Positions 1 through 64,000 of a DNA stretch of 64,000 bases are shown piece after piece. Origin of the DNA: Brevibacillus sp. (GTDB lineage Bacteria > Bacillota > Bacilli > Brevibacillales > Brevibacillaceae). The position numbers and the translations under genes are program-made. The DNA is taken from positions 62,001 to 126,000 of the forward strand of contig JACDOF010000007.1 of NCBI GenBank assembly GCA_017656235.1, given 5' to 3'. The notes beneath the pieces were generated by a model. It ran no database searches, was not told the origin of the DNA, and was given only the letters and a program-made list of their open reading frames with translations. The number at the start of each line of letters is the position of its first letter. Within the stretch, counting starts at the first letter, position 1.

Positions 1-2
1 TG

Positions 3-824
3 GTCAAGGGGTATAAGACGATTGCTACGATTACTCTTCAACTTTTGTCGAAATTAGGGTGCAATCCGATTATCCTCGTGGGTCAAAACTTTGCCTACAC
101 CCAGACACAACGGTATGCGCAGGGGATTGATTATATCAGCCCCGAGCTGAAAAAGGATACGATGAAAGATCTTACAACTGTTATCGACGTTTATGGGAAT
201 GAAACCCTGACCAGCCGAACGTTTGACATGATGAGATTGGAGATGCAGGAGCTTATCTCTTCATTGGACACTACAGAGGTAATCAACACGACCAAAGGTG
301 GCGCCCGCATTGAAGGAACAACGTTTATCCCTCTGGAGGAAGTAATTCAAAACAAGCTGAACACAAAACAAATCGTTTCCCGCCAATGGTTAGAGATGAA
401 ACCAACAGAGTATGATCTGGAATTTTTCAAGAAACAGGCAGAACAAATGGAAACAATTCGCGTTAAATTCGAACAGATTGTCAACAAGTTTGATGAACTT
501 TTCGCTGAGATGAACCACTACATTCAGAGCCGGAACTACAAGCAATTAGAGAAATGCTTTACCAAATTTGACAAGCTCTTTACCCGGCTGCAGAGGAGCG
601 AGTTCAATTCCCGAGTCATATTCCCAATGAACAACCTGATGTTTGAGCAGATCATGAAAATGTTTGAAGAAGTTCGTTTCTCCAAAGACGTGGTAGCAAA
701 AGCAAAGCGCGTCATGGATGAATTCGGGATGTATCTGGACAACTGCCGGACAGACATGAAGGTAATCAAGTATCTCCTGGAAGAAATGCAGCAAGAAGTG
801 CTGGGGGAAATCGTCACGGCATAA
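3..824 (+). CDS. Maf/DUF115 (MptE-like) motility accessory / flagellin glycosyltransferase-type protein, C-terminal part (5' truncated by window)
   Basis: Frame is open to the window start (VKGYKTIATITLQLLSKLGCNPIILVGQNFAYT...). The GQNFAYT-type motif and the position upstream of nonulosonate genes fit Maf-family proteins. Confidence 0.7.
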   Translation, partial: VKGYKTIATITLQLLSKLGCNPIILVGQNFAYTQTQRYAQGIDYISPELKKDTMKDLTTVIDVYGNETLTSRTFDMMRLEMQELISSLDTTEVINTTKGGARIEGTTFIPLEEVIQNKLNTKQIVSRQWLEMKPTEYDLEFFKKQAEQMETIRVKFEQIVNKFDELFAEMNHYIQSRNYKQLEKCFTKFDKLFTRLQRSEFNSRVIFPMNNLMFEQIMKMFEEVRFSKDVVAKAKRVMDEFGMYLDNCRTDMKVIKYLLEEMQQEVLGEIVTA

Positions 825-1850
825 ATGGAGGAGAAAGATATGAACCTCAGCGGGAAGAAAATATTGGTTACGGGTGCCGACGGATTTATCGGTTCCCACC
901 TAACGGAAGAACTGGTACGACGCGGACATGACGTCCGCGCATTTGTCTATTACAATTCGTTCAATTCCTGGGGGTGGCTGGATCAGTCGCCTCTTGAAAT
1001 CCGGGATTCGCTCGACGTGTTCGCTGGAGACATCCGTGATCCGTATGGTGTGAAAAAAGCCATGCAGGGGTGTGATGTCGTCCTGCACCTGGCGGCATTG
1101 ATCGCCATCCCTTACTCCTATCACTCGCCAGACACATATGTGGATACCAATGTAAAGGGGACACTAAACGTCCTGCAGGCTGCCCGTGAGCTGGGCTTGG
1201 AAAAAGTTGTCCATACTTCGACCAGCGAAGTGTACGGTACGGCACAGTTTGTTCCCATTACCGAAGAGCATCCGCTGCAAGGACAGTCTCCCTACTCGGC
1301 GAGCAAGATTGGGGCGGACCAGATGGCGATTGCGTTTTACCGCTCATTTGACATGCCCGTTTCCATTATAAGACCGTTTAACACCTACGGCCCTCGTCAG
1401 TCGGCCCGTGCGGTAATTCCCACGATCATCACCCAGATTGCCAGCGGAGCCAAGACGATTAAACTGGGCACACTGCATCCGACCCGTGATTTCAACTACG
1501 TGAAGGACACGGTGGAAGGGTTCATCAAGGTGGCGGAATCGGACGAGGCGATTGGGGAAGTGATCAACATCGGCAGCAACTACGAGGTCTCCATTGGTGA
1601 TACGGTCCGACTGATTGCCGAATTGATGGAAGCGGATATTAAGGTGGAGACGGAAGATGTACGGGTTCGCCCGGCAAAAAGTGAAGTCGAGCGGTTGTGG
1701 GCGGACAACAGCAAGGCCAAACGCCTGCTTGGCTGGACCCCGCAGTACGGAGGATTGGAAGGGTTCAAGCGAGGGTTGTCTGAAACGATTGCCTGGTTTA
1801 CCGACAAGAGCAATCTGAAACATTACAAGACGGGAATGTACAACATATGA
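825..1850 (+). CDS. legB: NAD-dependent sugar-nucleotide 4,6-dehydratase (LegB-like)
   Basis: GADGFIGSHL Rossmann motif, YSASK catalytic motif, SDR epimerase/dehydratase family, followed directly by a LegC-like aminotransferase. Confidence 0.85.
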   Translation: MEEKDMNLSGKKILVTGADGFIGSHLTEELVRRGHDVRAFVYYNSFNSWGWLDQSPLEIRDSLDVFAGDIRDPYGVKKAMQGCDVVLHLAALIAIPYSYHSPDTYVDTNVKGTLNVLQAARELGLEKVVHTSTSEVYGTAQFVPITEEHPLQGQSPYSASKIGADQMAIAFYRSFDMPVSIIRPFNTYGPRQSARAVIPTIITQIASGAKTIKLGTLHPTRDFNYVKDTVEGFIKVAESDEAIGEVINIGSNYEVSIGDTVRLIAELMEADIKVETEDVRVRPAKSEVERLWADNSKAKRLLGWTPQYGGLEGFKRGLSETIAWFTDKSNLKHYKTGMYNI

Positions 1851-3031
1851 CAAAGGAGTTTAGCGTCCAAACCATCGTCACCATATTAAAACGTGTGCTT
1901 CCGGCAGACAGCGGTACCTTGGCCCTGCACGAACCGTCGTTTGAGGGCAATGAATGGCTTTATGTCATGGAATGTCTGGATAGTGGGTGGGTCTCATCAG
2001 CGGGCAAGTATGTTGACCGCTTTGAACAGATGCTGCGGGAATATACGGGCGTAAAGCATGCTGTTGCCGTGGTGAATGGGACGGCTGCTTTGCATATCTG
2101 CTTAAAACTGGTGGATGTCCAACCTGGTGATGAGGTGCTCATTCCGGCACTGACGTTTGTGGCAACGGCCAATGCCGTGCATTACTGTGGGGCGATCCCT
2201 CACTTTATAGACAGCAGCCGGCAGACACTGGGCCTTGACCCGGTAAAACTGGAAGAATATCTGCAAGAGATCGCAGATGTCCGAAAAGATGGCTGTTGGA
2301 ACAGGCGGACAGGCCGTCGGATAAAAGCAGCTGTCCCGATGCATACGTTCGGCCATCCGGTTGATCTTGATGCATTGGCAGCGGTATGTCAGCGATTCCG
2401 CCTGGAGTTGGTAGAGGATGCCGCTGAGTCGCTCGGCTCCTTCTACAAAGGGAAGCATACAGGGCATTGGGGGAAGGTATCCGCGCTCAGCTTCAACGGA
2501 AACAAAATCGTCACAACTGGCGGAGGCGGCGCGATTCTAACCAATGACGAAGCACTGGGTCGGTTGGCCAAGCATCTTACCACCACGGCCAAAGTGCCGC
2601 ACGCCTGGGCCTATTACCACGACATGGTTGGCTACAACTACCGCCTGCCCAACATCAATGCGGCCCTGGGGTGTGCACAATTGGAGAAGCTTCCACAGTT
2701 TATTGAGCGAAAGCGGGCGCTCGTTGAAGTCTATCGGCAGGCTTTTGCCGATGTCGAAAGTGTTCAGGTTTTTACCGAACCTCCCTTTGCCAAAAGCAAT
2801 TATTGGCTGCAGACCTTGCTGCTGGACGAGAGGTGTGCCGATTACCGGGATGAACTGTTGGACGCAACCAATCTTGCAGGTATTCAGACACGCCCGGCGT
2901 GGACACTTCTGCACCGCCTGCCAATGTATGAGGAGTGTCCCCGGATGGACCTGGAAGTGGCGACAATGTTAGAAAAAAGAATCGTCAATATCCCAAGCAG
3001 CCAAAAATTAACGATTACTTCTATTTTTTAA
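1847..3031 (+). CDS. legC: LegC-like PLP aminotransferase (DegT/DnrJ/EryC1 family)
   Basis: GTAALHICLKL, EDAAESLGSFYKGKHTG and SFNGNKIVTTGGGGAILTN (PLP lysine) motifs; 4-nt overlap with legB. Confidence 0.85.
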   Translation: MTKEFSVQTIVTILKRVLPADSGTLALHEPSFEGNEWLYVMECLDSGWVSSAGKYVDRFEQMLREYTGVKHAVAVVNGTAALHICLKLVDVQPGDEVLIPALTFVATANAVHYCGAIPHFIDSSRQTLGLDPVKLEEYLQEIADVRKDGCWNRRTGRRIKAAVPMHTFGHPVDLDALAAVCQRFRLELVEDAAESLGSFYKGKHTGHWGKVSALSFNGNKIVTTGGGGAILTNDEALGRLAKHLTTTAKVPHAWAYYHDMVGYNYRLPNINAALGCAQLEKLPQFIERKRALVEVYRQAFADVESVQVFTEPPFAKSNYWLQTLLLDERCADYRDELLDATNLAGIQTRPAWTLLHRLPMYEECPRMDLEVATMLEKRIVNIPSSQKLTITSIF

Positions 3032-3117
3032 TATGTGACAGGTTACTGTAATGGTTTGGTAATGAATCCGATAATGAAATATGAGACAAAAAATATTTTT
3101 TGCAGGGGAACCCTTCG

Positions 3118-4173
3118 ATGAAGACGGTTTTATTCTTTAGTTGTGAACCCGGTGGCGCAGAAGTCCTTGTCCCTGTTATACACCTCTTACAAGGTCAAGA
3201 TGAATACAATGTAGTGGTTGTATCTTATGGACAAGGCGCACCTATTTTTGAAAAGCATGGGATCGAGTACATTCCGGGTAGAGCATATGATCGGAACGAT
3301 TATACACTTTTTGAACGTCATAAACCTGATGCAATCATAACATCTGCCAGCAGTTTTCCGAGAAAAGACATGACGGAAAGGTATTTGTGGTATAACGCGA
3401 AACAATTAGGTATCCCCAGTATTGCTTTTTTAGATGTACTACAAGGATATGAATTAAGATTCTGTGACGAGTTGGACTTTGGAAAACTCATTTATTTTCC
3501 AGACTATATCAACTGTATTAATGAGACCGGGAAGCAAGAGTTAATAAGTTTAGGGATTAGCACAGATCGATTAAAGGTCTTCGGGCATCCGTTTCAATCT
3601 GAAATGAAGCTGCGTTTCCGGCATTTTGATCCGGCTCCCCTGCGAAAGCGGTATGGATATAAACAGGATGACAAGGTGCTGTTGTTCGTTTCCCAACCCA
3701 TTTATGAGTATTATGGTGATGGCCTAGGGTTCACGCAATATACCGTATTAAAGTATTTTTTGGAAATGGTGTGTAAACAGAAAGCAAATGAAAGAATCAT
3801 TATTAAGTTACACCCAAAAGAGCGGAAGGAAGAGTTCCATGGATTACTTGCCTGCTATCCTCATTTGCAAGCTACAATTGTGCAAAACGAAATCCCTTCG
3901 ATTGACTGCATTCTGATTGCCGACTTTGTATTTGGGATGTATTCCACCATGTTGACCCAAGCGTATGTATTGGATAAATCAGTGGTATCTTTTCTACCGG
4001 GAAGGAAAGTTGAATATTTTATGACAAAATATGACTATATTCACTGTATTGAGTCATTTGAAGAAGGATATGATTACGACAATCATTGTAGTTACCTGAA
4101 AAATTGCAAACCCTTTGAGTATTTCTTTGACAAACATGAGTTTTTGGAGTTTCTCAAGAATATAGCATTATGA
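3118..4173 (+). CDS. GT-B-like putative glycosyltransferase (polysialyltransferase / CDP-glycerol glycerophosphotransferase-like)
   Basis: ORF 3100..4173; likely ATG at 3118. Contains IIIKLHPKER and a C-terminal nucleotide-sugar-binding-like region; no close family recognised by eye. Confidence 0.45.
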   Translation: MKTVLFFSCEPGGAEVLVPVIHLLQGQDEYNVVVVSYGQGAPIFEKHGIEYIPGRAYDRNDYTLFERHKPDAIITSASSFPRKDMTERYLWYNAKQLGIPSIAFLDVLQGYELRFCDELDFGKLIYFPDYINCINETGKQELISLGISTDRLKVFGHPFQSEMKLRFRHFDPAPLRKRYGYKQDDKVLLFVSQPIYEYYGDGLGFTQYTVLKYFLEMVCKQKANERIIIKLHPKERKEEFHGLLACYPHLQATIVQNEIPSIDCILIADFVFGMYSTMLTQAYVLDKSVVSFLPGRKVEYFMTKYDYIHCIESFEEGYDYDNHCSYLKNCKPFEYFFDKHEFLEFLKNIAL

Positions 4174-4207
4174 TCCTGCAGTGGTGATAACTGAGGAGGG
4201 GAACTAG

Positions 4208-5572
4208 TTGAAAACAGCGGTTGTTGTTGGAGGAGGAATTGCAGGTCTTGTATCATCTATTCTACTCTCTAAAAGCGGAGTAGAGACTGTGTTAATTGAA
4301 AAAGAAAAGACATGCGGGGGATTATTGCGCTCCTTTCGGAATAATGACGGTGTTTTCTTTGATTACGGTACTCATATATTAAGTGAAACCATGATTAAAG
4401 AGCTGGACGATATTTTGTTTGAAAGGATGAATGAAAGAGGATGGGAAGAATTTGATATCTTAAAACCGGGGAACATAATATGCGGTAAATTATATGATAA
4501 GAACCAAATGATTTATACTCCTTACTTACCAAAAGAGATCTACTATCAGGGTTTGGTGGAGCTGTTACATACGAAGCCGTTCGAAAAACCGGTTGAAAAT
4601 CTAAAAGAATATACTGAAAAACAGTTCGGAAAAACATTTTCTCAACACGTTTTTGCTCCATTAATGAAAAAATTATTGGGCTGTAAACTGGAAGATCTTC
4701 ATCAAGATGCCCATCTACTTTTTGGTTACAACCGATTAGTTGTTGCGGACGGTCATACAAGTCGTGAACTGAAAAAATCCCCTTTTTTTGAATCGAAGAT
4801 CTCATTTGAAACCTTCTATGAAGGTGTATCGCCTATGAAAAAATATTACCCGAGTGATCGCGGCGGTGTGGGGAAGTGGCCAAAACAATTGCAAGAACAG
4901 GCGGAAGCATTAGGTGTTAAGATCCTGACTGGTCAAACAGTGAGGAAAATAAATGTTCAGGGAGAACAGGTAACATCAGTTGAAATAGACAACGGTGATG
5001 TATTGTTTTGTGATCAATTAATCTGGACTCTTTCGCCTTATTTGCTTTTGAAGGCAGCCAATATCGCTTTCGATGGAAAACCGCCCCAGTTTCGAACGAT
5101 GACCCTGCATCATTTCGTTTTTGACAGACCTTTTTCTGTTAATAACTTTTTTGTTTATTGTAATGACGCTAACTATCTAAGCTTCCGAATAACGTTATAC
5201 CCTAACATAACAAATTCAGATGAACGGAAACCTCCCTATAATTGTACAGTAGAGGTCTTATCCGATCCTGTTGATAATTTAGAGCGACTGAACTGTGCAA
5301 TTCATCGCGAATTGATTGATCTGAAAATTATTGAAGAAAAAGCAAACGTGCTGTACAGAAATACACAAAAGGTAGAAGCTGGGTTCCCAGTTTACACAAA
5401 TGAATTTGTTAAGCAAAATGAACTACAAAGAAAGCTTGTAAAAGAAAACTTCTCAAATGTATCGCTCCTTGGGAAAGGTAACGGGGTATCCTTCTTTATG
5501 AACGAAGTCCTTGTGGAAACATACAAAGAGATGAAGAAATTAATTGAAACCATTTCACATCAATACAATTGA
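4208..5572 (+). CDS. FAD-dependent oxidoreductase (amine oxidase / protoporphyrinogen oxidase-like)
   Basis: N-terminal VVVGGGIAGLVSSILLSKSGVETVLIEKEKTCGGLLRSF dinucleotide-binding motif. Confidence 0.75.
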   Translation: MKTAVVVGGGIAGLVSSILLSKSGVETVLIEKEKTCGGLLRSFRNNDGVFFDYGTHILSETMIKELDDILFERMNERGWEEFDILKPGNIICGKLYDKNQMIYTPYLPKEIYYQGLVELLHTKPFEKPVENLKEYTEKQFGKTFSQHVFAPLMKKLLGCKLEDLHQDAHLLFGYNRLVVADGHTSRELKKSPFFESKISFETFYEGVSPMKKYYPSDRGGVGKWPKQLQEQAEALGVKILTGQTVRKINVQGEQVTSVEIDNGDVLFCDQLIWTLSPYLLLKAANIAFDGKPPQFRTMTLHHFVFDRPFSVNNFFVYCNDANYLSFRITLYPNITNSDERKPPYNCTVEVLSDPVDNLERLNCAIHRELIDLKIIEEKANVLYRNTQKVEAGFPVYTNEFVKQNELQRKLVKENFSNVSLLGKGNGVSFFMNEVLVETYKEMKKLIETISHQYN

Positions 5573-6626
5573 CGGGGGTTTTAACGTGGAACCAGTTAGT
5601 CATAGCTTTCCCAGTTTTGATAATTCATGTATTAAAGCTGCTACACAATCTCTTTATGATGGTGACTTTTCGGGGATTGTAAGTAAAGAACAGGCCGAAC
5701 ATTCGTTGTCTTGTTTTATGGGGACAGATTATGCCCGATTAACTAGCTCAGGGTTCCACGCTTTACAAGCTGCGTTGATTGCAATTGGTGTCAAACTTGG
5801 AAGCAAGGTAATTATCCCTACTGTTACTTGCCCGTCGGTTTACCATGCTGTCGTTTCCGTTGGTGCAATACCCGTTGTCGTTGATGTTGGGAGTGATGTG
5901 CCATTAATTGCTGAAGAAAATGTACGCGATCTATCTTTGCCACCGGATGAAAAATATACGTTTATTATCCCGCAGATGTTCGGCCTTTCAAGAAATTTAG
6001 AAGAATTTCCTTCTCACTTCAACATCATCGAGGATCTGGCCCAGAGATTTACGCCATATATAAGTTCTTCTGCTGAAATGGGAGTAGTCTCTTTTTCCCC
6101 AACAAAATTGCTAACAATGGGGTACGGTGGGGCAGTTGTTTCAAATAATCGCTCCTTAATGGAGAGGGTATCACATTTTCTTGATCCTGATCACACTGAA
6201 TATACATTGTTTGACCCTGGCACCGTACCATTCAGAGTCCATTCATCGGTTTCCGGTTTTCAATGTGCCATCCTCCTGGCACAACTAAAACGATATAAGC
6301 AAGTGATTAAAGCAAGGGCGAAATTAGTTGAAGCTTATGATATGGCTTTGGGTGATCCTGAACGATTACAACCGGAAGTACCATTTCGTTACCAACTGAT
6401 TTTAAGGAATGGATCAGCACCAATTATTGCAGAGCGTCTCAGAGAAAGGGGTATCATGGCCTATCCCTTAGGTTCGCAGTTGCTTCATAATGTATTTTCA
6501 CTAGATGGTAAGTTTGACAATGCCGAAAAGTGGTATCAAACGATATTATCGCTTCCTTTACATGAGAACCTAACGATTGACATCATTCAGGATATTTGTT
6601 TTATAGTCAGGAGGCTTCTGTTATGA
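5544..6626 (+). CDS. Divergent DegT/DnrJ/EryC1/StrS-family PLP aminotransferase
   Basis: LTSSGFHALQAALIAIGVKLGSKVIIPTVTCPS, IIEDLAQ and SFSPTKLLTMGYGGAVVSN (candidate PLP Lys). True start may be GTG ~5586. Confidence 0.7.
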   Translation: MKPFHINTIDGGFNVEPVSHSFPSFDNSCIKAATQSLYDGDFSGIVSKEQAEHSLSCFMGTDYARLTSSGFHALQAALIAIGVKLGSKVIIPTVTCPSVYHAVVSVGAIPVVVDVGSDVPLIAEENVRDLSLPPDEKYTFIIPQMFGLSRNLEEFPSHFNIIEDLAQRFTPYISSSAEMGVVSFSPTKLLTMGYGGAVVSNNRSLMERVSHFLDPDHTEYTLFDPGTVPFRVHSSVSGFQCAILLAQLKRYKQVIKARAKLVEAYDMALGDPERLQPEVPFRYQLILRNGSAPIIAERLRERGIMAYPLGSQLLHNVFSLDGKFDNAEKWYQTILSLPLHENLTIDIIQDICFIVRRLLL

Positions 6627-7309
6627 AAGTTGCCATTCATCAGAGCCAGTATTTGCCGTGGCCTCCGTACTTTAAAAAGATTGCTAATGTGGATATCTTT
6701 GTTGTAATGGATTGTGTGCAATTCCAAAAGAACGGATTGCAAAACAGAAACAAGATCCGCAATTACCAAAAAGATTATTGGCTGACCATCCCGGTATCAG
6801 GAAAGCTAGAAGATCTGATCTCGGAAAAAAAAATAGCTAGCCCTCATTGGAAAAAAAAACACTGGAACTCTATTCATGCATCTTATAGTCATGCTCCGAT
6901 GTGGACAAAGTATGGAGAAGAGTTAGCTTTTCTTTACAATCAGGGTTCCTATGAAAGACTAATTGACATTAATCGGGCCATTTTGGATTTTATTGTCCGA
7001 CATTTGCAGATACAGACGAAAATTATCTACTTATCTCAGTTAGAGGGTGTTACTGGGGAAAAATCTGAATTGGTGCTCAATATCTGCAAACGTCTAAATG
7101 CAAGAACATATGTGAGTGGTATGGGTGCACGAGCTTATCTGAATGAAGATATGTTTGCTAAGGATGACATACAGATTTGTTATCTGGAATCCACTCCACC
7201 AACATATAAACAGTTTCATGGGGACTTTATCCCGGGTCTGTCAATGCTCGATATGATGATGAATGTAGAAAGGGAAGATATTGAACGCTATTTATTTGAG
7301 TTTAAGTAG
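6623..7309 (+). CDS. WbqC-family protein
   Basis: MKVAIHQSQYLPWPPYFKKIANVDIFVVMDCVQFQKNGLQNRNKI is typical of WbqC-like proteins; ATGA overlap with preceding stop. Confidence 0.8.
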   Translation: MKVAIHQSQYLPWPPYFKKIANVDIFVVMDCVQFQKNGLQNRNKIRNYQKDYWLTIPVSGKLEDLISEKKIASPHWKKKHWNSIHASYSHAPMWTKYGEELAFLYNQGSYERLIDINRAILDFIVRHLQIQTKIIYLSQLEGVTGEKSELVLNICKRLNARTYVSGMGARAYLNEDMFAKDDIQICYLESTPPTYKQFHGDFIPGLSMLDMMMNVEREDIERYLFEFK

Positions 7310-7323
7310 AGGAGCTGCATGAA

Positions 7324-7986
7324 ATGAACACAGCACGGGAACGTAACGTACAGCTATGGGAAAACCTTTATAGTCGAGGAAGCGGATTTTTAATGTACCC
7401 AAATGATGTACTGGTAAGGATAGCGCATAAATTATTGAGTTCGGAGAAGCACAAAAAAATTCTAGACTATGGTTTCGGTGGAGGAGCGAACTATTTGCAT
7501 TTCTGTAAAAGAGGCTTTGAAGTCCATGGAGTAGAGGTTAGTCAGAGTGCAATTAATGTATTGCAAGAAAAACTACGGGAACTTGATATACCGGGCCAGT
7601 TAAAGTTCATTGAGGACGGAAAAATACCGTATCCTGATTCATTTTTTGATGTGGTCGTTGCTTGGCAAGTGCTCTATTACAATGATTGGGATGGGCTACA
7701 TTTTGCTGTAGAAGAAATTAATCGCGTACTGCGGGCTGGCGGGTTGTTTATTGGTACGATGGGAGCAGTGGGGGATTGCTCCCAAATCCATGGAATCCCA
7801 TTAGGAGATAGCTTATACAAATCGACTTTACCAGGGCAAGAGGGAGCGATTGTACTCATATTAGAAGAAGAACAGTTGCAAAGGTGTTTCCCGAAGCAAA
7901 GCTTAACAATTGGTCATTTCGGTCACAGTTATGGAGATGTTAGCTCAAGACATTGGATTATTACATACGAAAAAGGGGTGTATTAG
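7324..7986 (+). CDS. Class I SAM-dependent methyltransferase
   Basis: KILDYGFGGGANYLHFCKRGFEVHGVEVS motif I, FFDVVVAWQVLYY post-motif. Confidence 0.8.
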   Translation: MNTARERNVQLWENLYSRGSGFLMYPNDVLVRIAHKLLSSEKHKKILDYGFGGGANYLHFCKRGFEVHGVEVSQSAINVLQEKLRELDIPGQLKFIEDGKIPYPDSFFDVVVAWQVLYYNDWDGLHFAVEEINRVLRAGGLFIGTMGAVGDCSQIHGIPLGDSLYKSTLPGQEGAIVLILEEEQLQRCFPKQSLTIGHFGHSYGDVSSRHWIITYEKGVY

Positions 7987-9159
7987 TTGTCCACAAGTGG
8001 TCGAATAAAAGTCCTGGCTCTTACCGGGATTAGATCAGAATACGACTTGATGTACCCCTTGCTTAAGAAATTGCATTGTACTCCAGAGTTTGATCTGGGA
8101 GTAGTGGTTTCCGGTGCTCATATGACGCACCTACATGGTTATTCAATAAGGCAAATTGAAGAAGACGGTTTTAAAATTGTTGATAGAATTGAAAACTTGC
8201 TCAACTCTAATACTTTTTTAGGAAAGGCTAAATCTTCTGCCATTCTGATGCAGGATTTAGCACAAACTTTAAATCGTGAACAACCCGATCTGTTTCTTAT
8301 ACTTGGTGATCGAGAAGAAGCGATAATTGGTGCCTTGACAGCATCCTATATGAATATTCCGGTCGTACACTTAGCCGGGGGCGACAATACTAATCCCGAA
8401 GGTGGAAACGTTGATGAGCAAGTGCGACATGCCACGACTAAGTTAAGCCATATTCATCTCACCATGATGGAGGAACACTCCAAAAGAATTATAAAGATGG
8501 GGGAGGAGCCTTGGAGGGTATTCACTGTTGGCAGCGCCGGGATTGATCGGTTAAGAGAAGAAGCCTATATGAACAGGGAAGAACTCGCCAATCATTTTGG
8601 GGAAAGTGTTTTACATGACTACATCATTTTAATCTATCATCCAATTAATTCACACTTGGAACAAGCTGTTTATGAGGTAAAAACTTGTTTTGAGGTTTGT
8701 CTTTCTACAGGAATGCATTTGTTCGTCGGTGCTCCCAACAGTGATCCTGGCTCACAGGACATACTCTCCGTCATAGAGCAGTATCAAAATCATCCTTTCG
8801 TTCACGTTTATAAAAATTTAAAACGCAAATTGTTTGTTAACTTGCTGAGACATAGCAAGTGTCTAATCGGTAACTCTTCCCTCGCAATTCATGAGGCTCC
8901 TTATCTTTGCTTGCCGGCTATTAACGTTGGTGAAAGACAACGTGGTCGGGTGTCGGGAAGGAATGTACAGTTTGTACCCGCAAAAGCAGAGGCAATTCGG
9001 GATGCCCTAAAAAAAGCACTTTATGATTCCTCCTATAGAAAAGAGGTAGAAGAAGACCGTTTCATTTACGGAGACGGTTATATGGTTGAGAAGAGCTTGA
9101 AGATATTAAAGGGTCTTCCACCAAAAGAAAAATTACTTGCAAAAAAAATTACTTACTAA
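7987..9159 (+). CDS. neuC: Hydrolysing NDP-HexNAc 2-epimerase (NeuC/LegG-like), TTG start
   Basis: TGIRSEYDLMYPLLKKL, LGDREEAIIGALTASYMNIPVVHLAGGD, GNSSLAIHEAP motifs. Confidence 0.85.
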   Translation: MSTSGRIKVLALTGIRSEYDLMYPLLKKLHCTPEFDLGVVVSGAHMTHLHGYSIRQIEEDGFKIVDRIENLLNSNTFLGKAKSSAILMQDLAQTLNREQPDLFLILGDREEAIIGALTASYMNIPVVHLAGGDNTNPEGGNVDEQVRHATTKLSHIHLTMMEEHSKRIIKMGEEPWRVFTVGSAGIDRLREEAYMNREELANHFGESVLHDYIILIYHPINSHLEQAVYEVKTCFEVCLSTGMHLFVGAPNSDPGSQDILSVIEQYQNHPFVHVYKNLKRKLFVNLLRHSKCLIGNSSLAIHEAPYLCLPAINVGERQRGRVSGRNVQFVPAKAEAIRDALKKALYDSSYRKEVEEDRFIYGDGYMVEKSLKILKGLPPKEKLLAKKITY

Positions 9160-9186
9160 TTCTATAGGAAAGGAAAGGATATAGTA

Positions 9187-9858
9187 ATGAAAAAAATTCT
9201 GGTGGTTGCGCCACACCCGGACGATGAGACACTGGGATGCGGTGGAACCATTTTAAAACATAAACACCAAGGGGATCAGATACATTGGTTAATCGTGACC
9301 GGGATGAAAAAAGAGTACGGCTATTCACTTGATCAGATCCAGAAGAGAAAAAACGAGATTCGAGAGGTGGCCGATGCCTATTCATTCAGTTCTGTCCACC
9401 TACTCGAATACCCTCCGGCCCAGTTAGATAGTATGCCACTTCATGAGTTAATCCAAAGGATTCATGCTGTTTTTGAAGAGATACAACCTGAAGTGCTCTA
9501 CCTTCCATACCCAGGAGATGCCCATACCGATCATCGAGTGGTTTTTGAAGCGGCAATAGCGTGTGCGAAATGGTTTCGAAACCCGTACGTAAAACGAGTA
9601 TTGGTTTATGAAACGCTGTCAGAAACTGATTTCAGCATACAGCCTGACCGTCAACGTTTTCATCCTAACTATTATGTGGACATTACTCCTTTCTTGGAAT
9701 CAAAGATTCAGATCATGAGAGTTTATGCTTCTGAAATGTCGGACTTTCCTTTTCCGCGCAGTGAACAGGCGATCCGAGGATTATCTTATGTTCGTGGAGC
9801 GGCCTCCGGCTGTATAGCGGCCGAAGCATTTATGTTGATAAAGGAGATCGAAAGATGA
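9187..9858 (+). CDS. PIG-L/LmbE-family deacetylase
   Basis: APHPDDETLGCGGTI and PGDAHTDHRVV metal-binding motifs. Confidence 0.9.
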   Translation: MKKILVVAPHPDDETLGCGGTILKHKHQGDQIHWLIVTGMKKEYGYSLDQIQKRKNEIREVADAYSFSSVHLLEYPPAQLDSMPLHELIQRIHAVFEEIQPEVLYLPYPGDAHTDHRVVFEAAIACAKWFRNPYVKRVLVYETLSETDFSIQPDRQRFHPNYYVDITPFLESKIQIMRVYASEMSDFPFPRSEQAIRGLSYVRGAASGCIAAEAFMLIKEIER

Positions 9859-10931
9859 GGCATGTTTTCATAATAGCGGAAGCAGGGGTCAATCATAATG
9901 GCTCACTTGACATGGCCTTACAACTTATCGATGCTGCTTCATTGGCAGGTGCGGATGCTGTCAAGTTTCAAACCTTTTTTGCAGATAGTCTGGCCATAAA
10001 AAAGGCAGAAAAAGCCGAATACCAAAAACGAGAGACAGGAAACAACGAGAGTCAATGGGAGATGTTAAAAAGACTTGAAATCAGCCCGAGGGACCATTAT
10101 ATTCTCTTGGAGCATTGTCGTAAGCGCGGCATTCAGTTCTTATCGACTCCTTTTGATATAGAGAGCGCAAAATTGTTGGCAGAGAACATGGACCTTCCTA
10201 TGATAAAGATTTCTTCAGGGGATTTAACGAATGCGCCGCTTTTAATGAAAGTAGCTGAGTCTGGAAAACCAATTATTCTTTCTACTGGCATGTCCGTACT
10301 GGGAGAAATAGAGTCGGCGTTAGGTGTTTTGGCTTTTGGGTATACCCAGCCAAATAGAGTCCCCTCCGCAGAAGCGTTTAGAGAAGCTTACCAGTCTGTT
10401 GAGGGGCAACAGGCGTTGAAAGAAAAAGTTACCTTACTTCATTGCACGACAGAATATCCTACTGCGTTTTCGGATGTCAATCTACGGGTTATGGATACAC
10501 TGAAACATGCATTTCAGTTACCTGTTGGCTTATCGGACCATACAGAAGGGATTGTCGTACCTATAGCTGCAGTAGCACGTGGGGCTGTAATAATAGAAAA
10601 GCACTTTACATTAGATCGAAATCTTCCAGGACCGGATCATAAAGCTTCATTGGAACCAGACGAATTAAAAAAAATGGTACAAGCGATTAGACAAGTAGAA
10701 AAAGCTTTAGGAAATCCGCAGAAGATTCCTACTCAAGCCGAACAAAAAAATATGCAGGTTGCAAGAAAGAGCTTGGTTGCTGCCAAGACTATTAAAAAAG
10801 GAGAGCCCTTCACTCCAGATAATCTCACGATAAAGCGTCCAGGGAATGGTGTTTCCCCCTTTTGTTATTGGGATTTGTTGGGAAAACAAGCAAGGCGCGA
10901 TTACGAAAAAGATGAAGTGGTGAAGGAATGA
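9855..10931 (+). CDS. neuB: N-acetylneuraminate/legionaminate synthase (NeuB/LegI), with C-terminal SAF domain
   Basis: IIAEAGVNHNGSLDMALQLIDAA, STPFDIESAKLL, LSDHTEG, EKHFTLDRNLPGPDHKASLEP. Confidence 0.9.
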   Translation: MRHVFIIAEAGVNHNGSLDMALQLIDAASLAGADAVKFQTFFADSLAIKKAEKAEYQKRETGNNESQWEMLKRLEISPRDHYILLEHCRKRGIQFLSTPFDIESAKLLAENMDLPMIKISSGDLTNAPLLMKVAESGKPIILSTGMSVLGEIESALGVLAFGYTQPNRVPSAEAFREAYQSVEGQQALKEKVTLLHCTTEYPTAFSDVNLRVMDTLKHAFQLPVGLSDHTEGIVVPIAAVARGAVIIEKHFTLDRNLPGPDHKASLEPDELKKMVQAIRQVEKALGNPQKIPTQAEQKNMQVARKSLVAAKTIKKGEPFTPDNLTIKRPGNGVSPFCYWDLLGKQARRDYEKDEVVKE

Positions 10932-11566
10932 CCCCCACTGTCATCGTCATTGGCGGCGGAGGACACGCCAAGGTAGTCACCGAGTCCTTGAAATTACAAC
11001 TGGCTGACATCATCGGTTTTACCGATATCAAAAATAAGCAGGGAGACACGGTATTGGGAGTACCCTATCTCGGTTCCGACGAACAGATTTACCGGTACCC
11101 ACCTGATCGAGTGATGTTGGTTAACGGATTGGGATCGGTGGCCGATGCGACAAACCGCCGTACCTTGTTTGAGATGTTTAAACGGGCCGGTTATCGGTTT
11201 GCCACGGTGGTACATCCCGCTGCGGTTGTATCACCCCACGCCGAATTGGGCGAGGGTGTGCAAGTGATGGCCGGCGCTGTCATTCAAGCGGGCACGGTTG
11301 TTGGCCCCAACACCATCGTGAATACCAACGCCACGCTGGATCACGACTGCCGGGTGGGAGCGCACGTTCACCTTGCGCCGGGGGCGACCGTTTGCGGGGG
11401 CGTGTCCGTCGGAGATTGCGCCCACGTCGGGGCAGGGGCTACCGTTTTGCAAGGATTGTCCATTGGGACAGGCAGTGTCGTCGGAGCGGGAGCCGTGGTT
11501 ACCCGATCCGTTCCGCCGGGTAAAGTCGTTGTCGGGGTACCCGCACGAGAATGGTCAAAGGGGTGA
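10928..11566 (+). CDS. NeuD/PglD/LegH-like sugar O/N-acetyltransferase (left-handed beta helix)
   Basis: VIVIGGGGHAKVVTESL N-terminus plus hexapeptide repeats (GEGVQVMAGAVIQAGTVVGPN). Confidence 0.85.
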   Translation: MTPTVIVIGGGGHAKVVTESLKLQLADIIGFTDIKNKQGDTVLGVPYLGSDEQIYRYPPDRVMLVNGLGSVADATNRRTLFEMFKRAGYRFATVVHPAAVVSPHAELGEGVQVMAGAVIQAGTVVGPNTIVNTNATLDHDCRVGAHVHLAPGATVCGGVSVGDCAHVGAGATVLQGLSIGTGSVVGAGAVVTRSVPPGKVVVGVPAREWSKG

Positions 11567-11572
11567 GAAAAC

Positions 11573-12619
11573 GTGAACTGGCGAGAAATGATGGTTTCAC
11601 CGGAAACCCCGATCATTAGGACATTGGAAATCATTGATGCCAGCGCCAGGCAGATCGCCCTGGTTGTCGATCACGCCGAGCGGCTCTTGGGTACGGTAAC
11701 GGATGGTGATGTCCGCCGAGGGCTGCTGCGAGGGAAGTCGCTCAATGACCCGGTGTCTCAGGTGATGAATGCTTATCCAACTGTAGCTTCGCCTTACGAT
11801 TCCAAGGAGAACATCCTCGCCTTGATGAAGCTGAAACAACTGCAGCAGATCCCGGTTGTCGATGAGGACGGACGGGTCCTGCACGTAGAGACATTGGGGG
11901 AGCTTTTGCGCCCATCCAAAAAGGAGAACGCCGTGGTGTTGATGGCTGGCGGACTGGGAACCCGCCTTCGCCCCTTAACCCATGAATGTCCGAAGCCGCT
12001 GTTGAAGGTGGGTGACAGGCCGATTTTGGAAACCATTCTGCTCAATTTCATCGACCACGGCTTTTATCGCTTCTACATATCCGTCCATTACAAGGCCGAG
12101 ATGATCAAATCCTATTTTGGCGATGGGTCCCGCTGGAATGTGGAGATCCACTACCTGCACGAAGATGATTCACTGGGTACGGCGGGTGCGTTAAGCCTGC
12201 TGCCGGAGACGCCATCCTCTCCGTTTTTTGTGATGAACGGAGATCTTTTGACCAAAGTGAACTTTGAACAACTCTTGGATTTTCATCTGGCGCACAAGGC
12301 CAAAGCAACCATGTGCGTGAGGAAATACGACCATCAGGTGCCATACGGTGTTGTGAAGCTGAACCGGCATGAGTTGTTGGGGATTGAAGAGAAGCCGGTG
12401 CAGCGCTTTTTTGTCAATGCCGGTATCTATGTGCTTGACCCGTCGGTAATCCCGCTGATTCCACGCAACAGCTACTACGACATGCCCAGTTTGTTTGACC
12501 TGTTGGTAAAACAGCAGGAGCGGGCGATCGCTTTTCCGATTCGGGAGTATTGGCTGGACATCGGGCGGTTCGCCGACTTTGAGCGAGCCAATCTGGAGTT
12601 TGCGGAGGTGTTCGGGTGA
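11573..12619 (+). CDS. CBS-pair plus nucleotidyltransferase (PtmE-like, glucosamine-1-P guanylyltransferase type), GTG start
   Basis: N-terminal CBS pair (LLGTVTDGDVRRGLLRG) followed by VLMAGGLGTRLRPLTHECPKPLLKVGDRPILE. Confidence 0.8.
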   Translation: MNWREMMVSPETPIIRTLEIIDASARQIALVVDHAERLLGTVTDGDVRRGLLRGKSLNDPVSQVMNAYPTVASPYDSKENILALMKLKQLQQIPVVDEDGRVLHVETLGELLRPSKKENAVVLMAGGLGTRLRPLTHECPKPLLKVGDRPILETILLNFIDHGFYRFYISVHYKAEMIKSYFGDGSRWNVEIHYLHEDDSLGTAGALSLLPETPSSPFFVMNGDLLTKVNFEQLLDFHLAHKAKATMCVRKYDHQVPYGVVKLNRHELLGIEEKPVQRFFVNAGIYVLDPSVIPLIPRNSYYDMPSLFDLLVKQQERAIAFPIREYWLDIGRFADFERANLEFAEVFG

Positions 12620-13308
12620 TTCAGGGAAAAAGCGTGCTTGCCGTGATTCCGGCCCGCGGAGGATCGAAAGGGGTACCGCGGAAAAACATCAAACCGCTGT
12701 CAGGGAAGCCGCTGCTGGCCTGGACGATTGAAGCCGCCAAGCAGTCCTCCTTATTGGATCGCATCGTGGTATCTACCGAGGATGAAGAAATCGCCAAAAT
12801 GGCCAGGGAATTTGGCGCAGAGGTCCCCTTTATGCGGCCTCAAGAGTTGGCCCAAGACGATACGCCCGGCATCGATCCCGTCTTGCATGCACTGGAACAG
12901 CTCCCTTCCTTTGATTATGTGGTCGTGTTGCAGCCCACTTCACCGTTGCGGGAGGCAGTGGACATCGACTCCTGCATTCGGATGTGCGTGGAGAGGAATA
13001 AACCGGCCTGTGTATCGGTGACGTTGGCGGACAAGCCTCCGCATTGGATGTATCAATTGGACGAGCAATCCCACCTGCATCCGATCGTACCCCAGGAGCG
13101 TGCCATTGCCAGAAGACAGGAGGCACCGCCAGTTTTCCTGCTGAATGGGGCTGTCTATGTCGCCCAAACGGAGTGGGTACAAAACAGTCGCACCTTTTTG
13201 ACAAATGAAACAGTGGCCTACGCCATGCCCAAAGAGCGGTCGCTTGACATTGATACGGACATTGATTTCGTCATTGCCGAGGAATGGCTTAAAAAAGTGT
13301 GGAGATAA
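12616..13308 (+). CDS. neuA: CMP-N-acylneuraminate/legionaminate cytidylyltransferase (NeuA/LegF), GTG start
   Basis: VIPARGGSKGVPRKNIKPLSGKPLLAWTIEAA, LQPTSPLRE; GTGA overlap with upstream gene. Confidence 0.9.
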   Translation: MIQGKSVLAVIPARGGSKGVPRKNIKPLSGKPLLAWTIEAAKQSSLLDRIVVSTEDEEIAKMAREFGAEVPFMRPQELAQDDTPGIDPVLHALEQLPSFDYVVVLQPTSPLREAVDIDSCIRMCVERNKPACVSVTLADKPPHWMYQLDEQSHLHPIVPQERAIARRQEAPPVFLLNGAVYVAQTEWVQNSRTFLTNETVAYAMPKERSLDIDTDIDFVIAEEWLKKVWR

Positions 13309-13316
13309 GGCCATAG

Positions 13317-13344
13317 TAAAACTTTCCTCTTCTTTTACCGATAA
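13317..13344 (+). promoter_or_regulatory. SigD-like promoter upstream of flaG
   Basis: TAAA (13317-13320) - N16 - ACCGATAA (13337-13344), close to the SigD consensus TAAA-N14-16-GCCGATAT. Confidence 0.6.
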
Positions 13345-13379
13345 ATATGGTAAAGAGCCTGTAGGGAGGAAATAGTGGC

Positions 13380-13739
13380 ATGAGTATCCAAGCAACCGGT
13401 TCTGTTGGTGGTGTATCTCCGCAATATGCGGAAAAGGGACTGGCAGGCGGCACACCGCATGAGTCTCAACCAGCTCGGGAGCGGGGAGCGGAGGCGGCTT
13501 CCGAGAAGCGGTTCAGTAAGGCTGAGATGGAGCGAGAGATTGAGGGCCTCAACAAATGGCTCCAATCCCGCGGCACCCACATCAAGTTTACCCTGCACGA
13601 GAAACTGAACGAATACTACGTTCAGATTGTCAGTGACGAGACGAACGAAGTGATTCGTGAGATTCCCTCCAAGAAAATCATGGATATTTCGGCAAAGCTG
13701 CAGGAGATGATCGGCCTGCTTATCGACGAGAAGGCGTAA
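13380..13739 (+). CDS. flaG: Flagellar protein FlaG
   Basis: KFTLHEKLNEYYVQIVSDETNEVIREIPSKKIMDISAKLQEMIGLLIDEKA; followed by fliD. Confidence 0.9.
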   Translation: MSIQATGSVGGVSPQYAEKGLAGGTPHESQPARERGAEAASEKRFSKAEMEREIEGLNKWLQSRGTHIKFTLHEKLNEYYVQIVSDETNEVIREIPSKKIMDISAKLQEMIGLLIDEKA

Positions 13740-13754
13740 AGAGGAGGAGAACAC

Positions 13755-15257
13755 ATGGTTAGTCCGATTCGCTTTGGCGGTATCGCATCCGGCCTGGATA
13801 CGGAAAAGATCATCAAGGAACTGATGAAAGTAGAGCGGATGCCCGTAGACAGGCTGCAGAAGAAGAAGCAGTTGGAAGAGTGGAAGCGCGATGCGTACCG
13901 GGAGATGAATTCGCTGCTGCTGGAATTGCAGCAGACAGTGGATAAGCTGCGCTTTTCCGGCACCTTCAACAAAAAGATCGCTACCTCAGAGAATACCGAT
14001 TACGTATCGGCGAAGGCAACCGGCAAACCCGGTCTGTCCAGTTATGCCATCGAAGTGATTTCGCTGGCTGAACCGTCCACTCCGCCAACGGTCGAGTTTA
14101 CACCAAATCCGACGCCTGCTGACAGCAAGACGGCGCTGGGGGCCTCGTTTACGTTCAGCATTGACAAAACCATCGACGGCACCCCGACGACCGTCAACAT
14201 TACGGTTGATCCGAGCGATACGATTGACAGCGTCATCCAAAAGGTGAACGATGCCAATATTGGCGTCAAGGCCACGTACTTCAACGGCAAGCTGGTCTTC
14301 AGCTCGACCGATTCGACTGACTTTACCGTCACGGCTCCCACCGATGGCAGCGGCGATCCGCTGGGCATGAACGGCACCGTTACGGCCACAGGCACCGCCG
14401 GAACCCCGGGACAGGTGAAGATCAACGGCGTGGTTCACGATATCACCAGCAACACCTTTACCTATGACGGCATGGAGATTACGGTCAAGCAGACGACCAC
14501 TTCGCCTGTCGTGATCAATGTCAAGACGGATGAGGACGCGGTGTTTGAGCAGATCAAGTCGTTTGTGGACAAGTACAACGAAGTGATCGACAAGATTAAC
14601 GCCAAGCTCTCCGAACCGAAGTACAAAGGATATGAGCCGCTGCTTGACGAGGAGCGGGAAGCGCTGCCGGAGAAGACGGCGGACAAGCTGGAAGCGATGG
14701 CCAAGAGCGGGATTTTGCAGCGCGACTGGATCTTGCAGAGCGGCCTCGACCGGATGCGTTATGCCATCAGTGCCCCGTTGGAAGGAGTCGGCGTTGACAC
14801 CGCGTTTGACACATTTGCAGAAATCGGCATCGGCGGTCCGCCTACGGGCAAGACAGCCTACCTGGAAAAAGGGAAACTGTACATCGACGAAGATAAACTG
14901 CGCCAGGCGATCAGGGACAACGGCGAGGACGTCATCAAGCTGTTTGTCAACTACAGCAGCGACCCCGACCCGGCGACGAAATACAAGGAAACCGGGATCG
15001 CCCAGCGTCTGTACGACGAGCTGAAAAAGACGATGGACGAAGTGACCAAGAAGGCTGGCAGCAGTACGTCCATCTATGATGACAGCGTGATCGGACGCAA
15101 CATCCAGCAGATTGACGAAGAAATCGACCGCTGGGAAGACCGGCTCCAGGTGATCGAAGACCGCTACTGGAAGCAGTTTACCGCAATGGAGCAGGCGATT
15201 GCCCGCACCAGCCAACAGGGAACGTGGTTCACGCAGTTCCTCGGCGCGCAGTACTAA
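13755..15257 (+). CDS. fliD: Flagellar filament capping protein FliD
   Basis: IRFGGIASGLDTEKIIKELMKVERMPVDRLQKKKQ N-terminus; flaG-fliD-fliS order. Confidence 0.95.
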   Translation: MVSPIRFGGIASGLDTEKIIKELMKVERMPVDRLQKKKQLEEWKRDAYREMNSLLLELQQTVDKLRFSGTFNKKIATSENTDYVSAKATGKPGLSSYAIEVISLAEPSTPPTVEFTPNPTPADSKTALGASFTFSIDKTIDGTPTTVNITVDPSDTIDSVIQKVNDANIGVKATYFNGKLVFSSTDSTDFTVTAPTDGSGDPLGMNGTVTATGTAGTPGQVKINGVVHDITSNTFTYDGMEITVKQTTTSPVVINVKTDEDAVFEQIKSFVDKYNEVIDKINAKLSEPKYKGYEPLLDEEREALPEKTADKLEAMAKSGILQRDWILQSGLDRMRYAISAPLEGVGVDTAFDTFAEIGIGGPPTGKTAYLEKGKLYIDEDKLRQAIRDNGEDVIKLFVNYSSDPDPATKYKETGIAQRLYDELKKTMDEVTKKAGSSTSIYDDSVIGRNIQQIDEEIDRWEDRLQVIEDRYWKQFTAMEQAIARTSQQGTWFTQFLGAQY

Positions 15258-15269
15258 GGAGTGATTGAG

Positions 15270-15647
15270 GTGTTACACAGCGCGGCACAAGCCTACCAGA
15301 ACAACCAGGTGACCACTGCTACTCCTGCCGAACTGACGCTGATGCTGTACAACGGTGCGCTCAGGTTCATCAAACAGGCCAAAGCGGCGATGGATGGACG
15401 GCAAGTGGAACAGGCACACCAGTACTGCATCCGGGTGCAGGAGATCTTGTACGAACTGATGTCTACCCTGAACCGGGACTACCCCATCGCAGACGATTTT
15501 CTCAAGATGTACGAGTACATGCTGCGCCGGACGATTGAGGCCAATGTCAAAAAGGACGCCTCTATCCTTGCCGAAGTGGAGGATTTGTTTGTCCAGTTTC
15601 GGGATACGTGGAAAGAAGCAATGACACTGGCCAAACAGCAAGGGTGA
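15270..15647 (+). CDS. fliS: Flagellar export chaperone FliS
   Basis: AAQAYQNNQVTTATPAELTLMLYNGALRFIKQAKAAM; GTG start at 15270 has better RBS spacing than the track start 15261. Confidence 0.95.
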   Translation: MLHSAAQAYQNNQVTTATPAELTLMLYNGALRFIKQAKAAMDGRQVEQAHQYCIRVQEILYELMSTLNRDYPIADDFLKMYEYMLRRTIEANVKKDASILAEVEDLFVQFRDTWKEAMTLAKQQG

Positions 15648-15653
15648 ACAGAG

Positions 15654-16013
15654 ATGTCGGCCTTACCGTCATTGTGTAAACGCCTGCTGGAGACGACGCT
15701 GGAACTGGAGGCGGTCGTTGGTCGTCCGGACTCGGATGCCGAGTCGTGGGATGCTCTCCTGGAGGAACGGGAGCGCATCATGGAACAAATCTCGGCCTTG
15801 GTGGCAGGAGGAGAAGTCCTGCCGCAGACGCTGCGAGAAGAGTATCTGGAGAAAGCCGAAACCGCCAACCGGCGGCTTTTGACCCGGATGGAAGCGCGGA
15901 AAGATGCCGTATACGAGCAGATTGGCCAGCTCAAACGAACCAAACAGGCGCGCCGGCAGTATGCCGATACCGGCCCGAACCCGTACGGGGCTTTCTTTGA
16001 CCAGCGCAAATAG
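15654..16013 (+). CDS. FliT-like flagellar protein
   Basis: 119-aa helical protein directly downstream of fliS, ending GPNPYGAFFDQRK. Confidence 0.65.
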   Translation: MSALPSLCKRLLETTLELEAVVGRPDSDAESWDALLEERERIMEQISALVAGGEVLPQTLREEYLEKAETANRRLLTRMEARKDAVYEQIGQLKRTKQARRQYADTGPNPYGAFFDQRK

Positions 16014-16020
16014 GACAGAC

Positions 16021-16052
16021 AAAAAAACGGTCGCGTAGGTGCGACCGTTTTG
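16021..16052 (+). terminator. Rho-independent terminator, flaG-fliT operon (probably bidirectional)
   Basis: aaacggtcgc-gtagg-tgcgaccgttttg: 10-bp stem flanked by A and T tracts. Confidence 0.75.
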
Positions 16053-16067
16053 CCCGTAAGGAGAGGG

Positions 16068-16247
16068 TTATACCCTCACGTCGAGATGCTTGCCCAACGT
16101 CGGATGGGGAGCACTGGCTGCTTGCTGAATGTTCTGCTGGGTTTTGGCGAAGTCAGCGAGCATGGTTGACGCCTGTGCGGCGGCAGTATCCTGGACCTGT
16201 TTCATCAGGCTGATGTTGATCGCCTGCTTCAGCTGGACCATGTTCAT
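16068..16247 (-). CDS. YjfB-family putative motility protein (59 aa), absent from ORF track
   Basis: Minus strand: MNMVQLKQAINISLMKQVQDTAAAQASTMLADFAKTQQNIQQAASAPHPTLGKHLDVRV*, preceded by aaaggagg RBS. Confidence 0.8.
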   Translation of the reverse strand: MNMVQLKQAINISLMKQVQDTAAAQASTMLADFAKTQQNIQQAASAPHPTLGKHLDVRV

Positions 16248-16297
16248 GGAGCGAGCCTCCTTTCGCTTGGGACTTTTTATCTGTATCTATATTCTTT

Positions 16298-16325
16298 TTA
16301 TCGGACAGGCGTCTCATGATTGTTA
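16298..16325 (-). promoter_or_regulatory. SigD-like promoter for the YjfB-like sORF
   Basis: On the minus strand: TAAC - N16 - TCCGATAA; same spacing as the flaG promoter. Confidence 0.55.
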
Positions 16326-16388
16326 CCCGGTTGACAGATAGGGACGCGCTGCGATAAAGAGAAGAAGACAAAATCAGCATAGGAGACT

Positions 16389-17231
16389 ATGCACGGACGA
16401 GGACAGGTGATTGCGATGCGCTGGCGAAACAAACGTTCACTGCTTTTCCTGGGGATTGTCCTGTTTATCCTCATTCATGTCGTGTACCTGCACGGCAGCG
16501 TGGCTGATCTGATCAACGTCACGGCGTTTGAGCTGGTTGGCCTGTCTGTCATCATTTCGTACGCGATCAAGCGGAAACACATCCAGATGAGGCGGCTGGT
16601 GCGCCTGTTGATCCACGGACGGGAGAGCAATGTGGAAGAGACGATCAAGCGCTTCTACTACTATGCGCTCGTACAAAAGGAGCAGGGCTATCTGCAGTTG
16701 GAAAAAGAACTGCAGAAGGAACCGGATTCCTTTGTCCGGCGTGGAAGCATGCTGGCCATCGAGGGTGTGCCGGAAGACGAGCTGAGGCTGATCCTGGAAA
16801 ACGAATTGAAGGGGGAACAATACCGCTACCAGCAGGCTGGCGGAATGTTTCGCCTGATTGCGCTGCTGGCGCCGGGGATGGGCCTCGTCGGGACACTGCT
16901 GGGGATGACCGGGGTGCTTGAGACGTTATCCGACTTTACCAAAACCGGACACAGTTTGAGTGCGGCCGTGGTGGCCACCCTCTACGGGGCGCTGCTGGCC
17001 AATCTGCTCGCACTGCCCTGTTACTACCGTTTGATGGATATACACGACCAGGAGATGTTTGAGAAACGCCTCTACATTGAAGGCTGTATTGGTCTGCAGC
17101 GGATGGAATCGCCGCGCGTCTTGTTCGAGAAACTGAATTCGTTCCTGCCGGGTGACCAGAAACTGGTTCTGATCAAGCAGCCGGGAAGCGTGAGGGGAAC
17201 GATTGAAAGGCAGGCCGAGTATGCTGGATGA
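16389..17231 (+). CDS. MotA/TolQ/ExbB-type proton channel protein
   Basis: GGMFRLIALLAPGMGLVGTLLGMTGVLETLSDF...AAVVATLYGALLANLLALPCYYRL; followed by an OmpA/MotB protein. Confidence 0.8.
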   Translation: MHGRGQVIAMRWRNKRSLLFLGIVLFILIHVVYLHGSVADLINVTAFELVGLSVIISYAIKRKHIQMRRLVRLLIHGRESNVEETIKRFYYYALVQKEQGYLQLEKELQKEPDSFVRRGSMLAIEGVPEDELRLILENELKGEQYRYQQAGGMFRLIALLAPGMGLVGTLLGMTGVLETLSDFTKTGHSLSAAVVATLYGALLANLLALPCYYRLMDIHDQEMFEKRLYIEGCIGLQRMESPRVLFEKLNSFLPGDQKLVLIKQPGSVRGTIERQAEYAG

Positions 17232-17994
17232 ACGTTTGTACGATGAAAAAGAACTGGAGAAGAGCTGGCTGCTCAGCTACAGCGACCTGATCTCCCTTTT
17301 GTTCGTTATCATCGTCATCATTGCCGCAACCTCGTCGTCGCAGATCGACAGCAAACTGCGGGAGGTGCAGCAGGCTGAATGGAAGCAGCAGGAGGAGCTT
17401 GAGGAGACGATCAAAAGCAAAGAGATCCTGGAACTGGAGAAACTGCACCTGCAGCGGGAAATCGCTTTGCTGGAGCTTCGGCATAGACAGCTTGCAGCGG
17501 CAGTGGAGGCGGTGCAGACGGAAGCGGAAAATGGCAGCAAACGGTTGGACATCGTCCGGTCACAGTTGGCCGCGGCCCTGCAGGAAATGAATATTCAGTT
17601 TGAAGAGACACCGGAAGGGCTGATGATCCGTTTTCCCGAAAACGTGCTGTTTGCCAGCGGCTCGGCGGAACTGCAGGAAGAAGGGCAGCGCGTGATCGCT
17701 TCCGTGGCCGAGGTGCTTCGCCGTTTTCCCCATCTGGTGCGGATTGAGGGGTATACCGACAACGTCCCGATCACAAGCGGCCGGTATCGAACCAACTGGG
17801 AGCTGTCGGCGGCGCGGGCGCTTTCCGTGATGCGGGAAATGGTGGATATACACGGCCTGCCGGCTTCGCGTTTTATTGTGGCCGGGCTGGGGGAACTGAA
17901 CCCGATCGCAGACAATACGACGGCGGAAAACCGGGCCCGCAACCGCAGGGTGGAAATGGTGGTACTGGCTGATTTGGAGCAGCCCGATCAATAA
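17221..17994 (+). CDS. MotB/OmpA-family stator protein
   Basis: Single N-terminal TM with conserved Asp (SYSDLISLLFVIIVIIAA) and OmpA domain (IEGYTDNVPITSGRYRTNWELSAARA). Confidence 0.85.
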   Translation: MLDERLYDEKELEKSWLLSYSDLISLLFVIIVIIAATSSSQIDSKLREVQQAEWKQQEELEETIKSKEILELEKLHLQREIALLELRHRQLAAAVEAVQTEAENGSKRLDIVRSQLAAALQEMNIQFEETPEGLMIRFPENVLFASGSAELQEEGQRVIASVAEVLRRFPHLVRIEGYTDNVPITSGRYRTNWELSAARALSVMREMVDIHGLPASRFIVAGLGELNPIADNTTAENRARNRRVEMVVLADLEQPDQ

Positions 17995-18066
17995 AAAAAA
18001 TTTACCAAAGAGGATTTTCTCCACTGAACGCGAATCTTTAGAGTGCTGCATACATGGTGACAGCGC

Positions 18067-18140
18067 TGTGCACAAGTGCTTGTGGATAATGTGGACAACT
18101 CTGTGGAGAACGCTTCCTGCAAGGAATCGCGTTGTGCACA
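18067..18140. promoter_or_regulatory. DnaA-box cluster
   Basis: Boxes in the TGTGNATAA orientation: TGTGCACAA 18067-18075, TGTGGATAA 18081-18089 (perfect), TGTGGACAA 18090-18098, TGTGGAGAA 18102-18110; TTGTGCACA 18132-18140 in the opposite orientation. Confidence 0.6.
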
Positions 18141-18216
18141 GTTGGGAAAATGACACTCGAGCCTGAGCACCAATGAGCACAAACGAAAGAGAGAAGGACA
18201 GAAGGGGGTTCAAATC

Positions 18217-19071
18217 ATGAAGAACGGGTTGAAAAGAAGTTGGTTCGTCATGCTGGCAGCCCTGCTCAGTTTTGCGCTGCTGGCAGCCGGATGCGGCAGC
18301 AGCCAGACCGACACAGGCAGTCAGCAGCAAAACGCCAGCGGCAGTGAACAGGCCAATACGGGCGGCACAGACAGTCAGTCCGGCGAAGGTGCTGCCGAAA
18401 AGACTTATGTGGTCGGTACGGACGCCATATATCCGCCTTTTGAGAAAATGGAAGCCGACAAAATTACCGGTTTTGACATCGATGTCATCCATGCTGTAGC
18501 AGAAGCGGCCGGCATGAAGATCGAGATCAAACACACCGGTTGGGATCCGCTGTTTAACGGAATTGACAACGGAACGGTTGACCTCGGGATTTCAGCGATC
18601 ACCATTACGGACGACCGCAAGAAAAAGTACGACTTTACCGAACCGTACTTTGAGGCCAACCAGCTGATCATGGTAGCGGAAGATTCGCCGGTGACCAAAC
18701 TGGATGACCTGAAAGGAATGACCATCGGGGTGCAGGGCGGTACGACCGGTGCGATCGCCGTGAAAAAAGCGTTTGGCGATACCTATGAAGGCTTGCGCGA
18801 GTATGAAGACACGCCGTCCGCCGTCGATGACTTCTTCAATGGTCGCGTCCAGGCGGTCGTTGCCGACAACGGTGTGCTCTCCCTTTACACCAAGAAGACC
18901 ACCGGCAAAAAGTTCAAACTGGTGAAAGACGATTCGTTTGAAAAGGAATACTACGGAATCATGGTGAAAAAAGGGAACACCGAACTGCTGGAAAAGCTGA
19001 ACGCAGGTCTGAAGACGATCAAGGACAACGGGACGCTGGATAACATTTACAAGCAGTACTTTGAAGAGTAG
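18217..19071 (+). CDS. Polar amino-acid (Gln/basic) ABC transporter substrate-binding lipoprotein
   Basis: Lipobox LLAAGCGS and SBP_bac_3 signatures (GTDAIYPPFEKMEADKITGFDIDVIHAVAEAAG). Confidence 0.9.
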   Translation: MKNGLKRSWFVMLAALLSFALLAAGCGSSQTDTGSQQQNASGSEQANTGGTDSQSGEGAAEKTYVVGTDAIYPPFEKMEADKITGFDIDVIHAVAEAAGMKIEIKHTGWDPLFNGIDNGTVDLGISAITITDDRKKKYDFTEPYFEANQLIMVAEDSPVTKLDDLKGMTIGVQGGTTGAIAVKKAFGDTYEGLREYEDTPSAVDDFFNGRVQAVVADNGVLSLYTKKTTGKKFKLVKDDSFEKEYYGIMVKKGNTELLEKLNAGLKTIKDNGTLDNIYKQYFEE

Positions 19072-19151
19072 TGAACAAGACGGGATTGGAAACAGAGGGC
19101 GTTTTACAAGCATGCTGACTGGTGGGCAGTTGTTCCTTCTGCGGAATGGTG

Positions 19152-19180
19152 ACGGGCACGTCTGGCGGCGTGCCCGTTTT
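19152..19180 (+). terminator. Hairpin/partial terminator between the ABC binding-protein and permease genes
   Basis: ACGGGCACG-tctggcgg-CGTGCCCGT followed by TTT. Confidence 0.5.
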
Positions 19181-19208
19181 GCAATCTCATCGGAGAAAGG
19201 AGGAGCTT

Positions 19209-19883
19209 ATGGATTGGAGCGTTGTCTGGGAGTACCGGGAATGGTTTATTAGAGGAATCATGTATACGATTTTGCTTACCACCGTTGCCACAACCCTTGG
19301 CACCGTAATGGGGCTGTTTATCGGACTGGCCAAAATGTCGTCCAGCAAACTCCTGCGTATCCCCGCTGCCATTTATGTCGAAGTGTTTCGGGGAACGCCT
19401 TTGTTTGTACAGATCTTTCTGTTTCACTTCGCCGTGATTCCTTCGTTCTGGGAAACCTTCTTTCCGGGAGAACCGTCCCCGGAGCCGTTGTTTACCGGAT
19501 TTGTCGCACTTACCCTTAATGCAGCCGCTTATATTGCCGAGATTTTCCGGGCGGGCATTCAATCGATTGACCCTGGCCAGATGGAAGCCGCCCGTTCGTT
19601 GGGAATGACCAAGGGCATGGCGATGCGGCTGGTCATTATACCGCAGGCGTTTGTCCGGATGCTGCCTCCGCTGGGCAACGAGTTTATCACCCTGTTGAAG
19701 GATTCATCGCTGCTTGCGGCCATCTCGGTGACGGAACTGGCTTACGCGGGAATCAATATAGCGAAGAGTACCTTTGAACGCTATCCGCCGTACTTGACGA
19801 TCGCTGCCATCTATCTGATCATGACACTCTTCCTGTCCCGTGTTGTGGTCCGGGGGCTGGAGAAAAGGTACACCCCGCGCTAA
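19209..19883 (+). CDS. Polar amino-acid ABC transporter permease (GlnP-like)
   Basis: HisM/GlnP-type permease: EVFRGTPLFVQIFLFHF, EAARSLGMTKGMAMRLVIIPQA (EAA loop). Confidence 0.9.
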   Translation: MDWSVVWEYREWFIRGIMYTILLTTVATTLGTVMGLFIGLAKMSSSKLLRIPAAIYVEVFRGTPLFVQIFLFHFAVIPSFWETFFPGEPSPEPLFTGFVALTLNAAAYIAEIFRAGIQSIDPGQMEAARSLGMTKGMAMRLVIIPQAFVRMLPPLGNEFITLLKDSSLLAAISVTELAYAGINIAKSTFERYPPYLTIAAIYLIMTLFLSRVVVRGLEKRYTPR

Positions 19884-19977
19884 CATCCACAATTTGACTT
19901 TCGGATTGGCGGAGTGATATATTCGAGTCGTGGGACATATTGCCCACAGTTTCCAAACAGAAAGGAATGTATTTTGC

Positions 19978-20175
19978 ATGCTGGGAAAAGTAAAATGGTT
20001 CAATGCTGAAAAGGGTTACGGTTTTATCGAGCGCGAGGACGGAGGAGATGTATTTGTTCACTACTCCGCCATCCAAACAGACGGATTTAAAACCTTGGAC
20101 GAAGGTCAGTCTGTCGAGTTTGACATTGTCGAAGGCGACCGCGGCCCGCAAGCGGCAAACGTTGTGAAGCTGTAA
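19978..20175 (+). CDS. Cold-shock protein (CspA family)
   Basis: [33 protein letters not shown]. Confidence 0.95.
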
Positions 20176-20211
20176 ATCTCCCTGTGTGCAGCAGGTGGTA
20201 GATAAAGCGGC

Positions 20212-20251
20212 GAACCTCCTGAAAACGGTTTCGGGAGGTTTCTCTTTTTTT
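20212..20251 (+). terminator. Rho-independent terminator after csp
   Basis: aacctcctga-aaacgg-tttcgggaggttt followed by ctctttttttc. Confidence 0.7.
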
Positions 20252-20387
20252 CGTTTAAAATGATCATGTTCGGGGAGCGCTTGCTCCCGCGTGTAAAGAA
20301 ATTGTAAAAAAATGATGAAGAAATGGAGAAGGATTTTTCCCGTCCGCACGGAATAAAGTATGCATAGACGGAAGGAGGTCAAAGGCC

Positions 20388-20942
20388 ATGAAATTACAGG
20401 TTCGTGGTGAAAACATTCAGGTTACTGCAGCCCTTCGCGACTATGTGCAGAAGAAGCTTGGCCGTCTCGAACGCTATTTCGACAACGGTCAGGTGAAAGA
20501 GATCAACGTAACCTTGCGAGTCCTCCGGGGGGACGGGATCATTGAGGTCACCATCCCCATGACAGGCGTGTTGATCCGCGCCGAAGAAACACATGAAGAC
20601 ATGTACGCAGCCATTGATCTGGTAGTTGAGAAACTGGAGCGTCAAATCCGCAAATATAAAACCAAAATCAACCGCAAACAGCGGTACGATTCGTCGAGAA
20701 AAGTGGTCCATCGTCAGGCAGATACGGTCGCCGTCCTTGCAGATGACGAGGAAGAGGATGACGAGATCAGCATCGTACGTACCAAACGCTTCGACCTGAA
20801 ACCGATGGATGCGGAAGAAGCGGTCCTGCAGATGGATCTTTTGGGACACAACTTCTTTGTATTCCAAAACAGCGCCACCAATGAGGTCAATGTCGTATAC
20901 CGGAGAAATGACGGAAAATTCGGATTAATCGAACCGAAATAA
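20388..20942 (+). CDS. hpf: Long-form ribosome hibernation promoting factor
   Basis: MKLQVRGENIQVTAALRDYVQKKLGRLERYF and C-terminal IVRTKRFDLKPMDAEEAVLQMDLLGHNFFVFQN dimerisation domain. Confidence 0.95.
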   Translation: MKLQVRGENIQVTAALRDYVQKKLGRLERYFDNGQVKEINVTLRVLRGDGIIEVTIPMTGVLIRAEETHEDMYAAIDLVVEKLERQIRKYKTKINRKQRYDSSRKVVHRQADTVAVLADDEEEDDEISIVRTKRFDLKPMDAEEAVLQMDLLGHNFFVFQNSATNEVNVVYRRNDGKFGLIEPK

Positions 20943-20960
20943 GCAAATAATGGTGAAGGT

Positions 20961-20987
20961 GGGAGTTGTCGTGCGACAGCTCCCTTT
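20961..20987 (+). terminator. Terminator-like hairpin after hpf
   Basis: gggagttgtcg-tg-cgacagctccc followed by ttt. Confidence 0.5.
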
Positions 20988-21102
20988 ACTTGTGCGCGAT
21001 TGTCATCATTTGCTACAATACTCTTTTAGATGGGTTTTATCATCACGGGTTGTGACGAGATGAATTCCATCGGCGGGTGTGAACCGTGAAAGGGGTGTCC
21101 CT

Positions 21103-23625
<2,523 letters not shown>

Positions 23626-23662
23626 CGCACAAACGGGTACGGTGACTTTCCTGCAGCAGCCG

Positions 23663-23709
23663 ACACCATTCTCCCTTTTTCTTTGCGATGGGGGGAGAAT
23701 GGTGTTTTT
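23663..23709 (+). terminator. Rho-independent terminator after secA
   Basis: ACACCATTCTCCC / GGGAGAATGGTGT 13-bp stem followed by TTTTT. Confidence 0.8.
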
Positions 23710-23729
23710 CTACAAGAGAGGGGAATGAA

Positions 23730-24722
23730 ATGCGGAGACTGTCCTTGACCGAGCGTGCCATCATCCTGCACATCGTCCTGCTGGTAACCCTTTCCGCGGT
23801 AATTTTCGATCAATTGTCACAAATCAAACAAATAAGCGAGCGTCCCCAGGCTCCGGCATTCAATCCGCTTCATCACTTTGCCTTCGTCTACCAAGACGAA
23901 AAGAATCCCTACTGGGACGCCGTCAAGGAAGGAATCAGCCAGGCGGCGGACAATAGCCAGGTTTATTTCGAGTACCTTGGCCCGGAAGCGTCGGACATGG
24001 TGGAACAGCTTGATTTGCTGAATCAGGCCATCGCCAGCAAAGTGGACGGCATTATCGTCCAGGCGATGAGCGAGGAAGCGTTTACTCCGATCATTGATAA
24101 AGCGGTGGAACAGGGGATACCGGTCGTCACCATCGACAGTGATGCACCGCGCAGCGGACGAATCGGGTACGTAGGATCAGACAACTACCATGCAGGTGTG
24201 TTGGCTGGCAGATATATTGCCGAGACGCTTAAGGGACAGGGTGAGGTAGGGATTATCATCGGCAGTTTTCACGCCACCAGTCAGCGAGAGCGGCTGAAGG
24301 GGATGCAGGACGTGCTCAGGGAGTACCCCGCGATTCGCATCGCAGCCGCCGTCGATTCCAACGCAAACCGGTTCCTGGCCAACAGCCTTGCCGCCCAACT
24401 GATCCGGCAGCACCCGTCGATGACGATGATCGTCGGGACGTCAGCCTCCGACGGACCGGGGATTGCCGAGGCGATTACCCGTCAGGGCAAAGAGGAAGCA
24501 ATCCACTCCCTTGCCTTCTCCTTCGGCGAAATGCCTGGGCTTGCTCCCCATATCCCGACCGGGGCCATCGATGCGGTGATTCTGGAAGATCCCTATCAGA
24601 TGGGCGCGAAGGCGGTGGAAATGATGCTTCACGTCAAGGAAGGACTGCCGGTTCCCCCTTCTGTTCATACGCAGGTGCGGCTGCTGACAGGAGACCAACT
24701 TGAACGAACGGAAAGCAGGTGA
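23730..24722 (+). CDS. Membrane-anchored periplasmic-binding-type sugar sensor (XylFII-like)
   Basis: Single N-terminal TM without lipobox, then Peripla_BP_4 domain (FVYQDEKNPYWDAVKEGISQAA, DGIIVQAMSEEAF); upstream of LytS/YesM-type kinase. Confidence 0.75.
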   Translation: MRRLSLTERAIILHIVLLVTLSAVIFDQLSQIKQISERPQAPAFNPLHHFAFVYQDEKNPYWDAVKEGISQAADNSQVYFEYLGPEASDMVEQLDLLNQAIASKVDGIIVQAMSEEAFTPIIDKAVEQGIPVVTIDSDAPRSGRIGYVGSDNYHAGVLAGRYIAETLKGQGEVGIIIGSFHATSQRERLKGMQDVLREYPAIRIAAAVDSNANRFLANSLAAQLIRQHPSMTMIVGTSASDGPGIAEAITRQGKEEAIHSLAFSFGEMPGLAPHIPTGAIDAVILEDPYQMGAKAVEMMLHVKEGLPVPPSVHTQVRLLTGDQLERTESR

Positions 24723-26289
24723 AGCGGTGCGAACAATACGCGGCAAACTGCTGTTCTCTTTTTTGGTGATCATTGTAACGATGACACAGGTCTCTTACTT
24801 TCTTTATCATTCCAGCCAATTGTACATAAACAATTACGACGAGATTTTGCGGCGGTTTTTGCTGCTCAATGAGATTACCCAAACCGTGCGCGGGATCAGC
24901 AAGACGCTGTCGCTGCAGTTGGTTGATCCCAGTGAGGCGTATCTGAACGAGTACAGACTGTTAAAGCAAAAGTTGCTTGCTGATCGCGATCGTCTGCACC
25001 TGTACTTTACCGATCCGAACAACCAGCTTGCTGTCCGCAACTACGCCAATATCATCAAAAGTTATCTGGAAGCGGCGGATGAAATGCTGGTGGCCAAAGC
25101 GAAGGATGACACCGCCCTCTACGCGGACTTGTATCCCGACCTGGAGAGCATGCGGCGCTACTCCCAGGAGTATGCCCAAAGCCTGTACGATATCGAGCTG
25201 ACCCACTACCATCAGTTTTACGCGGAGACGGTGAGCAAAAACGAGTCGCTAAAGCAGTTGAGCATCCTGATGATCATCTGCACGACGGGGCTAAGCATCC
25301 TGCTCGTCATCTGGTTTTCCACCGGGATTACCCGACCCATTACGCGTTTGGCCCAAGCGGCCAAGCGGTCTTACCTGCACAACGGTGCCTTTCACTTTCA
25401 GCCGGTCGAGGTCAACAGTCGGGATGAGGTAGAGATTTTGGCCCATGCCTTTAACTCGATGGGGCGCAACATCCAGCAGATGGTGAGCGAGATGAACCGC
25501 AAAACCGAACTGGAGATGAAACTGCAAAAACAGGAGTTGGAGAACCTGGAAGTGAATCATTTATTAAAGGAAATGGAATTGAAAGCGCTGCAAAACCAGA
25601 TTCATCCCCATTTTTTGTTTAATACGCTCAACGTGATCTCCGGCCTCGCCTATCTGGAAGGAGCAGAGCGTTCCAGCGAGTTGATGGTCTCGCTGTCCAA
25701 CCTGCTGCGGTACAACCTGCGCCGCCTTGATCATCCGGTCACCATCGCTGAAGAGGTAGATCACGTGCGTGAGTACTGCCGCATCCAGCAAACGCGCTTC
25801 GGCGAACGCGTGCAGTTTTCCATTGATGCAGACCCGTCGCTGGCACAGGTATCCATCCCCTGCCTGACGATCCAACCCCTTGTCGAAAATGCGTTTATCC
25901 ACGGCATCGAAGGATATGAGGAAGGGGCTGTGATCCGGATTGCGGTCTATCGCGGGATGAGGAAGGGCAGGGAGACGGCCGTCGTCGAGATTGGCGACAA
26001 CGGGATGGGGATGTCGGAGGAGACGATCCAGCGCCTTTTTCGCTTTGAACAGATTCCCGCAAAGGAGAAGCACTCGACAGGCGGTCACTCGACAGGGATC
26101 GGCCTGCGCAACGTGATGAAACGGCTGATGCTGTTTGAAAAAACGGATGATGTGGCCGATGTGATCGAAATGGAAAGCGTTCCGGGGAAGGGGACGACGA
26201 TTCGTCTCTTCATCTCCATGGACAAGCCTGTACTGTTGGCAAACGGGCAAGGAGGTGAGCGTCGTGAGCTACAAGCTGATCATCGCTGA
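24700..26289 (+). CDS. LytS/YesM-type sensor histidine kinase (HAMP + His_kinase + HATPase)
   Basis: QNQIHPHFLFNTLNVISGLAYLEG; IGDNGMGM; GIGLRNVMKRL. Start possibly GTG ~24727. Confidence 0.9.
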   Translation: MNERKAGEAVRTIRGKLLFSFLVIIVTMTQVSYFLYHSSQLYINNYDEILRRFLLLNEITQTVRGISKTLSLQLVDPSEAYLNEYRLLKQKLLADRDRLHLYFTDPNNQLAVRNYANIIKSYLEAADEMLVAKAKDDTALYADLYPDLESMRRYSQEYAQSLYDIELTHYHQFYAETVSKNESLKQLSILMIICTTGLSILLVIWFSTGITRPITRLAQAAKRSYLHNGAFHFQPVEVNSRDEVEILAHAFNSMGRNIQQMVSEMNRKTELEMKLQKQELENLEVNHLLKEMELKALQNQIHPHFLFNTLNVISGLAYLEGAERSSELMVSLSNLLRYNLRRLDHPVTIAEEVDHVREYCRIQQTRFGERVQFSIDADPSLAQVSIPCLTIQPLVENAFIHGIEGYEEGAVIRIAVYRGMRKGRETAVVEIGDNGMGMSEETIQRLFRFEQIPAKEKHSTGGHSTGIGLRNVMKRLMLFEKTDDVADVIEMESVPGKGTTIRLFISMDKPVLLANGQGGERRELQADHR

Positions 26290-27847
26290 CGACGAGCAGA
26301 TTGAACGGGACAAACTGAAGCTGGTCATTCAGCGTGAACTGCCTGATGTCGCTGTCGTGGCAGAGGCGAAGAACGGTCGGCAGGCGGTGCAGTTGGGCAT
26401 ACAGTGGCAGCCGGATATGATGATGGTGGATATCAAAATGCCGGGGTTGGACGGTCTGCAGGTTGTCCGCGAGCTGTCACAATCGCTGCCCCATACCAAA
26501 TTCGTGCTGATCTCGGCCTACGATTACTTTGACTACGCTCAGGAAGCCGTTTCGCTGGGAGTCAAAGAGTACCTGCTCAAACCCGCGAGCAAACAACAGA
26601 TTACGGAGACCATCCAGCGCTTAACAAGCGAGATTGAGCAGGAGCGGACGCGCAGGCGTGAAGAGGCCCAACTGCGGGAAAAGGTGGCCCAGCTGCTGCC
26701 GGTCGTGGAGAAAGAGCTGGCTCTGCTGCTCATGCTGGATGAGGAGACCGGCAGGTTTGACACCTATGCGCAGCTGCTGCAGCTGAAGGAAGTAAAAGGC
26801 TTTGCCATAGCGGTCACCTTTCACCCTGAAACCGCAGCGGAGGATGATTCGCTTGCCTTCAATGTGAACAAACACCGCTGGTATGAAAAGCTGCGCAGCA
26901 AAGTGAAGGAATGGTCAAACTCGCTGGTCAGTCCCCTCCTGTGGCGGCAGATGGCCATCTTCGTCCTGCGGGGGAGCCAGGCGGAGGAAGCGTACTCGTC
27001 GCGTGTGCAGGCGATCAAACTGGCCCGTCGTCTGTGCGGTCTGTTTGCCCAGGAGCCCATCCGCCTCCAGTTCGGAATCGGCAACGTCTACGCTGGCTTT
27101 GACGGTCTGCGCCGTTCCTATCAAGAGGCAATGCTGGCTGTCAAGGATCCCTCCGTACCCGCATCCGTACATCACTACGGCGATCTGCCGCTGTGTGAGA
27201 AGTCGTTCGCCTATTCACTGGAACAGGAGAAGGCTTTGCTGGAAAAAGTCAGATTGGGCAAGGTGGAGGAGAGCGTGCAGCTCTTTCACTGTATGCTGGA
27301 CGAAGTGGTTCGCTCTGCCCGGGGGGATATGCGCTATGTCCGACGCTTTTTGCTGGAATGCGTAACCGTCGTGTCCCGGGTTGCCTTTGAATATCAGCTT
27401 CTTTTGGAGGATTTCTCGCGGTTTTGCGTGGAAGACCTGCATTCGCCGGCTGAAGTGAGGCAGGAGGGAGAGTTCTGGATCGGGCGGATCGCCAGGCTGA
27501 TGCAGGAAGAGCGGCATCGCAGGACGGCCTCCGTACTGGAACAGGTGAAACAGTATCTTCAGCAGCACTTTGCCGAAGAGATCAAACTGGAAGAGGTGGC
27601 CGAAAAGTTTGGCATCAGCCCGTATTACCTGAGCAAGCTGTTCAGCCAACAAGGCCAGATCACGTTCATCGACTACTTGACGGAACTTCGCCTGGAAGCG
27701 GCGAAACGGCTGCTCGCCGACCCCGGCAAGGGACTGAAGGAGATCGCTTACGATGTGGGCTATTGCAATCCCAACTACTTCAGCCGGGTTTTCAAAAAGA
27801 AGACGGGGCTCACGCCGAGTGAATACCGGAAGGCACTGCTTGAATAA
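26255..27847 (+). CDS. YesN-type response regulator (REC + AraC HTH)
   Basis: KLIIADDEQIERDKL, MMVDIKMPGLDGLQVV, C-terminal AraC HTH (ISPYYLSKLFSQQGQITFIDYLTELRLEAAKRLL). Confidence 0.92.
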   Translation: MSVVSYKLIIADDEQIERDKLKLVIQRELPDVAVVAEAKNGRQAVQLGIQWQPDMMMVDIKMPGLDGLQVVRELSQSLPHTKFVLISAYDYFDYAQEAVSLGVKEYLLKPASKQQITETIQRLTSEIEQERTRRREEAQLREKVAQLLPVVEKELALLLMLDEETGRFDTYAQLLQLKEVKGFAIAVTFHPETAAEDDSLAFNVNKHRWYEKLRSKVKEWSNSLVSPLLWRQMAIFVLRGSQAEEAYSSRVQAIKLARRLCGLFAQEPIRLQFGIGNVYAGFDGLRRSYQEAMLAVKDPSVPASVHHYGDLPLCEKSFAYSLEQEKALLEKVRLGKVEESVQLFHCMLDEVVRSARGDMRYVRRFLLECVTVVSRVAFEYQLLLEDFSRFCVEDLHSPAEVRQEGEFWIGRIARLMQEERHRRTASVLEQVKQYLQQHFAEEIKLEEVAEKFGISPYYLSKLFSQQGQITFIDYLTELRLEAAKRLLADPGKGLKEIAYDVGYCNPNYFSRVFKKKTGLTPSEYRKALLE

Positions 27848-27885
27848 AGCCGGGCGGAAAGATGAAGCGTCAGTACAAAATAGTG

Positions 27886-27917
27886 CAGAAGATTGCAAGA
27901 TTAGACAGAAGAATGCT
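27886..27917 (+). promoter_or_regulatory. 20-bp-spaced direct repeats upstream of xylF (candidate YesN binding site)
   Basis: CAGAAGATTGCA (27886-27897) and CAGAAGAATGCT (27906-27917), 10/12 identical, start-to-start 20 bp. Confidence 0.5.
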
Positions 27918-27921
27918 TCCC

Positions 27922-27935
27922 TGTAAGCGTTCTTT
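27922..27935 (+). promoter_or_regulatory. cre-like site 1 upstream of xylF
   Basis: TGTAAGCGTTCTTT matches 12/14 of TGWAANCGNTNWCA. Confidence 0.45.
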
Positions 27936-27952
27936 TTCTTGTATGGTAAAGG

Positions 27953-27966
27953 TGTAAGCGATTTCG
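27953..27966 (+). promoter_or_regulatory. cre-like site 2 upstream of xylF
   Basis: TGTAAGCGATTTCG matches 13/14 of TGWAANCGNTNWCA. Confidence 0.55.
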
Positions 27967-27998
27967 GAAAGACGCATGGAAAAAGGGGGAAATTACAC

Positions 27999-29108
27999 AT
28001 GAACCGCAAACGAACCAAGATTTTGTCGATGACGATGACGACCGCGCTGGCGCTCATGCTCGCCGCTTGCGGCCAGGGAGCGGCACCGGAGCAAAAGCCT
28101 GCGGACAGCGGCAGTTCTGCATCGGCTCCGGCTGGGAAACAGGACGACGGCAAGATTGTTGTGGGCTTTTCGATGGATACGCTGAAGGAAGAACGCTGGC
28201 AGAAAGACCGCGAGCTGTTTGAAGCGAAAGTAAGAGAACTGGGGGCGGAAGTGCTGACGCAGGCAGCCAACAGCGATGATGCCAAACAGCTGTCACAGGC
28301 GGAAAACCTGATTTCGCAGGGGGTTGACGTACTCGTTGTCGTACCGCACAACGCGGAAGCAACCGCTGCGATTGTGGAGAAAGCGCACGAAGCCGGCATC
28401 AAAGTGCTGTCATACGATCGTTTGATTAAAAATTCCGATGTTGATCTGTACGTTTCATTTGATAACGAAAAAGTGGGAGAAATGCAGGCCCAAGAGATCG
28501 TGAAGCGTGTGCCAAAAGGGAACTACGTATACATTGGCGGCGCTGACACGGACAACAATGCGGTGCTGTTCCGCCAGGGGGCGATGAATATCCTGAAGCC
28601 CCTGGAAGAAAAGGGCGACATCAAGATCGTCTTCGATCAGTACTCCAAAGACTGGAAGCCGGAAGAGGCGCTGAAAAACATGGAAAACGCCCTGACTGCC
28701 AATAACAACGACATCCAGGCCGTCGTCGCGGCCAACGACGGAACGGCTGGCGGCGTGATCCAGGCACTGGCCGCACAGGGATTGGCCGGCAAGGTTCCGG
28801 TCTCCGGGCAGGATGCGGAACTGGCCGCCCTCCAGCGCATCGTGGAAGGCAAACAGACAATGACCGTATACAAACCGATTCACAAAGAAGCGGCCATTGC
28901 GGCGGAGCTGGCGGTGAAGCTGGCAAAGGGAGAAAGCATCGAGACGAACAGCACGGTGAACAACGGCAAGATTGACGTGCCTTCCGTTCTGCTGGAACCG
29001 GTGGTCGTCACCAAGGAGAACATTGTGGACACCGTGATTGCGGACGGCTTCCAGAAGCTGGAGGATGTCTACAAGAACGTCCCGAAAGATCAATGGCCAA
29101 AACAGTAG
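27999..29108 (+). CDS. xylF: D-xylose-type ABC transporter substrate-binding lipoprotein
   Basis: Lipobox MLAACGQ; SYDRLIKNSDVDLYVSFDNEKVGEMQAQ strongly XylF-like. Confidence 0.85.
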   Translation: MNRKRTKILSMTMTTALALMLAACGQGAAPEQKPADSGSSASAPAGKQDDGKIVVGFSMDTLKEERWQKDRELFEAKVRELGAEVLTQAANSDDAKQLSQAENLISQGVDVLVVVPHNAEATAAIVEKAHEAGIKVLSYDRLIKNSDVDLYVSFDNEKVGEMQAQEIVKRVPKGNYVYIGGADTDNNAVLFRQGAMNILKPLEEKGDIKIVFDQYSKDWKPEEALKNMENALTANNNDIQAVVAANDGTAGGVIQALAAQGLAGKVPVSGQDAELAALQRIVEGKQTMTVYKPIHKEAAIAAELAVKLAKGESIETNSTVNNGKIDVPSVLLEPVVVTKENIVDTVIADGFQKLEDVYKNVPKDQWPKQ

Positions 29109-29194
29109 CCGCTTAAGCAGAGCACAGAGAGGAAGCCAAATGCGCGAGCCTTTGGCTTCCTTCTTTCCATCCAGAGGGAGGGGAGCGCAAAAAG

Positions 29195-30712
29195 ATGGAC
29201 AGCTATGCGCTGGAAATGGAAGAGATTACGAAAGAGTTTCCCGGTGTAAAAGCACTCAACCGCGTCAGTTTTCAGGTGAAAAAGGGGGAAATCCACGCCC
29301 TGTGCGGGGAAAACGGGGCGGGAAAGTCAACGCTGATGAAAGTGCTGAGCGGCTTGTATCCCGCAGGTACCTACGAGGGCACGATCAAAGTCAATGGTGA
29401 AATAAAGCGTTTTACCGGCATCAAGGACGCGGAGGAAGCGGGCATCGCCATCATCTATCAGGAGCTGGCTTTGGTCAAGCAGTTAACAATCGGCGAAAAC
29501 ATTTTTCTCGGCCGCGAACCGCGAAAAGGACTGGGGATCGACTGGGATACCCTGCACTTCGAAGCGAAAAAGTGGCTGGAACAAGTGGGGCTGCCCTTTT
29601 CGCCGGAAACCAGGATTGATGCGCTGGGGATCGGCCAGCAGCAGCTCGTGGAAATTGCCAAAGCTCTTTCCAAAAATGCGCAAATCCTTATCCTTGACGA
29701 GCCGACTGCTGCACTGACCGAAAGTGAAGTGGCGACATTGATGAACATCTTGCATGAGCTGCGTCGGCGCGGCGTCACCTGCATCTACATTTCCCACAAG
29801 CTGAACGAAGTGTTTGCGATCGCTGATTCGATTACGGTGCTGCGAGATGGTCAGAGTATCGGCACTCGTCCGGCTGCCGAGCTTGATGAGGCCAGCGTGA
29901 TTTCGCTCATGGTCGGCCGCACATTGACTGATCTGTTCCCTCGCCAGCAGCATACGCCGGGGGAAGTCGTACTGGAGTTGAACGATTTCTGCGTATACGA
30001 CCGTGAACAGCCGTCCAAACGAATCCTGCACAACATTCATTTGCAGCTTCGCAAAGGGGAGATCGTCGGGATTGCCGGCTTGATGGGAGCGGGTCGGACC
30101 GAATTGGCGACAGCGATCTTCGGCGGGTACCCGGGGAAGATAACGGGTGATATGCGCCTGAACGGCAAACCGGTGCGGATTACGACGCCAATGGAGGGGA
30201 TTCGTAACGGCATCGCTCTCGTCTCGGAGGATCGCAAACGGTACGGGTTGGTGCTGGAACAGTCGATCAAAAACAACATCAGCCTGGCCAGTCTGTCCAG
30301 GCTGTCCAAGGGGTTGGTCGTTGACGAGAACGAAGAGATTCGTCAGAGCAATCACTATGTAAAAGAATTGATGATCAAGACTCCTTCCATTGAGACGGCT
30401 GTCGGCACATTGTCGGGTGGCAACCAGCAGAAGGTAGTAATCGGCAAGTGGCTGTTGGCACAGCCGCAAGTACTGATCTTGGACGAGCCGACGCGGGGGA
30501 TCGATGTAGGGGCCAAATACGAGATCTACAACCTGATGAACCGTTTGGTTGAGCAGGGAATGGCCATCCTGATGATCTCGTCCGAGCTGCCGGAAGTGCT
30601 TGGGATGAGCGACCGGATTTACGTGATGCGCGAAGGTGCGCTGGCCGCCGAGTTTGATTGGCGGGAGGCCACACAAGAAAAAATCATGCAAGCCGCCACA
30701 GGGGGGAGATAG
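29195..30712 (+). CDS. xylG: Sugar ABC transporter ATP-binding protein, two ABC domains (XylG-like)
   Basis: GENGAGKSTLMKVLSGLYPAGTYEGTIKVNGE...AGIAIIYQELALVKQLTIGENIFLG; second domain LSGGNQQKVVIGKWL. Confidence 0.9.
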   Translation: MDSYALEMEEITKEFPGVKALNRVSFQVKKGEIHALCGENGAGKSTLMKVLSGLYPAGTYEGTIKVNGEIKRFTGIKDAEEAGIAIIYQELALVKQLTIGENIFLGREPRKGLGIDWDTLHFEAKKWLEQVGLPFSPETRIDALGIGQQQLVEIAKALSKNAQILILDEPTAALTESEVATLMNILHELRRRGVTCIYISHKLNEVFAIADSITVLRDGQSIGTRPAAELDEASVISLMVGRTLTDLFPRQQHTPGEVVLELNDFCVYDREQPSKRILHNIHLQLRKGEIVGIAGLMGAGRTELATAIFGGYPGKITGDMRLNGKPVRITTPMEGIRNGIALVSEDRKRYGLVLEQSIKNNISLASLSRLSKGLVVDENEEIRQSNHYVKELMIKTPSIETAVGTLSGGNQQKVVIGKWLLAQPQVLILDEPTRGIDVGAKYEIYNLMNRLVEQGMAILMISSELPEVLGMSDRIYVMREGALAAEFDWREATQEKIMQAATGGR

Positions 30713-30714
30713 CA

Positions 30715-31884
30715 ATGAAAGCGGAAGTGACAAGTGAAAAAATCATTCGCAGAAAATGGCAGTTATTCGGAAATCTAAACGTTCGCACGTATACGATGAT
30801 TTTTGCCCTGCTGGCGATCTGGATTTTTTTCAGTCTGCTGACAGATACATTCCTGACGCCGCGGAACTTGTCCAATCTGTTTATCCAGATGTCAGTGACC
30901 GCCATCCTGGCGATTGGCATGGTTCTGATCATCGTAGCCGGTCACATTGACTTGTCGGTAGGCTCCATCGTCGGTGTGACAGGCGGCGTGGCAGCAATCT
31001 TACAAGTGTGGTACGGGATGGACACCGTTCCGGTGCTGATCTTGACCCTGGCCCTTGGCGCGTTGATCGGCCTGCTGCAGGGATGGATCGTTGCGTACCA
31101 CGCAGTGCCCGCTTTTATTGTCACGCTGGGCGGGATGATGGTGTTTCGCGGAATCTTGATGGGGATCACCAAAGGGACCACCGTGGCACCGATGGAAGAG
31201 AGCTTTAAGCTGATCGGCAACGCCTATTTGCCGTTTGCGGTCGGGTACGGACTGGCCGCCCTTGCGATCGTGTGGATGATTGTCACTGCACTGCGCAGGC
31301 GCAAAGCCCGCATCCAATACGGCTTTACCGTGCCCTCCATGGCGGCGGAAGCTGGCAAACTTGCGCTGTTTGCCGTGTTGATTGGTCTGTTCAGCTTTGT
31401 GATGAATTACTACAAAGGAATCCCCTTTCCGATTCTGATCGTCGTCTTGCTCGGCCTGTTGTTTACGTTCATTGCCAACAAAACGCCGTTTGGCCGCTCC
31501 ATCTACGCGATCGGAGGGAACAGTGAGGCGGCGCGTTTGTCCGGAATCAACATCCGCCGAAATACCCTCATGATCTTCGTGTTAAGCGGTCTGATGTCGG
31601 CGGTGGCGGCAATCGTGCTGACATCTCGACTCGATTCGGCGACCATCAGCGCAGGTCAAAACTACGAACTCGATGCGATCGCGGCCTGCGTAATTGGCGG
31701 GACCAGCCTGATGGGCGGTTCGGGGACGATTTTTGGCGCCATCATCGGTGCGCTGGTCATGGCCAGTCTCGACAACGGCATGAGCCTGATGAACCTCGAT
31801 TCGTTTTGGCAGTACATCGTCAAAGGATCGATTCTGGTGCTGGCTGTCTGGGTGGATATTCGCAGCCGCCAGCGCAGAGCCTAA
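30715..31884 (+). CDS. xylH: Sugar ABC transporter permease (XylH-like)
   Basis: [52 protein letters not shown]; adjacent to xylFG. Confidence 0.88.
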
Positions 31885-31905
31885 GACCGCGAGAAGGTGA
31901 TAAAC

Positions 31906-33672
31906 ATGTCTTTTCTGCGCAGGTTGGCTTCCTTCGTTCGGGGAAAGGACAAACATCCCCGGGTCGGTCAAGGTGTTTTTGGCAAAGCGGGCATTCGGGT
32001 CAAGATCGGATTGGTCTTTCTGGTTCTGTTCTTGTTTACGCTGAGCCTGGGGGGGAACGGGCTTTATCAGATGAGCGAACTGAATCGGGAGACAGAGGAG
32101 CTGTACCAAAACAGTTTGCAGGTCATCAACGAATTGGGCGAGGTACGTTCGCTCGTCATCGAACTCCGGCTGATCGTGGCCAAACAGTTGGTTCATGGCG
32201 ACATGGCCCAGCTCGCCCTTGCCCGGCAGGATGCTGACGACAAGATGAAACGAGTGGAACAGTTTTTGGAGCAGTACCATCAACGAACAACCACGCCGTA
32301 CGAGCAGGAAAAACTGCAGCAGATGGATCGGGTTTTCAGTACGTACGCCGGATTTATCCAGACCGTTTTCAACCGCATTGAATCAGGAAATGATGCCGCC
32401 GACATGTTTGTTTCACTGGAACGGGACGGTTCCAGCCTGCTTGCTGCCATTCGCGACCTTGTCGCCTTTCATGCGGAGCGGGCCGCTCAGCAGCAGAATG
32501 CGGCACAGGAGCGTTACGACAGCTCCCTGCTGTTGACGATCATCCTCAGTGCATTGGGGCTTGGCGCCTGTGCGGTCGGTTTGGGCGTGATCCGCTTCAC
32601 GCTCGTTACTCCATTGCAGGTGTTGGAGCGGGCCGTGACGGCCATGGCGAGGGGAGATCTGCGAATGCGCGTGAGCATCCGTGCGATGGACGAAATCGGA
32701 CGCCTCAGCCAGGCCTTCAATCAACTGGCTCAACAGTGGTCTGTGATTGTCGGGGAGCTGCAGGAGTCTTCCCGCCTGCTGCGGGTCACCGCAGAGGAAT
32801 TGGCGGAAAGCAGTAATGGAGCCGCCGAGACGACCGGGCAGGTAGCGGCGGCGACCGAACGCACCGCAGAAAACGCCTCCAACCAGGCGGAATTCGCTCA
32901 ACTGGTGATGGCGTGCGTCCGGCAGGGAATGGCTGACCTGAACGAGGTGTGCGCTGAGGCTGAAAAGACGAACCAGCTGGCACAGGCCACAAGTCTGGTG
33001 GCCAACAGCGGACAGGAAGCTGTGCAATCGGCGGTTCACCAAACAGAAGTGCTGACTCGGACTGTTCAATCGGCGCGTCAGTCGATTGCGCAGTTGGCGG
33101 CAAACTCAAACGCCATCTCCCGGATGACCACAATGATTGGAGAGATCGCAGCCCAGACAAACCTGCTGGCGCTGAATGCGGCCATTGAGGCTGCCCGTGT
33201 TGGAGTACACGGCAAGGGGTTTGCCGTAGTGGCGACAGAAGTGCAGAAGCTGGCAGAACAGTCCAGGGCAGCTGCCTCCGACATTGAACAGATCGTGTGC
33301 GGCATGCAGCAGGAGACGGCATCGTTCCTGAAGTTGATGGAAGAGACGGCGGTGCAGGTAGAGGCACAAAGTCAGCAGATCGGCAGAGGGGGACTGGCAC
33401 TCCAGGAAATCGTGCAGCAGGCAGAGGGGACCAGCGCGCAGGTGGCGGCCATGCAGGACCGCCTGGATCGTTTGGTTCGATCGTTCCAAGAGGTGGAGCA
33501 GCGGATGGAACAAATGAGTGAGCGGATTCGAGAGACTGCGGCCATTGCAGAAGAAGTGACGGCTGCCTCGGAGGAGATTACGGCGGCGGTGCAGGATATG
33601 GCGCACAGTGCAAGCGCGTTGTCCGGGCAGGCCGAATCCTTGAAAGAGAAAGCGCTGCAGTTTCAGGCATAG
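31906..33672 (+). CDS. Methyl-accepting chemotaxis protein (4-helix-bundle-like sensor, HAMP, MCP signalling domain)
   Basis: Two TMs, HAMP, and [43 protein letters not shown] hairpin. Confidence 0.92.
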
Positions 33673-33709
33673 GCCCGAACTCTTCTTTACCTTCAATTTC
33701 TTCTTTGGG

Positions 33710-33739
33710 TTGCATACCCAGCTTTTTTTCTCTTATAAT
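33710..33739 (+). promoter_or_regulatory. SigA-type promoter of fabH
   Basis: TTGCAT (33710-33715) - N18 - TATAAT (33734-33739). Confidence 0.55.
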
Positions 33740-33756
33740 TTAGTATCAGCTACTAA
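33740..33756 (+). promoter_or_regulatory. FapR-like operator
   Basis: TTAGTA-TCAGC-TACTAA, 6-5-6 palindrome matching the FapR box form TTAGTA-N5-TACTAA, directly after the -10. Confidence 0.75.
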
Positions 33757-33794
33757 TACTATATCATAAAATCTAGTTATAAGAAGAAGTCGAA

Positions 33795-34826
33795 TTGCGA
33801 ATGAAAGGAAGGAAGCCAATGATGAACGAGGAGCGTGTTGGATTGCAATCAAGAGCGCGGATCACCGCTGTCGGCAGCTATGTACCGGAGAAGGTCTTGA
33901 CCAACCACGATCTGGAGCAGATGGTGGAGACGACTGATGAGTGGATTGTCCAGCGTACGGGAATCCGGGAAAGGAGAATTGCCGCGTCCGACCAGTTTAC
34001 CAGCGACTTGTGTGTGGCGGCCGCCCGCGATCTGGCTGAGCGGTACGGAAAATCGCTTGAAGATGTGGAGGTCATCATCGTCAGCACCTCCACGCCGGAT
34101 TACTCGTTTCCCAGCGTCTCCAGCCAGGTGCAGGCGCGCCTTGGCATCAAGGAAGCGGGGGCGATTGACCTGCAGGCGGCGTGTGCCGGATTTGCCTACG
34201 GCCTTCACTTGGCCAACTCGCTGGTTACAGCGGGGATGCACCGGAAGGTATTGGTAATCGGCGCGGAGACATTGTCCAAGATTACCGACTACACTGATCG
34301 CACAACCTGCATCCTGTTTGGGGACGGTGCAGGGGCGGTGCTGGTCGAGCGGGACGATCAGCACCCCGGGTTCCTTTCCTACCATCTCGGTTCGCAGGGG
34401 GAAGGGGGCATTCATCTGTACTGCACGGGACTGTCAAGCCGGATGGGCGATCAGGAACTGGTTGCGAAGAATCGGATCATCCAGAACGGTCGGGAAGTGT
34501 ACAAATGGGCTGTAACGACAGTTCCCAAAGGCATGCAGCGGGTGGTGGAAAAAGCGGGCATGGATTTGAAAGAGGTTGATTGGTTTGTTCCGCACAGCGC
34601 CAATTTGCGCATGATTGAATCAATCTGTGAAAAGACAGGCTTCCCCCTTGCGCGTACGCTGTACAGTCTGGAGTACTTCGGCAACACGTCGGCAGCGACG
34701 ATTCCCCTCTCCCTGGACCTGGCGGTTAAGGAGGGAAAAATCAAGGCGGGAGACACGATCTTGATGTACGGTTTTGGCGGCGGATTGGTCCATGCCGGTT
34801 TGCTTGTCCGCTGGGGCGAGATGTAG
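33795..34826 (+). CDS. fabH: 3-oxoacyl-ACP synthase III (FabH)
   Basis: TTDEWIVQRTGIRERRIA, LQAACAGFAYGL (active Cys), VDWFVPHSANLRMIE, YFGNTSAATIPLSL. Confidence 0.92.
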   Translation: MRMKGRKPMMNEERVGLQSRARITAVGSYVPEKVLTNHDLEQMVETTDEWIVQRTGIRERRIAASDQFTSDLCVAAARDLAERYGKSLEDVEVIIVSTSTPDYSFPSVSSQVQARLGIKEAGAIDLQAACAGFAYGLHLANSLVTAGMHRKVLVIGAETLSKITDYTDRTTCILFGDGAGAVLVERDDQHPGFLSYHLGSQGEGGIHLYCTGLSSRMGDQELVAKNRIIQNGREVYKWAVTTVPKGMQRVVEKAGMDLKEVDWFVPHSANLRMIESICEKTGFPLARTLYSLEYFGNTSAATIPLSLDLAVKEGKIKAGDTILMYGFGGGLVHAGLLVRWGEM

Positions 34827-34942
34827 GACGGCCGACGGTTCAACACCGTTTGTCCGGTACAGGGGGGCGGTTGCACTCTCGCCAAAATCAGCTACAATAT
34901 GTATCAACACGGAAAAAAACTTGCATGAAGGTGGTTCAAATC

Positions 34943-36059
34943 ATGGCGTTAATCGACGTGTCAAACGTCAAGCAGGAATTGAACAATATGGCTAAGCGAT
35001 TAGCGGATATCAGGGGGTCTCTTTGACCTGCCTGCCAAGAAGGAGCGAATCGGTGAGCTGGAGGAACGGATGCTGGCTCCCGATTTCTGGGACGACAATG
35101 ACGCAGCCCAGAAAACAATCAGCGAACTGAACGCACTAAAAAATCTGGTTGACTCGATGGACAAACTGGATTCTGCCCTCGAAGATTTGCAAGTGATGCT
35201 GGAGCTGGCAGTGGATGAGGGGGACGAATCGATTGTTCCGGAGCTGTACGACAGCGTGCAGGCGATGAAGCAGGAAGTGGAGCAGTTTGAACTGCAGCTT
35301 CTGCTCAGTGGTCCATACGACAAGAACAACGCGATCCTTGAACTTCATCCGGGTGCCGGCGGTACGGAATCACAGGATTGGGCGGAGATGCTCTTGAGGA
35401 TGTACACGCGGTGGGCGGATTCCAAGGGGTTCAAGGTAGAGACACTCGATTACCTGCCCGGTGACGAGGCGGGAATCAAAAGCGTCACCTTGTTGATCAA
35501 GGGACATAACGCGTATGGATACCTCAAGGCGGAAAAAGGAGTGCACCGGCTGGTGCGAATCTCGCCATTTGACGCTTCCGGCCGCCGCCACACCTCGTTC
35601 GTTTCCTGCAACGTATTGCCGGAGATTGAGGCAGACACGGAGGTAGATATCCGGCCCGAGGATTTGAAGATTGACACCTACCGTTCCAGCGGCGCCGGGG
35701 GGCAGCATGTCAATACGACAGATTCGGCGGTACGGATTACACACCTGCCGACAGGTATCGTTGTCACCTGCCAGTCGGAGCGGTCCCAGATCAAAAACCG
35801 GGAGCGGGCCATGACCATGCTGGCGGCCAAGTTGTTTGAGCGCAAACGGGAGGAACAGCAGAAAGAGTTGGCCGAGATCCAGGGCGAGCAAAAAGATATC
35901 GCCTGGGGCAGCCAAATCCGTTCCTATGTGTTTCACCCCTACAGTCTGGTGAAAGATCACCGCACCAATGTGGAAGTGGGCAACGTCCAGGCCGTAATGG
36001 ACGGGGAACTGGACACGTTCATCAATGCTTACCTTCGTTCTCAACTTCATCAATCCTGA
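34943..36059 (+). CDS. prfB: Peptide chain release factor 2 with +1 programmed frameshift (joined 34943..35023 and 35025..36059)
   Basis: [27 protein letters not shown] then in-frame TGA 35024-35026 within AGGGGGTCTCTTTGAC; +1 frame continues [16 protein letters not shown]...; RF2 GGQ motif [10 protein letters not shown]. Confidence 0.97.
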
Positions 36060-36218
36060 CAGCTTCCATTCCGAGCAGATTTGTGCACCGCAGGGGCAGC
36101 GTCCAAACAACGTCCCGCAGCCGTCGTCATGCTGCTGACGCTGTGATTTCCCTGCGGTTGCCTGCTTTCGCCGGCTGTTTGGCCAAACCGCTCGCTGGCG
36201 AACAATCGTCCGCACGGT

Positions 36219-36839
36219 TCAGTCAAATGTACATTCCTTGCCGGGGTCCCGCAAATACTGGAAAAGCAGATGAATCTGGGATTTCGTGTTTCGCCGCTCG
36301 GACAGCCGGGGCAGCTCCTGTTCGTCGAAAAAGTCGACGTCACTCACCTCGACCCGATCAGGGGAAGGAGCTCCGCCGACGATCTCACATTGGATGAATA
36401 GTTTGTAAAAGTGATACGGCTGCGGCAGTTGCGAATGACGCCTCATGTCCAAAACGGCCAAAAGCTTGACGGGTTTCACGTCGTACCCGGCTTCCTCCTT
36501 GATCTCCTTGACCGCGATCTCTCCCGGAGAATAGCCGATGTCAGCATACCCTCCCGGCAAAGCCCAGCAGCCATCAGACTTCTCTTTCACCATCAGGATT
36601 TTGCCGTCCTGAAAAACAACACCCCGAATGTCCACTTTGGGGGTAGGGTAGCCTGTCTCGTTGGCAAACAGGTTGGCAATTCGGCTCATCTCGGTCTGGG
36701 TGTACTCTGCCATGATCTCCACACTGATCCTTCTCAGTTCGGAATAGCGCTCACGGTCGTATACGTCCTTGGAAAACGTAAGGCCTGCCTGGGCGATTGC
36801 CTGCAGGCGGCTGGCCCACTCCAACCACTTGTGTGACAT
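36219..36839 (-). CDS. NUDIX hydrolase with N-terminal NUDIX-associated domain
   Basis: GGYADIGYSPGEIAVKEIKEEAGY Nudix box. Confidence 0.9.
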   Translation of the reverse strand: MSHKWLEWASRLQAIAQAGLTFSKDVYDRERYSELRRISVEIMAEYTQTEMSRIANLFANETGYPTPKVDIRGVVFQDGKILMVKEKSDGCWALPGGYADIGYSPGEIAVKEIKEEAGYDVKPVKLLAVLDMRRHSQLPQPYHFYKLFIQCEIVGGAPSPDRVEVSDVDFFDEQELPRLSERRNTKSQIHLLFQYLRDPGKECTFD

Positions 36840-36994
36840 GTTCCCAACTCCCGCTGTCTCAATCATGTTTTCTCCATTGTACCGTACCTGCTCGTCATAC
36901 TCCAGAAAGCGGATTGCCCAAATCTGCCGGATGCCGGCAGTCAAACTGATTGACGGCAGGAATTGCGATCGATAAAATGGAGACAACATCATGA

Positions 36995-37009
36995 GGTCAT
37001 CAGATCACC
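36995..37009. promoter_or_regulatory. Candidate GntR operator upstream of gntR
   Basis: GGTCATC-A-GATCACC imperfect palindrome; 11-bp core GGTCATCAGAT recurs inverted upstream of glcD. Confidence 0.5.
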
Positions 37010-37040
37010 ATAAGACCAACAATGCCGGTGAGGAACGGGA

Positions 37041-37745
37041 ATGAAACCAAAATCACAGTTCAAAATTCGCAAAACGTATGAAGAAGTAGCCGAATACATG
37101 AAACAGCAAATCTTGTCAGGAGTCTTCCAGCCGGGAGACCGTCTTCCTTCCCTGCGGGAACTGGGGGACATGCTGGGGGTCGGCCAGTCGACGGTGCGGG
37201 AAGCGATCAGTGCGCTCAAAACCATGGGACTGGTCAGCATCCGGCAGGGGGAAGGGACGTTTGTCACCCCTTTTCAGCCGGAAGAAGTCCTGTCCGCCTT
37301 TGAGGCAATCCGCCCGATGACCGAACAGGATATACTGGCCCTGCTGGAAGTGCGCAAGATTATCGAGTCCGGTACGGTTCGCCTGGCCGCCGAACGGCGT
37401 ACGGAGGACGATCTGAAGCCGCTGGGCAGGGCGATGGAGGACATGGAAGCAGCACTGGCAAAAGGCAGGTTGGGAGAAAAGGCGGACTGGAATTTCCACT
37501 ACTCGATAGCGCTTGCCTCGCACAATCCCATCCTTGTGTCCGTCGTGCAGTCGATTGCAGAGACAATGGAGAAACACGTCAAGGAAAACAGAGTGCGCCT
37601 CTTTCGCAAACCAGGCAATCAAGAGCGGCTGCTGGAGGAACACCGGCGTATCTATGAAGCAATTGTCAAACGAGACCCCGAGCAGGCGGAAGCGGCCATG
37701 TTGGCACATCTGACGGGAGTGGAACAGGATATGCTGTCCGAGTGA
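37041..37745 (+). CDS. GntR/FadR-family transcriptional regulator
   Basis: N-terminal wHTH (QQILSGVFQPGDRLPSLRELGDMLGVGQSTVREAISALKTMGLV), C-terminal FCD domain. Confidence 0.9.
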   Translation: MKPKSQFKIRKTYEEVAEYMKQQILSGVFQPGDRLPSLRELGDMLGVGQSTVREAISALKTMGLVSIRQGEGTFVTPFQPEEVLSAFEAIRPMTEQDILALLEVRKIIESGTVRLAAERRTEDDLKPLGRAMEDMEAALAKGRLGEKADWNFHYSIALASHNPILVSVVQSIAETMEKHVKENRVRLFRKPGNQERLLEEHRRIYEAIVKRDPEQAEAAMLAHLTGVEQDMLSE

Positions 37746-37772
37746 TTCGTTTCACCGGCTTCTCTTTTGGGA

Positions 37773-37787
37773 AATCATCTGATGACC
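37773..37787. promoter_or_regulatory. Candidate GntR operator upstream of glcD
   Basis: AATCATCTGATGACC contains ATCTGATGACC, reverse complement of the gntR-upstream core. Confidence 0.5.
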
Positions 37788-37821
37788 TGATGCGAGGATC
37801 GCTGCAGCCAGGAGGTAATCC

Positions 37822-39279
37822 ATGTTAAGCAAAGAAGTGCGAAAACAACTGATCAGCGTTGTGGGCGAGAAGTGGTTTCTTGATTCGCCAAACGAATTGT
37901 ACGTCTATTCCTACGATGCGACACCGTTGTATCAGGCCATGCCTGATGCGGTGGTCATTCCGGGCAGTGTGGAAGAACTGTCCGCCGTTCTCTGTATCGC
38001 CAATGAGCAGCGGATCAATATCGTGCCGCGCGGTTCCGGCACCAATCTGTGCGGCGGTACCGTACCGCTGGAAGGCGGTATCGTGCTAAACATCAATCGC
38101 CTCAACAAGATCAAGGAGATCGATCAGGAGAACCTGACCGCCACGTTTGGACCGGGTGTGATTACCGCCGACCTGCACAAGGCGGTGGAAGCGGTCGGGC
38201 TGTTTTACCCGCCCGATCCTGGCAGTATGCGCATCTCCACGATGGGCGGTAATGTGGCCGAATGTGCAGGAGGAATGCGCGGGCTGAAGTACGGTGTCAC
38301 CAAGGATTACATCATCGGCCTGGAAATGGTGCTGCCGTCGGGAGAGGTGTTGAAGGTAGGCGGGAAGAACGCCAAGGATGTCGCCGGCTATGATTTGACG
38401 AAATTGTTAGTCGGTTCGGAAGGGACGCTGGCCGTCGTAACCGAGATCACCGCCAAACTGCTGCCGCTGCCGGAAGCGAAGCAGACCATGGTCGCCTACT
38501 ACCGCAGCCTGACAGATGCCGCTCGGACTGTTCAACGCGTGATAGCCGACAGAATCATTCCGGCGACGATGGAATTTCTGGACAACGGGACGATGCGGGT
38601 GGTGGAGGACTTTGCCCGCATTGGATTGCCACTGGACATGGAAGCGATGCTCCTGATCGAGCAGGACGGCACAGAGGCGCAGGTGGAGCGCGACATGGCC
38701 CGGATTGCCGAGATCTGTCGGCAGGAGCGGGCGGCAGAGGTGCGGATGGCTCAAACGTCAGCAGAAGCAGCCGGGTTGATGGCTGCCCGCCGCTCGGCAC
38801 TGTCTGCACTGGCTCGCATGCGGCCGACGACGATTCTGGAAGACGCCACCGTCCCTCGCTCCCGCTTGGCCGAGATGGTGGAGCAGGTAAACCGGATCGC
38901 CAAAAAGTACAATGTCCATATCTGCACCTTTGGCCACGCCGGAGACGGCAATCTGCATCCGACCTGTATGACCGACGAACGGGACAAGGAAGAGATTCAC
39001 CGCGTGGAACAGGCGTTTGAAGAAATCTTTCTGGCCGCATTGAAGTTGGGCGGCACCATAACCGGTGAACACGGTGTAGGCGTAGCCAAGGCGAAATACC
39101 TCGACTTAAAAGTAGGCACCGCCGGTGTGGAGTTGATGAAACGAATTAAACAGGCGTTTGATCCCAACGGCATCATGAATCCTGGCAAAATGTTCGCCAA
39201 GGATACGCGGAGAAGAGTGGTGGTGAAAAGCTGTGCGTGCGGACACGAACATGAAGCAAACACAGAACATCATGACTGA
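37822..39279 (+). CDS. glcD: FAD-linked glycolate/lactate oxidase subunit GlcD
   Basis: VPRGSGTNLCGGTVPLEGGIVLNINRLNKI, PDPGSMRISTMGGNVAECAGGMRGLKYG, TGEHGVG. Confidence 0.9.
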   Translation: MLSKEVRKQLISVVGEKWFLDSPNELYVYSYDATPLYQAMPDAVVIPGSVEELSAVLCIANEQRINIVPRGSGTNLCGGTVPLEGGIVLNINRLNKIKEIDQENLTATFGPGVITADLHKAVEAVGLFYPPDPGSMRISTMGGNVAECAGGMRGLKYGVTKDYIIGLEMVLPSGEVLKVGGKNAKDVAGYDLTKLLVGSEGTLAVVTEITAKLLPLPEAKQTMVAYYRSLTDAARTVQRVIADRIIPATMEFLDNGTMRVVEDFARIGLPLDMEAMLLIEQDGTEAQVERDMARIAEICRQERAAEVRMAQTSAEAAGLMAARRSALSALARMRPTTILEDATVPRSRLAEMVEQVNRIAKKYNVHICTFGHAGDGNLHPTCMTDERDKEEIHRVEQAFEEIFLAALKLGGTITGEHGVGVAKAKYLDLKVGTAGVELMKRIKQAFDPNGIMNPGKMFAKDTRRRVVVKSCACGHEHEANTEHHD

Positions 39280-40600
39280 AAAATCAGGGAAGCAATCGAT
39301 GCAGCCCGGTTGTGACACGATGAGCCTGCTCGGCAAGTTTGACATGGATGAAATCATGAACTGCATGCAGTGCGGTTTTTGTCTGCCGGCTTGTCCGACG
39401 TACCGGCAGACCGGGAAAGAATCAGCCAGCCCGCGCGGCCGGATCGCCCTGATGAAAGGGGTAGCCGAGCAAAAACTGCCGGTAGAAGCCGAATTTGAAC
39501 ATAATATGTACCTCTGCCTCGGCTGCCGTGCTTGTGAAACGGCATGCCCGGCAGGTGTCCCGTACGGCAGTTTGGTGGAGACGGCGCGGGAAGTGGTGGA
39601 ATCGACAAAGAAACAGAGCGGCAGCCAATCGTTTCTGCGCAAACTGATCTTTGAAAAAGTATTCCCCCACCCCTCCCGTCTGCATGCACTGGGCACCATT
39701 CTGTGGGGAGCACAGGCTGCCGGTTTGCAGCGCCTGGCCCTGAAGACGGGGTTGATCAACATCCTGCCGCGTCCGCTGGCCGAAATGCAGCAGGCTGTGG
39801 GGCGTGTGGCTTCACCGTGGGAACGGCGGAAGCGGGAGCGGGTGATGAAACCGGAAACGGCCCAACCCATCGCCAGAATAGGACTGTTTACCGGCTGTAT
39901 CATGGACGTCATGTTTTACGAGATTAACCAGGCGACTGCTCGCGTACTGGTCAAAGCAGGGTGTGAAGTCGTGTTTGTTGACAATCAAGTCTGCTGCGGC
40001 GCGCTGCACGCCCATGCCGGAGAGAAGGAAGGAGCCGTGGAACTGGCCAAGCGGAACATCGAAGCCTTTGAACAGGCCGGTGTCGACTATGTTGTCAACA
40101 ACGCCGGCGGCTGTGGGGCAGCGCTGAAGGAATACCATCACTGGTTCCATGACGATCCCGTGTGGAAGGAGCGGGCGATGAGCTTCGTGGCCGCTGTGCG
40201 GGATGTCAACGAACTGCTGGCCGAGCTGCCGGAGCTGACATTTGCCAAATCGCTTCCAATTCGGGTGACCTATCAGGATTCGTGCCATTTGGCCCACGGG
40301 CAGGGGATTCGCAACCAGCCGCGCCAACTCCTGCGCAGCATTCCGGGAGTAGAGTACGTGGAGCTGCACAATGCGGATAGCTGCTGTGGCTCGGCCGGGA
40401 TTTACAATATCACCAACTACGAGATGTCGATGCAGATTCTGGACCAGAAGATGCAGGATGTGGAGGAGACCAAAGCCAACGTCATCGTCACGTCCAATCC
40501 GGGATGTCTGCTGCAAATGAAGCATGGTGTGAACCGGGCCGGACTGGCCGGCCGGATGGAGGCGCTCCACATCATGGAATTGTTGGATCGGGCATTGTAA
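39251..40600 (+). CDS. glcF: Glycolate oxidase iron-sulfur subunit GlcF
   Basis: Two CxxCxxCxxxCP clusters (CMQCGFCLPACP, CLGCRACETACP) and CCG domains. Exact start uncertain (39233/39251/39272). Confidence 0.88.
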   Translation: MKQTQNIMTEKSGKQSMQPGCDTMSLLGKFDMDEIMNCMQCGFCLPACPTYRQTGKESASPRGRIALMKGVAEQKLPVEAEFEHNMYLCLGCRACETACPAGVPYGSLVETAREVVESTKKQSGSQSFLRKLIFEKVFPHPSRLHALGTILWGAQAAGLQRLALKTGLINILPRPLAEMQQAVGRVASPWERRKRERVMKPETAQPIARIGLFTGCIMDVMFYEINQATARVLVKAGCEVVFVDNQVCCGALHAHAGEKEGAVELAKRNIEAFEQAGVDYVVNNAGGCGAALKEYHHWFHDDPVWKERAMSFVAAVRDVNELLAELPELTFAKSLPIRVTYQDSCHLAHGQGIRNQPRQLLRSIPGVEYVELHNADSCCGSAGIYNITNYEMSMQILDQKMQDVEETKANVIVTSNPGCLLQMKHGVNRAGLAGRMEALHIMELLDRAL

Positions 40601-40703
40601 GGCTCCGGAAAATGTTCACCAATTCGTTGCTATCGGCTGCTTCCGGGAGGATGCTATAATCTGGATGAATGAAATGAAAGTAAGGGAACTTGGGGGGAAA
40701 AGG

Positions 40704-40973
40704 ATGTTGTATGCAGCTATCTTGACGATTGTTGACCCGGACTTGAATGCCAAAATACGTCCGGCGCATCTTGATTATATCAACCAACTTTTCCTCCAGG
40801 ACAAAGTTGTGATGGCTGGACCGTTTACCGATAAGCGCGGCGGCATGGTCATCTACCGGGCAAACAGCCTGGAAGAAGCCAGACAGATGGCGGAGGCCGA
40901 CCCGGTCGTCGCCCAGGGAGCCCGCACGCTGGAGCTCAGGGAATGGAATCCGCTTTCCTTTCCTCTCGGTTGA
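40704..40973 (+). CDS. YciI-family protein
   Basis: IRPAHLDYINQLFLQDKVVMAGPFTDKRGGMVIYRANSLEEARQMAEADP. Confidence 0.85.
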   Translation: MLYAAILTIVDPDLNAKIRPAHLDYINQLFLQDKVVMAGPFTDKRGGMVIYRANSLEEARQMAEADPVVAQGARTLELREWNPLSFPLG

Positions 40974-41035
40974 TCGGTTGATCCGTCACACTTTGTGGCA
41001 GACTAACCTTACACGATGCAAAGGAGGAAATCTGG

Positions 41036-41404
41036 ATGAAGCGTTTTTCCATTATGTGGATGGGAGCAGCCATCGCACTCCTGGTGAGTGCCTGTGGCGG
41101 GCAGCAAGCAGAACCGGCTCCAGAACAACCATTGGCGGAACAACCGGCTGAAACCGCCCCTTCGGGTGAAGGCGGAGAGGTTGACGAGGCCGCGGCGCTG
41201 GCATTGTACAAGCAAAAATGTGCAAGCTGCCATGGTCAGGAATTGGAAGGAGCGATGGGGCCGAGTCTGACCGATGTCGGAGCCAGGCACTCCAAAGAAG
41301 AGATTTTGGAAATCCTGAAAAACGGCAAAGGAGTCATGCCGGGCAACCTCGTAAGCGGAGACGATGCCGACACGCTGGCAGCGTGGCTGGCAGCGAAGCA
41401 ATAA
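41036..41404 (+). CDS. Lipoprotein cytochrome c (CccB-like)
   Basis: Lipobox LLVSACGG, CASCHG haem motif, distal Met (KGVMPGN). Confidence 0.88.
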   Translation: MKRFSIMWMGAAIALLVSACGGQQAEPAPEQPLAEQPAETAPSGEGGEVDEAAALALYKQKCASCHGQELEGAMGPSLTDVGARHSKEEILEILKNGKGVMPGNLVSGDDADTLAAWLAAKQ

Positions 41405-41476
41405 CCAACATCGCGATGGGACTATCACAATAAGACGACCATCTTCTTCTTAAAGGGGAAGGTGGTTGTTTTTTTG

Positions 41477-41512
41477 TTGAATTTTTATTATTATTCATGT
41501 ATAAAAATGCAG
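41477..41512 (+). promoter_or_regulatory. argC promoter with tandem ArgR boxes
   Basis: Box1 TTGAATTTTTATTATT 41477-41492; Box2 ATGTATAAAAATGCAG 41497-41512 (full match to NTGNATWWWWATNCAN); -35 TTGAAT, N17, -10 TATAAA. Confidence 0.65.
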
Positions 41513-41527
41513 AAAGAGGAGAGAAAC

Positions 41528-42568
41528 ATGATCCGTGTAGGTATCGTCGGGGCCACCGGGTACAGCGGCGTGGAGCTGATTCGGCTGCTGTCCGGTCACC
41601 CTCAGGTACGTATCGAGCGGCTGTATTCCAGTTCCGCAGAAGGGACGGAACTGGCTTCCGTTTTTCCCCATCTTGAGCAGATTGCGCTGCCGACGCTGAT
41701 GTCCATTGATCCGGCAGCGATGGCCCAAGAGACGGATGTCGTTTTTCTTGCCGCTCCAGCCGGCGTAAGCAAAGAACTGACGCCACAGCTGTTGGCAGCA
41801 GGTGGCAGGGTAATTGACTTGTCGGGCGACTTCCGTTTGCTGTCGGGTGAGCTGTACCGCGCCTGGTACGGGAAAGAGCCCGCTGCCGACGAACATCTGG
41901 CCCAGGCTGTCTACGGCCTGAACGAGTGGAATCAGGAGCAGGTGAAACGAGCACGCCTGGTGGCCAACCCGGGTTGTTACCCGACTGCGGCCCTGCTCGG
42001 TTTGCTGCCGCTGGCCAAAAGTGGTTGGGTGGCGCCGAACAGCTGGATCATCGACGCCAAGTCAGGCGTATCCGGAGCCGGACGCGGCGTTGCCTTGGGC
42101 GTGCACTACAGCGAAGTAAACGAGAACGTATCGGCGTACAAAGTGGGACGGCATCAGCATACGCCAGAGATCGAACAGGAACTGTCCAGACAGACCGGAA
42201 TCGAGACCATCATCCAGTTTACGCCTCATCTGATTCCCATGACGCGAGGCATTCTGGTGACAGCATACGGCCAGTTGACAAAACCGGTTGATATGTCCGA
42301 ATTGCAGCACCTGTATGAATCCACATACGCCGACAAGCCGTTCGTCCGTGTGCGGCAGCCGGGGAGCCATCCGCGGACAAAAGAGGTCTACGGTTCCAAC
42401 TATTGCGACATTGCCCTGCACCTGGATGAGCGGACGGGTCGGGTGATCGTCCTGTCCGTGATTGACAATGTGGTCAAGGGAGCGGCAGGTCAGGCAGTGC
42501 AAAACATGAACACCATGTTTGGTTTGGAGGAGACAGCCGGGCTTTCCCTGACACCTGTCTATCCATAA
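41528..42568 (+). CDS. argC: N-acetyl-gamma-glutamyl-phosphate reductase
   Basis: MIRVGIVGATGYSGVELIRLLSGHP, NPGCYPTAALLGLLPL. Confidence 0.95.
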   Translation: MIRVGIVGATGYSGVELIRLLSGHPQVRIERLYSSSAEGTELASVFPHLEQIALPTLMSIDPAAMAQETDVVFLAAPAGVSKELTPQLLAAGGRVIDLSGDFRLLSGELYRAWYGKEPAADEHLAQAVYGLNEWNQEQVKRARLVANPGCYPTAALLGLLPLAKSGWVAPNSWIIDAKSGVSGAGRGVALGVHYSEVNENVSAYKVGRHQHTPEIEQELSRQTGIETIIQFTPHLIPMTRGILVTAYGQLTKPVDMSELQHLYESTYADKPFVRVRQPGSHPRTKEVYGSNYCDIALHLDERTGRVIVLSVIDNVVKGAAGQAVQNMNTMFGLEETAGLSLTPVYP

Positions 42569-42586
42569 ATAAAAGGAGGGAGAGGG

Positions 42587-43402
42587 ATGCGGGTGGTCAT
42601 CAAATGCGGCGGCAGTACGATGGAACAGCTGCCGGCCGCCTTTTTTGAAACCATTGCGGAATTGCATCGGTCCGGCCAGGAGATCGTCATCGTCCACGGG
42701 GGCGGCCCGATGATTACGGACATGTTGGGCAAGATGGAGATCCCGCCCCGCTTTATCGATGGATTGCGCTATACCTGTGAAGCGACAATGGATGTGGTCG
42801 AGATGGTTCTGGGCGGCTCGATCAACAAACGGCTGGTACGGCGGCTGCTTCAGGCGGGGAGCCGGGCATGGGGGCTGAGCGGCGTCGACGGCGGACTGAT
42901 CAAGGCCCGGCAGACGGACAAACCGCTGGGACTGGTCGGGGAGATTGAAGATATTGAGACCTCTCTGCTGCTTCATTTGCTGCAACAGGGATACCTGCCC
43001 GTCGTGGCGCCGCTGGGAGTAGAGCCAGACGGATCGCTCGTCTACAATATCAACGCCGATGTTGCAGCCGGCGCGGTGGCTGCCAGTCTCTCAGCAGACA
43101 AACTGCTGATGGTTACGGACGTACCGGGGATTCTCGTCCCTGACGGAGATACGTTGGTCACGAAGAGGACGGCCAGTCCGCAGGAGGTTGACGAGCTGAT
43201 TGCAAGCGGCGTTATTTCCGGCGGCATGATTCCCAAGGTACGCGCTGCGCTGGCCGCACTCAAACAGGGGGTGCAGGAAGTGGTGATCTGCCGGGGAACC
43301 GTGGAAGACCTGCGCGGCGTTTTTGACGGCCAGGCGGTGGGGACCTCGCTGAAACACGATGCGAACCATGTCTTTACAACCGATAAAGGGGTGAGCGTAT
43401 GA
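42587..43402 (+). CDS. argB: Acetylglutamate kinase
   Basis: VIKCGGSTM, VHGGGPMITDMLGKM, VYNINADVAAGAVAASLSADKLLMVTDVPGI. Confidence 0.95.
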   Translation: MRVVIKCGGSTMEQLPAAFFETIAELHRSGQEIVIVHGGGPMITDMLGKMEIPPRFIDGLRYTCEATMDVVEMVLGGSINKRLVRRLLQAGSRAWGLSGVDGGLIKARQTDKPLGLVGEIEDIETSLLLHLLQQGYLPVVAPLGVEPDGSLVYNINADVAAGAVAASLSADKLLMVTDVPGILVPDGDTLVTKRTASPQEVDELIASGVISGGMIPKVRAALAALKQGVQEVVICRGTVEDLRGVFDGQAVGTSLKHDANHVFTTDKGVSV

Positions 43403-44580
43403 GTGCGGTTACGCAGTCTTGCAGTCTGATGAATAATTATTCAAGGTGGCCGATCCGGCTGGTCAGGGGGCAGGGCAACACGGTCTGGGACGAGCAGGGG
43501 AACGCCTATCTCGATTGCACCTCCGGAATTGCGGTCACTTCGTTGGGCCACGTCCCCCCACAGGTGAGTCAGCGGCTGCATCAACAACTTGATCAACTTT
43601 GGCACACGTCCAACCTGTTCGAACACCCGCTGCAGGAGCAGTTGGCCTCCAAACTGGCCTCCTTGTCCGGTCTCGATCGCGCCTTTTTCTGCAACAGCGG
43701 GGCGGAGGCCAACGAGGCCGCAATCAAACTGGCACGGCGATACCAGCAAAAAGTAAAAGAAGAGTGGCGCTATGAGATCATCACCTTTCAGCAGTCGTTC
43801 CACGGCAGAACGCTGGCTACGCTGACGGCAACCGGACAAGAAAAGGTGAAGGACGGCTTTTTGCCGCTGCCGGAAGGATTTAAAACGGTTCCCTACAACG
43901 ATTTGGATGCCCTTGCCGCAGCAATTACTCCCCAGACCTGCGCCGTACTGCTGGAACTGGTGCAGGGTGAAGGAGGGGTGATCCCTGCCGACCGCGATTG
44001 GGTGAAGGCGTTGGTGCGGCTGTGTGCCGAGACGGGCGTGCTGGTGATTGTTGACGAAATCCAGACCGGAATCGGCCGCACCGGGACCTGGTTTGCCTGC
44101 CAGCAGTACGGATTCACGCCGGACATTATCTCGCTGGCAAAGGGATTGGGCAGCGGGTTTCCCATCGGCGCCATCCTGGCCAGGGAAGAAGTGGCAGAAG
44201 GGTTTTCGCCCGGTTCACACGGGTCCACCTTTGGCGGCAACCCGCTGGCGATGGCCGCCGGTCTGGCTACCCTGGAGACAATCGAGCAGGAACAGCTGCT
44301 GAACCGGGTGGGGGAACTTCACCACAAGCTGTTTGCCCGCCTGGAACAGATCAAGCAGGCTCATCCCGGCAAAGTGGCGGCGGTCCGCGGCATGGGGCTT
44401 TTGCTCGGTGTCGAACTGACACAACCTGCCGCCGATGTGATTGCCTATGCTCGGGAAAAGGGAGTATTGATTCTGCAGGCCGGCCCGCAGGTGATTCGCA
44501 TCCTGCCCTCCTTCGTCACAACGGAAGCAGAGCTGGATCGGTTGGCAGCCGTTTTGGACCAGGCGATTGCGGAACTGTGA
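43399..44580 (+). CDS. argD: Acetylornithine aminotransferase
   Basis: FCNSGAEANEAAIKLARRY, VIVDEIQTGIGRTGTWFA; ATGA overlap with argB. Confidence 0.95.
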   Translation: MSAVTQSCSLMNNYSRWPIRLVRGQGNTVWDEQGNAYLDCTSGIAVTSLGHVPPQVSQRLHQQLDQLWHTSNLFEHPLQEQLASKLASLSGLDRAFFCNSGAEANEAAIKLARRYQQKVKEEWRYEIITFQQSFHGRTLATLTATGQEKVKDGFLPLPEGFKTVPYNDLDALAAAITPQTCAVLLELVQGEGGVIPADRDWVKALVRLCAETGVLVIVDEIQTGIGRTGTWFACQQYGFTPDIISLAKGLGSGFPIGAILAREEVAEGFSPGSHGSTFGGNPLAMAAGLATLETIEQEQLLNRVGELHHKLFARLEQIKQAHPGKVAAVRGMGLLLGVELTQPAADVIAYAREKGVLILQAGPQVIRILPSFVTTEAELDRLAAVLDQAIAEL

Positions 44581-44687
44581 CGATCTGTCCGTTTCAATAA
44601 GGCAGACATTGGCGCACATGCACTTATCGTGAGGGTTGAAAAGTCATGCAACGGGTTGTTGGCAAGCCTCGGCTGTACAAAAATCCG

Positions 44688-44723
44688 TTGCATTTTTATA
44701 AATCAAAACGTATAATAATTCAC
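44688..44723 (+). promoter_or_regulatory. carA promoter with tandem ArgR boxes
   Basis: Box1 TTGCATTTTTATAAAT 44688-44703; Box2 ACGTATAATAATTCAC 44708-44723; -35 TTGCAT, N17, -10 TATAAT. Confidence 0.65.
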
Positions 44724-44790
44724 AGTTGCGCATATGTATACGGCAGAAACAGATGAGCCTGCGAGTTTTGTGGAGAGGAGATGACCACGC

Positions 44791-45897
44791 GTGAATCAGC
44801 ATGCAAACGCCCACGGAACCGGTTATTTGTCACTGGAAAGCGGCCAGGTGTTTGCCGGACAGCTTTATGGTGCACCGCTGACGGCGCCCGGTGAAGTGGT
44901 TTTTCATACAGGTATGACAGGATATCAGGAAGTGATGACCGATCTGTCGTTTGCCGGACAGATTGTTACGTTTACCTACCCGCTGATCGGAAATTACGGG
45001 ATCAACGAGCAGGATAACGAAACCCTGCAGCCGGCTTTGGCCGGGATGATTGTCAGCGAGCTGTGCGAGCAGCCGAGTCACTACCGCAGTCGGGCGTCGC
45101 TGGCCGAAACCGCGGCACGGTACGGATTCCCGATTCTGGCCGGGATTGATACGCGAGCGATCACCAAACTGGTACGTTCTCAGGGACACTTGTCCGGCGT
45201 GATTGCCGACAAGCCGCTGTCAGCAGAGGAAGTAACGGCACTTTGTGCGAAGCGGGACAAAAAAACGCTCGTCGCCCAGGTTTCCAGCCGTCAGATGGTC
45301 TCTTATCCAGGAGACGGAGAACACGTCGTACTGGTTGATTTGGGAATGAAGCGCTCGATACTGGATTCTCTGTTGGCCAAAGGGTGCCGGGTTACAGTCG
45401 TTCCCTTTGACACGACAAGCGAGCAGATCGAGGCGCTCAAGCCGGATGGCCTGGTTTTTTCCAACGGCCCCGGTGATCCGCAGGATCTGCTTCCCTACTG
45501 CGCGGAATGGCGCAAGGTGGTGGAGCGTTACCCGACGTTTGGGATCTGTCTTGGTCATCAAGTCATCGCCTTGATGTACGGAGCCAAGACCGGCCGCCTG
45601 CCCTACGGACACCGCGGCAGCAATCACCCGGTAAAGGAACTCTTGAGCGGAAAGGTCTATTTGACCTCGCAAAACCATGGTTACGTCGTGTTGGAAGAGA
45701 CAATCGACAAACGGCAAATGACCATAACCTATCGGAACGTGAATGACGGTTCCGTCGAAGGGCTGCGTCATCTCTACCTGCCCATTCATACCGTCCAGTT
45801 TCATCCGGAGGCGCATCCGGGACCAGACGACACCTCGCATCTCTTTGATCAGTTTATCCAGTCACTGCGCATGATAGGAGCGAAGCATTATGCCTAA
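44791..45897 (+). CDS. carA: Carbamoyl-phosphate synthase small subunit (arginine-linked)
   Basis: GxxFAG, FSNGPGDPQDL, FGICLGHQVIALMYGAKT. Confidence 0.95.
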   Translation: MNQHANAHGTGYLSLESGQVFAGQLYGAPLTAPGEVVFHTGMTGYQEVMTDLSFAGQIVTFTYPLIGNYGINEQDNETLQPALAGMIVSELCEQPSHYRSRASLAETAARYGFPILAGIDTRAITKLVRSQGHLSGVIADKPLSAEEVTALCAKRDKKTLVAQVSSRQMVSYPGDGEHVVLVDLGMKRSILDSLLAKGCRVTVVPFDTTSEQIEALKPDGLVFSNGPGDPQDLLPYCAEWRKVVERYPTFGICLGHQVIALMYGAKTGRLPYGHRGSNHPVKELLSGKVYLTSQNHGYVVLEETIDKRQMTITYRNVNDGSVEGLRHLYLPIHTVQFHPEAHPGPDDTSHLFDQFIQSLRMIGAKHYA

Positions 45898-48800
45898 ACT
45901 GCCTCACATCAAGAAGGTGCTTGTGATCGGCTCAGGGCCGATCGTGATCGGGCAGGCGGCCGAGTTTGATTACGCCGGGGCGCAGGCCTGCCTCTCGCTT
46001 AAAGAGGAAGGCGTGGAAGTCGTCCTGGTCAACAACAACCCGGCGACGATCATGACCGACGAGCAGATGGCGGACAAAGTCTACCTGGAGCCGCTTACCG
46101 TCGATTCCCTTGCCCGCATCATCGAAAAAGAGCGGCCGGACGGCCTGCTGCCGACGCTGGGCGGTCAGACTGGTCTCAATCTGGCGGTAGCCCTCTCCGA
46201 AGCGGGCGTGCTGGCCAGGTATAACGTCACGCTGTTGGGCACACCGCTGGAAGCGATCAAAAACGGCGAGGATCGCGAACTGTTCAAAAAGATGATGGAA
46301 AAGATCGGCGAACCGATTCCGGAGAGCGACACGGTGGAATCGGTAGAGGAAGCCCTCGCTTTTGCCGACCGTATCGGCTACCCGGTGATCGTTCGACCTG
46401 CCTATACCTTGGGCGGGGCTGGCGGCGGCATCGCAGCCAACGAAGCGATGTTGAGAGATATAGCGGCCCGCGGGATTGCAGCCAGTCCGATTGGACAGGT
46501 GCTGATCGAGCGCAGTGTGAAGGGATGGAAAGAGATTGAGTATGAAGTGATGCGCGATGCCAGTGATACCTGCATCATCGTCTGCAATATGGAAAATCTC
46601 GATCCGGTCGGCATCCATACCGGCGACAGTATCGTTGTTGCCCCTTCCCAGACTCTGACCGACCAGCAGTACCACATGCTGCGCAGCGTGTCGACCAAAG
46701 TGATCCGCGCTCTGGGCGTGGTCGGCGGGTGCAACATTCAGTTTGCACTTGATCCCGCTTCCGACCGCTATTACCTGATCGAGGTCAACCCGCGCGTAAG
46801 CCGCTCCAGTGCGCTGGCCTCCAAAGCGACCGGATATCCGATTGCACGTATTGCGGCAAAACTGGCACTTGGCTATCGCCTGGACGAAGTGATCAACCCG
46901 ATTACCGGTTATACGTATGCCAGCTTTGAGCCGGCTCTGGATTACGTCGTGGTCAAGATACCGCGCTGGCCGTTTGACAAGTTTCCGCAGGCGGACCGGC
47001 AGTTGGGCACACAGATGAAAGCAACCGGCGAAGTGATGTCCATTGCCCGCAATCTGGAGGCTGGTTTGTTAAAGGCCGTCCGCTCGCTGGAAATTGGCTG
47101 CACTCACGTGACGCGCCCCGACGTGGCGGCAATGTCCCGCGAAGAACTGGAAAGAGCACTGACAGAAGCGACCGATCTGCGCCTGTTCGTATTGTTTGAA
47201 GCGGTGCGCCGCGGCTTTTCCGAAGTCGACCTTCATGCCGCCACCGGAATTGACCCGTTCTTCCTGCGCAGCATCCAGCGGATTGTCCGGTTGGAACAGG
47301 AACTCACTGCCGCCGGAATGGACGGAATGACGCGTGAACTGCTGCAGGAGGTCAAACATCGCGGTTTTGCCGACAAGACCATCGCCGAGCTGACTGGTAC
47401 CACGCCGGATCGCATCCGGCAGCTGCGCAAGGAGTGGGGCATCACACCGCGGTACAAGATCGTGGACACCTGCGCGGCGGAGTTTGATGCGGTCACGCCG
47501 TACTATTACTCCACCTGGCAGGGGATTGATGAGGTGGCTGAGCTTTCGCGGAGAAAAGTGCTGGTACTGGGCTCCGGGCCGATCCGCATTGGTCAGGGGA
47601 TTGAGTTTGACTACTGTTCCGTACACGCCGCCAAAGCGCTTCAGTCCATGGGAATTGCGGCGATCGTCGTCAACAACAACCCGGAGACAGTCAGCACCGA
47701 CTACGAGACGGCTGATCACCTTTACTTCGAGCCGTTGACCGTGGAAGATGTGCTGCATGTGGCGGAGCGCGAAGGGGCGGAGGGCGTGATGGTCCAATTT
47801 GGCGGCCAGACGGCGATCAACCTGGCCGCCCCGCTGGCTGAAGCCGGCCTGCCGGTGCTGGGCACGTCGCTGGCTTCCGTTGATCGGGTGGAGGACCGGG
47901 AACTGTTTTACCAGATGCTGAGGACGCTTAAGATTCCGCACATTCCCGGCAGGGGAGTGGATTCACTGGGCGAAGCGCTGCAGGTGGCAGAGGACATCGG
48001 TTACCCGGTGCTGCTGCGCCCGTCGTACGTCATTGGCGGCCAGGGGATGACACTGGTGCAAACGCCTGAGGAGCTGCAGGCCGCTGTAGAGAGCTGGCTT
48101 GCCGACAAGCAGGACGACAGTTTCTTTCCCCTGCTGGTTGACAAGTACATCCCCGGCATGGAGGTAGAGGTGGACGCCGTCTGCGATGGAGAGAGCGTCT
48201 TGATCCCCGGTATCTTCCAACATGTCGAAAAGGCGGGCATCCACTCCGGAGACAGCATGGCACTTTTTCCCGCCCCTGATCTGACGGTTGAACAGAAAGA
48301 GCGGCTGGTCCGCTACACGGAGCAGATTGCCGCAGAGATGAAAGCGGTAGGTCTGATCAACATCCAGTTTGTCATCAGCGACGACGTGGTGTACGTGCTG
48401 GAGGTAAATCCGCGCGCTTCCCGCACTGTTCCGATCGTCAGCAAGGTGACACGTGTGCCGATGGTGGAGTTGGCGGTTCGGGCCCAGTTGGGTGAAAAGC
48501 TGCCGCAGATGGGCTTCGGGACGGGACTGCTGCCGGAGATTCCGTTTGTGGTGGTGAAGGCCCCGGTCTTTTCCACGGTGAAATTGATGGGGGTTGATCC
48601 GGTGCTGGGACCAGAAATGAAGTCGACCGGCGAGATACTCGGGCTGGGGCGCAGCGTGGAGGAAGCGGCGGCCAAGGCGTTTGGCTACAAAGAGGGGCAG
48701 TTGTTGGAACCGAGGCCTGACGATCTGATGTTTGTCTCGCTGTGCGATGCCGATAAATCGGCTTTTCTCGGCATGGCGGACGACTTGCATAAACAGGGAG

Positions 48801-49120
48801 TTCGCTTTGCTGCCACGGCCGGAACGGCAGAACTGCTGAACAGCCGCGGGCTGGAGGCGGCAGTGGTCAGCAATGAGGGAGAGCTGCATCAGCTCATCCA
48901 GGACGGGAAAGTGGCGCTGGCTCTGATTACCGCCACCAAGGGAAATCAGCACAATCGGCTGGGATTTGCCCTGCGCAGTCTGGCCGTTCAAAAAGGCGTT
49001 CCGCTGTTTACGGCAATGGAGACCTTTTCCTTGTATCTAAAAGCATTGAGGGGGAGTGACAGGGATGGAACCTGCGAAGACATTGGAAGCTTGTCAGGAA
49101 CTGAAACCGTCCGCACTTAA
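45890..49120 (+). CDS. carB: Carbamoyl-phosphate synthase large subunit
   Basis: 1076 aa with two homologous halves (VLVIGSGPIVIGQAAEFDYAGAQ; VLVLGSGPIRIGQGIEFDYCSVHA). Confidence 0.97.
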   Translation: MPKLPHIKKVLVIGSGPIVIGQAAEFDYAGAQACLSLKEEGVEVVLVNNNPATIMTDEQMADKVYLEPLTVDSLARIIEKERPDGLLPTLGGQTGLNLAVALSEAGVLARYNVTLLGTPLEAIKNGEDRELFKKMMEKIGEPIPESDTVESVEEALAFADRIGYPVIVRPAYTLGGAGGGIAANEAMLRDIAARGIAASPIGQVLIERSVKGWKEIEYEVMRDASDTCIIVCNMENLDPVGIHTGDSIVVAPSQTLTDQQYHMLRSVSTKVIRALGVVGGCNIQFALDPASDRYYLIEVNPRVSRSSALASKATGYPIARIAAKLALGYRLDEVINPITGYTYASFEPALDYVVVKIPRWPFDKFPQADRQLGTQMKATGEVMSIARNLEAGLLKAVRSLEIGCTHVTRPDVAAMSREELERALTEATDLRLFVLFEAVRRGFSEVDLHAATGIDPFFLRSIQRIVRLEQELTAAGMDGMTRELLQEVKHRGFADKTIAELTGTTPDRIRQLRKEWGITPRYKIVDTCAAEFDAVTPYYYSTWQGIDEVAELSRRKVLVLGSGPIRIGQGIEFDYCSVHAAKALQSMGIAAIVVNNNPETVSTDYETADHLYFEPLTVEDVLHVAEREGAEGVMVQFGGQTAINLAAPLAEAGLPVLGTSLASVDRVEDRELFYQMLRTLKIPHIPGRGVDSLGEALQVAEDIGYPVLLRPSYVIGGQGMTLVQTPEELQAAVESWLADKQDDSFFPLLVDKYIPGMEVEVDAVCDGESVLIPGIFQHVEKAGIHSGDSMALFPAPDLTVEQKERLVRYTEQIAAEMKAVGLINIQFVISDDVVYVLEVNPRASRTVPIVSKVTRVPMVELAVRAQLGEKLPQMGFGTGLLPEIPFVVVKAPVFSTVKLMGVDPVLGPEMKSTGEILGLGRSVEEAAAKAFGYKEGQLLEPRPDDLMFVSLCDADKSAFLGMADDLHKQGVRFAATAGTAELLNSRGLEAAVVSNEGELHQLIQDGKVALALITATKGNQHNRLGFALRSLAVQKGVPLFTAMETFSLYLKALRGSDRDGTCEDIGSLSGTETVRT

Positions 49121-50036
49121 AGGGAGAGATGTCCTGCGGATCGACGAGTTTCGTCCGGACGAATTGCAGGGACTGCTTCAATTGGCGCTGAGGCTGAAAC
49201 AGTGGCAGAAGAGCGGAGAGGCGTATCAGCCGCTTAAAGGAAAGACGCTTGGCATGATCTTTGACAAAGCGTCCACCCGTACCCGTGTTTCGTTTGAAGT
49301 GGGGATGTACCAGTTGGGCGGTACGGCCATGTATTTAAACGGCAAGGAACTGCAATTGGGACGCGGCGAGCCGATCAGGGATACGGCCCGGGTGCTGTCG
49401 CGCTACCTGGATGCGATCATGATTCGCACCTTTTCGCACCAAGATGTGGAGGAACTGGCTGCATACGCCGACATCCCCATCATCAACGGATTGACCGACC
49501 TGTTTCATCCCTGTCAGGCGCTCGCCGATATGCTGACGATCCTGGAACACAGGGGGAAACTGAAAGGGGTCAAACTGGCGTACATCGGAGATGGCAACAA
49601 TGTGGCCAACTCCCTGGTGCTGGCGGCGGCACTGCTTGGTGTGGATGTGCGTGTCGCTGCGCCTGCTGGCTATGAACTGGACGAGGCTATTGTCAAACAA
49701 GCGGAGTCCTACGCGTCGGAAAGCGGCTCCCGGCTGCTCTTCACCCGCGATCCCGAGCAAGCGGTGCACGGAGCTGAGGCGATCTACACCGATGTCTGGA
49801 CCAGCATGGGCTTTGAAGCGGAAAACGAGCAGCGGCTGAAGGATTTTGCCGACTACCAGGTGAACGAACGGCTGACCAGACTGGCCGATCCTTCCTACAT
49901 CTTCCTTCACTGCCTGCCTGCACATCGCGGCGAAGAAGTTACCTCTGAAGTGATCGACGGGGCGAATTCTGTCGTTTTTGATCAGGCAGAGAACCGCTTG
50001 CACGTCCAAAAAGCGATTTTGACAGCCGTACTATAA
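49065..50036 (+). CDS. argF: Ornithine carbamoyltransferase
   Basis: FDKASTRTRVSFEVGMYQLGG, LTDLFHPCQALADMLTI, HCLPAHRGEEV. Confidence 0.95.
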   Translation: MEPAKTLEACQELKPSALKGRDVLRIDEFRPDELQGLLQLALRLKQWQKSGEAYQPLKGKTLGMIFDKASTRTRVSFEVGMYQLGGTAMYLNGKELQLGRGEPIRDTARVLSRYLDAIMIRTFSHQDVEELAAYADIPIINGLTDLFHPCQALADMLTILEHRGKLKGVKLAYIGDGNNVANSLVLAAALLGVDVRVAAPAGYELDEAIVKQAESYASESGSRLLFTRDPEQAVHGAEAIYTDVWTSMGFEAENEQRLKDFADYQVNERLTRLADPSYIFLHCLPAHRGEEVTSEVIDGANSVVFDQAENRLHVQKAILTAVL

Positions 50037-50046
50037 CCACGGTACT

Positions 50047-50077
50047 AGCTCCCCCTGCGGATGGCAGGGGGCTTTTT
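50047..50077 (+). terminator. Rho-independent terminator after argF
   Basis: agctccccctgc-ggat-ggcagggggcttttt. Confidence 0.8.
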
Positions 50078-50300
50078 GCGCGGTCTATTGGACGTGCTGG
50101 ATTCATTTGGTAGGTACATAGTCACATTTGGTGGGAATCTATGTAATATTCATGATTCTACTATTGCCGAAAATTGTAAAAAGCCTGTAATATATTTGTA
50201 TAAGGAGGGGTGATGAATTATAGACCGTATGTTGGTCGCTTGGTCTATATGGAGCCAGTAGCGAACCCACCCTCCCTCTGTACAGAAAGGGGGGATAGCA

Positions 50301-50378
50301 ATGAAGAAATGGTTCGTAGCAGTTCTCCTCGTAGCAGGTATCGTAGCCGCCACTTCTGCGCACTTCAATGTAACCTAG
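50301..50378 (+). CDS. 25-aa putative secreted peptide precursor (MKKWFVAVLLVAGIVAATSAHFNVT)
   Basis: ATG preceded by aaaggggggatagca RBS; signal-peptide-like Lys-Lys + hydrophobic core + A-T-S-A then HFNVT stop. Below ORF-track cutoff. Confidence 0.55.
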   Translation: MKKWFVAVLLVAGIVAATSAHFNVT

Positions 50379-50402
50379 AATGGCAGACGGCAAGTCTAAA
50401 GG

Positions 50403-50431
50403 AAAAACACCGCTACTATAGTGGTGTTTTT
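50403..50431 (+). terminator. Terminator/attenuator hairpin between the peptide and the DUF5317-like gene
   Basis: AAAAACACCGCTA-cta-TAGTGGTGTTTTT: 13-bp stem (one G-U) ending in T-run. Confidence 0.7.
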
Positions 50432-50453
50432 CGCTAGATAAGGAGGTGCGTAG

Positions 50454-51005
50454 ATGTCTATTGATATCATTTTGCTTTCGTTTCTCATCGCATTTTTACG
50501 CGGAGGGCGAATACGGGAGATACCCAGATTTAACAGGCTGTATTTTTTGCTCGCAAGTATTTTGCTGCAAGTATGTTCAGCGCTAATGCCAAGGCTGGGG
50601 GGGATTTTGGTCTCCATCGCCTACGTTTTTACACTGCTGTTTTTCTTTAGCAACCGCGAACACGAAGACATTCGGGTCTTTATGATCGGCTGGTTTTTAA
50701 ATGCGATTACGATTTGGTCCAATTCCGGGAAGATGCCTATTGACCTGGAGCAGGCAAAAAAGCTACCGTATTCATTGGAGCCTATTGTGAATGGAACGGA
50801 TTTTAAGCACACAGTGCTGACCGAGGATTCGAACCTCCCGTTTTTGGCCGATATTGTGTACATGCCCTTTCCCATTGAACGGGTGATCAGTATCGGGGAT
50901 ATATTTATCATGCTGGGTGCTTTCCTGCTTGTACAGCGCATTATGAACAAACCAATATCCTTAATTCAACTTCGAGAAGGTAAAGGTTATGCGGCGAAGA
51001 ACTGA
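50454..51005 (+). CDS. DUF5317-like integral membrane protein
   Basis: Four to five TM segments, RGGRIREIPRFNRLYFLLASILLQV, NSGKMP motif; RBS aaggagg. Confidence 0.6.
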   Translation: MSIDIILLSFLIAFLRGGRIREIPRFNRLYFLLASILLQVCSALMPRLGGILVSIAYVFTLLFFFSNREHEDIRVFMIGWFLNAITIWSNSGKMPIDLEQAKKLPYSLEPIVNGTDFKHTVLTEDSNLPFLADIVYMPFPIERVISIGDIFIMLGAFLLVQRIMNKPISLIQLREGKGYAAKN

Positions 51006-52323
51006 GATTTTACATACTTTGCAAGGATTCGTAGTAAGATATTGCTATCCATTGTTGGCTTTCTTTATTGTGGCCTTCGCCGTCCCTGCATGGGAATCTC
51101 GGGAAAATTGGGATGTATTGATCGTTTACACTCTCTTGTCGATATTTGTCTCGTTTACAGCCATCCGTACCGCTAACTTTGTCATCACGTTGAACAATGC
51201 TGTTACATTTTCCGCAGTTCTTTTATACGGAACCTGGACGGCCATATGGTGTGCGGTAATAGAAATATTAATTATTGCATTTTTGTTCAGGTCAGCCATT
51301 CCTAAATTTTTAGCCAATGCAGGACAAATGTTGTCAACCGTCTGGATTGTCGGCATGGTGCATCAATGGCTTGCATCCTTGCAGCTTCCTTCCATGTTGA
51401 CAGATACTGCGCTGGTATTTGTGTACTTTCTGATCAATACAGCATTATGCTCATTTGCAATATCCTACTTCTCTGGAGTCAAAACCATTCACGTCGCCAA
51501 GAGTCTCGTTCAAGATGGTACGTTAACCTATGTCCTGGTAATGGTGTTGGGTGGTATCGGGGCAAGGTTGATAGAAGTGTTCGGAGCACCCGCGTTGTTT
51601 CCGATACTCGTTACCTTTGTCATTATGAGTATCGTCTTCCACCAATACTTCAACAACCTGAACAGCCTGCAGCAAAAGATGGAAGAAATCAAGCATCTGA
51701 ATGATTCGATCCTGTTGGCGATGGCTTCTTCGATTGACGCCCGCGACCCGTATACGCACGGTCATTCGTATCGGGTCGCCTATTGGGGGCGCCAGCTCGC
51801 CCGAGCTATCGGACTGTCCAGGACAGAAGCAGAACAGGTGTACTACGGCGGCATTCTGCACGACATCGGCAAAATCGGGATCGAAGATGGTATTTTAAAC
51901 AAGGAAGGAAAATTATCCAAGGAAGAATACCACAGAATTAAACAGCATCCGGTCATTGGTTATCATATAGTGAAACAAGCCGGCGTTTTTGAGGAACTTT
52001 TGCCGGCTATTCGTCATCACCACGAAAGGGTGGATGGCAAAGGATACCCGGACGGGTTGAGCGGGACAGAGATTCCGCTGATCGCACGCATTATTGCGGT
52101 AACGGACGCGTTTGACGCGATGGTTTCAAACCGGCCATACCGCAAGGGGGTTCCGGTGGAGCAGGCCTTGCAAATCATCAAAGAAAACGCGGGGACCCAG
52201 TTCGACGCCGATTTGGCTGATACGTTTATACGATTGGTAAAACGATACTCGAAAGAAGAACTGGAAGAAGTGTTTCGGAACAGCGGCCAAAACAATATCA
52301 AGATCACAGAGGGGGCATCGTAA
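50989..52323 (+). CDS. Membrane-anchored HD-GYP domain protein (putative cyclic-di-GMP phosphodiesterase)
   Basis: Multi-TM N-terminus; HDIGKIGIEDGILNK and HHERVDGKGYPDGLSG; overlaps the preceding gene. Confidence 0.88.
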   Translation: MRRRTEILHTLQGFVVRYCYPLLAFFIVAFAVPAWESRENWDVLIVYTLLSIFVSFTAIRTANFVITLNNAVTFSAVLLYGTWTAIWCAVIEILIIAFLFRSAIPKFLANAGQMLSTVWIVGMVHQWLASLQLPSMLTDTALVFVYFLINTALCSFAISYFSGVKTIHVAKSLVQDGTLTYVLVMVLGGIGARLIEVFGAPALFPILVTFVIMSIVFHQYFNNLNSLQQKMEEIKHLNDSILLAMASSIDARDPYTHGHSYRVAYWGRQLARAIGLSRTEAEQVYYGGILHDIGKIGIEDGILNKEGKLSKEEYHRIKQHPVIGYHIVKQAGVFEELLPAIRHHHERVDGKGYPDGLSGTEIPLIARIIAVTDAFDAMVSNRPYRKGVPVEQALQIIKENAGTQFDADLADTFIRLVKRYSKEELEEVFRNSGQNNIKITEGAS

Positions 52324-52354
52324 CCGAACCCAAGCCGCACGATGAGAAAATCTA

Positions 52355-52390
52355 TTGTATTTTTATGAATCAGATTGTATAATTACACAC
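52355..52390 (+). promoter_or_regulatory. argG promoter with tandem ArgR boxes
   Basis: Box1 TTGTATTTTTATGAAT 52355-52370; Box2 TTGTATAATTACACAC 52375-52390; -35 TTGTAT, N17, -10 TATAAT. Confidence 0.65.
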
Positions 52391-52420
52391 ATAGAACAGG
52401 AACGAATGGAGAGAGGATTC

Positions 52421-53680
52421 ATGGCAAGAGAAAAAATCGTGCTGGCTTATTCGGGTGGTTTGGATACATCCGTTGCGATTAAATGGCTGCAGGAAACCTA
52501 CAATTACGATGTGATTGCAGTTGCTCTGGACGTCGGAGAAGGAAAAGATCTCGACTTTGTACAGAAAAAAGCGCTGCAGGTAGGAGCGCTTAAATCGATC
52601 GTCGTCGATGCGAAAGAGACATTTGCCAACGACTTTGTACTGCCCGCTCTGCAGGCAAACGCCATGTATGAGGGAAAGTACCCGCTCGTTTCCGCGCTTT
52701 CACGCTACCTCATCTCACGCGTGCTGGTGGAGATTGCCGAGAAGGAGGGAGCGGTGGCCGTCGCCCACGGCTGCACCGGCAAAGGAAACGACCAGGTGCG
52801 CTTCGATGTCTCTTTTACGGCATTGAACCCCGATCTGAAGATTGTTGCTCCTGTGCGTGAATGGGGCTGGACGCGTGAAGAAGAGATTGAATACGCCAAA
52901 AAGCACAACATCCCGATTCCGATTGATCTCGACAATCCGTACAGCATCGATCAAAACCTGTGGGGCAGGAGCTGTGAGTGCGGTGTGCTGGAAGATCCGT
53001 GGGCGGCACCGCCGGAAGGCGCTTACGAATTGACCAAATCAATCGCTGAAGCGCCGGATCAACCGGAGGAAATCGAAATCACGTTTGAAAAAGGAGTACC
53101 GGTGGCCCTTAACGGAGAGAAAATGTCGCTGGCGCAGTTGATCCTGAAACTGAACAAAATTGCCGGGGAACACGGTGTTGGGCGGATCGACCACGTGGAA
53201 AACCGCCTTGTCGGCATCAAGTCCCGCGAAGTGTATGAGACGCCGGCAGCGACCACGCTGATTCTGGCGCACCGGGAACTGGAATTTTTGACCCAGCCGC
53301 GTGAAGTGGCTCAGTTTAAGCCGATCATTGAGCAAAAGATGGCGCAGGTCATCTACGAAGGGCTCTGGTATTCGCCGCTGCAAAACGCGCTGCAGGCGTT
53401 CATCCGCGAGACGCAGCAGTACGTGAGCGGTGTCGTCCGCGTCAAGCTGCATAAGGGTCACGCGATTGTTGTGGGCCGCAAATCTGCTTCTTCGCTGTAC
53501 AGCCATGAGCTGGCCACGTACGCGGCCGGAGATCAGTTCGATCACAAGGCGGCACTCGGCTTTATCAAACTGTGGGGGCTCCCGACCAAAGTGCATGCCC
53601 AGGTGAATGAAGGGGCATTGAAACAAACCTACACCACGCCAATCACCATCGTCGATGAAAAGGATGCGGTAACACAATGA
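52421..53680 (+). CDS. argG: Argininosuccinate synthase
   Basis: [35 protein letters not shown] 52421 preferred over track start 52355, which lies in the promoter. Confidence 0.97.
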
Positions 53681-55122
53681 AACTGTGGGGAGGGCGCTTC
53701 ACCAAGCCTACTAATCAGCTCGTGGAAGAATATACGGCCTCTATCTCCTTTGATCAGCAGATGTGGCGGCAGGATATCGTCGGCAGCCTGGCCCATGTGG
53801 CGATGCTTGGCAAGTGCGGCATCCTGCCGATGGAGGAAGTGAAGCAGATCATTGCCGGGCTGAAAAAGGTAAAGGAGAAGATCGAGCGCGGTCAGGTAAC
53901 GTTTCTGGTTGCACACGAAGATATCCACATGAACATCGAAAAGCTGCTAATCGAAGAAATCGGTCCGGTAGGGGGCAAGCTGCACACCGGACGCAGCCGC
54001 AATGACCAGGTTGCGCTTGACATGCACCTCTATCTGCGGGAAAAGATGCTGGAACTGATCCAGTTGGCGATGTACCTGCAAACCGCTTTGCTGGAGCAGG
54101 CGTCACAGCATCTGGATACGGTAATGCCCGGTTACACACACCTGCAGCGGGCGCAGCCGGTGCTGTTCGGTTACCATCTGATGGCCTACGTGTCGATGCT
54201 GCAGCGCGACATTGAGCGTCTGCAGGATGCCTGGAAGCGGGTGAACATACTGCCGCTCGGCGCAGGCGCGCTGGCCGGCACGACGTTTCCGATCGACCGC
54301 GAGTTTGTCGCCGAACTGCTGCAGTTTGACGGAATCTACTTGAACAGCATGGACGCGGTCAGCGACCGTGACTTTATTGTCGAGTTTCTCTCCGCTGCTT
54401 CCCTCTTGATGGCCCACCTCTCCCGCCTGTGCGAAGAGTTGGTGATGTGGAGCAGCCAGGAGTTCTCGTTTATTGAGCTGGATGATGCTTTTTGCACTGG
54501 ATCGAGCATTATGCCGCAAAAGAAAAATCCTGATGTGGCGGAACTGGTCAGGGGGAAAACGGGCCGCGTCTACGGCAACCTGGTCGGGATGCTGACCGTG
54601 TTGAAAGGACTGCCGCTGGCTTACAACAAAGACATGCAGGAAGACAAAGAGGGCATGTTTGACACAGTGGCTACCCTGCACGGAGCGCTGGCACTGCTGA
54701 CGCCGATGATCGAGACCATGAAGGTGAACAAGGAGCGCATGAGGAAAGCGGTTACCGAAGATTTTTCCAATGCGACCGACCTGGCCGACTACCTGGTGAC
54801 CAAAAACCTGCCGTTCCGTCAGGCGCACGAAGTCGTAGGCAAAGCAGTCCTTTACTGCATCGAGCAAAACAAATACCTGCTTGACCTCACCTTGGAGGAG
54901 TTCCAGCAGTTTTCCCCGCTGATCGGGCCTGATGTCTATCAGGCGCTGCAAGCAGAGACGGTGGTAAATGCCCGCAAAGCGATGGGAGGTACGGCACGGG
55001 AACAGGTCGAAAAACAAATTGCAGCCTATCGCGGGCTGTTGGAACAAACCAAGGAGTGGATTGACAAAACCAGCCAGAAAGTATCGATTGAGTCGTTGAT
55101 CGACGTTGGTTCACCCATGTGA
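53677..55122 (+). CDS. argH: Argininosuccinate lyase
   Basis: [45 protein letters not shown] overlap with argG. Confidence 0.97.
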
Positions 55123-55183
55123 CGGCCGCTTCAACCTTGCGGGACAAGGGGCCGACGAATGGAAAAACCCGTTTGTTACACAC

Positions 55184-55233
55184 GCTTCTATGCCCAAACG
55201 GCAGGTCCTGCCGGGCCATAGAGGCTTTTTTTT
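55184..55233 (+). terminator. Rho-independent terminator after argH
   Basis: gcttctatgccc ... gggccatagaggc with inner cggcagg-t-cctgccg stem, followed by TTTTTTTT. Confidence 0.75.
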
Positions 55234-55319
55234 GTGATGATTGTGACAAATCCTGGGTACAATCCGTCAAAAAGGGTGAAGGTTGATTACATGACATGTT
55301 CAAAAGAGAGGGGATATTG

Positions 55320-57062
55320 ATGAAACAGTTGCATCAATCGGTGCTGACGGTGATCGCGGCAAGTCTGCTGTCCAGTACGCCGGTCTGGGCCAGTGCCCAG
55401 GAAGCGGTCACTGTACAGCCAACTCCGGCTGCAGAACAGAAGATGAATAGCGAAGTGGAGCTGACGCTGGATCGTCTGTATAAACTGGTGCCGGAGATCA
55501 AGCAGTTGAGGCTGGAGAGTGAGAACTACCGCCCCGCCAATGAGCGGCAGCAAGCGGCCTGGTTTTTCCATTTCACTTCCCGGCCGGACGAGAGTGAGCC
55601 AGGTGACAATACCGTTTATGCCGATGCGTTTGTGGAGATCGCTGCTGAAACGGGTGATCTGCTCCATTTCAACCTGCAGTACCCGGACTGGTCTTCAGAA
55701 CAGATACCAACGAAGGAGTTGGCCAAGGAAAAGGCAAAGGCATTTATGCAGCAGATCTTGGGTGACAGTCTGGAAGATTATCAGTTGAGCGAGCGGATCC
55801 TGTACGGCCAATCCGCCACACAGGATGCAGAGGGCAAGCGGACAGTGTGGACCCATGTCGGTGTACAGTTCGAACGCCTGATAAACGGTATTCCGCTGCT
55901 TGGACACGGCTATCAGGTGGAAGTGGACTCGTTTGGTCACGTTACCAGCGTGTACCGGGTTGGTGAAGAAACCGATCCGGCTGTCCTTGAGAGCGAGGCG
56001 TTTCCTGACCCGGCCCAGGCGATAAGCCGACAGGAGGCGGAAGAAGCGTATCGCAAACTGCTCAATCTGGAATTGGCGTACAAGGCCTACCATCCGGTTG
56101 AAGCGCAGATGTTTGGCCAATCAGGGGAGACCAAACCGATTTTGGAATACGTACCGCGGATGGATGGGGTACTGGATGCCGTCACGGGAAAAGAAGCCGA
56201 CCTTGGCTGGCGGCGTACCACGAAGCAGCAGTCAGAGATAGTTCGGTTGAAGCCGGCTGGCCGGAAGCTGATTGCAAAATCACCGGAAGAAGCGGCCAAA
56301 CTGCTCACCGCCGAGTTTGGTTTCGACATGAGCAACATGGACGTTGACGAGCGGGAAGAAAAGGACTCGCCTACCAGAAATAAATACCTCCATTATTCCT
56401 GGCACAGCAAGCCTGCTCTGGATGGGGAAGGACGGCGAAAGGCTGACGAGCATCGTTTTGTACACCTGGGTGTAGATGCCGCAACCGGTCAAATCTTTAA
56501 TATTACTCTACAAGATGACAGCACACGCGGCCAACAGCCCAAGATTGATGAAAAAGAGGCTAAGGAAAAGGCAATCGCCTTATTGGAACAATTTGTTGAT
56601 CCAAGCGTAAAGGAACTCGCTCTGCGCTATGTCCACACAAGCGGAGAGCATCACATCCCGGATTGGGTGGATGAGAGCAAGCTGGACATGGGCGACTACC
56701 AGCAACCGCCGCAAGTGAGCTTTATCTTCTCCGAAGTGCACCAGGGTGTGCCGATTCTTGACCGTTCCTACGCCGTAAGTATTGACACCGTTACCGGTGA
56801 CGTGGTCGGTCTTACCCTGAGTCCGAAGCTGGAGGAAGAGATTGCGTTTCCGGACAGCAAAACGGCAGTCTCTGCGGAGGAAGCAGCCAATGCCCTGCTG
56901 AAGGAACATCCACTGCGGCTTGTCTACATCTGGCCGGAGTTCGCCGGTCAGCGGGCACCGAAACCATTCCTTGTCTACGAACTGTACTACACGGCAGGCT
57001 TGGGCGGCTACCTTGACGCAACTACGGGCAAGTGGGTGGAAGCCGATTCAGGGAACAGGTAA
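55320..57062 (+). CDS. Secreted YcdB/YcdC-like repeat protein
   Basis: Signal peptide (MKQLHQSVLTVIAASLLSSTPVWASAQ) and repeated PepSY-like/YcdB modules. Confidence 0.6.
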   Translation: MKQLHQSVLTVIAASLLSSTPVWASAQEAVTVQPTPAAEQKMNSEVELTLDRLYKLVPEIKQLRLESENYRPANERQQAAWFFHFTSRPDESEPGDNTVYADAFVEIAAETGDLLHFNLQYPDWSSEQIPTKELAKEKAKAFMQQILGDSLEDYQLSERILYGQSATQDAEGKRTVWTHVGVQFERLINGIPLLGHGYQVEVDSFGHVTSVYRVGEETDPAVLESEAFPDPAQAISRQEAEEAYRKLLNLELAYKAYHPVEAQMFGQSGETKPILEYVPRMDGVLDAVTGKEADLGWRRTTKQQSEIVRLKPAGRKLIAKSPEEAAKLLTAEFGFDMSNMDVDEREEKDSPTRNKYLHYSWHSKPALDGEGRRKADEHRFVHLGVDAATGQIFNITLQDDSTRGQQPKIDEKEAKEKAIALLEQFVDPSVKELALRYVHTSGEHHIPDWVDESKLDMGDYQQPPQVSFIFSEVHQGVPILDRSYAVSIDTVTGDVVGLTLSPKLEEEIAFPDSKTAVSAEEAANALLKEHPLRLVYIWPEFAGQRAPKPFLVYELYYTAGLGGYLDATTGKWVEADSGNR

Positions 57063-57108
57063 ATGGGCGGTCAGAGATCAAGGCATGAAGCTTTGCTCGA
57101 GCATGGCG

Positions 57109-57156
57109 GAACAACCCTTGCGACCATCGCGCGGTCAGCGAGGGTTGTTCTCTTTT
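57109..57156. terminator. Bidirectional terminator between the YcdB/YcdC-like gene and vanW
   Basis: GAACAACCCTtGC...GCgAGGGTTGTTC hairpin with flanking T-rich tail. Confidence 0.65.
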
Positions 57157-58079
57157 CATTCCCTGGAATCGTGGTTTTGCTTTGAGTCCGCAAGCAGCGG
57201 CTCATACATCATGAACGCCTGATTTGTGGTTACCAACTCTTCACGGACAAACCGCTCCCCTTCATAAACACGCCGATAAATCTCGTTGCAGCGAATGTAT
57301 CCCCCATACATGTTGGGAATAAACTGATGGTTTTTTTCTATAATCTCATAGCGATACGGAACAGGGCGATCTGTACGCAGGCGGCCGATCAGGTGGGTCT
57401 CGTCCAGGGCAACTTCCAGACACCATGTGAAGTCGGTATTGTTTTGGATGACCAGATCGATGTAATTGTAATAACAGGTGGCTCCGCTGCCAAAGGGCTG
57501 CGTGCGTTTGGCGTCAGGGAAGACGTCGTAGCTGTGCCGCCACCGTTCGACAACCGTCAGCGGAGTGTGCAGCACCATCCAGTACAAGAGGTTGGAGAGC
57601 TGACAGAGACCACCGCCAATCCCGGTCTTGTAGCGGCCGTGGTCCAGCACCATTCCTTCCACATATCCCTTGGCTTTGGTGGGCCTTCCGATGGTGTACC
57701 AGTATGAAAATATTTGACCGGGATCAATCACCAGTCCGTTCAGCCGGTTGGCTGCCAGGCGCAAGTTGACGATTTTGTTGTACTGCAGGGCCATCTCCAC
57801 ACCCTGCAGGCGGCGCAAGAGCGGCGTCCTGTGCTCAAACACCACCTGCGGATAGGTCTCTGCATTCCTCTTGTCGCGTGCCAGACGTTTTTGCCATGCA
57901 AGCCATTGGCAGTACCGCAAGCATGTATATACACATTTGCCCGCCCAAATCCGGACGCGCCCTCGTTTTCTCCGTCTCTGCCAAATCATCGGGTATCCCT
58001 CTCCCAATCCATCCACAGTATTCTTCCTTCTTCGCATGGAAAGACACATTTTCCTGCCGAACTGCGGCAGAATCGACAA
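57156..58079 (-). CDS. VanW-family protein
   Basis: PGQIFSYWYTIGRPTKAKGYVEGMVLDHGRYKTGIGGGLCQLSNLLYWMVLHTPLTVVERWRHSYDVFP. Start uncertain. Confidence 0.85.
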   Translation of the reverse strand: MSILPQFGRKMCLSMRRRKNTVDGLGEGYPMIWQRRRKRGRVRIWAGKCVYTCLRYCQWLAWQKRLARDKRNAETYPQVVFEHRTPLLRRLQGVEMALQYNKIVNLRLAANRLNGLVIDPGQIFSYWYTIGRPTKAKGYVEGMVLDHGRYKTGIGGGLCQLSNLLYWMVLHTPLTVVERWRHSYDVFPDAKRTQPFGSGATCYYNYIDLVIQNNTDFTWCLEVALDETHLIGRLRTDRPVPYRYEIIEKNHQFIPNMYGGYIRCNEIYRRVYEGERFVREELVTTNQAFMMYEPLLADSKQNHDSRE

Positions 58080-58291
58080 GAAATGAGAGATTTAGGGGAT
58101 AACAGAACCCCACTGTCGATGGTATAATAGGGAAGACGTCGTTTGATGTCCATTTTGTCTAATCCTGCCAGGGGGAAGCACGCGTCGTTCTGGTCATGTC
58201 GAAACCATGACAGAGCACGATAGAGATAGAATGAATGGCAGAAGCGTATGATCAACAAAAAATCGTAAATACCGAACCGCAATGTTAGGAT

Positions 58292-58987
58292 GTGACAGAC
58301 TTGATCGAAATGTTTGACGTCTGGAAAACGTATCCGAACGGTACCCATGCGCTCAAGGGGATAAACGTGCGCATTGAAAAGAGCGAATTCGTCTACGTGG
58401 TCGGCCCGAGTGGAGCGGGTAAGTCGACGTTTATCAAGCTGATGTACCGTGAAGAGAAGCCGACCAAGGGACAGATTTTTCTCGGCGGGTTTAACGTAAG
58501 CCGGATCAAGGAAAGCCAGATTCCGCTCGTGCGGCGCAGCATCGGAGTGGTTTTCCAGGACTTCAAGCTGCTCCCGACGCTCACCGTGTATGAAAACGTG
58601 GCCTTCGCCATGGAAGTGATCGAGGCACCCAAGAAGCAGATCAAGCCGCGGGTGATGGATGTGCTGGGCCTGGTCAAGTTGAAGCACAAGGCCAAAATGC
58701 TGCCGAATGAATTGTCAGGCGGTGAACAGCAGCGGGTGGCCCTGGCACGGGCGTTGGTCAACAATCCGGGCATCATCATTGCCGACGAACCGACGGGAAA
58801 CCTCGACCCCGACACGTCGTGGGAGATCATGAACCTGTTTGAGGAGATCAACCAGCGCGGCACCACCGTCGTGATGGCGACCCATAACCGGGAGATCGTC
58901 AACACGATGCGCAAACGGGTCATCGCGATTGAAAACGGTCAGATCGTGCGCGACGAGCAGAGGGGGGAATACGGCTATGAAGCTTAG
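58292..58987 (+). CDS. ftsE: Cell-division ATP-binding protein FtsE (GTG start)
   Basis: IEMFDVWKTYPNGTHALKGINVRIEKSEFVYVVGPSGAGKSTFIKLMYREE; LSGGEQQRVALARALVNNP; next gene ftsX. Confidence 0.95.
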   Translation: MTDLIEMFDVWKTYPNGTHALKGINVRIEKSEFVYVVGPSGAGKSTFIKLMYREEKPTKGQIFLGGFNVSRIKESQIPLVRRSIGVVFQDFKLLPTLTVYENVAFAMEVIEAPKKQIKPRVMDVLGLVKLKHKAKMLPNELSGGEQQRVALARALVNNPGIIIADEPTGNLDPDTSWEIMNLFEEINQRGTTVVMATHNREIVNTMRKRVIAIENGQIVRDEQRGEYGYEA

Positions 58988-59867
58988 AACCCTGGGGCGC
59001 CACATTCGTGAAGGGGTTAAAAACATCAGCCGCAACGGCTGGATGACGTTTGCTTCGGTCAGTGCCGTAACCATCACGCTGCTGATTCTCGGTGTCTTTC
59101 TCCTTTTGGCGATGAATGTCGACTATATCGCCAAGACGGTGGAAAGACAGGTGGAGATCAACGTCAGCCTCGATTTGCTGGCAGATGAGGATGCCATCAA
59201 GGAAGTGGAAGGGAAGCTCCGTTCCCTCTCCAATGTGGACAAGGTGACGTTTGTGCCGAAAGAAGAGGGCTTGGAGAAGCTGCGGGAGTCGTTCAAGGAG
59301 CAGGCCTACCTGCTGGACGGGCTGGAGGAAGAAAATCCGCTGCCCGACAAGTTTGTCGTCAAGGCCAAAAAACCGCAGGATACCGCCGCTATCGCCGCAC
59401 AAATCAAAACCTTTGAACATGTGGAAAGTGTGGTCTACGGAGAAGGGCATGTCGAAAAGTTGTTTGTCATCACCGACATTATCCGCAATGTCGGGTTGGT
59501 GTTTATCATCCTGCTCTCGTTTACGGCAATGTTTTTGATTGCCAATACCATCAAGCTGACGATCGTCGCCCGCAGACGGGAAATCGAGATCATGAAACTG
59601 GTCGGGGCGACCAACTGGTTCATTCGCTGGCCCTTTTTCATCGAGGGCTTGATCATGGGCGTGTCCGGGGCATTGATCCCGATTATCCTGCTCAGTGTCG
59701 GGTACTACTTCCTGCTGGAAGCAGCGCGTACGACGCCGATTTTTGCCGATACCCTGCTGCCGCTGTTTCCTTTGGTCTACCAGGTGGCGCTGATCCTGGT
59801 GGCCATCGGCGCGTTCATCGGCATCTGGGGCAGTTTGGTCTCTGTGCGCCGTTTCTTGCGCGTGTAG
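58977..59867 (+). CDS. ftsX: Cell-division protein FtsX
   Basis: GRHIREGVKNISRNGWMTFASVSAVTITLLILGVFLLLAMN; FtsX extracellular domain; EIEIMKLVGATNWFIRWPFFIEG. Confidence 0.95.
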   Translation: MKLRTLGRHIREGVKNISRNGWMTFASVSAVTITLLILGVFLLLAMNVDYIAKTVERQVEINVSLDLLADEDAIKEVEGKLRSLSNVDKVTFVPKEEGLEKLRESFKEQAYLLDGLEEENPLPDKFVVKAKKPQDTAAIAAQIKTFEHVESVVYGEGHVEKLFVITDIIRNVGLVFIILLSFTAMFLIANTIKLTIVARRREIEIMKLVGATNWFIRWPFFIEGLIMGVSGALIPIILLSVGYYFLLEAARTTPIFADTLLPLFPLVYQVALILVAIGAFIGIWGSLVSVRRFLRV

Positions 59868-59909
59868 CCGAGTGACATCGGCGTAAGCTTTGACCGGGGG
59901 AGGAGACGT

Positions 59910-61100
59910 ATGAAAAAGAAAATCGTTTTTCCGATCATCCTGACCAGCCTGCTGACATGGTCGATCATTCCGGCGGCAAGCTGGGCCAACACTTCATCGT
60001 TGGAAAAGATCAACCGGGAAATCGAACAAATCCGCGCCAAGATGAGCCAGCAGAGAAAGAATATTGCCGCACTCGAAAAAGAGATCAGCACGATTAAGGA
60101 TCAGCAGGAGAAGCTGGAAGACCAACTGTTGGTCATTGACATGCGCCGCAACGAAACCCAGAATAAAATCAACAAGTTGGACAAGCAGATCGAGGAAACG
60201 ACGGCGGAAGCCGTCAAGGCGCAGGAGCAGTTGGACGAAGCGATTGAACGGGTCGCCAAGCGGGACTCGCTGTTAAAGACGCGTCTGAAAGCGATGTACG
60301 AGCGGGGATCCGTCTCTTATCTGGAAGTGCTGCTCGGGTCCACCGACTTCAGCGACTTTCTCAACCGTTTCAGCGCTCTGCAGACGATTTTTGAACAGGA
60401 CAAGCGGATTCTTGAAGACAACATCCGGGACAAGGAAACGATTGAAGCCAAGAAAAAAGAGGTGAATCAGCACCTGGCCAAGCTGGAGCAGATGTATGCC
60501 GAGGCAGAAGCGCTCAAAGCCGAGCTGGATCGCCAGTACAAACAAAGCGTAGCGGTAAAGGCGGAACTGAAGAAAAAAGAGGAAGACCTGCATGAGAGTC
60601 TGCAGGAACACGAGGCGGCTCTGCTGGCTTCGGCCAAGCTGGAGAAGGAAAAGCAGGCCGAGAAAATCCGGCTCTTGGGCGCCGATCAGTACAAAACCGG
60701 CGGCCAGCTCGCGCTCCCGCTGCCGCCAGGTTCGTTTCGGATTACCTCCGGATTTGGTCTGCGCACCGACCCGTTTACCGGCCGCACAGCGGGTCACAAC
60801 GGACTGGACATGGCCGCTCCCAAGGGGACGCCGATTTACGCTGCCGAGAAGGGCGTCGTCATATTGGCCGGTCTCTACAGCGGTTACGGCAATGCGGTGA
60901 TCATCCAGCACAATGACGAGATCAGCACGCTGTACGCACATATCCGCGAGGGCGGCATCATGGTAAAGGTGGGACAAGTTGTCGAGCGCGGCCAAAAGAT
61001 TGCAGAAGTCGGGTCAACCGGCCGCTCCACCGGCAACCACCTCCACTTTACTGTTTACAAGAACGACAAGGCGATTGATCCTGCTCCCCTGATCCGCTGA
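59910..61100 (+). CDS. EnvC-like coiled-coil murein hydrolase with M23 peptidase domain
   Basis: Signal peptide, coiled coil, M23 domain (SGFGLRTDPFTGRTAGHNGLDMAAPKGTPIYAAEKGVV ... TGRSTGNHLHF). Confidence 0.92.
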   Translation: MKKKIVFPIILTSLLTWSIIPAASWANTSSLEKINREIEQIRAKMSQQRKNIAALEKEISTIKDQQEKLEDQLLVIDMRRNETQNKINKLDKQIEETTAEAVKAQEQLDEAIERVAKRDSLLKTRLKAMYERGSVSYLEVLLGSTDFSDFLNRFSALQTIFEQDKRILEDNIRDKETIEAKKKEVNQHLAKLEQMYAEAEALKAELDRQYKQSVAVKAELKKKEEDLHESLQEHEAALLASAKLEKEKQAEKIRLLGADQYKTGGQLALPLPPGSFRITSGFGLRTDPFTGRTAGHNGLDMAAPKGTPIYAAEKGVVILAGLYSGYGNAVIIQHNDEISTLYAHIREGGIMVKVGQVVERGQKIAEVGSTGRSTGNHLHFTVYKNDKAIDPAPLIR

Positions 61101-61187
61101 CGTCCGCAGGCAAATATTGTGTGCCCGGATTGCATACACTAGCGGCATGACATTTTTCCGGGAGTGCATAAGGATGGTGAGTGATCA

Positions 61188-62669
61188 ATGAAATGGAACG
61201 GGCGCATGGTGTTTGTACTGGTTGCATTCAGCATGGTACTCAGCAGTTTGATTACAGTTACCGTAATCAAAGGCAGCCTGAATACTCCCAACACGTCGGG
61301 AGCGGTAGCGGCGCTGGGGGACGCTTTTCTGCCGGGCGACAGCCAAAACCAGTACCCCAAAGAGTTTGCCAAACTGCGTGATGCCTATCACGTCATCAAA
61401 CAGCAATACGTTCACGATGTACCAGCCGAAAAGTTGGTTGAAGGGGCGATTGAGGGAATGATCCAGTCCCTGGATGACCCCTATTCCGACTACATGGACC
61501 CTGAGTCGGCAGAGCAGTACCAGTCGACACTGCACTCCTCATTCGAGGGGATTGGTGCGGAAGTGACCATGAAAAATGGTCGAGTAACCATCGTGTCTCC
61601 CTACAAGGATTCACCGGCGGAAAAGGCGGGGCTGAGGCCCAACGATCAGATTATCAGCGTCAACGGGGAACCGCTGGAAGGGATGAGCCTGCACGAGGCG
61701 GTGCAGAAAATCCGCGGTCCCAAAGGGACCAAGGTGACGCTGCAGGTGATTCGGGAAGGCACGTCTCAACCGCTGACCATTGTCGTCGTGCGGGACAACA
61801 TCCCGGTCGAGACCGTTTACAGCGAACTCATTGAAAGAGGCTCCACTGTCTTCGGGAAGATTCAGATTGCCCAGTTTTCCACCGAGACGGCAAAGCGGTT
61901 TGGAGAAGAGCTGGCTCAAATGGAGCAAAAGGGCATCGATGGCCTGATCATTGATGTTCGCGGCAATCCCGGCGGATACCTGAAGGCGGTGCTGGACATA
62001 GCGAAGACATTGCTTCAGGAGAATAAGCCGATTGTAAAGGTGGAGTACGGCAGCAGCAGCTCCAGGAAAGAGGATGTGTACTACGCGGAGGCGGCGGAGA
62101 CGAAGCCATACCCGATTGTCGTCCTGATTGACAACGGCAGTGCCAGCGCGTCCGAAATCCTCGCAGCCGCCATGCGGGAAAACGGCGGTTACAAACTGGT
62201 CGGGGAGAAGACCTTTGGCAAAGGAACGGTGCAAAGTACCGTCCAGATGCAGGACAACAGCCAGATCAAGCTGACCATTGCCAAGTGGCTGACCCCGAAC
62301 GGGACGTGGATTCACAACCAGGGCATTGAACCGGATGTGGCGGTAACACAGCCTGCCTTCTTCCAGGCAACCAGACTGCCGGAAGACCGCGTGCTGGCCT
62401 TCGACATGGCTGGACCTGAAGTGAAGAATCTGCAGTTGATTCTCCAGGGACTGGAATTGACAACTGGTCGGGAGGACGGTTACTTTGACAAGCAGACCGA
62501 AGAGGCAGTAAAACGATTCCAGGCCGAGAAGAAACTGGCGGTTACGGGAAAAGTGGACAAAACGACAGTGGAAGCACTCCACGAAGCGCTGTTGGAAAAG
62601 ATCAGAGATCCACGCAATGATCGGCAGCTGCAGAAAGCAATCGACGTGCTGCTGCAGGAAACAAAATAG
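61188..62669 (+). CDS. S41 C-terminal processing peptidase (PDZ + peptidoglycan-binding domain; CtpB-like)
   Basis: PDZ IVSPYKDSPAEKAGLRPNDQIISVNGEPL; catalytic GSASASEILAAAMRENGGYKLVGEKTFGKGTVQ; C-terminal PG_binding_1. Confidence 0.93.
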   Translation: MKWNGRMVFVLVAFSMVLSSLITVTVIKGSLNTPNTSGAVAALGDAFLPGDSQNQYPKEFAKLRDAYHVIKQQYVHDVPAEKLVEGAIEGMIQSLDDPYSDYMDPESAEQYQSTLHSSFEGIGAEVTMKNGRVTIVSPYKDSPAEKAGLRPNDQIISVNGEPLEGMSLHEAVQKIRGPKGTKVTLQVIREGTSQPLTIVVVRDNIPVETVYSELIERGSTVFGKIQIAQFSTETAKRFGEELAQMEQKGIDGLIIDVRGNPGGYLKAVLDIAKTLLQENKPIVKVEYGSSSSRKEDVYYAEAAETKPYPIVVLIDNGSASASEILAAAMRENGGYKLVGEKTFGKGTVQSTVQMQDNSQIKLTIAKWLTPNGTWIHNQGIEPDVAVTQPAFFQATRLPEDRVLAFDMAGPEVKNLQLILQGLELTTGREDGYFDKQTEEAVKRFQAEKKLAVTGKVDKTTVEALHEALLEKIRDPRNDRQLQKAIDVLLQETK

Positions 62670-62709
62670 ACGGGCGGCAGGGAAACACCCTTGGCTTGTA
62701 GAAGTAAGA

Positions 62710-62738
62710 GACCACGACAGATTTGCCGTGGTCTTTTT
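62710..62738 (+). terminator. Rho-independent terminator after the S41 peptidase gene
   Basis: GACCACG-acagatttgc-CGTGGTC-TTTTT. Confidence 0.75.
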
Positions 62739-62754
62739 GTATGGAGGGATCCAG

Positions 62755-64000
62755 ATGCTGAACGGCTGGGGAGAACTGCCCGATGTGCTGTATGGCTTCG
62801 TGCAGGTGCTAGTCAACCCGCTTTTGTACCTGTTCGCTTTGTTTATATATCTGCAGTACCGGAAACAAATGGTGATTGAGCGGCAGTTGTTTTCCGTACG
62901 GCTTAGCGCACCCTTGGTCCAGACGATCCGTGCGGTTGGATGGGGGCTGTTTGGCGGCGTGCTGGTCTCACTGGCGGCCGCACTGTTGGGTGTGGTCGTT
63001 CAGGCGGCAGACATCTGGTTGACCGCGTTCCTGGCGATTATCTTGGCTTTTTTCAGATTGCGTTTTCTCTGTCTGGCCTATGCCGCAGGCGTGCTGACCA
63101 TGCTGCATCTGCTGGCGCTTGCGCTGCCCGTGCCTGAGGGAATTCCGGGAGCGGGAATCGTCTGGCAGTGGGTGAGAGAGGTTGAGCCAGCCCCCTTGTT
63201 GGCACTCGTCGCTTTGCTTCATCTGGCCGAAGCCCTGTTGGTCCGAGTCAGCGGGGGACGTGATGCGTCTCCATTGTTTATTGGCGGCAAGAGGGGACGG
63301 ATCATCGGCGCTTATCAGCTGCAGTCGTTCTGGTTGACTCCGCTCTTTCTGTTTGTTCCCGGTTCGGCACCAGCCGGCTGGATGGACGCGTTTTACGATG
63401 GCTGGCCCTTGTTTGCACCCGATTGGAGCAGTGCCGGATTCGGATTGCTGCTGCTGCCGGCTGTTACGGGATTCTCCGACCTGACGCAGGCCATGACGCC
63501 GCGGCGGAAGGTGCGCGAAAGTTCACGTTTGCTTGGGCTGTACGGCATAATTCTGTTCATGCTGGCTTACGCCGCCGTATGGCTGCCGCCTCTCCTTCTG
63601 CTGGCCGCACTGTTTGCGGTCGCCGGGCACGAAGGAGTGGTCTGGTACAGCCGCAGACGGGAGCAGGAACTGCCGCCGTACTTTGTTCCCGCATCCAATG
63701 GTGTCAAAGTGCTGGCGGTCATTCCCGGTTCGCCGGCTGATGAATTGGGGATTTTGCCGGGTGAAGTGATTGTTAAGGTGAACGGCATTCCGGTGCGCGA
63801 AAAGGAACAGCTTTATCCGGCCCTGCAGGCCAACCCGGCTTTTTGCAAGATGGAAGTATTGACACATCAGCAGGAAGTGAAGTTTTTGCAGTGCGCGATT
63901 TATGCCGGCCACCATCATCAACTGGGGGTGATTGTCGTCCCCGACCATTCCACGCAGTACTTTGTGGATGTGCGCAGACTGAGTCTGATCCAACTGCTCG
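62755..64000 (+). CDS. PDZ-containing multi-TM membrane protein (MinJ-like), truncated at window end
   Basis: Open frame from ATG 62755 to the end (MLNGWGELPDVLYGFVQVLVNPLLYLFALFIYLQYRKQMV...); C-terminal PDZ VKVLAVIPGSPADELGILPGEVIVKVNGIPV; position next to ctp/ftsEX. Missing from the track because it has no stop in the window. Confidence 0.75.
   Translation, partial: MLNGWGELPDVLYGFVQVLVNPLLYLFALFIYLQYRKQMVIERQLFSVRLSAPLVQTIRAVGWGLFGGVLVSLAAALLGVVVQAADIWLTAFLAIILAFFRLRFLCLAYAAGVLTMLHLLALALPVPEGIPGAGIVWQWVREVEPAPLLALVALLHLAEALLVRVSGGRDASPLFIGGKRGRIIGAYQLQSFWLTPLFLFVPGSAPAGWMDAFYDGWPLFAPDWSSAGFGLLLLPAVTGFSDLTQAMTPRRKVRESSRLLGLYGIILFMLAYAAVWLPPLLLLAALFAVAGHEGVVWYSRRREQELPPYFVPASNGVKVLAVIPGSPADELGILPGEVIVKVNGIPVREKEQLYPALQANPAFCKMEVLTHQQEVKFLQCAIYAGHHHQLGVIVVPDHSTQYFVDVRRLSLIQLL

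Follow-up and report, generated by a model that had tools for sequence, protein, structure and literature searches.

A 25-residue peptide whose C-terminal tail is exchanged along with the membrane domain of a nearby HD-GYP enzyme suggests an undescribed cell-to-cell signalling circuit in Brevibacillaceae

The DSF system (RpfF/RpfC/RpfG) passes a fatty-acid signal through a histidine kinase relay that ends in an HD-GYP c-di-GMP phosphodiesterase; for most membrane c-di-GMP enzymes, the ligands are not known. Among peptide-based systems, RRNPPA propeptides are 50-120 aa long, and their receptors are intracellular and reached via OPP (PMC11343458). In Staphylococcus agr, the agrBDC genes are swapped as a polymorphic block while agrA is shared (PMC8768832). 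Here we analyze a unit of a Brevibacillus genome in which a 25-aa peptide gene with a c-di-GMP-II riboswitch leader lies next to the genes of a DUF5317 membrane protein and a membrane HD-GYP protein. The tail of the peptide has been swapped among relatives together with the membrane part of the enzyme, which suggests an undescribed cell-to-cell signalling circuit. As the original prediction had supposed, we found no described system with such a composition in the literature searched, subscription literature being mostly outside its scope. Within this literature, DUF5317 is not mentioned, no paper combines Brevibacillus, c-di-GMP and a riboswitch, or a riboswitch, a quorum-sensing peptide and c-di-GMP, and titles and abstracts describe no peptide pheromone acting on an HD-GYP receptor.

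The unit sits between argF and argG and consists, in order, of a promoter-like element, a leader, a 25-codon ORF, a terminator, a DUF5317 gene and an HD-GYP gene (Table 1); the neighbours at the locus are argF, DUF5317, HD-GYP and argG. Positions are those of the window, that is, the whole stretch of 64,000 nucleotides analyzed. This layout had been noted in the original prediction, and its coordinates proved right: direct reading gives TTGCCG (50164-50169) and TAATAT (50188-50193) with an 18-nt spacer, the ORF at 50301-50378 (MKKWFVAVLLVAGIVAATSAHFNVT) has a good RBS (AAAGGGGGG), a terminator hairpin follows it at 50402-50432, and the DUF5317-like gene (50454-51005, PF17248) overlaps the HD-GYP gene (50989-52323; HD_5, E 4.6e-37). 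The leader had been described there simply as structured; the structure is present, and its identity as a c-di-GMP-II riboswitch aptamer had been missed. At 8/12, the promoter hexamers would not attract notice by themselves, and they are absent from the site listing of the window; the box and the -10 element (ATTGCCGAA...TAAAAT) are kept in most relatives. We also observed that the conserved promoter box at 50160-50180, ATTGCCGAA(A/T)(A/T)TTGTC, looks like a pair of Spo0A boxes (TGNCGAA) that are spaced by about 10 bp and overlap the -35 region.

Table 1. Features of the peptide, DUF5317 and HD-GYP unit, in positions of the window.
Feature	Position	Strand	Basis
Promoter: conserved ATTGCCGAA box and TAATAT -10, 18-nt spacer	50164..50193	+	read directly
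c-di-GMP-II riboswitch aptamer, single here	50198..50281	+	RF01786, 44.0 bits, E 2e-8, full length 1-84
Expression platform: P1 3' strand (CCCACCCTCC) can pair with Shine-Dalgarno AGAAAGGGGGG	50266..50294	+	predicted fold
25-aa peptide gene, MKKWFVAVLLVAGIVAATSA followed by HFNVT	50301..50378	+	conserved in 36/40 family genomes
Variable pentapeptide HFNVT, codons 21-25, upstream edge of exchanged cassette	50361..50375	+	identity drop at codon 21
Intrinsic terminator AAAAACACCGCTAC..TAGTGGTGTTTTT	50402..50432	+	predicted hairpin
DUF5317 membrane protein, inside exchanged cassette	50454..51005	+	PF17248, E 9.1e-32
HD-GYP residues 1-225, polytopic membrane domain, candidate peptide sensor	50989..51663	+	partial Mantel; junction near residue 226
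HD-GYP catalytic domain, residues 226-444, outside exchanged cassette	51664..52323	+	PF13487

A profile built from an alignment of 21 peptides gave a single match (E <= 2.1e-10) in each of 36 of the 40 Brevibacillaceae genomes, and the peptide is 25 aa long in nearly all carriers. It has a Lys-Lys start, one hydrophobic stretch, the motif ATSA and then a five-residue tail. Residues M1, K2, K3, V11, I14, V15 and A17-T18-S19-A20 are invariant in the alignment; residues 21-25 vary within limits ([NHAGT]-aromatic-x-x-x), with HFNVT here and NYNIG, NFHIG or NWTSW elsewhere. Third codon positions are free to vary at the invariant residues, and the mean pN/pS of the peptide is 0.26. This value, together with the single-site matches across the family, excludes a chance ORF, and by its pattern of conservation the ORF is a real gene under selection at the protein level. 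A lack of conservation in relatives carrying the pair had been named beforehand as grounds to abandon the original prediction; instead, the peptide has been kept. The residue at -3 of the candidate cleavage site, Thr, is merely acceptable to signal peptidase.

Wherever the contig is long enough to tell, the peptide gene in these 36 genomes precedes those of DUF5317 and HD-GYP; Brevibacillus thermoruber, B. borstelensis, B. formosus, B. reuszeri and B. massiliensis are among the named carriers. The four genomes of the family without the peptide (G005, G010, G013 and G015) also lack DUF5317 and an HD-GYP ortholog. Outside the family the peptide was found once (genome G117, locus L098), in a unit that also has tandem c-di-GMP-II aptamers, a terminator, DUF5317 and the beginning of a similar membrane gene, and that adjoins two upstream pilB/pilT-like ATPase genes in place of argF; the assembly is fragmented and the contig 4.5 kb long, so this copy possibly reflects contamination. 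DUF5317 itself is present in 114 of 399 sampled Bacillota genomes, and membrane HD-GYP genes flank it in many other Bacillota without such an ORF. The peptide is not a general partner of DUF5317/HD-GYP pairs: at 30 other Bacillota loci no leader-like hydrophobic small ORF was found upstream of DUF5317, and no such peptide was found with the pairs of Clostridia. Since pairs elsewhere (e.g., in Clostridia) occur without the peptide, the pair has an older function and predates the peptide, which may therefore have been recruited as a ligand for a pre-existing sensor.

Three further observations concern individual genomes. The HD-GYP gene of G007 is broken up into two ORFs of 149 and 280 aa (L100, 2723-4064), perhaps by a frameshift; peptide, aptamers and DUF5317 are intact despite the split. 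At another locus of this genome (L101), a putative HTH-TPR (RRNPP-like) gene at 633-1991 is followed by a 39-aa peptide (MKKWFMSMLVVIGLVASFAGIAAAKAQSQIDPNWLGTGW, at about 1988-2110), the leader of which resembles that of the 25-aa peptide. Finally, the ArgF+ArgG tree places the record "Anoxybacillus sediminis PCH 117" (L113, L171) with B. thermoruber (support 1.0), and the record looks misnamed.

Pfam and NCBIfam scans of the two membrane protein genes gave only DUF5317 and HD domains, with no AgrB-type gene or histidine kinase. The AlphaFold model of the DUF5317 protein is a confident one (pLDDT 89.7) and had no match in a fold search against PDB. The catalytic domain of the HD-GYP protein structurally matches PmGH (4mcw) and PA4781 (4r8z), solved c-di-GMP and cGAMP phosphodiesterases. 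Aligned with these two, it has the HD and HHExxDGxGYP motifs with their metal ligands, and H259, H291, D292, K295, H320, H344, H345 and D373 plus GYP are invariant in 22 HD-GYP orthologs. The membrane domain forms a polytopic bundle of helices whose resemblance to ECF S-components is weak (4huq_S, TM 0.74 by target, E 1.3; 4dve, E 0.22). The ECF S-component fold binds small ligands; the likeness is too weak to name one here.

Comparison of close relatives gave the decisive evidence, namely that the locus is a mosaic. DNA identity is 88-100% through the promoter, the aptamers and codons 1-20 of the peptide. Across codons 21-25, DUF5317 and the membrane domain of HD-GYP it is only 43-81%, before rising again in the catalytic domain. 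In the pair of G012 ("Anoxybacillus sediminis", NWTSW tail) and G028 (B. thermoruber, NYHIG tail), identity is 92-97% from -240 through codon 20 and 44% at codons 21-25; it is 43-74% across terminator spacer, DUF5317 and membrane domain of HD-GYP, and returns to 85-99% in the catalytic domain. The same edges are seen between B. formosus (tail NYNIG) and B. porteri (tail NFHIG), whose ArgF proteins are 97% identical: peptide residues 1-20 are identical (100%), with 61% identity in the membrane domain and 92% in the catalytic domain. Species pairs with at least 97% identity in ArgF and the same pentapeptide have membrane domains that are 95-100% identical. The downstream exchange junction lies near residue 226 of the HD-GYP protein; in two separate contrasts, the upstream edge places the tail within the cassette but not the hydrophobic leader.

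The phylogenetic trees give the same picture. B. reuszeri has formosus-like flanks, and shares its membrane module and tail with G012; these NWTSW genomes unite (support 1.0) only in the tree of DUF5317 plus membrane domain, and G012 pairs with G028 in the ArgF+ArgG tree (support 1.0) and in the catalytic-domain tree (0.99). The tree of DUF5317 plus membrane domain also gathers the NYNIG genomes (support 0.75). Pentapeptide type requires 14 changes on the membrane tree (minimum 12; at least 17 in shuffles), 17 on the flank tree and 16 on the catalytic tree. We compared tail distance with domain distance in 21 non-redundant genomes by partial Mantel tests controlling for ArgF distance: the tail correlated with the HD-GYP membrane domain (rho 0.477, p 0.0006), weakly with DUF5317 (p 0.03), and showed no correlation with the catalytic domain in these genomes (p 0.15). 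The C-terminal pentapeptide follows the membrane-domain tree, not the species tree, and the locus is a pherotype-like cassette in which putative signal and sensor co-vary and are exchanged as one unit flanked by conserved DNA.

Only some three exchanges are clear-cut, and the edges are sharply mapped in just two of them; the tail adjoins the exchanged DNA, and physical linkage contributes to its co-inheritance. Because independent events are few and neighbouring DNA is inherited together, the case for a tail-sensor relationship is strong, though not proof; an edge that falls at the codon 20/21 boundary in each of two contrasts is not readily explained by chance linkage. Evolution thus supports recognition of the tail by a putative DUF5317/HD-GYP membrane sensor: the original proposal that an HFNVT-like tail could be sensed by the neighbouring membrane proteins finds strong evolutionary backing in the exchange of the pentapeptide with DUF5317 and the HD-GYP membrane domain.

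The leader would link the same unit to c-di-GMP on the side of peptide synthesis. The aptamer of the window falls below the RF01786 gathering score (53.5), which on inspection we attribute to a recoded pseudoknot (CGCU/AGCG, not GCAC/GUGC) and a joining segment with one base fewer; the GAUGAA and AACC segments are retained, and the peptide loci of several relatives score 53.6-56.8 bits. It is the one credible c-di-GMP-II site in the whole genome, which has five c-di-GMP-I sites. An aptamer precedes the peptide gene in 29 of the 36 peptide-bearing genomes; since it is absent or undetected at the locus in the other seven, the riboswitch is not essential to the module. Other c-di-GMP-II riboswitches share the aptamer fold with GAUGAA, the P3 loop/J pseudoknot and AACC, and they control a downstream ORF, as is predicted here. 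Here, in contrast, the putatively regulated ORF is a 25-aa peptide and not a large gene, the pseudoknot is recoded and most Brevibacillus relatives have two tandem domains, the second, RBS-proximal one often degenerate and without GAUGAA (e.g., L016, L024 and L028). This second domain may be a degenerate or a variant aptamer. Other c-di-GMP-II sites in relatives have larger genes downstream, with no such small ORF found there.

Given that the leader is a c-di-GMP-II riboswitch, c-di-GMP probably controls translation of the peptide. The predicted expression platform folds alone at -11.4 kcal/mol, and an equivalent hairpin between the P1 3' strand and the Shine-Dalgarno was predicted in every aptamer-bearing relative folded. 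As the P1 3' strand is complementary to the RBS, and the bound aptamer would hold it away, the switch is most likely ON at high c-di-GMP; we infer this direction from the pairing, since the longer fold of the window is ambiguous and does not clearly separate the on and off states.

A terminator stem (ACACCGCT..AGTGGTGT) occurs at the locus in nearly all 36 peptide genomes, and is usually unique per genome. DUF5317 starts 21 nt past the hairpin, so DUF5317 and HD-GYP must be transcribed either by read-through or from a more distant upstream promoter; because this gap leaves DUF5317 no room for a promoter of its own, it is plausible that the terminator yields peptide in excess over the two proteins. 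Separately, the stem, G-U wobble included, is nearly invariant across the family, and its loop and flanks vary. Since a plain terminator should show compensatory changes, a sequence-specific role of the stem (for an RNA-binding protein, an antisense RNA or an sRNA) is possible.

We consider it fairly probable that the unit is a peptide-signalling module, in which an exported peptide under riboswitch control has its tail read by HD-GYP/DUF5317, tuning c-di-GMP hydrolysis in a feedback. The c-di-GMP-II riboswitch would set translation of the peptide. This product, a minimal signal peptide with a tail of five residues, would be Sec-inserted or exported and cut, probably after ATSA-20, releasing the tail. 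On the outer side of the membrane, the polytopic N-terminal domain of HD-GYP, partnered by DUF5317, would then bind the tail, and this recognition would alter, with one sign or the other, c-di-GMP hydrolysis by the HD-GYP domain. This would close a feedback loop, possibly shared between cells, in which the terminator 3' of the peptide gene would keep the peptide in excess over its receptor. More tentatively, though as a serious possibility, the unit could represent a new class of cell-cell communication, composed of a Sec-exported pentapeptide pheromone, a one-component membrane c-di-GMP phosphodiesterase as receptor (with DUF5317) and a c-di-GMP riboswitch setting pheromone synthesis. The unit gives a genetically encoded candidate ligand for one membrane c-di-GMP enzyme, with natural specificity types that make the ligand prediction testable by simple swaps. 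If true, the module would provide a first functional context for DUF5317; the riboswitch would gate the peptide signal and the peptide signal would gate the messenger read by the riboswitch. An intracellular second messenger and an extracellular peptide would thus be in direct mutual control, and the specificity types of signal and sensor would be interchangeable.

Co-exchange of tail and sensor is equally compatible with a tethered ligand. The peptide might be kept as a single-pass microprotein, a subunit with its extracytoplasmic tail in contact with HD-GYP/DUF5317 of the same cell, in a private c-di-GMP feedback and not in signalling between cells; this would fit its 25 aa with a Lys-Lys start and one hydrophobic stretch, and the invariance of V11, I14, V15 and A17-A20, beyond the needs of a disposable signal peptide. 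However, exchange of the sensor leaves the hydrophobic part behind with the flank (100% identity, against 42-62% for the membrane domain), so that this part need not match the sensor, and the invariant ATSA ahead of the variable tail looks like a cleavage site; we regard such a subunit as unlikely. Paired polymorphism is also typical of toxin-immunity pairs, and the small hydrophobic peptide could be an antimicrobial or type I-like toxin, with DUF5317/HD-GYP as the matching immunity. The single chromosomal copy at one locus per genome and the conserved polar tail speak against a toxin, while the c-di-GMP switch and the intact c-di-GMP hydrolase domain point to signalling, leaving this explanation highly improbable.

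The original prediction had compared the peptide with Phr signals, and the tail does resemble Phr pentapeptides in length and shape. It could then be exported, re-imported by the oligopeptide permease and act on a cytoplasmic RRNPP receptor encoded elsewhere, with DUF5317 and HD-GYP as bystanders; the 39-aa peptide of G007, with its similar N-terminus directly 3' of an HTH-TPR-like gene, would agree with this. But the tail tracks the adjacent membrane domain, and the peptide is present only alongside DUF5317/HD-GYP. Membership in RRNPP/Phr was rejected: no TPR (RRNPP) receptor gene is adjacent or in the unit, and the precursor has no pro-region and the wrong length (25 aa vs 50-120 aa). Even action on a distant receptor is more improbable still than a toxin. 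We give hardly any credence to the idea that the ORF is a mere leader peptide, without a functional product, coupling riboswitch and terminator to set DUF5317/HD-GYP expression. Its position between the riboswitch and a conserved terminator, with DUF5317 reached by read-through, would suit that role; covariation of the tail with a downstream protein would be unexpected for a leader, and attenuation was rejected in view of selection at the amino-acid level and a stop-to-hairpin distance that varies among relatives, unlike in ribosome-position attenuators.

The proposed signalling module can thus be set against the known systems. With Rap-Phr/RRNPPA it shares a short precursor with a Sec-type leader and a C-terminal 5-aa candidate signal; it has neither the long propeptide nor the OPP-reached intracellular receptor of those systems. 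With DSF it shares an HD-GYP c-di-GMP phosphodiesterase as the end point of a cell-density signal, and differs in its ribosomal peptide and one-component membrane HD-GYP protein. As in agr (AgrD/AgrC), the peptide gene adjoins that of a candidate polytopic membrane receptor, and peptide and receptor swap while the output part stays with the genome. Unlike agr, the unit has no AgrB-type gene and no histidine kinase, the receptor itself being an HD-GYP phosphodiesterase, and the edges of exchange fall within the peptide gene at one end and the receptor gene at the other. Nor is there a cyclic thiolactone: none of the 21 aligned peptides has a Cys, and most tails have neither Cys nor Ser. The unit is neither RRNPP/Phr nor agr, and it evolves like agr.
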